Assembly: GCA_026417375.1 (NCBI GenBank)
Contig: JAOADJ010000002.1
Coordinates: 1-34,857, forward strand
Direction: 5' to 3'
DNA from: Melioribacteraceae bacterium
GTDB lineage: Bacteria > Bacteroidota > Ignavibacteria > Ignavibacteriales > Melioribacteraceae
Length of the DNA: 34,857 bases
Part shown: positions 1 through 34,857 of the stretch, one piece after another
Layout: every line of letters starts with the position of its first letter
Numbering within the stretch: the first letter of the stretch is position 1
Position numbers and translations under genes: made by a program
The notes under the pieces: model-generated
Databases searched by the model: none
Seen by the model: only the letters and a program-made list of their open reading frames with translations
Told to the model about the DNA's origin: nothing

Positions 1-867
1 AAAACGTTTTTCGTTACTTTCAGCATGGTTGTGTGCTTCGCTTGATTGAATAACGCTTTCTTCAAATTTATATTTATGATAAGCATTAACAACTGCTAAA
101 GGTAATTTTTCCAAATAGTTTTGCGATTTAAGGATAAAATCATAAGCTCCTAATTTTAAAGAAGCAAGAGCAGTTTTTTCATCACCAAAACCTGTAATCA
201 TTATAAATGGTATATCAATCCCTTTGATTTTAAGTTCATGTAAAAAATCCAAACCACTTATTCCGGGTAATTTAAGATCACATAAAATAACTTTTATATT
301 TTTATTTTGTTCAAGTATGGAAAAAGCTTCTTCGGCTGTTGTTGCAGTAACTAAGTTTATAAAATTTGCTTCATGGTCAAAATAATTTTTTGTTAAGTCT
401 ATATCAATTTTATTACGTTCAACATATAATACATCAATTTTTTCCTGAAATAATTTTTGTTTCTTTACTTTGTCTCTTTTGTGTTCATAATAAATTTTAG
501 TTAAAATGTTTTTAAGTTTTTCATAGTAATCTGAATCTTTAGGAATATAATCAACAGCTCCCAACCTTAATGCTTTAACAACAATTTCCTGATCACCAAC
601 TCCTGTAACCATCACTGCAGGCACCTGATTGTTAATATCATTTAGATATTCTAAAATATCAACACCTAATGCATCCGGTAAATTGTTATCTAAAAGATAA
701 ATATCATAAGAGCTTTCCTTAATTAACTGATAAAATTCCTTTGCAGACTTTGCAATCGTAAATTCAAATTCTGATGCTTCATTTTCAAAATATGAGAGTG
801 TCAGATCAATATCAATTGGATTATCTTCAACATAAAGAACATGAATTTTTTCTTTTTGATAAGCCAT
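1..867 (-). CDS. Tandem-receiver response regulator (partial, runs off left edge)
   Basis: An open reading frame begins at ATG 865-867 on the minus strand and runs without a stop to base 1, so at least 289 residues are present and the C-terminus is missing. Two CheY-like receiver domains follow one another. The first has the acidic pair in VLYVEDN, the phospho-acceptor Asp in YLLDNNLPD, the Thr in MVTGVGD and the Lys in YIPKDSD. The second has VLYVERN, so one residue of the acidic pair is replaced by Arg, but keeps the Asp in ILCDLKLPG and the Thr in MITGFGD. Phosphorylation of the second domain may be altered. It starts 12 bases after the stop of the kinase at 880-2160, so the two form an operon and probably a cognate pair. 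The output domain, if any, lies outside the window. Confidence 0.85.
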   Translation of the reverse strand, partial: MAYQKEKIHVLYVEDNPIDIDLTLSYFENEASEFEFTIAKSAKEFYQLIKESSYDIYLLDNNLPDALGVDILEYLNDINNQVPAVMVTGVGDQEIVVKALRLGAVDYIPKDSDYYEKLKNILTKIYYEHKRDKVKKQKLFQEKIDVLYVERNKIDIDLTKNYFDHEANFINLVTATTAEEAFSILEQNKNIKVILCDLKLPGISGLDFLHELKIKGIDIPFIMITGFGDEKTALASLKLGAYDFILKSQNYLEKLPLAVVNAYHKYKFEESVIQSSEAHNHAESNEKRF

Positions 868-879
868 TTATACCTCTTT

Positions 880-2160
880 TTAATTTTCAGGAAGTTCAAT
901 AAAAAATTTAGAACCTTTGTTAATTTCAGATTCAGCCCAGATTTTTCCTCTCATTTTATTAACTAACCTTTTACAAATTGCAAGTCCTGCACCTGTACCT
1001 TCGTAAACAGATTGGTCAGCCATTCTATGGAACAATTCAAAAATTTTATCATGATACTTCATATCAAATCCAATTCCATTATCTTCCACCTTTATTAAAT
1101 ATATATCATTATTTTTTTTACTTGTTATTGTAACTTCAGGATTTTGAGATTTAGAACTATACTTAATCGCATTATCAATTAAGTTTGATAATATTTGATT
1201 TAACCCTCTTTCCCAACATTTTATTTCATTGCATTCAATATTCAAATTAATTTTTGTGTTGTACTTATTAATTTCATTTATTCTTGAATTTATAATTTGC
1301 TCTATCAATTCATTTACGTTTACATCTATTGGGATTGGTAGTTCTAATTCTATTCTTGTATATGAAAGTAAATCTTGGATTAAATTTTCTAAATTTCTTG
1401 CAGAACTATCAATTTGTTTTACACAATATTTCCCTCTTTCATTTAAACTTTCTGAATGCCTTTTTATTAATTCCTGAGAATAACCAATAATACCTCTTAG
1501 TGGTGCTTTTATATCGTGAGTAACAGAATAAGTAAATGATTTTAATTCATTGTTTAAATCATTTATTCTAATAGCTTGTTCTTGCAAATGATTGTTCAGC
1601 TTAGATAGTTCTTTCTCATATAACCTTTTTAATTCTAATTCTTGTGAAAGTTTTTCTTCTTTAATTTCTGTTTGCAAAAGTTTGAATTCCAATTCCTGAA
1701 TTAATAAATCAACATCATCTGTATCTTTTTTTAAATCCTCATTCAATTTTAGTAACGTGTAGTTAATTAATTTTGAAGATTTTGTAATAAGTTGTAAAAA
1801 TTTTTCAATTTTGTAATTAATTATTTCAGGTGAAACGAGCGCATTAATGAAATCGAAAGTAAGGTTCGGATAATTAATTGTAAGAGTATCTAAATCGTCG
1901 AAATATTGATAAATAATAAAAAAGTAATTTAAAGAGATTGATTCTGTATTCTTATAATTTTCCAAAAATTTTATTAACCGGTGAGAGAGAGAGATAATAA
2001 TATTTGCTTCTATTTCAATTGTTGATAATGCTTCATCAAAATTGCTAAAGGTTTTGTAATCTAATTTTTTATCAGTTAGAAATTTTATAATATGAAATGA
2101 AAGATTTTGCGGGAGTTCAATTAAGACAAAATTAGGATTCTTTATTTTTTCTTTTTCCAT
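880..2160 (-). CDS. Sensor histidine kinase with pseudo-receiver N-terminus
   Basis: Cytoplasmic two-component kinase of 426 residues with no membrane segment. Residues 1-125 have the hydrophobic pattern of a receiver domain, but where the phospho-Asp is expected there is IIISLSH, so this looks like a pseudo-receiver (inference). Residues about 130-205 are a coiled coil. The HisKA box holds His215 in THDIKAPLRG. The HATPase domain shows the N box NLIDNAIKYS (326-335), DNGIGFD (360-366) and GTGAGL (388-393). The order resembles phytochrome-like and hybrid kinases of the FCB group. Its stop lies 12 bases upstream of the tandem-receiver regulator, and it is divergent from recN with a 128-base gap that must hold both promoters. 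Confidence 0.88.
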   Translation of the reverse strand: MEKEKIKNPNFVLIELPQNLSFHIIKFLTDKKLDYKTFSNFDEALSTIEIEANIIISLSHRLIKFLENYKNTESISLNYFFIIYQYFDDLDTLTINYPNLTFDFINALVSPEIINYKIEKFLQLITKSSKLINYTLLKLNEDLKKDTDDVDLLIQELEFKLLQTEIKEEKLSQELELKRLYEKELSKLNNHLQEQAIRINDLNNELKSFTYSVTHDIKAPLRGIIGYSQELIKRHSESLNERGKYCVKQIDSSARNLENLIQDLLSYTRIELELPIPIDVNVNELIEQIINSRINEINKYNTKINLNIECNEIKCWERGLNQILSNLIDNAIKYSSKSQNPEVTITSKKNNDIYLIKVEDNGIGFDMKYHDKIFELFHRMADQSVYEGTGAGLAICKRLVNKMRGKIWAESEINKGSKFFIELPEN

Positions 2161-2288
2161 AAAAGCTGTTTGCTTTTTACAAAATTAGTTAATTGTATCT
2201 TATTTGTAAATAATAATCTTTATTTAATGATAACTTGCAGGTTAATAATTCATTCTTAATATTAGCAACCAATTAAAATCAGGTTTCT

Positions 2289-4001
2289 ATGTTAAAATCT
2301 CTCTTTATTAAAGATTATGCTTTAATCGAAACAACTGAAATTGAATTTGGGAAAGGATTAAATATTATTACCGGTGAAACAGGTGCCGGTAAATCAATTC
2401 TTGTTGATGCAATGGGTTTGCTTTTAGGTGAAAGAGCTTCCTCTGATGTTGTGAGAAAAGGTGCTGAAAAATCTATTGTTGAAGGAGTTTTTGATGTAAC
2501 TAATAATAAATTAATTGAGAATTTCTGTAATCAAAATGAAATTGAATTCAATGATGAATTAATTGTCAGAAGAGAAATTTCAGTTAAAGGAACTAACAGA
2601 TGTTTTCTAAACGATTCACCTGTTCCACTTTCACACATAAAAGAAATTGGAAATTTATTAGTTGATTTGCATGGACAACATGAACATCAATCACTTTTAA
2701 GAGTGGAAACTCATATTGATTTTTTAGATCAGGTTTCTGATGCGGGTAAATTACTGAATGAATATCAAATACAATATAAAGAGTTAATTAATAAATTAAA
2801 GTTTCAAACCGAATTATTGCAAAATGAAAAGATTCTTAAAGAGAAAAAAGAGTTATATGAATTTCAAATAAAAGAAATAGATGCAGTTAATCCTCATTTA
2901 GATGAAGAAGATAAATTAGAAGATGAGTTAAAAGTTTTAGAGAACTCAGAAAAATTATTAACTATATCAAGCGAGATTTATGATCTTTTATATGAAAGTG
3001 AAAACTCAATTATTGATTCGCTCGGTTACATTAAAAACAAATTGAACGAATTAAATAATATTGATAAATCTATCTCAAATTTATTTTCTGATTTTGAATC
3101 TTCATTAAATTTATTGAAAGATGTTTCCCATTCATTAAGAAGTTATAAAGATAATATTAGTCTTGATCCTGAAAGATTAAATGAAATAAGAGAAAGATTA
3201 GCTTCAATAATTTTATTAAAGAAAAAATATGGGGGAACTTTAAAAGCAGTAATTGATTACAGAGAAAAAATCGGGAATGAATTTGAAATAGCAGAAAATT
3301 TTTCTAATAAAATAAATGAAATTGAAAATGAAATTTTACAATTGAGAAGTAATTTAGGAATAATAGCAAAAAGTATTTCTTCAAAAAGAAATAATGTATC
3401 TAAAAAAATTAAGAAAGAAACTGAATCTATTTTAAAGCTGTTAGGAATACCGGATTCAAAATTTGAAGTTAATATTCAAAACATAGAAGAAGATAATTCA
3501 TTAAACAATTTTGTAATTGTTGATGATAAAAAATATAAATGCAATGAAAAAGGAATTGATTTTATTGAGTTTTTTATTTCAACAAATTATGGAGAGGATT
3601 TAAAACCATTAACTAAAGTTGCAAGTGGCGGCGAAGTTTCAAGAATAATGCTTGCGTTAAAATCTGTTCTTGCAAAAACTGATAAACTTCCGATTTTAAT
3701 TTTTGATGAAATTGATACCGGAATAAGTGGAAGGATTGCACAAAAAGTTGGAAGTGTTTTACATGATTTAGCAAACAACCATCAAATAATTGCTATTACA
3801 CATTTACCACAAATTGCAAGCTTTGGAGATTATCATTTTAAGGTTGAAAAAAGCAAAAACAATGATCGGGTAGTAAGTCAAATAAAATTGTTAAATGAAA
3901 ATGAAAGGATAAACGAAATAGCAAAATTAATTTCCGGGGAAGAAGTAACAGAAACAACGATGAAAAGTGCATTGGAATTAATTAACAACAGAACAAATTA
4001 A
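2289..4001 (+). CDS. recN: DNA repair protein RecN
   Basis: SMC-like ATPase that acts in double-strand break repair. The 570-residue length fits the family. Walker A is GETGAGKS (29-36), the ABC signature is ASGGEVSRIMLALKSVLA, and Walker B is LIFDEIDTGISGRIAQ, followed by the switch sequence AITHLPQIAS. The middle region is a long coiled coil, as in other RecN proteins. AGG lies a few bases upstream of the ATG. It is the only + strand gene in the left 30 kb, and its stop overlaps the convergent kinase gene by 4 bases, so the two transcripts meet tail to tail. A housekeeping gene, which supports a chromosomal setting. Confidence 0.97.
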   Translation: MLKSLFIKDYALIETTEIEFGKGLNIITGETGAGKSILVDAMGLLLGERASSDVVRKGAEKSIVEGVFDVTNNKLIENFCNQNEIEFNDELIVRREISVKGTNRCFLNDSPVPLSHIKEIGNLLVDLHGQHEHQSLLRVETHIDFLDQVSDAGKLLNEYQIQYKELINKLKFQTELLQNEKILKEKKELYEFQIKEIDAVNPHLDEEDKLEDELKVLENSEKLLTISSEIYDLLYESENSIIDSLGYIKNKLNELNNIDKSISNLFSDFESSLNLLKDVSHSLRSYKDNISLDPERLNEIRERLASIILLKKKYGGTLKAVIDYREKIGNEFEIAENFSNKINEIENEILQLRSNLGIIAKSISSKRNNVSKKIKKETESILKLLGIPDSKFEVNIQNIEEDNSLNNFVIVDDKKYKCNEKGIDFIEFFISTNYGEDLKPLTKVASGGEVSRIMLALKSVLAKTDKLPILIFDEIDTGISGRIAQKVGSVLHDLANNHQIIAITHLPQIASFGDYHFKVEKSKNNDRVVSQIKLLNENERINEIAKLISGEEVTETTMKSALELINNRTN

Positions 4002-6178
4002 CTACTAAAAACATCTTTTAACCTTACAGTAACTTTAGTACCAACATTTTTTTCGGATTCTATCATAACTTCAGCATTAATTAGATTGCAATATTTTTTT
4101 ACCAATGATAATCCCATTCCATTGCCTTCAAAGGCACGATTATATCCTTTTTGTTCTTGAGAAAAATCATCAAACACTTTTGGCAGGAACTCTTCGGAAA
4201 TTCCAATTCCATTATCTGATATATGGAATTCTAAATCTTTGTTATTTTTAACTGAATTTATTTTTATAGTACCATTACTTGTAAATTTGATCGCATTATC
4301 AACTATGTTACTTATTATCTGATACAAACAATGTTTATCAGTGTTAATTAATAATTCACCTAAATTATTATTTATAATTAGTTTATTGTTTTTTGATTCA
4401 GAATATTTGATGTATTCTTTATAAATGCCTTCAAAAATATCTTTCTTAATATTTACTTGTTCTATCTTTAAGTAATATTCATTTGAATTCAGAACCGCCA
4501 TTTCTGTTAAAAGATTTATAACTTTTTTAATTCTTTCGCTAGCTAATAATGCGCTTTCATAAATTAATCGTGAGTCTGAATCAATGTTATTTAAATTATC
4601 CATAAAAATAAAATCAATTAAATTAATTATTATGTGAAGAGGATTTCTTAACTCGTGTGATAACTGAATTAAAAATTCAGTTTTTATTTTATTTGCTTTT
4701 TCAGATTCTTCCTTTGATATTTCTAGTTGTTTGATTAATTCCTTTTTATCAGAAATATCTTCGGACATCACAACAAAATATTTTATTGTTCCAAATTCAT
4801 CCTTAATTGAAGCTATTGAAATTGATTGCCAAAAATATTCTCCATTCTTTTTTTTGCTTAGTAATTCACTTGACCAATTTCTTCCGGATAAAACAACTTT
4901 CCACATTTCTTTATAATTAATCTCTGAGCTTGCAACCAATATTGATTTTGGTGTTCGTCCAATTACTTCATTTTCTTCGAAGCCTGTTATTTTAGTGAAA
5001 GCTTCATTTACATATATAATTTTTCCATTATGATTTGTAATTATTATTGATAAAGGACTTTGATTAAATGCGGTTTTAAATATTTCAACTTCTTTTGCAT
5101 AATTAACTTTTTCAGTAATATCATTAACAACAGTAAATATTAAATCTTTTCCTCTTAAATTTATTTTACCTGCAGAAACCTGAACTTCACGGATATTTCC
5201 CTCTTTTGTAATATGTCTTGCAAAAAAAGTGTTATAACCTTTGTATGCTGCAATTTTGTAATCTTTAAGACTGCTTATAGTTTTATCATAATTAAAATCA
5301 TAGATATAAGTATTTGTTATAAATGTTTCTCTGTTAATTCCATAAAATTTTTCAGCAGCTTCATTAACATCAATAATTTTTCCGGTTTCCGGATGTATAA
5401 TCATCATTATCGAATGTTTATTGTAAAATATTTTTTCAAATTTTTCTTTTATAGATTCATACTTTTCATTGATGTTTTTAATTTCTGTTAAATCTTCAAC
5501 ATTAAATAAGTAGCAATTGACATTATCAATAATAATTTTTGAAATATTTTCATCAACATATTTAGTTTTACCACTTTTTGTTTTATGAATTGAATTAATT
5601 GGTTTCAAATAACTTTCATTATCTGATAATACTTTACTCAATTCATTTTCTTCATTAAAAGATAAATTAAAATCAAATATTTTTAAGTTATAAATCTCAT
5701 TTTTGTTATACTCAATATGTTTGAGAAAATAATCGGTGCAAAAAATAATTTTGCCAAACTTATCAACAACATAAATTGGTTGTTTAATTTCATTTATTAT
5801 TTCATAAACTTTTTTTGAATATTCATTTATTTGATTTTCACTTTCAATTTTTAATTTATCAACAGTTTTTAGAAAATAAAGAAGTGATAAATCTTTTTTT
5901 AAAATGTAATCTTTGAATTGATTAATAAAGATTTCATCATAAATTGAATTACTAAATTCATCTGAAATTATGACAACTTTAGAGGAATATTTATAAAATA
6001 AATCTAGTTGATTATTAAATGAATCTATATCAAAGATTATCAAATCATAATCATCATAATTCAATTCTAAATTGTTTTTGAAAATTATTTTTGCATTTGA
6101 AATTTTTTGCAAATAATCAGCAAAATCTTTTTCTGTTAAAAGCTTTGATAAAAACAATATTTTAATTTCTTTTTCCAT
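3998..6178 (-). CDS. Multi-PAS sensor histidine kinase
   Basis: Soluble kinase of 726 residues. Residues 1-110 look like a receiver fold (LIIFDID near residue 50) but key residues are poorly kept, so it is probably a pseudo-receiver. Three PAS domains follow at about 122-235, 245-360 and 365-480; the third has the classic run YVNEAFTKITGF at 389-400. HisKA carries His508 in SHELRNP. The HATPase domain has NIVDNAIKF, DNGIGIS and GNGMGLSL. It is the last gene of a four-gene signalling operon (10945 down to 3998), only 5 bases after the HD-type response regulator. No transmembrane segments are visible, so it should sense an internal cue through PAS. The ligand cannot be told from sequence. Confidence 0.9.
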   Translation of the reverse strand: MEKEIKILFLSKLLTEKDFADYLQKISNAKIIFKNNLELNYDDYDLIIFDIDSFNNQLDLFYKYSSKVVIISDEFSNSIYDEIFINQFKDYILKKDLSLLYFLKTVDKLKIESENQINEYSKKVYEIINEIKQPIYVVDKFGKIIFCTDYFLKHIEYNKNEIYNLKIFDFNLSFNEENELSKVLSDNESYLKPINSIHKTKSGKTKYVDENISKIIIDNVNCYLFNVEDLTEIKNINEKYESIKEKFEKIFYNKHSIMMIIHPETGKIIDVNEAAEKFYGINRETFITNTYIYDFNYDKTISSLKDYKIAAYKGYNTFFARHITKEGNIREVQVSAGKINLRGKDLIFTVVNDITEKVNYAKEVEIFKTAFNQSPLSIIITNHNGKIIYVNEAFTKITGFEENEVIGRTPKSILVASSEINYKEMWKVVLSGRNWSSELLSKKKNGEYFWQSISIASIKDEFGTIKYFVVMSEDISDKKELIKQLEISKEESEKANKIKTEFLIQLSHELRNPLHIIINLIDFIFMDNLNNIDSDSRLIYESALLASERIKKVINLLTEMAVLNSNEYYLKIEQVNIKKDIFEGIYKEYIKYSESKNNKLIINNNLGELLINTDKHCLYQIISNIVDNAIKFTSNGTIKINSVKNNKDLEFHISDNGIGISEEFLPKVFDDFSQEQKGYNRAFEGNGMGLSLVKKYCNLINAEVMIESEKNVGTKVTVRLKDVFSS

Positions 6179-6183
6179 TTCAA

Positions 6184-7323
6184 TTATACTTTTACAAACA
6201 CTTTAATTTGCTGAGGTAAAGATCTTACTTTTGAAACACTGTTTAGTTTATGAATATAAATATCACTAAGAACTGTGCCTTTAGGAAGCAACAAATAATT
6301 ATTTATATCATTTAGATTTTCAGCTAATACCATTCCTTCTTTCAATTCATTTAAAGATTTGGGCTGAGTAATATAACCTTGTTTAGCACCTTTTATTTCA
6401 GCTTCCAAAGCTCCTAAAATTAAACTATCATATTGATGTTTTTCCTCGTTTAAATATTCAATAGCTTTTTCTGGTTCAATACCTCTTTCAGTAATCCAGA
6501 AATAATCATTCAACAAGCGAAGCATTTTTGCAATGAACAAAACTGTTGATTCAATAAAACTATTTTCTGCTGAATCAATAAATTCAGAAGTCTTAAATTG
6601 TAATGAAATTGCTTGAGCAACTTTTTCTAATCTTGGTATATTTTTTAATAACATTGAACCAACTTCAGGATGGGAAAAATAAATTTCTTCCTCTTTTGAA
6701 TTTAGTGGAATACCTTTCATTCTTTTCTCAACTATTTCAGAAGGAATTCCCATACAACCAATTTGTGAAAGCAGAACTGCGATATCAAATTCCCATGTTT
6801 CTGTTATAGATAATCTTTGAATAATTTTTTTTGCAAGATCTCTCATTAACGAAGCACGATTAAAAAGATTTGGATTTGATACCGAAAGAATATCGATTAA
6901 TACTTTTATACTACCTTTTAAAGTTTTTTCAAGTATTTCTTTTTCTGCGGTTACTAATCTATGTTGATTTATTCCCAATTTGATTGTTTCAATTAGAACA
7001 TCAATTTCGCAAGGTTTTGTCAAAAATCTATAAATATAACCTTCATTTATTGCATTAATAACAAGTTGCAAATCTGCATATCCAGTTAATAATATTTTAA
7101 CAGTTTCCGGATTTATTTCATGAAATTTTTTCAAGAATTCTAATCCTTTCATTCCGGGCATATTATAATCTGCAACTACAACAGAGTATTCATTATCAAT
7201 TTTCAATGAATTTAATGCTTCATAAGGATCGCTAAACATCTTCATTACAAATTGACCTCTTATGTTTCTTCTGTAAGCGTTCAATACATTTTCTTCATCA
7301 TCAACCAACATAATTTTTAACAT
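6184..7323 (-). CDS. Response regulator with degenerate HD-GYP-like output domain
   Basis: Residues 1-120 form an intact receiver: Asp8/Asp9, phospho-acceptor Asp52 in VADYNMPG, Thr80 and Lys103. Residues about 135-300 have the helical layout of the HD/HD-GYP output seen in RpfG-like regulators, with the remnant GIPLNSKEEEIYFSHPEVGS. The metal-binding pair is gone: at the position of the usual HDIGK there is SQIGC (186-190), and the later His pair reads SLQFK. Cyclic di-GMP hydrolysis is therefore unlikely, and a binding or scaffold role is more plausible. A C-terminal domain (about 310-379) is conserved-looking but unassigned. It lies between the HDOD regulator (9-base gap) and the multi-PAS kinase (5-base gap). 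Confidence 0.85.
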   Translation of the reverse strand: MLKIMLVDDEENVLNAYRRNIRGQFVMKMFSDPYEALNSLKIDNEYSVVVADYNMPGMKGLEFLKKFHEINPETVKILLTGYADLQLVINAINEGYIYRFLTKPCEIDVLIETIKLGINQHRLVTAEKEILEKTLKGSIKVLIDILSVSNPNLFNRASLMRDLAKKIIQRLSITETWEFDIAVLLSQIGCMGIPSEIVEKRMKGIPLNSKEEEIYFSHPEVGSMLLKNIPRLEKVAQAISLQFKTSEFIDSAENSFIESTVLFIAKMLRLLNDYFWITERGIEPEKAIEYLNEEKHQYDSLILGALEAEIKGAKQGYITQPKSLNELKEGMVLAENLNDINNYLLLPKGTVLSDIYIHKLNSVSKVRSLPQQIKVFVKV

Positions 7324-7332
7324 AGTTCACCT

Positions 7333-8478
7333 TTAATTAATAATTTGTGTGTTATTAAACTTTGAAAAAAGTTGTTTTGTTTTTTCATTTTCATTAAGTA
7401 AAGAAAAATTTTTATTCGCAATTATATTTGAATAATATAAAAGTGATGATAATGAGTTTACATTGAAATCATGTTTTTCATGATGAGAAGAAACAGATTC
7501 AATAATTATCTCCGGTAAATTCCATATCCTGAGTAAATACGCACCAATATGTGCATGAGAAAAACCAAATAATTCATTTTCTTCTTCTAATGATGGCAAT
7601 TTATTATTTAACTTCAAGAAATTATTATATGTCTCATTTTTAAGTAATATTAATTTACCAATATCATGTAATAAAGAAACTGAATATAATTCCTGAGAAA
7701 CAATACGTGAAACTTTAAACTCTTCAACAATTAACTTTGCAATGTTTGAAGTATTTATACTATGCTCCCAAATTATTTCCAAATATTTTTCATTTACTTT
7801 TTCCAACCTCGAAAAATTATGAATGAATAAAAATAATATCAGTGATTTTATAACATTTATTCCCAAAATGTTAAGTGCTGAATTAATGTCAACTGTTTTA
7901 ACTGCCGAAGCAAAATAAGCAGAGTTTGCAACTTGTAATATTTTAGCAGTTAATCCAATATCTTTCTTTATTATTTTTTCAATTGCCAATAAAGAAATAT
8001 CTTCTTTACTTAATTCATTTTCAATTTCTAAATAAATATTTGGTAGTGATGGTAAATTATCAATTCCATTTATTATTTCAATCATTTCTTTTGAATTAAT
8101 AATTTCTCTGCTCTTTAAACAATTATTGATTAATGAAATCAACTCTTCAGAGTTAATTGGCTTTGCCAGAAATTGGTGAGAATTTTTAACGGTTTTTAAA
8201 ATCAGTTCATGGTCTGAATGTCCTGATAGAATAATTCGGATAGTAGAAGGAAAATTTTTCTGAAAGTAATCTAAAAGTTCTGCGCCATTCATAATTGGCA
8301 TTCTCATATCAGAAACAATAACATCAATGTTGATTTTATAAGCAATTTCAATTGCTTCTTTTCCACTTGTTGCGAAAAATAAATCCCAAACTGATTTTTG
8401 CGAAAAAAGAGTTCTCTTAAGTCCATCTAAAATATTCTTATCATCATCTACAAATAATATTTTTATTTTATCCGCCAT
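7333..8478 (-). CDS. Response regulator with HDOD output domain
   Basis: 381 residues. The receiver (1-120) has Asp11-Asp13, phospho-Asp57 in VSDMRMP, Ser85 in the Thr/Ser position and Lys106. An HDOD domain spans about 135-345, with NLPSLPNIYLEIE at its start and an HD pair, His271-Asp272, in LLHDIGKL, plus SSHHEKH near residue 331. HDOD proteins are signalling modules related to HD phosphohydrolases and usually act through protein contacts. The start codon overlaps the end of the upstream kinase gene by 11 bases, so translation is coupled and the kinase at 8468-10945 is the likely partner. Confidence 0.88.
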   Translation of the reverse strand: MADKIKILFVDDDKNILDGLKRTLFSQKSVWDLFFATSGKEAIEIAYKINIDVIVSDMRMPIMNGAELLDYFQKNFPSTIRIILSGHSDHELILKTVKNSHQFLAKPINSEELISLINNCLKSREIINSKEMIEIINGIDNLPSLPNIYLEIENELSKEDISLLAIEKIIKKDIGLTAKILQVANSAYFASAVKTVDINSALNILGINVIKSLILFLFIHNFSRLEKVNEKYLEIIWEHSINTSNIAKLIVEEFKVSRIVSQELYSVSLLHDIGKLILLKNETYNNFLKLNNKLPSLEEENELFGFSHAHIGAYLLRIWNLPEIIIESVSSHHEKHDFNVNSLSSLLYYSNIIANKNFSLLNENEKTKQLFSKFNNTQIIN

Positions 8479-10945
8479 TTTTTATCTCATCAATTGGTAG
8501 TTTAATTGTAAATGTTGTACCAATACCAAAATCACTTTTTACTGTTATCAAACCTTTGTGTTTATTTACAATAATGTCGTGAGCAATTGATAAACCCTGA
8601 CCTGTTCCTTTACCAACTTCTTTGGTAGTGAAAAATGGATCAAAAATTCTATTGATAATAGTTGGATTAATACCATTTCCATTATCTGAAATATTAATTA
8701 AAACATAATCACCTTCTTGCGTTGTAGATATTTTAATTATTCCAAGTTTCTCTTTTGAATTTCTGAATTTTTCTTCAATTGCATGTGCAGAATTTATTAT
8801 CATATTTAGAATAACCTGATTGATTTCATCAATTAAACAATATACTAATGGTAAATTTTTATCTAATTCTAATTTCAAATCGGAATAATATTTCCATTCA
8901 TTTTTAGAAATTGTAGCAGTAACTTCAATTCCTCTATTAATATCGGCATAAGCCATTTGCTTGTTACCCGGATGTGCAAAATCTTTCATTGCTTTAATTA
9001 TTGTTGTAACTCGTTTAATTCCTTCTTCTGTTTGTTTGATAGCAGATGGAATTTCATTCAACAAAAAATCTATATCATAATTTTCTCTTAATATATTAAA
9101 CTTTGTAACTAAATCGTTATTTAAATTTTGGTTTTGAATTTCTTCTGATAATTCTCTTATAAAATTATTTAAAGAAATAATTGAAGATTCTATAAACTTG
9201 TTATTATCACCAATATATTGCATTGGTGTATTAATTTCATGAGCAATACCTGCTGAAAGTTGCCCGATAGATTCTAATTTTTGAGATACTTCTCTTCTTG
9301 TATCAGCAATCATTTTTTCTGTTACATCTTCAATCAAAACAAGATAATTTGTTATTTCTCCATGAAAATTTTTAATTGGTGAAATTGAAATTTTACCCCA
9401 ATAATTATCACCACTGCTTTTCTTTCCTTTGTAGATTGCATTAGCAGCTATTCCATTTTTAAGATTATCAAAAACTTTTTTATTGTTCCATTTAATATTT
9501 ACTTCATCTGTTAAAAACGCTGGTTTATTTCCAAGTAAATCTTCAAATGGAATTCCTGTAATTGCTGAATAAATATTGTTAGCATATTCAATTGTAAAAT
9601 TTTTATCCAAAATTAAAATTGCATCTGTACTTTGATTAACTGCTCTTAAAAGCTTTAACATTTCCTCTTCTGCTTCTAATCTAAACTTTTCAGCCTCATT
9701 ATTGCTAAATGAATTACTAATTATTTCGGACAAAATATTTATCATACTTGGAAATTCTTTTGCCCATGAATTTGCATCAAATGGTAAATGAATAACAATA
9801 AATCCAGTGAATGCCGAATAATTAAAAAGTGGAATGATATATAACTTTTCTATGTTGTTTTTTTCAAAATAATTTTTTTCTAAAGGATCACAATCTTTAA
9901 TTTCTTTATAAACAAATTGACCTTTATTCAATTCATCATACCAGTTAGTGTAATCTGAGATATTATTTAATTTTAGTTTAATTGGTGATAACGGATACTC
10001 AGAAATTTTTTCAAATTGATATACTTTTTCATTTAACTGATAAATTGCAACATAAACAGCTTCAAAAAATGAATAAAGCTCTTTCAAAACATTTGTTAAT
10101 GTATTATTAAAATTAGAATAAGTGTTCTTTAAAAATATTGTTGATACTTGGGAAATTAATTTTTTGAATGAATATAATCTTTCATTTTCTTTCTGAAGAT
10201 TTTTGTAATCTGTTATATCTTTTGATATTCCAATTATTCCAATTACTCTATCTTCATCATTAACTAAAGGATATTTTGAAGTTAAATACCATGATATGTT
10301 TTCAACATTATATGAAATTTTTTCAACTTTATTTACAACTGTTTTTCTTTTTTCAGTTATCTCTTTCTCTTCTAAATACAATTCAGGATTTACTTCACCA
10401 AAAATATCTTTATCATTTTTATATAAAATATCTTCTTCGTTTAATCCAATTTTATAACAAAAAGATTTATTTACATAAATATAATTTCCATTTTTATCCT
10501 TGATAAAAACTGCATCTGTTAAATTTTTTAGTAAAGAATAAAATATTAATCTTTCTTTTTGAAGAAATTTTAATTCACTAATTAATGAAGTTTCATTCAA
10601 CAAAAAATTTATTAAATACTTTTCATTATTATTTTCAATTAAACACTCAATTGATAAAACTCTAAACTTAATTTTTTTAATATCTTCGTTGGTGTATTCA
10701 ATTATTTTATAATAAGTATCATCAGAATTTAATTTATAATTTGCATTTATCTTTAATGTAGAAACAGAGCATAAATCATAAATTTTAGATTTTCCAATTA
10801 TAAGTTTAGAACTAAATAAGTTTTTAAAACTCTTGTTATAAAATTTAATCACGTTAATATTATCATCTACAAAAACCGGCACATCAAATTGGTCAATAAA
10901 GTTTTGCAAGTTTTTATCTGAATCAAATCTTTTATGATTACTCAT
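8468..10945 (-). CDS. PAS/GAF sensor histidine kinase
   Basis: 825-residue soluble kinase, first gene of the four-gene signalling operon. Domains in order: a weak PAS at 12-120, a PAS at 130-248 (VFIKDKNGNYIYVNKSF), a GAF-like segment at about 260-415, a PAS at 430-545 (AILILDKNFTIEYANNIYS), HisKA with His569 in AGIAHEINTPMQY, and a C-terminal HATPase with DNGNGI and GKGTGQGLS. The HEINTPMQY form of the H box is typical of kinases paired with HD- or HDOD-type regulators, which fits the overlapping HDOD regulator downstream. No membrane helices are visible. The stimulus is unknown. Confidence 0.9.
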   Translation of the reverse strand: MSNHKRFDSDKNLQNFIDQFDVPVFVDDNINVIKFYNKSFKNLFSSKLIIGKSKIYDLCSVSTLKINANYKLNSDDTYYKIIEYTNEDIKKIKFRVLSIECLIENNNEKYLINFLLNETSLISELKFLQKERLIFYSLLKNLTDAVFIKDKNGNYIYVNKSFCYKIGLNEEDILYKNDKDIFGEVNPELYLEEKEITEKRKTVVNKVEKISYNVENISWYLTSKYPLVNDEDRVIGIIGISKDITDYKNLQKENERLYSFKKLISQVSTIFLKNTYSNFNNTLTNVLKELYSFFEAVYVAIYQLNEKVYQFEKISEYPLSPIKLKLNNISDYTNWYDELNKGQFVYKEIKDCDPLEKNYFEKNNIEKLYIIPLFNYSAFTGFIVIHLPFDANSWAKEFPSMINILSEIISNSFSNNEAEKFRLEAEEEMLKLLRAVNQSTDAILILDKNFTIEYANNIYSAITGIPFEDLLGNKPAFLTDEVNIKWNNKKVFDNLKNGIAANAIYKGKKSSGDNYWGKISISPIKNFHGEITNYLVLIEDVTEKMIADTRREVSQKLESIGQLSAGIAHEINTPMQYIGDNNKFIESSIISLNNFIRELSEEIQNQNLNNDLVTKFNILRENYDIDFLLNEIPSAIKQTEEGIKRVTTIIKAMKDFAHPGNKQMAYADINRGIEVTATISKNEWKYYSDLKLELDKNLPLVYCLIDEINQVILNMIINSAHAIEEKFRNSKEKLGIIKISTTQEGDYVLINISDNGNGINPTIINRIFDPFFTTKEVGKGTGQGLSIAHDIIVNKHKGLITVKSDFGIGTTFTIKLPIDEIKNGG

Positions 10946-11487
10946 AATAAACCCATTTTTACAGTTTATTATCGAAAAGAGTTAGCAGAATTGTAATTGA
11001 ACTATATGAAAGAAGTTTAATTTATTTTCGCCTAAATCCTAAAGCAAATAATAAGACAAATATTAATAAGACTTATCACAATTAAAAACTGATAAGAGAA
11101 TAGAGTCAATAAAAAATAAAACAAAAACAAATTATAATTAGGAAAATTTTTTTGGAAATTTTGAAAAGTAATTTTTAATCAATTTTACCCTAATTGATTT
11201 TTAAAGAATATCAAATAAAATTCAATATTAATCATACAAATAAATCGTTCTCAATAAATTGTAAAGATTTTTTTACGTTAGGGAAAAAATACTTTAAAGT
11301 AATTTTCAATAAAAACGAATAAAATTTTTTAACCTCTGTTGCTTACATATATAAAATGTGTAATGAAAGAATAATCAAATAAATGATTCTCTTAGACAAA
11401 ATCTAATATACCAAATAATAAATACTGATTAGCCAGTTGTCTGATAGGTTATTATTCATGCTATTGATGAAGAAATTAATCAGTAAA

Positions 11488-11516
11488 GTCTCTCAGGTGG
11501 AAATTTCGCTATGGTA
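11488..11516. repeat. Diverged fragment of the GC-rich repeat
   Basis: The stretch contains CTCTCAG and GGAAATTTCGCTATGG, which match the start and middle of the two better-kept units downstream. It is much eroded and may be an older copy. Boundaries are approximate. Confidence 0.4.
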
Positions 11517-11604
11517 AACTCTCGTCACTCTGATTTGTTTAGTGGCAGGTTGACTTTTCAGTCTCTGATGAATTCAGTCGATTCAGTATAAAATTATGCA
11601 AAAC

Positions 11605-11727
11605 TAAATCTCTCAGCCGTAGGTTGAACCGCATATGATGCAAATTCCACTACGGTTTAACTGCTGATAAGTAGTCCTGTCTACCAACAGGTAGACCTGT
11701 CCGCCTATGGAGGATTCGATTCATACG
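11605..11727. repeat. Dispersed palindromic repeat, copy 1
   Basis: The unit begins TAAATCTCTCAGCCG and ends GGATTCGATTCATACG, exactly as in copy 2. It contains the hairpin CCTGTC-TACCAA-CAGG and a less perfect GCCGTAGG/CCACTACGG pair. It is about 40 bases longer than copy 2 because of extra sequence after CTACGG. Similar GC-rich palindromic units that read through as a Val/Ala-Gly-Arg-Gln peptide are common in AT-rich FCB and environmental genomes (recalled, not checked). Confidence 0.65.
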
Positions 11728-11759
11728 AAAAAAAAAGAGCAAAAAAAATAGTAGCTTAT

Positions 11760-11843
11760 TAAATCTCTCAGCCGAAGGCTGATCCGCCTCTGGCGGAAAT
11801 TCCGCTACGGCCTGTCTACCGACAGGTGGATTCGATTCATACG
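11760..11843. repeat. Dispersed palindromic repeat, copy 2
   Basis: The same unit as copy 1, 33 bases further on. Perfect small hairpins are visible: GCC-GAA-GGC, CCGCC-TCT-GGCGG and CCTGTC-TACC-GACAGG. It ends with GGATTCGATTCATACG. The local richness in G and C stands out in otherwise AT-rich DNA. Confidence 0.7.
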
Positions 11844-11915
11844 CCTTTTCGTTGTGCAAATTTATGCGTTTTTTTTCTAAAATCAAATCTTTTTTTATTT
11901 TTTTAAAAATTTTTT

Positions 11916-12034
11916 TCGGTGAACCTATTTTTCTTTAAAAACCCTGGGGGGTTCACCCTTTGTTTTTGGCTTATTTTCGCAATTTTTTGTCATTTTTTCT
12001 CTTTTGTTTACTTTTTTGGACATAGGTTCACCGA
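11916..12034. repeat. 119-base element bounded by a perfect 13-bp inverted repeat
   Basis: TCGGTGAACCTAT (11916-11928) is the exact reverse complement of ATAGGTTCACCGA (12022-12034). A further GGTTCACC lies inside, next to GGGGGG near 11945. The interior is T-rich on the + strand. It starts 35 bases after the end of the TPR gene. It may be a small non-autonomous element or a regulatory structure; no target duplication was seen. Confidence 0.5.
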
Positions 12035-12069
12035 CGAGGTTGCGTTTTTAGCTTGTTTTTGCGGTTTTT

Positions 12070-13785
12070 TTATTCAATATTTTCTTCATAATCTCCATAA
12101 ATTTTTTCTGAAATATCATAATTTAGATTTTCATATATTAATTGTTCTTTCAGTTTTTCAAATTTGTATTTAAATAAATCATTTGTTTCTGTTGAATATT
12201 TCTCAATTAATTGCTTTGCGTTTTCTTTTTGTTCGTTTTTAATATATGCTATTGCTAAAGTGTATGCTGCATATGGGGCAAGGTTTTGATATTTATTGTA
12301 GATAGGTTCCAGTATTTTAACTGCAGCCGGATAATTTTCTGTTATAATATTAAGTGTGGAAATTTTTTCGAGTATGAATATTTTGTTTTGATTTTTCATT
12401 TCTTTTGGAAAGTTTGTTTCAAGTGATTGTTGTAGGAATTGACGTGAATTGTTTTCATAAATTTTATTTTTTGTTGTTAAATAAAGATACATTTGAATTA
12501 TTCCTTTGAGGTAGGTTTTGAATACTCCACATATAAAATTGTTTACAGTTGCCATTTCAATTATTTGTGTTTCTTCTTTTTTTCTGTTGTAATCAATTTT
12601 TATGCATTTATCAATGTAATTATCTGCAACTTTAAGGTTAGATGTTATTTCATCTGTTTCGTATAATTTATTTTGATTATAAAATAAGTTATAGTTTAGC
12701 TTATTCAGTTTAAGATATTTTTGAGCTAAGTGATATAAAGTTTTTATATATATTTTTTTTTGTTTTTGTTTTTCTTCCGTATTTGTTATTGATTCATAAA
12801 TTTGTTCAATTCTGGTAAAGCAATTAATTGATTGTTTGATAGAGTTAAGATAGTCATTTTTAATTTTTTCGATATTTACTTCATTATATTCTTTGAAAAA
12901 TTTTTGTGTACCAAGAATATTTGAATAGAGTAATGCTTTCCGGTATAAATCTGTTAATCTGTTTGGGTTAATTGAGAGAGCTTTGTTTAGGTAGTAAATG
13001 GATTTTTCTGCTTCTTCAAAAATATTTCCATCTCTTCTGCCACCTACTGTTGAAAGTTCGTTTACCGATTGATAATAAGAATAAGCAAGGTTGGAATAAA
13101 AGGACGCATTATTTGGTTGAAGTTCAATTGCACGGTTTCTTAAAGTAAGTGTTAGGTTTCTGAGGTTTCTTTTTTCTTCTATGAATTTATTTCTTTGATT
13201 TTTATCCGGGAATTTTCTTTTTAAATTTTCTGTGCATTCAGATAGTTTAGCTGTTGCAAAAGAAAATGAGTTTAAAAGTTCAGCATCGTTCCAAATAATA
13301 CTTTTTTCAATTGGTTGATAAGTTTGTAGTAAGTTAAAAATTTCCTGCCAGTTATTTTTTTCTTCGAGCGTTCTAATTGTTGAAATAATTTTCAGGTCGT
13401 TTAATATTTCTTCAAATTTTTTAGTGTTAATTACAAAAAGAAATGGTAGTTCGGCAATTGATTTTACTTTGATATATTTTTTTAGTGCATCTTTTATAAG
13501 ATATGATTGGTATTGTAGAGTTTTTACTTTTTCGAAGTAGATTTTTAAAAAGTTAGTTTTAGCATCAACTGCGGTTATTTTTAGTAATAATGAGTTATAA
13601 AATTTTTGCTGAGCTTTCCCATAATATAAAATTGCATATTTTATATTGGGAAGAGATTGATAGTCAACTTCGAGATAGTCAAGAATATCTGAAAGATACT
13701 TTCCGCTCCAATAGAAAGAATTATATTTTGGTTCACCTTCAATTGTGGTTGAGATTAAAATAATATTTTCTTCTTGTGTAAACAT
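12070..13785 (-). CDS. TPR-repeat protein at the end of the cas1-cas2 operon
   Basis: 571 residues, no signal peptide or membrane helix. Residues from about 205 on are helical repeats of TPR type: NRAIELQPNNASFYSNLAYS, then a pair around LNKALSINPNRLTDLYRKAL, and a last one around AAYTLAIAYIKNEQKENAKQ. Residues 1-130 are different: a beta-rich pattern with NIKYAILYYGKAQQKFYNSL that reminds me of PUA/EVE-like RNA- or base-binding domains; this is a guess from pattern only. It lies downstream of cas2 and a 63-residue gene with short gaps, so it is probably in the adaptation operon. There is no CHAT protease domain, so it is not the TPR-CHAT protein of type III-E. Upstream of the ATG no strong ribosome binding site is visible. 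Confidence 0.75.
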   Translation of the reverse strand: MFTQEENIILISTTIEGEPKYNSFYWSGKYLSDILDYLEVDYQSLPNIKYAILYYGKAQQKFYNSLLLKITAVDAKTNFLKIYFEKVKTLQYQSYLIKDALKKYIKVKSIAELPFLFVINTKKFEEILNDLKIISTIRTLEEKNNWQEIFNLLQTYQPIEKSIIWNDAELLNSFSFATAKLSECTENLKRKFPDKNQRNKFIEEKRNLRNLTLTLRNRAIELQPNNASFYSNLAYSYYQSVNELSTVGGRRDGNIFEEAEKSIYYLNKALSINPNRLTDLYRKALLYSNILGTQKFFKEYNEVNIEKIKNDYLNSIKQSINCFTRIEQIYESITNTEEKQKQKKIYIKTLYHLAQKYLKLNKLNYNLFYNQNKLYETDEITSNLKVADNYIDKCIKIDYNRKKEETQIIEMATVNNFICGVFKTYLKGIIQMYLYLTTKNKIYENNSRQFLQQSLETNFPKEMKNQNKIFILEKISTLNIITENYPAAVKILEPIYNKYQNLAPYAAYTLAIAYIKNEQKENAKQLIEKYSTETNDLFKYKFEKLKEQLIYENLNYDISEKIYGDYEENIE

Positions 13786-13814
13786 AATTTTAATAATTTA
13801 ATTTTAGTTAGTAA

Positions 13815-14006
13815 TTATTTTTTATCTGATTTGGATTTTTCTATTGTTCCGATATTTATATTAAATATTAAGTGAAAAAATCTAATAATTAATCTGAAAA
13901 GAGTAATGTTTTCGGATTGTAAAATGGATAAACTTAAATCGAAGAATTTAGAATCGAACAAGAGACCTGCTTCGATTGATTCGTTGATTAATTTTTCCTG
14001 ATTCAT
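13815..14006 (-). CDS. Small unknown protein between cas2 and the TPR gene
   Basis: 63 residues. GGAGGGGG ends 3-4 bases before the ATG, a very strong ribosome binding site that supports a real gene. The first half is polar and helical (NQEKLINESIEAGLLFDSKFFDLSLSIL is the pattern; Leu/Ile at regular spacing). The second half, around residues 35-52, is hydrophobic and aromatic (FRLIIRFFHLIFNINI), either an amphipathic helix or a membrane-associating one. It ends in a Lys/Ser-rich tail. I do not recognise the family. Its position 76 bases after cas2 and 29 bases before the TPR gene puts it in the same transcription unit. Confidence 0.6.
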   Translation of the reverse strand: MNQEKLINESIEAGLLFDSKFFDLSLSILQSENITLFRLIIRFFHLIFNINIGTIEKSKSDKK

Positions 14007-14082
14007 TTTCCCCCTCCATTAAATAAAATTCCATTATGTTTATCATATTATGTTGCAGATTAGTAAAGATAATTTTTATGTA

Positions 14083-14376
14083 TTAGTAAAATTGAGTTAT
14101 TTCATTTTTTTCAATTCCGATAATTTTTTTACCAATATGTTTTTGTTCTTCAGCATGATAGAAAATGACAGAGTCTTTTTCTTTGTTGATTATTTTAAGA
14201 AGCTCATCCTTTAAGTCTTTAAATTGATTCGCAGTTAATTCACCTTCAAAAGCAGAGTTTTGCACCCAGTTCATATATTTTCTGAAAGTTTTCAAAGCTT
14301 TAGCTAAACGTTTTGGGCTGGTTATGTCGTAAACAGCTATGTAAAACACTTTATTAATTGGCTCTGTATGGTTCAT
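14083..14376 (-). CDS. cas2: CRISPR-associated endonuclease Cas2
   Basis: 97 residues, the normal size. The first strand is VFYIAVYDITSPKRLAKALK, with the conserved Asp18 at its end, followed by the RKYMNWVQNSAFEGEL segment that is typical of Cas2 in type I-B/III loci. Cas2 forms the dimeric centre of the Cas1-Cas2 integrase that inserts new spacers. It overlaps the end of cas1 by 23 bases, so the pair is translationally coupled. Confidence 0.95.
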   Translation of the reverse strand: MNHTEPINKVFYIAVYDITSPKRLAKALKTFRKYMNWVQNSAFEGELTANQFKDLKDELLKIINKEKDSVIFYHAEEQKHIGKKIIGIEKNEITQFY

Positions 14377-15430
14377 AATTTTTTATTTTTCCTTCAAGGA
14401 AGTTGATTAAATTGTAACATTCCATTCTAATTAAAGAACGGTAAGAAATTCTTCGGTTCAATCTTTTATGATGAATAACAGTAGAAAGTCTGTTTTCAAT
14501 TTGTTCAACAAATTTTTTACGTGGTTCATCTTTAAGATAAAATCCTTCCTGTGTATATTGAAAATCATCATCCTGAATAATATTAAGGTTAAGAACTCTA
14601 AAAATTACTTTATCAACTATAATTGGTTTGAATATTTCTGATAAATCATAAACTAAGGGTTGTTTATTATCTCCAACTTCGTGAATAAAACCAATAAACG
14701 GATTTAGTCGGGTTCTGTAAATTTCATTAAGAATAATTCCATAAAGGATGGAATTTCCAAAAGAGATTAATGAGTTTATAATTCCAACAGGTGGTTGTTT
14801 AATTCTTTTATAAAAATCAGTTTCTCTTTTTATTAACGAGGGCCAGGCAGAGTAATAAATAGTTCTGATGTTACCTTCATAACCAAGAAGCTCAGAAATA
14901 GTTTCTGCAAAGTGAATTTGTTCGAGTATTGAATTAATGTTTGCAATTTGTTCTAGTAAATCATCATTATCATCAAAAGAATTTTTCAGGTTAAATAAAA
15001 TATTTTTAACAGAGGATTCGAGAATTGATTTAGCAATAAAAACTCTACGGTTATAAGTATAATATGCTTCGAACTGTAAAGTTTGAATATGCCCTGAACC
15101 ATTGTTATTAAGGGGTAAAAAACTTCCGACATAATTTCCATAGTAATTGAAAATATGAACAGGAATATTATAGTAACTTGCAATTTTGAAGAACTGAGTA
15201 TTAAAACGAACTTCCCCAAAAGTATAAAAAGCTTCAATTGATTCTGCAGGAATATGTTTGGGTTTATCAAACACATCATCTTTTTGAGCAGGTAGAATTA
15301 CATTTTCCTGTTCAGTTTCATAAATATCAATTTTGTGTTGTGGTTCAACATCCTTAATTGTATGTAATGTAAATGAGTTATCCTTTCGACTTAATACTGA
15401 ATTAGAAAATATGTAAATATTGTTCTTCAT
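14354..15430 (-). CDS. cas1: CRISPR-associated integrase Cas1
   Basis: 358 residues. The N-terminal beta domain begins NNIYIFSNSVLSRKDNSF and has VGSFLP at 101-106. The catalytic domain keeps Glu185 in LLGYEGNIRTIYY, His250 in GFIHEVG and Asp262 in VYDLSEIFKP. It most resembles the I-B/III-type Cas1 group. The segment about 28-60 is longer than I remember for the family and may be an insertion in the N-terminal domain. It overlaps cas2 and lies 39 bases after the zinc-ribbon gene. No array is present next to it, so new spacers must be inserted elsewhere or the array has been lost. Confidence 0.96.
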   Translation of the reverse strand: MKNNIYIFSNSVLSRKDNSFTLHTIKDVEPQHKIDIYETEQENVILPAQKDDVFDKPKHIPAESIEAFYTFGEVRFNTQFFKIASYYNIPVHIFNYYGNYVGSFLPLNNNGSGHIQTLQFEAYYTYNRRVFIAKSILESSVKNILFNLKNSFDDNDDLLEQIANINSILEQIHFAETISELLGYEGNIRTIYYSAWPSLIKRETDFYKRIKQPPVGIINSLISFGNSILYGIILNEIYRTRLNPFIGFIHEVGDNKQPLVYDLSEIFKPIIVDKVIFRVLNLNIIQDDDFQYTQEGFYLKDEPRKKFVEQIENRLSTVIHHKRLNRRISYRSLIRMECYNLINFLEGKIKNYEPYRAN

Positions 15431-15469
15431 ATTTATTTTCTAATAGATAATTATTAATAATTTTTTTAA

Positions 15470-15733
15470 TTAAAATAATGTTTCATCCTCTGGTTCCAAT
15501 TTTTGATAACAGTTCAAACAAATTGTAAGAAAAATTCTTTCATTCATGTTTTTGTGTTGTTTTTCAACTTTGACAATATCTATTACTCTATTGCAGTATG
15601 TACAAATTGGTATTAAATAATTTTCGTTAGAAATTTTATCGATACAAGATTTACAAAAAGCTCCTTTTGAAGAAACTAAATTGGTACAATTTTTAATATT
15701 GCATTTGAATTGTTTTTTAATTCTTAATTTCAT
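15470..15733 (-). CDS. Small double zinc-ribbon protein upstream of cas1
   Basis: 87 residues with four cysteine pairs: C11/C16, C27/C30, C44/C47 and C72/C75. This suggests two zinc sites. The first 12 residues are basic (MKLRIKKQFK). GAGGGC lies upstream of the ATG. I do not recognise the family. It is the first gene of the cas1-cas2 operon, and a zinc-ribbon fold with a basic start would fit nucleic-acid binding or an adaptor role in adaptation, but this is inference from position only. It should not be confused with Cas4, which has an extra nuclease domain. Confidence 0.75.
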   Translation of the reverse strand: MKLRIKKQFKCNIKNCTNLVSSKGAFCKSCIDKISNENYLIPICTYCNRVIDIVKVEKQHKNMNERIFLTICLNCYQKLEPEDETLF

Positions 15734-15761
15734 TTTGCCCTCTGAATTTAAAAAGTAAAAA

Positions 15762-15823
15762 GTGTGATTAACTAGGTTCGACTTGAATTGCCCCCGTTTT
15801 CAATGAACTTTTGTTAACCACAC
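15762..15823. promoter_or_regulatory. Long imperfect hairpin in the leader of the cas1-cas2 operon
   Basis: GTGTGATTAAC (15762-15772) pairs with GTTAACCACAC (15813-15823) with one mismatch. Inside, GTTC pairs with GAAC and ATTG with CAAT around the loop CCCCCGTTTT. The hairpin ends about 29 bases upstream of the zinc-ribbon start codon on the minus strand. It could be a leader RNA structure or a relic of another element. It has no U-tract, so it is not a normal terminator. Confidence 0.5.
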
Positions 15824-15894
15824 TAGGAATGACAAGAAAAACAAAAATTTACAGTTCAAATTTATAGTGTGATGAAAATAAATTTAAGCAAAGA

Positions 15895-15911
15895 AACGTT
15901 TTCGAAACGTT
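15895..15911. promoter_or_regulatory. Perfect 7-3-7 dyad upstream of the cas1-cas2 operon
   Basis: AACGTTT-TCG-AAACGTT, a perfect inverted repeat with a 3-base spacer, about 160 bases upstream of the zinc-ribbon start on the minus strand. The dyad at 19325-19341 has the same arm length, spacer length and flanking GA before the first arm. It is a candidate operator; which protein binds it is not shown by the sequence. Confidence 0.5.
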
Positions 15912-15995
15912 ATATCGGAATATAAAGAACTTAAATGAATGGGAATAAAATTACTTTAGCCGTAAATAGATTATAGGATTTTCATTATTAATTTT

Positions 15996-16160
15996 TTACT
16001 TAAATATTGAGCGGAATATTTTATTCAAAAGATTATTTGAAACTCTGCCTGCAGCACGTCGTGCAATTCTTTCACCAATTTTCCCTTTTTGAATTGCATT
16101 AATATCTCCTAAAATTCTTGATGCCTTAAATAGCACATTTCTTAATTTGTTGATTGACAT
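15996..16160 (-). CDS. 54-residue basic protein
   Basis: An ORF too short for most gene finders: ATG at 16158-16160 and TAA at 15996-15998. GAGGT lies 4-5 bases upstream of the ATG, and it starts 2 bases after the stop of the lipoprotein gene. The protein begins MSINKLRNVLFKASRILGD and continues with a very basic stretch, GKIGERIARRAAGRV, ending in KIFRSIFK. Small proteins of this layout (K/R-rich, GKIGxR...RRxxGR) occur widely in bacteria as uncharacterised proteins (recalled). The spacing and ribosome binding site make it the last gene of the ARPP-1/membrane/vWA operon. An amphipathic helix that binds membrane or nucleic acid is possible. Confidence 0.7.
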   Translation of the reverse strand: MSINKLRNVLFKASRILGDINAIQKGKIGERIARRAAGRVSNNLLNKIFRSIFK

Positions 16161-16162
16161 AA

Positions 16163-17050
16163 TTACCTCATAAATATTTTTTCAAAGTAGTTATTAACTA
16201 AGTTTTTATTTATAGAAGTTAGATCAGTCTTAAGAATTTTATAATTATTCGGATCAACTTTTTGTTCATCGAACCATTTTGATAAATATTTTTTAATTAT
16301 ATCAAAATCCTTAGGTGAATGATGGATAGGATCAATTTCAGCAACAAGAATATTTAAGTTGGATAAATCGTTATCAATTTTAATCAAGCCGAAATCATTT
16401 TTGTTAAAATAATCTTCCCAATTATTACTTTTTCTAAATCTCTTAATTTGATAAGATTCCGGGAGAATATAACTGAATCTATTTTTAACACTATCCTTAC
16501 AGTTTTTATAATAAATATATCCATCAGTCAGAAGGACAAGAACATTTATATAATTTGAATCATTAATGATACAATCGTCAACAACACGATGTTTGAAATA
16601 ATTAAAGATATCTGAACCTTCAAAAGTTTTTGCTTTGCTTGCCAAAGAATATAATTTGGATAAATTTTTATTATAAAGTTGAGAAATAGAATTATATATT
16701 TTTTTTCTTTGATGAAACTCATAAGTAGAAAAATCAATATTTAAAGAGTCACAAATTGATTGATATATTTCATAATTGAGAGTAGGATAAAAAATGACTT
16801 TAATTTTATCATCACTATTAACAACACCTTTTCTTGAAAGGAAATTTTTGAAGTTATCAACAACTGAAGAAATAATGTTAATATCCTTTTCTGACTGATC
16901 CGGATGTTTAGCTAATGAAATTCTATCTGACAAATCAATTAATATTGTGACATTTAAATTTTTGTAATTATCAGTAATATTTTTGTTTTCATTGTTATCA
17001 CAAGAAATTAAAAATACGATTAAAAGTAGAAGTAATAATTTATTTTTCAT
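16163..17050 (-). CDS. vWA-like lipoprotein
   Basis: 295 residues. The signal peptide is lipoprotein type: hydrophobic residues 5-15 then LISC with the lipid-bearing Cys17. From residue 33 the pattern is that of a von Willebrand A domain: the first strand NVTILIDLSDR gives Asp39 and Ser41 of a DxSxS-like metal site (Arg43 takes the place of the second Ser), GSDIF lies at 145-149, and a later strand VLLTDGY contains Asp176. The metal site is thus partly changed. It should be anchored in a membrane facing the periplasm. Its start overlaps the membrane-protein gene by 11 bases, so the two are translationally coupled and probably act together. Confidence 0.78.
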   Translation of the reverse strand: MKNKLLLLLLIVFLISCDNNENKNITDNYKNLNVTILIDLSDRISLAKHPDQSEKDINIISSVVDNFKNFLSRKGVVNSDDKIKVIFYPTLNYEIYQSICDSLNIDFSTYEFHQRKKIYNSISQLYNKNLSKLYSLASKAKTFEGSDIFNYFKHRVVDDCIINDSNYINVLVLLTDGYIYYKNCKDSVKNRFSYILPESYQIKRFRKSNNWEDYFNKNDFGLIKIDNDLSNLNILVAEIDPIHHSPKDFDIIKKYLSKWFDEQKVDPNNYKILKTDLTSINKNLVNNYFEKIFMR

Positions 17051-18248
17051 CTGCTAATCCATTTTTATTAATAAATGATTCAAGTTGATTTTTAATATTT
17101 TCAATTTTGCTTTCGCTGCTTTTTGCACTGGCTAAGTATTTAATCCATCCTTTTGCATATTCTGAAATTATTTTTCTTATTTCATAAACACTAAAAAATA
17201 TTTTCTTTTTATAGGAAATTAATTCACTGTTTTTTAGAGAAAGTTCCTTGATTTCCTTTTCATGAATATTAATTTCATTTTTGTATGAAGCAATTTTTGA
17301 TTTCAGGTTATTAATTTTTTCAATTAGCATATTTTCAAAATTTTCTAACATATTTTTCTTTTTTCTTTCTTCGTTATAAAGAGAAAAAATAAAACCAAAG
17401 ATTAAGTAAACAAGAAACCCGAGAGCTATAATAATCCAAAAATTTGCATCGCCTAATGAATCAAAAAAATTATAAGGTTGAACATTACCATAAGTATTTA
17501 TTGCTTTTGAATTATAAATTCTTTCTGAAATATGATATGCTAAAAGTGCATCAACAGAAAAAACAAAAGTACCGAAAGCTATTGTAGGTAAATATTTATA
17601 TTTAGAATTTTTTGCTTTGGACTTAATATTTTCCAAACTTATACCAAGTGCAAGGAATACAAAGGGAGCTAATGCAATAGTGATAAATGTTGTAAACCCT
17701 TTTTGAATTGCTTCTTCAAAAGCTTTCGGATAAAATATTGAGTTAAACAAAGTTGATTTATTAATAGTAATTTCACGGAAAATTGCTGAATAAACAACTG
17801 AAGAATAAAAGAAATAAAGAAATAAAGCTAACATTAAAGAAATAAAACCATAAACTCTTAACATAAATTTATCTTTATCTTGTTTAACAAATTTTTCCGG
17901 ATTTACTTTAAATTCTGCCAAGTCATTTTCAGCTTTTTTTAATTCTTGTTGCGCATCAGGAATAAGGTTTTCTTGTATTTTTTTAATTTCGTTGGAATAG
18001 ATATTAATTTTGTCTTCATTTGATTTTCTTTCGCTTTCAATTTCTTCTTCTTTCACAGTTACAGTATGAGTTTTTAAATCAGATTCTAATACAATTTTTG
18101 AGTAAAAATTTTCCAAAGCAACTTCAAATGCAGAAGTATAACCTTCAACTTTACCTGCATCAATAAATCCCTGAGTTTCATAATCTTTAATTTCGCTATG
18201 TAATAATTCTTTGTGAACATCTTTTTCGAGTGGTAATATTGTAGACAT
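17040..18248 (-). CDS. Four-helix membrane protein with two coiled coils
   Basis: 402 residues; AAGGGG precedes the ATG. Residues about 66-118 form a charged coiled coil. Transmembrane helices are visible at about 129-149, 184-205, 219-240 and 268-291. A second coiled coil covers about 293-375. With an even number of helices, both coiled coils should lie on the same side, most likely the cytoplasm. No CARF, nuclease or ATPase motif was found. I do not know the family. It sits between the DUF6569/ARPP-1 gene and a vWA lipoprotein, with an 11-base overlap to the latter. A membrane-damaging or membrane-scaffold role is possible but not shown. Confidence 0.78.
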   Translation of the reverse strand: MSTILPLEKDVHKELLHSEIKDYETQGFIDAGKVEGYTSAFEVALENFYSKIVLESDLKTHTVTVKEEEIESERKSNEDKINIYSNEIKKIQENLIPDAQQELKKAENDLAEFKVNPEKFVKQDKDKFMLRVYGFISLMLALFLYFFYSSVVYSAIFREITINKSTLFNSIFYPKAFEEAIQKGFTTFITIALAPFVFLALGISLENIKSKAKNSKYKYLPTIAFGTFVFSVDALLAYHISERIYNSKAINTYGNVQPYNFFDSLGDANFWIIIALGFLVYLIFGFIFSLYNEERKKKNMLENFENMLIEKINNLKSKIASYKNEINIHEKEIKELSLKNSELISYKKKIFFSVYEIRKIISEYAKGWIKYLASAKSSESKIENIKNQLESFINKNGLADEK

Positions 18249-18353
18249 TTAAACCCCTTTAATTTTGTTTTACATTTTAATTTTTAATTTATTCTCTAAA
18301 AGAAATATCATTTATAAATTTTCATAAAAATAATTTAACCCCGAAGTTTAATA

Positions 18354-19256
18354 TTATAATGAAGTGATGGATTTATGAATTAAGTTGTCTGCATATATTA
18401 AATTAAATCCTGTAAAATCATTTCCGAGAAATCTTTCTTCAAAACCAACCCCAATGCTATCAGCAGTTATCTTTTCGGTTATTTTGGGATCTGTTAGTAA
18501 GTATTCAATTTTATTTTTCGCATCATTTTCATTAATTAAATTATTTTTTTTAGAACGGTAACTAAATTCGTTCAAAACAGATTGAATTAAATTTTGGAAA
18601 TATTCTTGATAAACATCTGTTCGGTTGTAAATATCAAGGCTAAGAAAAATATCATTTAGGAAAATAGCAACACCGTTTGCTTTTTCGGATACTTTAAAGT
18701 TTGAGATAACTTTTTGGTATGTATTTTTGTTGAATCTAAGCAATTCAGATAAATCAGAAGTATTTGAATGCATATTAACATTACTAAAAGCATAATCAAT
18801 ACTATTCCATACCTTTGATTGATCAGCGTAGAACCCACTTTTTCTTTTAACATTTTGAAAAACATCAATGTTTTTTTGTTTTCTAATAAAATTTGGTGAA
18901 TAATTATCGCTTCTATCAAATCTATTAGTATTAAATCTCCATCTTCCATGTTCAATACAACTTACATTAATAATTCTTTTTGAATTTGGAGGTAAAAGTA
19001 TTGATGTATTTAAAACTCTATTTTGCTTTGCCCCAACAAGAATATCACCATCGGAAAAGAAAACATAGTATTCAGAATTGTTATTAACAATAATATCATT
19101 TACTCTTCCCGAATCATTAATTTCAGTAAGCTCGATAAATTTTTTGCTTATTGCATTACTGCTTGTGATATAATTAAATGTATTTGCCGGTGAATATAAA
19201 AATTGAAGAAGAGAAATATTATTTGATTGTTCGAAAGAAATAAATTCGTATTTCAT
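18354..19256 (-). CDS. DUF6569 / ARPP-1 domain protein
   Basis: The best start is the ATG at 19254-19256, because GGGGGT lies 4-5 bases before it; an upstream in-frame ATG (19266-19268) would put this site inside the gene. The resulting 300-residue protein has the hallmark run LVGAKQNRVLNTSILLPPNS, followed by NVSCIEHGRWRFN and ADQSKVWNSI. I recognise this as the DUF6569/ARPP-1 family, named for association with ADP-ribosyl glycohydrolases and a rhodanese/phosphatase-like family. Its biochemical role is not established as far as I know. No signal peptide. First gene of a four-gene unit and 164 bases downstream of the NE0113-type CARF gene, with a perfect dyad in between. Confidence 0.8.
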   Translation of the reverse strand: MKYEFISFEQSNNISLLQFLYSPANTFNYITSSNAISKKFIELTEINDSGRVNDIIVNNNSEYYVFFSDGDILVGAKQNRVLNTSILLPPNSKRIINVSCIEHGRWRFNTNRFDRSDNYSPNFIRKQKNIDVFQNVKRKSGFYADQSKVWNSIDYAFSNVNMHSNTSDLSELLRFNKNTYQKVISNFKVSEKANGVAIFLNDIFLSLDIYNRTDVYQEYFQNLIQSVLNEFSYRSKKNNLINENDAKNKIEYLLTDPKITEKITADSIGVGFEERFLGNDFTGFNLIYADNLIHKSITSL

Positions 19257-19324
19257 TTTTACCCCCATATTAATTTAATTACTACTCAAAAATAATTTAA
19301 AGAACGAAACAGAAAAAGGTTCGA

Positions 19325-19341
19325 AACATTTTAGAAATGTT
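19325..19341. promoter_or_regulatory. Perfect 7-3-7 dyad upstream of the ARPP-1 operon
   Basis: AACATTT-TAG-AAATGTT, a perfect inverted repeat with the same geometry as the dyad at 15895-15911. It lies about 70 bases upstream of the ARPP-1 start on the minus strand, a normal place for an operator. Shared surroundings are GA before the first arm and AT after the second. A weak terminator for the CARF gene is an alternative, but no U-tract follows. Confidence 0.5.
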
Positions 19342-19420
19342 ATTTCCAGAAATAATTTGAAATGATTTAGAATTTTAATTAATCAAAATTCTTTTTATAA
19401 AAATTCAATTATAGAAATAA

Positions 19421-20506
19421 TCATTTAATAATAAATCGGTCTTTAGTTGCTATAATATGGTAAGTAGATTGACCATATTTTCGATTTACATCAATAATAA
19501 AATTTTGTGAAATATCATTATCATTAATAAGTGATTGAATTTTAGAATTGACTTTAGATCTTTTCACTCTGAAATCTTCTTTTGAAAATCCTTTTTTGTA
19601 CCAGTTTTTTTCTTTGATGTAATAATCATCACTATAAAATTCATTAAAGTATTCAATAAATTTTAATTTAGTTTCATCAGAAGTAAACTCACCAACAGAG
19701 ATTTTATTATTGCCACGTTTTTTAGAATCAATAAAGAAATAATAAAAGAGAAATTCTAAAGGTTCTAAAAGAACAGAATCGTTGCCAAACCTTAATTCAC
19801 GTCTTTCAATATCAATTATCATTTTATTTGATGGAGCTAAAACTTTTAATTGAGCTTGAGTAAATTTTACAATATCATCAAATTTAGATTGTAATAATTT
19901 GCTGCCTTTAATTTCATTAGAAAGAAGAGAACGTAACCGAACAAAAGGTAAATCTGCAATTTCAAGATCATTTGCTTCTTTTTTATTTAAAGGGAAAAAC
20001 CCTTTGAACTCATTTTCTTCTTTTGTTAAAACATGAATCAATCGGTCATTTTCTCTTGCAAAAAGTGAAAGTGCATTAGCCATGTGAACACTCATAGATT
20101 TTCTTCCACCTGTAATTGAACAAAATAAAACATTATATGGATCTGCTGATTTAATTTTTAAAAATTCACATACTTTATTTGGGAATAAAATATTGTCTTT
20201 ATCTGAACGTATATCGGAAAGTTCAATTGATTCTTCTTTGGCAACAATTATATGATTATCATTTTCTTTAAATAGAGGGGCTTTCAATTTATACATTTCG
20301 CATAAGCTTTCAATTTCTTTTTTTAATGGTGTTTTTGGTGTTGAAGGATGAGTATCTTTACCAAGGATAACATCTCTTCCCCTTTTTGTTGTTAAAACAT
20401 AAACTTCATGAATAGGAATTTTTTCTTTTACTGCTAAACAGTAAAGACTTTCAGTAACTATCTGAGGTGTTAACCCTGATACACAAATTAAAATATTATT
20501 TGTCAT
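19421..20506 (-). CDS. NE0113-type CARF protein with C-terminal winged helix
   Basis: 361 residues. Residues 1-190 match the NE0113 family (TIGR02584/PF09623): the start MTNNILICVSGLTPQIVTES, and CSITGGRKSMSVHMANALS at 129-147, which is the CARF ligand-binding loop and helix. The family is annotated in databases as a Csm6-like ring nuclease. There is no HEPN RxxxxH motif anywhere. Instead, residues about 229-360 have an OmpR-like winged-helix pattern: RRELRFGNDSVLLEPLEFLF, then a probable recognition helix at RVKRSKVNSKIQSLI (313-327) and a C-terminal hairpin. It may bind cyclic oligoadenylate and either cut it or control transcription. It overlaps the Card1-like gene by 4 bases (ATGA), with GAGGA upstream. 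Confidence 0.85.
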   Translation of the reverse strand: MTNNILICVSGLTPQIVTESLYCLAVKEKIPIHEVYVLTTKRGRDVILGKDTHPSTPKTPLKKEIESLCEMYKLKAPLFKENDNHIIVAKEESIELSDIRSDKDNILFPNKVCEFLKIKSADPYNVLFCSITGGRKSMSVHMANALSLFARENDRLIHVLTKEENEFKGFFPLNKKEANDLEIADLPFVRLRSLLSNEIKGSKLLQSKFDDIVKFTQAQLKVLAPSNKMIIDIERRELRFGNDSVLLEPLEFLFYYFFIDSKKRGNNKISVGEFTSDETKLKFIEYFNEFYSDDYYIKEKNWYKKGFSKEDFRVKRSKVNSKIQSLINDNDISQNFIIDVNRKYGQSTYHIIATKDRFIIK

Positions 20507-21540
20507 ATAAATTCCTCATTATTATTAGCAACATTAATGGTTTTAATATTTAATTCTTTTGCACGTTCTAAAAATCTTTTTGTACCTTTTTTTGCAGATA
20601 CAAAAATTCCTTTTCCAAAAGTGCCACTGGTTATGTTTGTTAAAGTTTCCAGTTGAAATAAGTCATATTGATTATCACTTTTTCCACTTTTACATGAATA
20701 ATTATAAAGCATATAATTTTTTAATACCAAAACATCAATTTCATTTTCAACATTTTCATCACTTATAATTTTTACACCTGTTAAGGGATCAAGATTATAT
20801 TTTTTCTTAAGTATATAAAAAACAAAATATTCTAACCAATCACCAGATTTAAATTCTGAGCTTTTAAATGAAATAGTTTTTTTAATGGTGTTATTGTATT
20901 GAATTGAATATGTATCAAAATTTTTATAGAAGACAAAATTTTTGTTTTTACTTGAAATTGTAATTTTCGGATAATCTTCAGCTTGTTTCGATCTGATTTC
21001 AGCAAATAATAAAATAAATTCATTCATTAAATTTTTTTCAAGAATAAAATCAAAAAGAGGGAAATATTTATCAACTAATAAAGTGCTTTTAGTTTCTTTA
21101 ATTTTATAACCATAAGAAATTAGATAATCGTTAACAGACAAATTTGCAATTAACTTTTCAATTTTATATTCGGGCAAAAGAGTAATAATATTTTGATGTT
21201 CAGTATCACAATAAATGATTCTCAAATTTTTCTCAGCAAAAGCTTCATAAGCAGCTAGAGCCATTAATTTTGTTCCGCCAGTAATATTCAAAGATACTTC
21301 ATTCGAATAATCGTTTATTTCTTTATTAACAACATTTTTGAATCCAATAAAATCATAAGCATTAAGATCTTCAATTTTTTTTACATTTATAGATTTTGAA
21401 GTAAATAATTTTTCTAAGTTGTTAGCGGTTTTTTTTTCTTCTTTAGTAGAAAACAAAACGACTTGTTTTGGTTTATACATTAGCACTGGAAGAACATTCG
21501 CCATCGCCTGACGGGATACAAGACAAAACATTGTTTTCAT
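20503..21540 (-). CDS. card1: Card1/Can2-type CARF nuclease (DUF1887)
   Basis: 345 residues. The N-terminal CARF domain (1-140) has SLNITGGTKLMALAAYEAF (83-101), the loop that holds cyclic oligoadenylate. The C-terminal domain is of PD-(D/E)XK type: Glu237 in GDWLEYF, Glu267 and Asp269 in ENEIDVLV, and Lys284 in YSCKSGK. At the position often filled by the second acid there is Ser282-Cys283. Characterised Card1 and Can2 proteins are cA4-activated nucleases that cut nucleic acid and slow the cell during type III immunity. GAGGAG ahead of the ATG lies within the edge of a flanking repeat. It follows a GxxExxY cassette and overlaps the NE0113-type gene. Confidence 0.88.
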   Translation of the reverse strand: MKTMFCLVSRQAMANVLPVLMYKPKQVVLFSTKEEKKTANNLEKLFTSKSINVKKIEDLNAYDFIGFKNVVNKEINDYSNEVSLNITGGTKLMALAAYEAFAEKNLRIIYCDTEHQNIITLLPEYKIEKLIANLSVNDYLISYGYKIKETKSTLLVDKYFPLFDFILEKNLMNEFILLFAEIRSKQAEDYPKITISSKNKNFVFYKNFDTYSIQYNNTIKKTISFKSSEFKSGDWLEYFVFYILKKKYNLDPLTGVKIISDENVENEIDVLVLKNYMLYNYSCKSGKSDNQYDLFQLETLTNITSGTFGKGIFVSAKKGTKRFLERAKELNIKTINVANNNEEFI

Positions 21541-21541
21541 T

Positions 21542-21637
21542 TTTTCTCCTCTGTGTACTAAGTGCGCTAAGTGGTAAGATTTTTTTTATTAACCACTCTG
21601 CCTGAGGCAACAAGTAAGTTCACTTAGCAACACTTAG
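21542..21637. repeat. Flanking repeat copy A of the GxxExxY cassette
   Basis: A stretch of about 96 bases lying in direct orientation with copy B (22060-22149). Both share CTCTGTG, CTAAGTG, CTAAGTGGT, a T-run, AACCACTCTGCC and CACTTAG at the end. Each copy is itself an imperfect palindrome: CTAAGTG units on the left face CACTTAG units on the right. The left edge supplies the ribosome binding site of the Card1-like gene. Confidence 0.75.
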
Positions 21638-21639
21638 AT

Positions 21640-22053
21640 TTATTCATCTGACAATTTGCTGAATTCCTCAGTAACCAAAGGCACTAAAGATTCAGTAATT
21701 GAAGTAGTATTAAAATTAATTAACAAACCTTTAGGCATCTTAAGCAATTTTAAATAAGTAAGTAACTGAGCTTTGTGAATTGGTAAAATCGCATCAACCG
21801 CTTTTAATTCAACAACAATTAAATTTTCTACTATGATATCAGCTCTTAACTCAGCTTCAACTGAAATACCTTTATATTCAACAGGGACAACAACTTGTTG
21901 ATTTACAATTAATCCTCTTAACTTCAATTCGTGCATAAGGCATTTTTCATAAACCGATTCGAGTAATCCGGGTCCTAATGATTTATGAACCTCAATAGCT
22001 GCTCCGACAATATCATAAGATAGTTTATTTACATATTTCTTTGTAATCTTCAT
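21640..22053 (-). CDS. GxxExxY-family PD-(D/E)XK-like protein
   Basis: 137 residues, full length for the family. The name-giving motif is GLLESVY (29-35). A nuclease-like core follows: Asp72 in LRADIIV and Glu82-Leu-Lys84 in VVELKAV. The family (PDDEXK_3) is predicted to be nuclease-like; its function is unknown. Such genes are scattered through FCB genomes and often come with short flanking repeats (recalled). Here two near-identical repeats of 90-96 bases flank the gene exactly, in the middle of a CRISPR effector operon, so it looks like a mobile passenger and not part of the immune system. It keeps the operon's direction. Confidence 0.88.
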   Translation of the reverse strand: MKITKKYVNKLSYDIVGAAIEVHKSLGPGLLESVYEKCLMHELKLRGLIVNQQVVVPVEYKGISVEAELRADIIVENLIVVELKAVDAILPIHKAQLLTYLKLLKMPKGLLINFNTTSITESLVPLVTEEFSKLSDE

Positions 22054-22059
22054 AACTAA

Positions 22060-22149
22060 TTTTCTCTGTGCTCTAAGTGTACTAAGTGGTTAGTTTTTTT
22101 TAACCACTCTGCCAGTGGCAGATAAATTAGAACACTAAGTAACACTTAG
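22060..22149. repeat. Flanking repeat copy B of the GxxExxY cassette
   Basis: Direct repeat of copy A, ending one base before the stop codon of the small accessory gene at 22151. It contains GTGGTTAG facing AACCACT, and CTAAGTGT facing AACACTTAG, so the transcript would fold into a long hairpin between two genes of the operon. Confidence 0.75.
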
Positions 22150-22150
22150 G

Positions 22151-22516
22151 TTATACTTCTCTAAATCTCACAAAATTAAAAGTGACAATTTTTTTTCCAT
22201 CTTTTTCCTCAACAATTCGATTAGTAGTAGAAAAGACCACAGCAATTTTTTTCTTTTTAAGAATTTGTCCTAAAAGAAATACAAAAGTAAACTCTCCCAT
22301 AAGATGAACGGCATTATTTTTATCATCAGATGATTTTAATAAATCAATAATCTTCAACAAATACTTTTCAGCTTTTGCAGTAACTTGCTTAGTATTTGCT
22401 TTTGGAGAAATAAGAGGGAAAGGCAAATCAACTACCTTTCCGAATTTTCTTTTAGCAGCATTTAGCTGTTGAGAAGACCAATTATTACTAGGATGATTAG
22501 AGAGGTTGATGAGCAT
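22151..22516 (-). CDS. Small CRISPR accessory protein, possible ring nuclease
   Basis: 121 residues, starting 5 bases after the cmr6 stop. The layout is Rossmann-like: strand MLINLSNHPS, strand KVVDLPFPLIS, helix, strand-helix AVHLMGEFTFVFLL (HLMGE at 71-75), strand IAVVFSTTNR (STTNR at 96-100) and a final strand KKIVTFNFVRFREV. I recall relatives of this protein next to type III Cmr/Csm genes in Bacteroidota. The size, fold pattern and position resemble Csx15/Csx16/Csx20-type proteins, some of which degrade cyclic oligoadenylate, but I cannot assign it to one of these. The ribosome binding site is weak (AAAGAG). Confidence 0.6.
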   Translation of the reverse strand: MLINLSNHPSNNWSSQQLNAAKRKFGKVVDLPFPLISPKANTKQVTAKAEKYLLKIIDLLKSSDDKNNAVHLMGEFTFVFLLGQILKKKKIAVVFSTTNRIVEEKDGKKIVTFNFVRFREV

Positions 22517-22521
22517 ATATG

Positions 22522-23349
22522 TTACTCTTTAAAGTAGCCATAACCTACAGCTGTTTTTGCTCCAATACCTTTTTGGGTTAGCGCCTCTTTCAGAAACTTT
22601 TTACCAAGATCTAAATAAGTTCCTCCTACATTTCCAATTCTGCCAACTTCATTATCATTTTCACTTATGCCAATGATAAATTGAAATGCAGTATTTTCTA
22701 CTGTTACAAAAAATATAGGAACAGGATTATAATAATCTGCTGGAGGTTTTGTGTTAGTCTTATCAGAATAATAAGGTCCATAATGCGGATTCATTACATC
22801 AACCTTTAGGTTCGGTTTAGCAGTAGGAAAAGCATCAAAGAAAACAATTGAACCTTGATGTTCCTTTTTTAATACACTTTCTTTCGGGCAACCAAATAAA
22901 TAACAAAATGTGGCATTATTAAATGCTTTTTCTTCTTTACTTTCAAAGTGTTCTATAATTACACAACTTCTGACAATTCCTTTAACAGCCTGTCCAGGTA
23001 TATAGGGGAACCCATAAATTGGATGGAGATTTATTGATGTTTCATAAACAGATTCTGTTCCAAGACCAATTGCTAATCGCCAATCAATTTCAAGGTTTTC
23101 TGAATGATGATTTTTTCCAAATAATATTTTGGCCGAGTCTAAAATTTCATCACAAAGTTTCTTGAATTTTATTCCATTAAATTGAAAACTGGAAACATCA
23201 TTATAAATGGTTTGGCCTTTATCAGTTTTGTAGAAAGAAAATTTATCTTTATCAAATCTTGCAAACTTGTGAAATTTAAGTGAGAAATTTAAAATTTCTT
23301 CGCGTTTTATAATTTTACTTGTATCAGATGGTACATATAATTCTGGCAT
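22522..23349 (-). CDS. cmr6: Type III-B RAMP protein Cmr6
   Basis: The start is the ATG at 23347-23349: AAGGAG lies 6-7 bases before it, and a longer frame from a TTG would overlap cmr5. The product has 275 residues. The RAMP signature is INLHPIYGFPYIPGQAVKGI, and the glycine-rich end is GIGAKTAVGYGYF. Cmr6 caps the backbone of the Cmr effector together with Cmr1. Also visible is a FNNATFCYLFGCP segment typical of Cmr6. The ATG follows the cmr5 stop by one base, so translation is coupled. Confidence 0.94.
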   Translation of the reverse strand: MPELYVPSDTSKIIKREEILNFSLKFHKFARFDKDKFSFYKTDKGQTIYNDVSSFQFNGIKFKKLCDEILDSAKILFGKNHHSENLEIDWRLAIGLGTESVYETSINLHPIYGFPYIPGQAVKGIVRSCVIIEHFESKEEKAFNNATFCYLFGCPKESVLKKEHQGSIVFFDAFPTAKPNLKVDVMNPHYGPYYSDKTNTKPPADYYNPVPIFFVTVENTAFQFIIGISENDNEVGRIGNVGGTYLDLGKKFLKEALTQKGIGAKTAVGYGYFKE

Positions 23350-23350
23350 A

Positions 23351-23734
23351 TTATTCTCCTTCAATTAATCCATCTGCAAATCTTTTCAACCAGGAAAGAA
23401 ATGATATTACCTCCGCTGTTAAATTTCTATACTTAATTGATGACATCTGATTTAACTCCATAACTAATTCATCGAATGATTTTATTTTATTTGCATCTAT
23501 TTTATTTTGATCCTTCAACCAATCATAAATATTTTTCCCGATAGCATTCCAGTATTTTCCCTCATCTTTATTTTTTTTGGAGAACATAAATGCAAAAGTT
23601 GCTCCAAGGCCATTTGTCTTAATTAACATTGGTAACTTCTTAACATAGCTTTTATACTCTTTACCTAGATTTGATGCATTCCTTGCGCAGTTATATGCAA
23701 ATTCAGCTTTAATTTGTTCAGTATTTCTTGGCAT
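23351..23734 (-). CDS. cmr5: Type III-B small subunit Cmr5
   Basis: Start chosen at ATG 23732-23734, because GGAGG lies 8 bases before it; two upstream in-frame ATGs would overlap cmr4. The 127-residue, mostly helical protein has the family features: an RNxEQIKAEFAY start, SYVKKLPMLIKTNGLGATFAF and a tail of FLSWLKRFADGLI. Cmr5 lines the inner filament and contacts the target RNA. One base separates the cmr4 stop and this start. Confidence 0.93.
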   Translation of the reverse strand: MPRNTEQIKAEFAYNCARNASNLGKEYKSYVKKLPMLIKTNGLGATFAFMFSKKNKDEGKYWNAIGKNIYDWLKDQNKIDANKIKSFDELVMELNQMSSIKYRNLTAEVISFLSWLKRFADGLIEGE

Positions 23735-23735
23735 T

Positions 23736-24746
23736 TTATTTTCCTCCATTTTTTTTCTCATTAAAATTAATTTTCATCATTTTAACGATACCTTTTCCAA
23801 TTGTAGCATTACCACCAATCTGAACAACTTCAGGTAAACTTTTTTCAAAAAATTCCATTACAAGCTCTTCTTCATTTTTACCATTTTTCTTGAAAATTCC
23901 TTTTTTATTGTCATCTTTTTGGAAAACAGGTGAAGCAAAAACAATAAAGTACATAATTGTTTCAGGGGGTAAGTACTCTTCATTAAATAATGCTCCAATG
24001 GCAACCGTACCTGTTGCATTATCAATTTTGGTTCTTGTAATTACTTCTGTCGATTGATTTACAAAATCTTTAAAGTCATCATCACTTAAAACAACGAGTT
24101 TTTCTTTTAATTCGGAAGACAGGGAGTACAAAATATCAAACTTTAATTCTTGTTTTTCTTCAAAAGTGTATTCCTCTAAAACAACAGCTTTTTTATCTAT
24201 TGAGACTTTATTATCTGAAAAAGTTAAACATTTACCTATTGTAACATCAGGAATTGTTAAATTGATTTTTTGTCCGCACAAATTCATATCTTCCACAAAC
24301 CTCTTTAACACATACGGGCAAGTAATCCAAGCAAAAACACCTTTAGCTGATCTTACAGGGAAGAAAAGCAATCTTGCATCAGAAAAACCAAGTGCACCAG
24401 AAAATTCTTTGTCATCATCGAATTTTTTGATTATTTCATCTTGGGTTCCTGATTCATCATAACCAAAGGCAAGATGAATTGAATAATCATAGTTTAATAT
24501 TAACTCCTTAGTTTCATTTTGGGTACTAATATTTAAAATATTTTTTATAAATTCTTCTTTCTTTGTCTTTTCATTTGTTTCAAAAGATTCTCTCAAAGCA
24601 CCCTTTAATGAAGAACTTTCAACTTTGGGAAATGATGTATGTTTTTCTCTTTGGATAGGTAAATCAACAATACCTAAATCATTACCACTTCCAGCGTGAA
24701 GTGATGAAATTGTTCTGAACATAAATGGTTTTGCAAGTTTAAACAT
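23736..24746 (-). CDS. cmr4: Type III-B backbone RNase Cmr4
   Basis: 336 residues. The N-terminal motif HAGSGNDLGIVDLPIQREKH (17-36) contains Asp28, which corresponds to the catalytic Asp that cuts target RNA at 6-base steps in studied Cmr4 proteins. PKVESSSLKGALRESFE follows, and near the C-terminus QIGGNATIGKGIVKM is the glycine-rich RAMP loop. AAGGAG precedes the ATG. The target-RNA cutting function looks intact. The 14-base gap to the CARF nuclease gene upstream shows that gene is in the same operon. Confidence 0.95.
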   Translation of the reverse strand: MFKLAKPFMFRTISSLHAGSGNDLGIVDLPIQREKHTSFPKVESSSLKGALRESFETNEKTKKEEFIKNILNISTQNETKELILNYDYSIHLAFGYDESGTQDEIIKKFDDDKEFSGALGFSDARLLFFPVRSAKGVFAWITCPYVLKRFVEDMNLCGQKINLTIPDVTIGKCLTFSDNKVSIDKKAVVLEEYTFEEKQELKFDILYSLSSELKEKLVVLSDDDFKDFVNQSTEVITRTKIDNATGTVAIGALFNEEYLPPETIMYFIVFASPVFQKDDNKKGIFKKNGKNEEELVMEFFEKSLPEVVQIGGNATIGKGIVKMMKINFNEKKNGGK

Positions 24747-24760
24747 AGATTATTATCTCC

Positions 24761-26149
24761 TTATATTTTTATTTCTTCAATGTCACTTTTTTCAATTTTA
24801 CTACTTACAATTTTTTGGTAAGGATTATCAGCAGAATAAGATGCACTACTTTCTTTAATAAATACTTTGAAAAATCTTAATACTTTATTTATACTTTTAA
24901 TTTGTTTTGCAACTTCATCAATTTCTTTTGTATCTACACTACTATTCAAGGTGTATATATAAAAATGATACTCAAACGTTGCTTTATCGAAATAATCTTC
25001 TATAGCTTTTAATCTAACTTGTAAGTCTGAGATTATTTTATCTTTATTGTTCAAAAAAGAATAAAAAGCTTTTACTTCACAAAAACAAAAAACATCCTTT
25101 TTTTCGTTAGATAATACAATATCAAATTCTCTCTTGTATTGAACACTTCTTTCAACTTTTTTCAATGTAATACCATTAATGGTTAAGGGGTTATTTATAA
25201 AATATTCGTATAGTTTGAATTCAGCAATATAACCGAAAACATTTTTTGCATTAACTGTATGATTTTCTGCATAATCCTTTATCATTTCACCAAGTACAGT
25301 AAATTCATATTTGCCTCTATTATTATTTATTAGCTTATAATTTTCTAATTTTTTTATTTGTAGCATATCATCGAATTTTTTTGATGATAGATCTAAATAA
25401 ATTTTTTCTAAAAATAATTCATCAATTCCTATATTAATTTGGGGAATTGTAATTAGTTCGTCGCTTTCTTCAAAAATATATTTTGATTCAATATTGTATA
25501 ATTGTGCTAATATGGTTAAAAATGGAATAGTCGCTTTATACCCTCCAGAAATATTAAAGATAAATTCTTCACTTATTTTTTGTTTATTCTGAATAGTAAA
25601 AGTATCATCTTTAACATTAAATTCATCTTTAAAGATTTCCCTAATCTTTTTAACGAGGTTTATCAATCCAATATTAAATTTTTCAAATGAATCAACAACA
25701 AGGTTTTCAATTAAATAGCAATGAATCTCTATTTCTTTATTTAATAAAGACGGTAAATTTTCTTTTAATAACTCAGCTGCTAATTGAGATAAAACACTGT
25801 CAGAGTAGAGAAGATAAACTTTATAATTTTGTTTGTTGTCTGATGTAATTTTCAATAGACTTTTAATCTCTGCAGATGCATCTAAATTAAATTCTTCTTC
25901 TTTAATTTCCCAACCATCATCTGTCTTAATAAGACCTTTCAACCATTTGTTCTCGATTACTGCTTTTATGTTTCTTATTGTCCTTTGAAATTTTGGATTA
26001 TTGTATTCAGATGAAGTTAAGTTTTCCAATTCTTTCAGTAAATCATTTATATCCTGATAATCATCATTAATAAAAGAATCCCTGACTTCGCCCTTGGTAT
26101 AATTTGTAAAGAGACTTGTTCCAACGGTGGTAATAATTTTTTTTGTCAT
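24761..26149 (-). CDS. CARF-PD-(D/E)XK nuclease inside the cmr operon
   Basis: 462 residues. The start MTKKIITTVGTSLFTNY is that of the APE2256-type CARF family (TIGR02619). The CARF ligand loop is NISGGYKATIPFLTILAQLY (199-218). A region at about 245-300 may be a winged helix (LENYKLINNNRGKYEFTVLG). The C-terminal part has a PD-(D/E)XK core: Glu310 in GYIAEFKLYEYF, Asp343 in KREFDIVL and Glu358-Val-Lys360 in FCEVKAF. All three key positions are filled, so the nuclease is probably active. It would be a cyclic-oligoadenylate-controlled DNase or RNase, distinct from the Card1-like gene downstream. GGAG precedes the ATG, and the gene overlaps cmr3 by 4 bases (ATGA). Confidence 0.82.
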   Translation of the reverse strand: MTKKIITTVGTSLFTNYTKGEVRDSFINDDYQDINDLLKELENLTSSEYNNPKFQRTIRNIKAVIENKWLKGLIKTDDGWEIKEEEFNLDASAEIKSLLKITSDNKQNYKVYLLYSDSVLSQLAAELLKENLPSLLNKEIEIHCYLIENLVVDSFEKFNIGLINLVKKIREIFKDEFNVKDDTFTIQNKQKISEEFIFNISGGYKATIPFLTILAQLYNIESKYIFEESDELITIPQINIGIDELFLEKIYLDLSSKKFDDMLQIKKLENYKLINNNRGKYEFTVLGEMIKDYAENHTVNAKNVFGYIAEFKLYEYFINNPLTINGITLKKVERSVQYKREFDIVLSNEKKDVFCFCEVKAFYSFLNNKDKIISDLQVRLKAIEDYFDKATFEYHFYIYTLNSSVDTKEIDEVAKQIKSINKVLRFFKVFIKESSASYSADNPYQKIVSSKIEKSDIEEIKI

Positions 26150-27237
26150 TTTAATACTCCAATCATTGAAATCCCAAAACCATAATTCTGAGTATCATAT
26201 TCAGAAATAGATTTATTGTTAAATATTCTCTTAGCATCTTCAAAGCTTCCTTTTAAAGTTTCAAAGTAATAAACAGAACCAGGTGGAACTGCTTTTCTCA
26301 TCGGTTTAGGCACTTTCTTTTTCATATCAAATCCTCCAATTGAGATTGGTTTTTTAATAAATGCAGAAATTAACTTAATTCGAATCCCATCTTTTTCTCC
26401 AATTAATGATTCTTTGTTTATCCACTTAGGAAGCCAACCATTTTCAAAAAAGGCGGGTGTTATAATATATAACTTGAATTTATTTCCATCATATTTGTTT
26501 AAAGTAATTGGCTCATAGATATCTGTTACCTCTGATATTTTCGCAATTTTCCCTTCTGCACCAAGTTTAATAAACTTAGACAGTTTTTTAGAGAATTCAT
26601 TGTCAGCAATTTCAACGATAATACTTAGACCAATTGGGCGTCTCATTCCTACTCTATATAACTTTGATTCATCCGTGGTATGCGTTAAATTGTTACGACC
26701 AATTCCCACTTTACTTTCCATAATGAAATAATCGTCCAACAATTTACACTCAAATTCATCATTATCTAAAAATCCATTTAAATACTGATCAAGTTTATCC
26801 ATACCAATAATAGCATTTTCCAAATTCTCAACTTCATCTTTGGCTTTAATTACTTTTAGTTCGTTATGAATTGAAGACAAAACATTTAATAGGTTCCCAG
26901 TTAAAACATTAATCTTATATTTTTTAGTGCGTTTTTCTGTTTTAACTTCTATTTTAGATTTATTTTTTCGGTAAACAATATCTAAAGGCATCGGGAAATG
27001 AATACTTTCATTAACTCTATAATATATGTCCGTAATAATTAAATCATTAAATGACGAACCCTCAGTTAATTGATTTATCATTTCTGGATTTGAACTTAAA
27101 ATTGCACTTGAAATCGCTCCATAGAATACTGACGGTGGTGGTGGAAATATTCCATCAGCCCAAGTTTCTTCCCCCATAGAAAAAGGTTTTCCATCTTTAA
27201 AGAATAAAGTATCAATAGCATCAATTTTAATTTTCAT
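26146..27237 (-). CDS. cmr3: Type III-B RAMP protein Cmr3
   Basis: 363 residues. Near the start KDGKPFSMGEETWADGIFPP and PSVFYGAISSAIL are typical of Cmr3, which binds Cmr2 and the 5' tag of the crRNA. The end YDTQNYGFGISMIGVLK is the glycine-containing RAMP strand. GGAGGC lies upstream of the ATG, and the gene overlaps cmr2 by 11 bases, so cmr2, cmr3 and the CARF nuclease are translated in a chain. Confidence 0.95.
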   Translation of the reverse strand: MKIKIDAIDTLFFKDGKPFSMGEETWADGIFPPPPSVFYGAISSAILSSNPEMINQLTEGSSFNDLIITDIYYRVNESIHFPMPLDIVYRKNKSKIEVKTEKRTKKYKINVLTGNLLNVLSSIHNELKVIKAKDEVENLENAIIGMDKLDQYLNGFLDNDEFECKLLDDYFIMESKVGIGRNNLTHTTDESKLYRVGMRRPIGLSIIVEIADNEFSKKLSKFIKLGAEGKIAKISEVTDIYEPITLNKYDGNKFKLYIITPAFFENGWLPKWINKESLIGEKDGIRIKLISAFIKKPISIGGFDMKKKVPKPMRKAVPPGSVYYFETLKGSFEDAKRIFNNKSISEYDTQNYGFGISMIGVLK

Positions 27238-28942
27238 TTTTGCCTCCGTTGAGGTGTCTGCTAATAAATTCTGAAATAAACAATGCCGTAAAGAGATTTT
27301 CCGTATCTAATTTATAAAGCGAAATAATTTTTTCTGTTGTTTCATCAATTTTAAGTTTTTTCCTCTTCTCGAAATCTTCTTTAGTTTCGTTCTCTCTCTT
27401 GCTAAACTTAGAAGAACGAGCAAGTAATCTTTTTAATTCGGTTTTCAAAATTTCATCAGATGGATTTATATTATAAAATTCCGATGATAATTTGTTTATA
27501 AAGGATTTCGAAAAGATTTCATTTGCTAAATCATAGGTCAACTGAGCAATTGCATCTAGATTTTCATTGTTCTTATCACCCCATTTTAGAATTGTTTTAT
27601 TAATTTCACCAGAATGTTTCATCACTGCGATTGCAAATGCATTTTTATCATCATCTATATTCTTAGCATCCTTTTCAAGTTTACGAACCCAACTTAAAAC
27701 TTCTGATAGCGGCATTTTATAATGAGTTATAGCAATTCCTGCAGAAAATGTAAGATTTACATTTTCTATTATGAATTCCGAAATTCCCTGATTTACTATT
27801 TCATCAAATTTCTTGCGTAGTTGGTTTAGGATATCAAATAGATAATTTAGATTAATAAACGCAAGAAAATCTTCACCACCAGCATAAACTACTTTACCTT
27901 TATCACTTGTTACAATATTTTTTGTTTCTTCTGCAAATTTTCCTAATGACTCAGTTAATTTATTATGAAATTTTTTTAGTTCCACTGTTGAATTTAAATA
28001 AGCACCTGAAAGCCACTTACCCATACTGTCGCCATCAAACATAATTACAGAAAAATAGGGTGTAAATTTCATATTATTTTCTTTGAATGCCTTCTTAATT
28101 CCAATGAATTTATTTTTTGCTTGTTCAAGAAGATTTTGAGGAATACTCTGTTTCTCAAAATATTTTTTGGTTAAATTTTCTTCAAAAAGTAATTGATAAT
28201 CAAAATAACCCTTAAACAGATTCTTATAATCTTCAAAAATTTCTTTTGGTCTAAGTTTTTTAACAGAATCTAGCAAAGCAATCTCTGCAGTTGAAGGGAA
28301 ATGTTTATCCTGGTAAAACCTCTTTGTATAACATACTGCACACAACCCTTCACCATCCTGCAATTCTAAATTCTTAACTTCTACTGCATCAGATTGGTAA
28401 TAATTGTGCTTTTTCCCATAATAAAATATTGCATTTCTTTCTCCGCAAATAGAGCACTTTCGCCCTATTTCTTCTAGCTGTTCAAATTCACGAACATTTT
28501 TTACAGCACCAAGAAGAGATTCTATTTCCAGAAATTGTTCATTATATTTTTCGGATTGATAAGGAATTGCAACCCATTGAATAGATAAATGTTTTTTAAT
28601 TTGATCACGAAAGTTATTTGGAAGTTTATTGACCACAACATTTGTATTCATAATAGAAAGCGACGAATATTCTTCAAATTTTTCAATTACTTTTATTTTA
28701 AGGTCATCACCAAATTTTTTCATATCTGTATCATTATCTTTTTCAATTACAGCAATAAATCTGTTTGGGTATGAATCCAATCCTTTCATCGGGAAAATAA
28801 GTTCAGTGGGTTTGGCTTCTTCAATAGCGTATCCGATTAAATCAGATAATATTTTACTACCAGAAAATAAATCTTTTGTTTTTCTTGCTTGTGCAATGAA
28901 AGATTGTACGGGAGATATTGTAAAGAGAAATAAATATTTCAT
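27227..28942 (-). CDS. cmr2: Type III-B Cas10 (Cmr2), HD-less
   Basis: 571 residues, much shorter than Cmr2 proteins that carry an N-terminal HD nuclease. The protein starts directly with the Cmr2 palm region MKYLFLFTISPVQSFIAQAR, so no HD domain is present and target-activated DNA cutting is not expected. The zinc site is C163/C166 (CSICG) and C201/C204 (CAVC). The cyclase palm has FDGDSMGKW (302-310) and AGGEDFLAF (354-362). The usual GGDD is GGED here; the third acid is still present, so cyclic oligoadenylate synthesis is likely. The start is fixed by GAGGA upstream and a 4-base overlap with cmr1. Confidence 0.95.
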   Translation of the reverse strand: MKYLFLFTISPVQSFIAQARKTKDLFSGSKILSDLIGYAIEEAKPTELIFPMKGLDSYPNRFIAVIEKDNDTDMKKFGDDLKIKVIEKFEEYSSLSIMNTNVVVNKLPNNFRDQIKKHLSIQWVAIPYQSEKYNEQFLEIESLLGAVKNVREFEQLEEIGRKCSICGERNAIFYYGKKHNYYQSDAVEVKNLELQDGEGLCAVCYTKRFYQDKHFPSTAEIALLDSVKKLRPKEIFEDYKNLFKGYFDYQLLFEENLTKKYFEKQSIPQNLLEQAKNKFIGIKKAFKENNMKFTPYFSVIMFDGDSMGKWLSGAYLNSTVELKKFHNKLTESLGKFAEETKNIVTSDKGKVVYAGGEDFLAFINLNYLFDILNQLRKKFDEIVNQGISEFIIENVNLTFSAGIAITHYKMPLSEVLSWVRKLEKDAKNIDDDKNAFAIAVMKHSGEINKTILKWGDKNNENLDAIAQLTYDLANEIFSKSFINKLSSEFYNINPSDEILKTELKRLLARSSKFSKRENETKEDFEKRKKLKIDETTEKIISLYKLDTENLFTALFISEFISRHLNGGKNEN

Positions 28943-29814
28943 ATTATTATTTCCTCTATAAAATCTTGAACCTTGTTAGTCTTTTTAGAATTATTACTTA
29001 AACTAATAAAGGGGACAGATGAAGAAGATTTTAATTTTGTTATTACAGGATAGAAAACATTTTTAATTTCTAAGCAAGACACATAAATCGGTGAAGCAAA
29101 TCTTAAATTTTCACCATTATATTTTTCAGTAAAACCAGTATGGTAGCAATCGTTTTTATGTGAAGATTCTCCTATCTTTTTTAATAATTCATTAATATCA
29201 TTATATTCTTTGCCTATTATTACTTTTTCTATAATTGGATAATTAGCTTGTTTTTGATAAACACAATTAATCTCATTTTTATTTGTCTCATTAAGTTGAA
29301 ATCCATCGTTATGTAATTTATTTAATAATGTAAGTAATGAATTAAACTCATAAGAATAACTTTCTTCTCCAATCTTAATTACCTTAAAACTTCCAAATCC
29401 TCTTCTGCTTCTTTTTCCTATTCCACCTAAATAGGAAACTGTTAAAAATAAATTTTTGATTGTTTCATCAGCATTACTAATAATTACTTGAAAAGCAACT
29501 CTTTCTTTAATGCACTTTGCTGTGAACTTTTTATTATCACTATGAGGCAAGGGACGGTATTCAGAAAAAATATCATTAGAGTTACAAGTTATTCTAATTG
29601 AAAACTTACTCCTTCCCTCTTTTTCCCCGCTTCCACCAAAAATTAATGCTTCCTTTTCCATTAACTCTGCTAACGGTAAATGACCATTTATTGCACGCCA
29701 CCAAAAACGCATAGCTGCTTTAATACTCGGTGGTCTTAGTTCAGGTGTTTTACCATCAGCACCAGCTAAAAACATTGGTGTTATTGTTTCACATTGGAAA
29801 ATTATTTTTTGCAT
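28939..29814 (-). CDS. cmr1: Type III-B RAMP protein Cmr1
   Basis: 291 residues, on the short side for the family, which often has a second RAMP domain. The start FQCETITPMFLAGADGK and RPPSIKAAMRFWWRAINGHL are diagnostic for Cmr1; LIFGGSGEKEGRSKFSI and the glycine-rich loop GGIGKRSRRGFGSFKV follow. Cmr1 sits near the 3' end of the crRNA at the tip of the complex. AAGGGA precedes the ATG. It begins 87 bases after the end of cas6, in a gap that holds a possible operator. Confidence 0.95.
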   Translation of the reverse strand: MQKIIFQCETITPMFLAGADGKTPELRPPSIKAAMRFWWRAINGHLPLAELMEKEALIFGGSGEKEGRSKFSIRITCNSNDIFSEYRPLPHSDNKKFTAKCIKERVAFQVIISNADETIKNLFLTVSYLGGIGKRSRRGFGSFKVIKIGEESYSYEFNSLLTLLNKLHNDGFQLNETNKNEINCVYQKQANYPIIEKVIIGKEYNDINELLKKIGESSHKNDCYHTGFTEKYNGENLRFASPIYVSCLEIKNVFYPVITKLKSSSSVPFISLSNNSKKTNKVQDFIEEIII

Positions 29815-29878
29815 ATAATTTTTTCCCTTTTCTTCTTAAACAAAATTATTGTTGAAATTTATTTTTTCCCAAAAGAGA

Positions 29879-29895
29879 AACGTTGTGAAAATATT
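29879..29895. promoter_or_regulatory. Degenerate copy of the 7-3-7 dyad ahead of cmr1
   Basis: AACGTTG-TGA-AAATATT. The left arm and the preceding GA match the dyad at 15895, but the right arm is only partly symmetrical. By eye, 14 of 19 positions agree with the 15893-15911 sequence. It lies about 65 bases upstream of cmr1 on the minus strand. It may be a third, weaker operator or chance. Confidence 0.3.
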
Positions 29896-29900
29896 TCTAA

Positions 29901-30707
29901 CTACTTACTTTCTTCGTAAACTAATCCAAATCCCATTGCATTTTGACTTCCAAATCCAGCTTCATAGCCAACTTTTATTAATTCTACATCACCTTTTAAT
30001 TTGAATGGACAAAACATTCCAATTATTTCTATAGGTGATTCATAATCTTTCATTATGCTTACTTTTTTAGTTAGCTTTTTATTCTCTTTAGAAGCCTTTA
30101 GTAAGTAATCATAGTCCCAAGTAAGTTTTAAGCCGTTGCCCTCGTAGGATTTTTTATAAATTGTCTCGTATTTATTTATCAAATTCTGATTAAATATTTT
30201 ATTAATATTTTCGATATCGTCTTCAACTCTATAATAATAAGTATTTAATTTTCCATTGAATTGTATCTGAGATGAAAGAACCATTGGTGTAATCATCTTA
30301 AATTTCATTTCAGATTTGAACATCGGTTCTGGTATTATTTCAGATGTTACAATATTAAATTTTGTTTTTAATCCTTCACTAAAGATTTCAATTTTTTGAT
30401 TCTCAAATGTTCCAATAACAAAATTTTTTATGAAATCATCAACTAATGGTGAAGAAATGTAAAGGTAAGCATTTGGTGATTCGAGTTTTAAAAATTTATT
30501 GTTCGAAGATGTTTTTTCTAATTGCAACCCAAATGTAAATAGCTTATAAGTTTTATTATTTGAAACATATCCTTTATCGTGTAAGAATGTTGAAAATTCT
30601 GGTGAGCCAAACTACAATAATTTATAAATAGCAGCTGATAATGAATAATTATAATTAAATGAAATTTTGTCTGAAGAATTTGCCCTAAGTTTCAGTAATA
30701 GTCTCAT
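29901..30707 (-). pseudogene. cas6: cas6 interrupted by an in-frame amber codon
   Basis: Read from the ATG at 30705-30707, the frame gives MRLLLKLRANSSDKISFNYN, then SLSAAIYKLL, a TAG at 30612-30614 (codon 32), then FGSPEFSTFLHDKGY and on to a normal C-terminus with VGYEAGFGSQNAMGFGLV, the glycine-rich Cas6 loop. Total length without the stop is 268 codons, normal for Cas6. Tyr28, His43 and Lys52 sit where the catalytic Tyr31, His46 and Lys52 lie in Pyrococcus Cas6, and the stop falls between the first and second. The frame can restart at a TTG (30525-30527), but that product would lack all three. The gene's own final stop is also TAG. It may be a recent pseudogene or a base-calling error. 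Confidence 0.85.
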
Positions 30708-30916
30708 TAAGTTTTTTTTATTTACCCTAATCCAAACTAATTTAATTATAAATCAAAATCAATTTTAAAATTATTTTTTTATAAAAAATTTTTCTATTTG
30801 AATAATGATTTTAACTAATCACATGATATGAAAAATTTAATTCAAAAAAATTTTCTGTTGAATTATGATAAATTCATTAATTGCGCAAAAGATTTTATAA
30901 ATTTTTAAAAATAAAA

Positions 30917-30938
30917 AATCCTCACATTCATGAGGATT
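30917..30938 (-). terminator. Leftward Rho-independent terminator
   Basis: AATCCTCA-CATTCA-TGAGGATT is a perfect 8-bp stem with a 6-base loop. On the minus strand it is followed by TTTTTATTTTT, so it terminates transcripts coming from the right. Only 8 bases separate it from the tRNA-end remnant, a normal position for a tRNA terminator. Confidence 0.8.
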
Positions 30939-30946
30939 ATTCTTTG

Positions 30947-30958
30947 TAGCGGGGGCAG
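30947..30958 (-). other. tRNA 3'-end remnant, candidate attachment site
   Basis: TAGCGGGGGCAG on the + strand equals CTGCCCCCGCTA on the minus strand, the usual 3' end of a tRNA. The bases that should follow inside the gene (GATTTGAACC or similar) are replaced by TGCGTTTTTACATG, so the tRNA body is missing. With a terminator on one side and an integrase gene 165 bases away on the other, this is best read as one edge of an integrated element. Confidence 0.5.
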
Positions 30959-31122
30959 TGCGTTTTTACATGATAACCAAGTTAATCTATGTTTACTCAA
31001 TTTTATTTATTTATCAGAAAATTGAATAAAAACAACATTTTTTTGATAAAATAAATTTTCTATAATTAACTCAAATAAACCAAAAGTGTATGAAATGTGT
31101 ATGAAAAATTTAGGAGGAAAAC

Positions 31123-32367
31123 ATGACTATCAACTTCTATTTAGACAAAAACAAAAACTTAAAAAGTAATGAACGTACTATTTACGTTTATGTCGGATTC
31201 GGTAAAAAAAGACTGGTATTTAATACAGGGGAAAAAATTGATCCAAAATATTGGGATGTATTAAAACAACAATCAAAAAAATCATATGTAGGAAGTCCAG
31301 AGTTAAATTCTTTTTTAAATTACATTAAAGAAGAAATAAAAAAATTAAATAGACAACTTACTATTGATAAAATATTTCTTTCTGATGAAGAATTTAAATT
31401 AAATGTCCATCAAATAATTAAAAAGACCCAACCCCAAAACACAAATTATCAATTTTTCGATGCATTCAATAGGTTCATTGAAACAAAAAAAAATATTCGT
31501 TCTCACAGATCAATTCAAAAATATTATACTTTGTTAAATCATCTTAAGAATTTCCAAACAACAAAAAAGTTTACACTTTCTTTTGATAAAATGAACATGG
31601 AATTTTATGAAAGATTTACAGATTATCTTTTCAATAATAAAAAAATGACTGATAATACTGTTGGGAAATATATATCAACATTAAAGACTTTTTTATCATG
31701 GGCTTATGATTTAGAATTAACAAAAATCTCAACATTTAGACGATATAAAGTATTTGAAAAAAAAGCAGAAATAATCTATTTAACTTCTGAAGAATTGTCT
31801 TTATTAGAGAACTTAGAATTAGAAAATAAAAGCTTAGAGCAAGTAAGAGATGTATTTTGTTTTGCTTGTTATACAGGTCAAAGATTCAGTGATATTTCTA
31901 GTATTCAATGGGAAGATTTATCAGACAATTATTGGAATCTTCGTTCTTATAAAACAAAAGATATAATTAGAATTCCACTAATCGATAAAGCAACTAAAAT
32001 CATACAAAAATATAGAGAATGTGAAAAACCTCTACCAATTATTTCTCATCAAAAAACAAATGAATATATTAAAGAAATGTGCAAAATAGCTGGACTAACT
32101 GAATTAGTTACTATTAATCGTTATAGTGCATCTAGAAAAATTGAAATAACTAAACCTAAATATGAATTTGTAACAACACATACTGCAAGAAGAACTTTTG
32201 TAACTCTCAGTCTTGAAAAAGGATTAAGACCAGAAATGGTAATGGAAATAACAGGACATAAAGAATATAAAACAATGAAAAAGTATATGAGAATAACTGA
32301 CAAACGAAAAGAAATCGAACTAAAACAAGCATGGGAAAGAGAAAATTTAATAAAGAGAGTTATTTAA
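31123..32367 (+). CDS. Tyrosine recombinase / phage-type integrase
   Basis: 414 residues. The N-terminal arm-binding domain (1-100) has the Bacteroidota pattern TIYVYVGFGKKRLVFNTGEK and IDPKYWD. A SAM-like core-binding domain covers about 108-205. The catalytic residues are all present: Arg254 in TGQRFSDIS, His353 and Arg356 in HTARRTF, His379 in ITGHKEY and Tyr388 in KKYMRI. TAGGAGG lies 5-6 bases upstream of the ATG. It reads away from the candidate attachment site, so the element should extend to the right. Confidence 0.93.
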   Translation: MTINFYLDKNKNLKSNERTIYVYVGFGKKRLVFNTGEKIDPKYWDVLKQQSKKSYVGSPELNSFLNYIKEEIKKLNRQLTIDKIFLSDEEFKLNVHQIIKKTQPQNTNYQFFDAFNRFIETKKNIRSHRSIQKYYTLLNHLKNFQTTKKFTLSFDKMNMEFYERFTDYLFNNKKMTDNTVGKYISTLKTFLSWAYDLELTKISTFRRYKVFEKKAEIIYLTSEELSLLENLELENKSLEQVRDVFCFACYTGQRFSDISSIQWEDLSDNYWNLRSYKTKDIIRIPLIDKATKIIQKYRECEKPLPIISHQKTNEYIKEMCKIAGLTELVTINRYSASRKIEITKPKYEFVTTHTARRTFVTLSLEKGLRPEMVMEITGHKEYKTMKKYMRITDKRKEIELKQAWERENLIKRVI

Positions 32368-32483
32368 TTAGGGTTAATTAAATTTTTTTATGCGATTGAT
32401 TAAACATATTATTTTAAGATTTATAAAAAATGATTTATGCAGCTTTTTAAAAGTAAAAAAAACAATAAAATAATTACAAAACA

Positions 32484-32505
32484 GCTCTACTAATTGTAGT
32501 AGAGC
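32484..32505. terminator. Perfect 9-bp hairpin downstream of the integrase
   Basis: GCTCTACTA-ATTG-TAGTAGAGC, perfect stem with a tetraloop. No good U-tract follows on the + strand, so it could be a processed RNA structure or a binding site instead of a terminator. Confidence 0.5.
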
Positions 32506-32630
32506 CAATTTATCTTACCTTAAATAGATTTTAAATTGTGGAAAAGGGCTTCATTTAAATGGTTTACCTATTTTAATTTTTTTTAACCCAACTTAAAAAT
32601 TTTGTCAAAATAACATTAGAATTTTGCTAC

Positions 32631-32667
32631 AAAAAAAGTTAATTGCACACGTTAATTAACTTTTTTT
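32631..32667. terminator. Bidirectional terminator with 14-bp arms
   Basis: AAAAAAAGTTAATT (32631-32644) and AATTAACTTTTTTT (32654-32667) are exact reverse complements around the loop GCACACGTT. The runs of A and T at the two ends give a U-tract in either direction. It separates the integrase from the HTH gene. Confidence 0.65.
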
Positions 32668-32721
32668 AACAACTATTTATTTCAGATTTACAGTAAAAAT
32701 CTGAAAAAGGAGGTAAAATGA

Positions 32722-33015
32722 ATGCAAAATTTAATGCTATCAACAATTACAATTGATGAACTGAAAGAAATCATTTCAGAATCGATTAATTCTATTCTAT
32801 GTAAAAACAACTACCTAACTAAAGTTGAAAAAAATGATGATGAACTAATTAAAATCGAAGAAGTTAGTTCATTGCTTGGAGTATCTAAAGTTACAATTTA
32901 CAAGTGGAAAAAAATGGGGCTAATTCCATTTTACAGGATCTCTAATAAAATTTATTTCAAAAAAAATGAAGTTATTGAATCATTGAAAAAAATCAATCAA
33001 GGGAAAAACAATTAA
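32722..33015 (+). CDS. Excisionase-like helix-turn-helix protein
   Basis: 97 residues. Residues about 47-86 are an HTH_17/MerR-like domain: KIEEVSSLLGVSKVTIYKWK, then GLIPFYRISNKIYFKKNEV as the wing and last helix. The start is the second of two nearby ATGs: the first (32718) is in another frame and stops after 12 codons, and AGGAGG has the better distance (8 bases) to this one. Proteins of this type next to an integrase often act as excisionases or as control proteins of the element. The first 45 residues are an unassigned helical stretch. Confidence 0.82.
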   Translation: MQNLMLSTITIDELKEIISESINSILCKNNYLTKVEKNDDELIKIEEVSSLLGVSKVTIYKWKKMGLIPFYRISNKIYFKKNEVIESLKKINQGKNN

Positions 33016-33067
33016 TTAACTAATATTTCATAAAAATCATTTTATTTAAATTTTATATGGAGTAAAA

Positions 33068-33988
33068 ATGCCTAAAAAAATTAACAAAACCATGAATTTC
33101 AAATTATCAGCACTTTTATTAGATAAAAATCCAGATGATAAAATCAAAAATATTTTTTCTTATTGTATTGTGGAATATGCAAAAAAATATGAAAAAAAAT
33201 TATTAAAAGATTGGGGCTATTATGAAAATTTATCCTATAATATTTCAGATGAAGATTTTGAAGAATATGAAAAAAATAAATTTTGGGGTAATGTATTTAG
33301 TGAAGATTTACCTAAAGATTTTGATATAGATAATAATTTACATAGAGCAATTATATATGCAAATCTCAAAGAGCCCTTAATTGTCTATTCAATGAACGAA
33401 TTATTTGAAAGACATGAAAAAGTAAAAATTTTTATTGAGGAATTTGAACTCAGATATGGTAAAGACGTATATGTACAAATCGGCAGAACAATTTTTAGAC
33501 ATTTGTTAAAAGGAAAAATAGATTTTTATGAATTTACATTTATCTGTGCTGTAAATAGTAAAGTAGGTAAAAAAGATTTATATAAAAGTGCAACATTAAA
33601 TGAAATTTTAGCCAGGATGAACGGATTAAAACTTATTAATTCATTTAATTCAATATATAATAATGAAGAAAAGTTAATTATAAACGGACAAGATATAAAT
33701 AAGAATATTTTTTTCTTAAATGATTCAAAACTTAAGAGAATTAAAAATAAATGTGCTAAAAATGAGTATTTTGTAACTTATACTTTCAAAAATAGAATTA
33801 CTTACTATACTACAAGATTAACTTTTCATGAATTGATTAAAGCGGTTTTTCATGATGCGAATAAACGTATTGAATTACAAATTCTAGAATACAGATTAGA
33901 AAAAGATTTAATTGAAAATCATAAAAATAAAGTCAAAGAAAGGAATAAATTAAGAAAAGAAAAAAAATATAAATTAAATGATAAATGA
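33068..33988 (+). CDS. Unknown protein of the integrated element
   Basis: 306 residues, highly charged, no signal peptide and no membrane helix. GGAG precedes the ATG. A helical N-terminal half contains ERHEKVKIFIEEFELRYGKD; the segment YVQIGRTIFRHLLKGKIDFY may be a small helical domain. A strand-rich part around YFVTYTFKNRITYYTTRLTF precedes a Lys-rich coiled-coil tail (about 275-306). I do not recognise the family. Its place after an integrase and an HTH protein fits a replication, mobilisation or cargo gene of the element, with no support for a choice between them. Confidence 0.65.
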   Translation: MPKKINKTMNFKLSALLLDKNPDDKIKNIFSYCIVEYAKKYEKKLLKDWGYYENLSYNISDEDFEEYEKNKFWGNVFSEDLPKDFDIDNNLHRAIIYANLKEPLIVYSMNELFERHEKVKIFIEEFELRYGKDVYVQIGRTIFRHLLKGKIDFYEFTFICAVNSKVGKKDLYKSATLNEILARMNGLKLINSFNSIYNNEEKLIINGQDINKNIFFLNDSKLKRIKNKCAKNEYFVTYTFKNRITYYTTRLTFHELIKAVFHDANKRIELQILEYRLEKDLIENHKNKVKERNKLRKEKKYKLNDK

Positions 33989-34040
33989 GAAATTTCATGT
34001 GGACGCTTAGCCGCACGCTTTTGCGTCCTCTCTTTTCTCA
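33986..34040 (+). terminator. Compound hairpin at the end of the unknown gene
   Basis: TGAGAAA at the stop codon pairs with TTTCTCA (34034-34040), and inside GGACGC (34001-34006) pairs with GCGTCC (34023-34028). An alternative small hairpin ACGC-TTTT-GCGT is nested. A moderate T-rich stretch follows. Likely a terminator. Confidence 0.5.
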
Positions 34041-34372
34041 CATCTTTAATTCTTAAGTTCTAATTATATTATTCTTAATAAAATACTTTATATTGATATT
34101 ATGTTGATTTTTATATGGAATATTATATTGAAATATATTTTGAAAATTATTTGGAGGGACATAGAGTGACATACAAATTGCAACTTTGCCAACCGCCTCT
34201 AAATGTAATACTTCATAATAGAACAGTTTTAAAAACAGATGAAAGAACATTATCAATATTTTAACATATTTATTATTACATATAGCTTCTAAAACTCTCA
34301 TTTTCTATTTTTGTTTAGAGGTAGATAAAATAATATTTCAAAAGCTAGGGCGTAATTCTTATTGGAGTTTCA
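33989..34372. other. Intergenic region before the PLD-domain gene
   Basis: Beyond the hairpin at its left end no clear gene is seen. A minus-strand open frame (34053-34301) shows no ribosome binding site and no recognisable domain and is not accepted. TTGGAG just before 34373 serves the next gene. Confidence 0.55.
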
Positions 34373-34857
34373 ATGCCAAATTACTTCATTACAAATCAAG
34401 AGACAAAAGATTTAAGAAAAAGATTAATTCAACTAATAAGCAATAGTGTTGAATTAAAATTCTTAGTTGGATTCTTTTATTTTTCTGGTATTAGAGAGCT
34501 TTACGATGGACTAAAACAAAATGAAAATTTTACTTTAAGAGTTTTAGTAGGTCTTGATGTTGATAAATTATCTTATGGTTTAATCGAATTTTCAAATGAA
34601 GAGAAACTCACAGATGAAGAAAAGATAGACAATTTTTTTACTTCAATTCATAAATCTATAAATACAGACTTTTTCGACAATAAGGAATTTTACGAACAAA
34701 TTAAATTTTTTATTGAATTAATAAAGAGTGATAAATTAATTATTAGAAAAACTCTTAAACCAAATCATTCAAAACTTTATATTTTTCATTTAGATGATAA
34801 ACAAGTTGGAAGGAAAAAATTATTCATCACTGGCAGTAGCAATCTTACTAAAGCTGG
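34373..34857 (+). CDS. PLD-like domain protein (partial, runs off right edge)
   Basis: 161 residues are present. TTGGAG precedes the ATG. The N-terminal part LIQLISNSVELKFLVGFFYF and LRVLVGLDVDKL is the first half of a phospholipase D-like fold, followed by the HxK motif His132-Ser-Lys134 and GSSN (154-157) with LTKAG. PLD-like domains with this start are often found at the N-terminus of large SNF2/DEAD-type helicases in defence islands or of stand-alone nucleases (recalled). The rest of the gene is needed to decide between them. It belongs to the + strand block that begins with the integrase. Confidence 0.75.
   Translation, partial: MPNYFITNQETKDLRKRLIQLISNSVELKFLVGFFYFSGIRELYDGLKQNENFTLRVLVGLDVDKLSYGLIEFSNEEKLTDEEKIDNFFTSIHKSINTDFFDNKEFYEQIKFFIELIKSDKLIIRKTLKPNHSKLYIFHLDDKQVGRKKLFITGSSNLTKA

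Follow-up and report, generated by a model that had tools for sequence, protein, structure and literature searches.

A type III-B CRISPR-Cas locus of a Melioribacteraceae bacterium with an in-frame TAG codon in cas6 and few recognizable CRISPR repeats in the assembly

Mutation of a cas gene can silence a defence locus, and insertion sequences are reported to inactivate cas genes in nature (PMC10359306). In addition, Cas6-independent activity is reported for the E. coli type I-E system, which shows that in certain settings a CRISPR-Cas system does not need its Cas6 (PMC4499155). Here, we describe a type III-B (Cmr) locus of a Melioribacteraceae bacterium in which the reading frame of cas6 is interrupted by a stop codon. 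The case resembles the insertion-sequence events, as far as the available part of that report describes them, in that mutation of a cas gene would silence a defence locus, but it differs in being a point nonsense change, with no insertion. The E. coli type I-E system, again as described in the available text, is a laboratory system, whereas the present locus is known from sequence alone.

The window, i.e., the whole stretch of DNA that was analyzed, comprises 34,857 nucleotides of contig JAOADJ010000002.1 (assembly GCA_026417375.1), and all coordinates refer to it unless another contig is named. The gene set that defines type III-B is present on the minus strand as a series of open frames: cmr1 (28939-29814; ORF list and PADLOC), cas10/cmr2 (27227-28942; PADLOC and comparison with 9arw), cmr3 (26146-27237; profile match and PADLOC), cmr4 (23736-24746; PADLOC), cmr5 (23351-23761; profile match and PADLOC) and cmr6 (22522-23364; PADLOC). 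The same strand carries a gene for a CARF protein, of the CARF-RelE type by PADLOC (24761-26149; also a profile match), a csx20-like gene (22151-22516), a CARF-PDDEXK (csx1-like) gene (20503-21540; PADLOC), a CARF gene of the CARF5 family that is also matched by a CARF+WYL model (19421-20506; PADLOC), the sole cas1 found in the assembly (14354-15430) and cas2 (14083-14376). Thus, the locus is like other type III-B systems with CARF effectors in having cmr1, cas10, cmr3-6, cas1, cas2, csx20 and three CARF genes, all open, but it differs from them in that cas6 (29901-30707, minus strand) is interrupted and the array there is a few insert-bearing repeats. The original prediction, that the other genes of the cmr operon are intact, agrees with the cmr genes all being open frames. 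At the palm motif, Cas10 has GGED in place of GGDD, and so does its closest solved relative, the III-B Cas10 of 9arw, which we presume may be the SAM-AMP-making enzyme of B. fragilis.

Several further features of the neighborhood were noted. The nearest relative is a genome of the same genus, here called G005, in which a III-A (csm) effector adjoins the orthologous cas6, in contrast to the III-B (cmr) effector of the window. In comparison of window positions 22522-30707 with the corresponding loci of G005 (L073/L074), cmr and csm stand amid homologous cas6, csx1, CARF, csx20, cas1 and cas2 genes, an arrangement in which the effector modules have apparently been swapped between the two genomes. 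An intergenic repeat is present in two copies (21549-21640 and 22064-22152) that flank a PDDEXK_3 gene (21640-22053), and similar stretches occur in G005. On the other side of the locus, a divergent tyrosine recombinase gene (31123-32367) adjoins cas6, and the locus may have arrived on, or been struck by, a mobile element. Between cas6 and the recombinase gene lies a hairpin (30917-30938) that is terminator-like on both strands (2 found against 0.2 expected). A promoter scan upstream of cas6 gave 12 sites compared to 11.3 in shuffles, and Rfam and tRNA scans of the window gave no matches.

The cas6 frame, read on the minus strand from position 30707, encodes 31 residues, a TAG codon, 236 further residues and a terminal TAG. 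As originally predicted, translation of 29901-30707 gives 268 codons with a single internal stop, at 30612-30614, which falls at residue 32 between Tyr28 and His43. C-terminal to the stop, the protein gives a match to PF01881, the family of the Cas6 C-terminal part (E 6.5e-25), and PADLOC calls it as Cas6b (4.1e-44). When the frame was read through with X at the stop, the product aligned with the Cas6 structure 5yi6 over residues 1 to 264 (E 2.6e-20), and with 3pkm in two stretches. Since the alignment with 5yi6 starts from residue 1, both halves are Cas6, so that by sequence the two domains belong to the family and the earlier claim of Cas6 residues on either side of the stop is confirmed. 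Compared to the Cas6 endoribonucleases represented by PF01881, 5yi6 and 3pkm, the window gene is alike in that both halves align, the catalytic residues align and the C-terminal glycine-rich part is kept, but it differs in that the in-frame TAG would end translation before two of these residues, His43 and Lys55. No match to a 41-base pattern spanning the TAG codon was found in viral contigs.

The positions of Tyr28 and His43 fit the known catalytic pair. We take 3pkm to be the Cas6 of P. furiosus, with its catalytic lysine at Lys52 in P. furiosus numbering; on that assumption, the residue paired with this lysine in the 3pkm alignment is Lys55. The original prediction had placed Tyr28 before the stop and His43 and Lys52 after it, and its tyrosine, its histidine and the separation itself hold, while the catalytic lysine is more likely to be Lys55 than Lys52 according to the alignment. 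Whichever of the two lysines is taken, it lies after the stop, and the predicted separation of the catalytic residues by the TAG is unchanged. As encoded, no single translated protein contains the Tyr/His/Lys set, and the full catalytic set would be united in one Cas6 protein only if the TAG is wrong or is read through. An alternative start after the stop was considered, but the start of the listed ORF, a TTG at 30527 (residue 61), is already past both His43 and Lys55.

To place the stop among related genes, Cas6 was searched for in 58 genomes including the source genome, and was present in 28 of them. The 35 match rows outside the source genome comprised 28 that were inspected, six without a locus, and one partial match of 101 residues that was dropped (L029). 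A sense codon occupies the stop column in all 28 relatives inspected (11 R, 7 K, 5 Q, 3 N and 2 G), and in all 28 the frame continues upstream of this column, with one (L028) running off its contig before any start is reached. The possibility that relatives simply start after the position of the stop, which would have removed the significance of the TAG, therefore fails in every relative inspected. A wider search sampled 391 genomes of the class and gave a Cas6 match in 93 of them; the model used for this search starts just after the stop and is blind to a stop of this kind, upstream codons having been inspected only in the 28 relatives. Consistent with this, the wider search lists the window gene itself as free of internal stops; such stops do appear in one other row, which is a fragment. 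Among the 88 rows that cover model positions 5 to 229, the open frame of the window gene, at 236 aa, is the shortest, followed by frames of 256, 256 and 258 aa. A scan of named genomes returned three relatives, labelled Ignavibacteriales, Ignavibacteriaceae and Bacteroidetes, which places the host probably in this group.

The remainder of cas6 carries no sign of decay. Relative to the G005 orthologue, the part after the stop is 77% identical with a dN/dS of 0.10, and nine other genes of the locus compared with G005 gave dN/dS values of 0.03 to 0.25 and no internal stops. At the 33 columns with at least 90% agreement among the other relatives, this Cas6 shows no change. The low dN/dS together with the unaltered conserved columns rules out a long decay of cas6 and indicates that the stop is either recent or an error. 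As judged from the sequence, the intact rest of the gene is no less compatible with a base error (or a minority allele) than with a mutation that is real and recent.

The original prediction did not mention the array, and here we found the cas-adjacent array to be nearly gone. The array of G005, beside the TPR gene and cas2, comprises 54 copies of a 30-nt repeat separated by spacers of 35-40 nt, counted by a pattern with exact cores in which inserts were allowed; in four of these copies, palindromic sequence has been added at one or both of two fixed positions. Window and G005 are collinear, at 72% identity, over the region that runs from the leader-side repeat through the TPR gene, but no regular CRISPR array was found in the window. 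Two recognizable repeats and perhaps an eroded third occupy the syntenic site on the minus strand, and the two carry inserts at both positions used in G005. The leader-side repeat measures 80 nt with its two palindromic inserts (11763-11842) and is syntenic with the leader-side repeat of G005; the second, of 119 nt, is both insert-enlarged and mutated (11608-11726). Between them is a spacer-like stretch of 36 nt (11727-11762), a diverged copy of which is on contig C30. The possible third repeat (11488-11588) was recognized by eye and missed by the pattern search.

A search of the whole assembly with up to 3 mismatches allowed gave no copy of a 22-base core of the G005 repeat, and the exact 12-base 3' end of this repeat was found four times, two of these in the window and two at the start of C30. 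All four repeats found in this way carry inserts. C30 starts with two enlarged copies that match base for base over 118 nt and are separated by 38 nt, and a C30 repeat, spacer and part of the next repeat are 88% identical to the window over 209 columns, indicating that the spacer is shared. Because C30 ends at its enlarged repeats, more such units, and a longer array, may be absent from the assembly. Of six other genomes searched with the C30 unit, G005 gave short matches, and the remaining five gave none at E 0.01. A 23-base array match on contig C19 was set aside, as it sits in an apparent coding sequence.

The enlarged repeats fold into several hairpins. Folding energies are -33 kcal/mol for the leader-side repeat (z -2.8), a value equalled by 2 of 200 shuffles, and -41.6 kcal/mol for the C30 repeat (z -3.1; 1 of 200), compared to -34.2 kcal/mol for the other window repeat (z -1.4; 22 of 200) and a weak -2.7 kcal/mol for a normal G005 repeat. 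Insert-enlarged repeats lie at window positions 11608-11842, at L073 3557-4789 and at L089 1-279, in two species of the genus, and the use of the same two insert positions in the repeats of both suggests an element family that favors CRISPR repeats. A palindrome of the same kind was seen on contig C57 (L090, 182-229) between two copies of a frame that, named by eye, is GIY-YIG-endonuclease-like; these flanking frames may point to the element that spreads the palindrome. Among the papers listed by keyword searches, none was seen to describe palindromic inserts within the repeats of CRISPR arrays, a weak footing for any claim of novelty.

The state of the array bears on when Cas6 ceased to be needed. 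The window and C30 copies diverge by 0.11 substitutions per site, or about 0.055 per copy. Had Cas6 been free of selection since these copies parted, a rough estimate is that about 4 changes would be expected at the 33 conserved codons, and 0 are seen; the formula was run with 0.064 and 0.128, which gave 4.8 and 9.5, and the value of about 4 follows from the slightly smaller 0.055. This suggests that Cas6 was probably still needed after array decay began, which weakens a scheme in which the array was lost first and Cas6 thereby became dispensable. The absence of changes would mean either that Cas6 stayed useful on an array outside the assembly, or that the TAG is erroneous or belongs to a minority allele. 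The earlier proposal of a newly crippled system is supported with respect to cas6, which has no other damage, but not with respect to the system, which is not otherwise intact in the assembly given the decay of the array beside the cas genes.

We favor the reading in which the nonsense allele is real and recent, and weighed it against four others. The base could be wrong, as the original prediction also allowed, through an error in the consensus or in base calling, or the TAG could be the minority allele of a mixed population, with cas6 intact in most cells. That the TAG is the sole defect seen in an otherwise constrained gene is what this would predict, and the assembly is a draft of 2.83 Mb in 58 contigs, the named relatives found being metagenome assemblies. 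However, an error in one base that happens to create a stop in a given gene would be unlikely beforehand at normal depth, and the nine other genes compared with G005 are all free of internal stops; across the 27 window ORFs the one in cas6 is again the only internal stop, a comparison weakened by 26 of the 27 having been chosen as open. We regard such an error or minority allele as unlikely, yet as the foremost alternative. Considerably less probable is readthrough of the TAG, whether by a suppressor tRNA or by programmed recoding, with full-length Cas6 as the product. Purifying selection on the part after the stop would be in keeping with readthrough, as would the rarity of TAG as a stop: in about 141 kb of the genome's own, partly overlapping sequence, it ends 2 of 49 long ORFs. 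The Tyr, Gln and Lys tRNAs that are present could in principle misread TAG. Against this, the stop is found in none of the 28 inspected relatives, giving no sign of conserved recoding, and the terminal codon of cas6 is itself TAG. The amber suppressor tRNA that had been suggested did not appear: a CTA anticodon is absent among the 40 tRNA genes whose anticodons were read, 150 of 247 first-look candidates having been scored, and this incomplete set also lacks tRNAs for Ala, Ile(GAT) and Ser(GCT). Thus, neither a suppressor tRNA nor a stop conserved in relatives was found among the sequences covered. Genome-wide reassignment of TAG was ruled out, as reading through the two ORFs that it terminates would add just 4 and 15 codons, and we take TAG to be a normal, though rare, stop in this genome.

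The remaining two explanations concern a substitute for Cas6. Palindromic elements may insert at two fixed repeat positions in the genus, and the resulting hairpin-rich repeats of 80-119 nt might no longer be Cas6 substrates; a host RNase may then cut these enlarged repeats to make guides, and the III-B system might run, or have recently run, without Cas6, leaving cas6 free to die. Inserts in all four repeats found via their 3' end, the strong folds of the leader-side and C30 repeats, and the two identical C30 copies, whose separation is close to the spacer length of G005, would all suit such Cas6-free processing, and distinct processing pathways are reported for Synechocystis in the available part of one study (PMC3575380). 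On the other hand, the window repeats are mutated and the spacer copy on C30 has diverged, which looks like duplication and decay and not like new acquisition, and for the other window repeat, 22 of 200 shuffles folded as well as the repeat itself. We therefore hold guide production by a host RNase to be very doubtful. Hardly credible at all is a second Cas6 acting in trans from outside the assembly. The sharing of one Cas6 between systems is known, according to the accessible part of one report (PMC11127173), and the tRNAs missing from our list mean that the assembly may have gaps. However, the window gene alone matches Cas6 in the assembly at E values up to 1, the one Cas1 found lies within the window, and completeness is given as 99%, so that the original suggestion of processing by another Cas6 finds no support.

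These results point to a III-B locus that has almost no array in the assembly, and in which the only cas6 of that assembly probably carries a real, recent nonsense allele. The reality of the allele is what we infer; the stop, the failure to find a second cas6 or a suppressor in the assembly, the sound rest of cas6 and the near-absence from the assembly of an array with this repeat were observed directly. If the allele is real, translation of cas6 would end after 31 residues and no Cas6 would be made, and any pre-crRNA would be left uncut by Cas6 in this strain. The array would already have shrunk to a few repeats with palindromic inserts, leaving little for Cas6 to process, and the loss of cas6 would have been tolerated because so little substrate remained. 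The cmr and CARF genes would still be open because the loss is young. In this state, the system probably cannot make guides by the usual route. Through a point stop in the cas6 of a III-B locus, it adds one more case of a known kind, natural cas gene loss, and is for the most part an ordinary example of how a defence system falls silent. If real, it would offer a snapshot of a type III-B system just after the loss of its guide-processing enzyme, with the effectors open and the array almost gone, and would suggest an order of events in which erosion of the array came before the stop in cas6.
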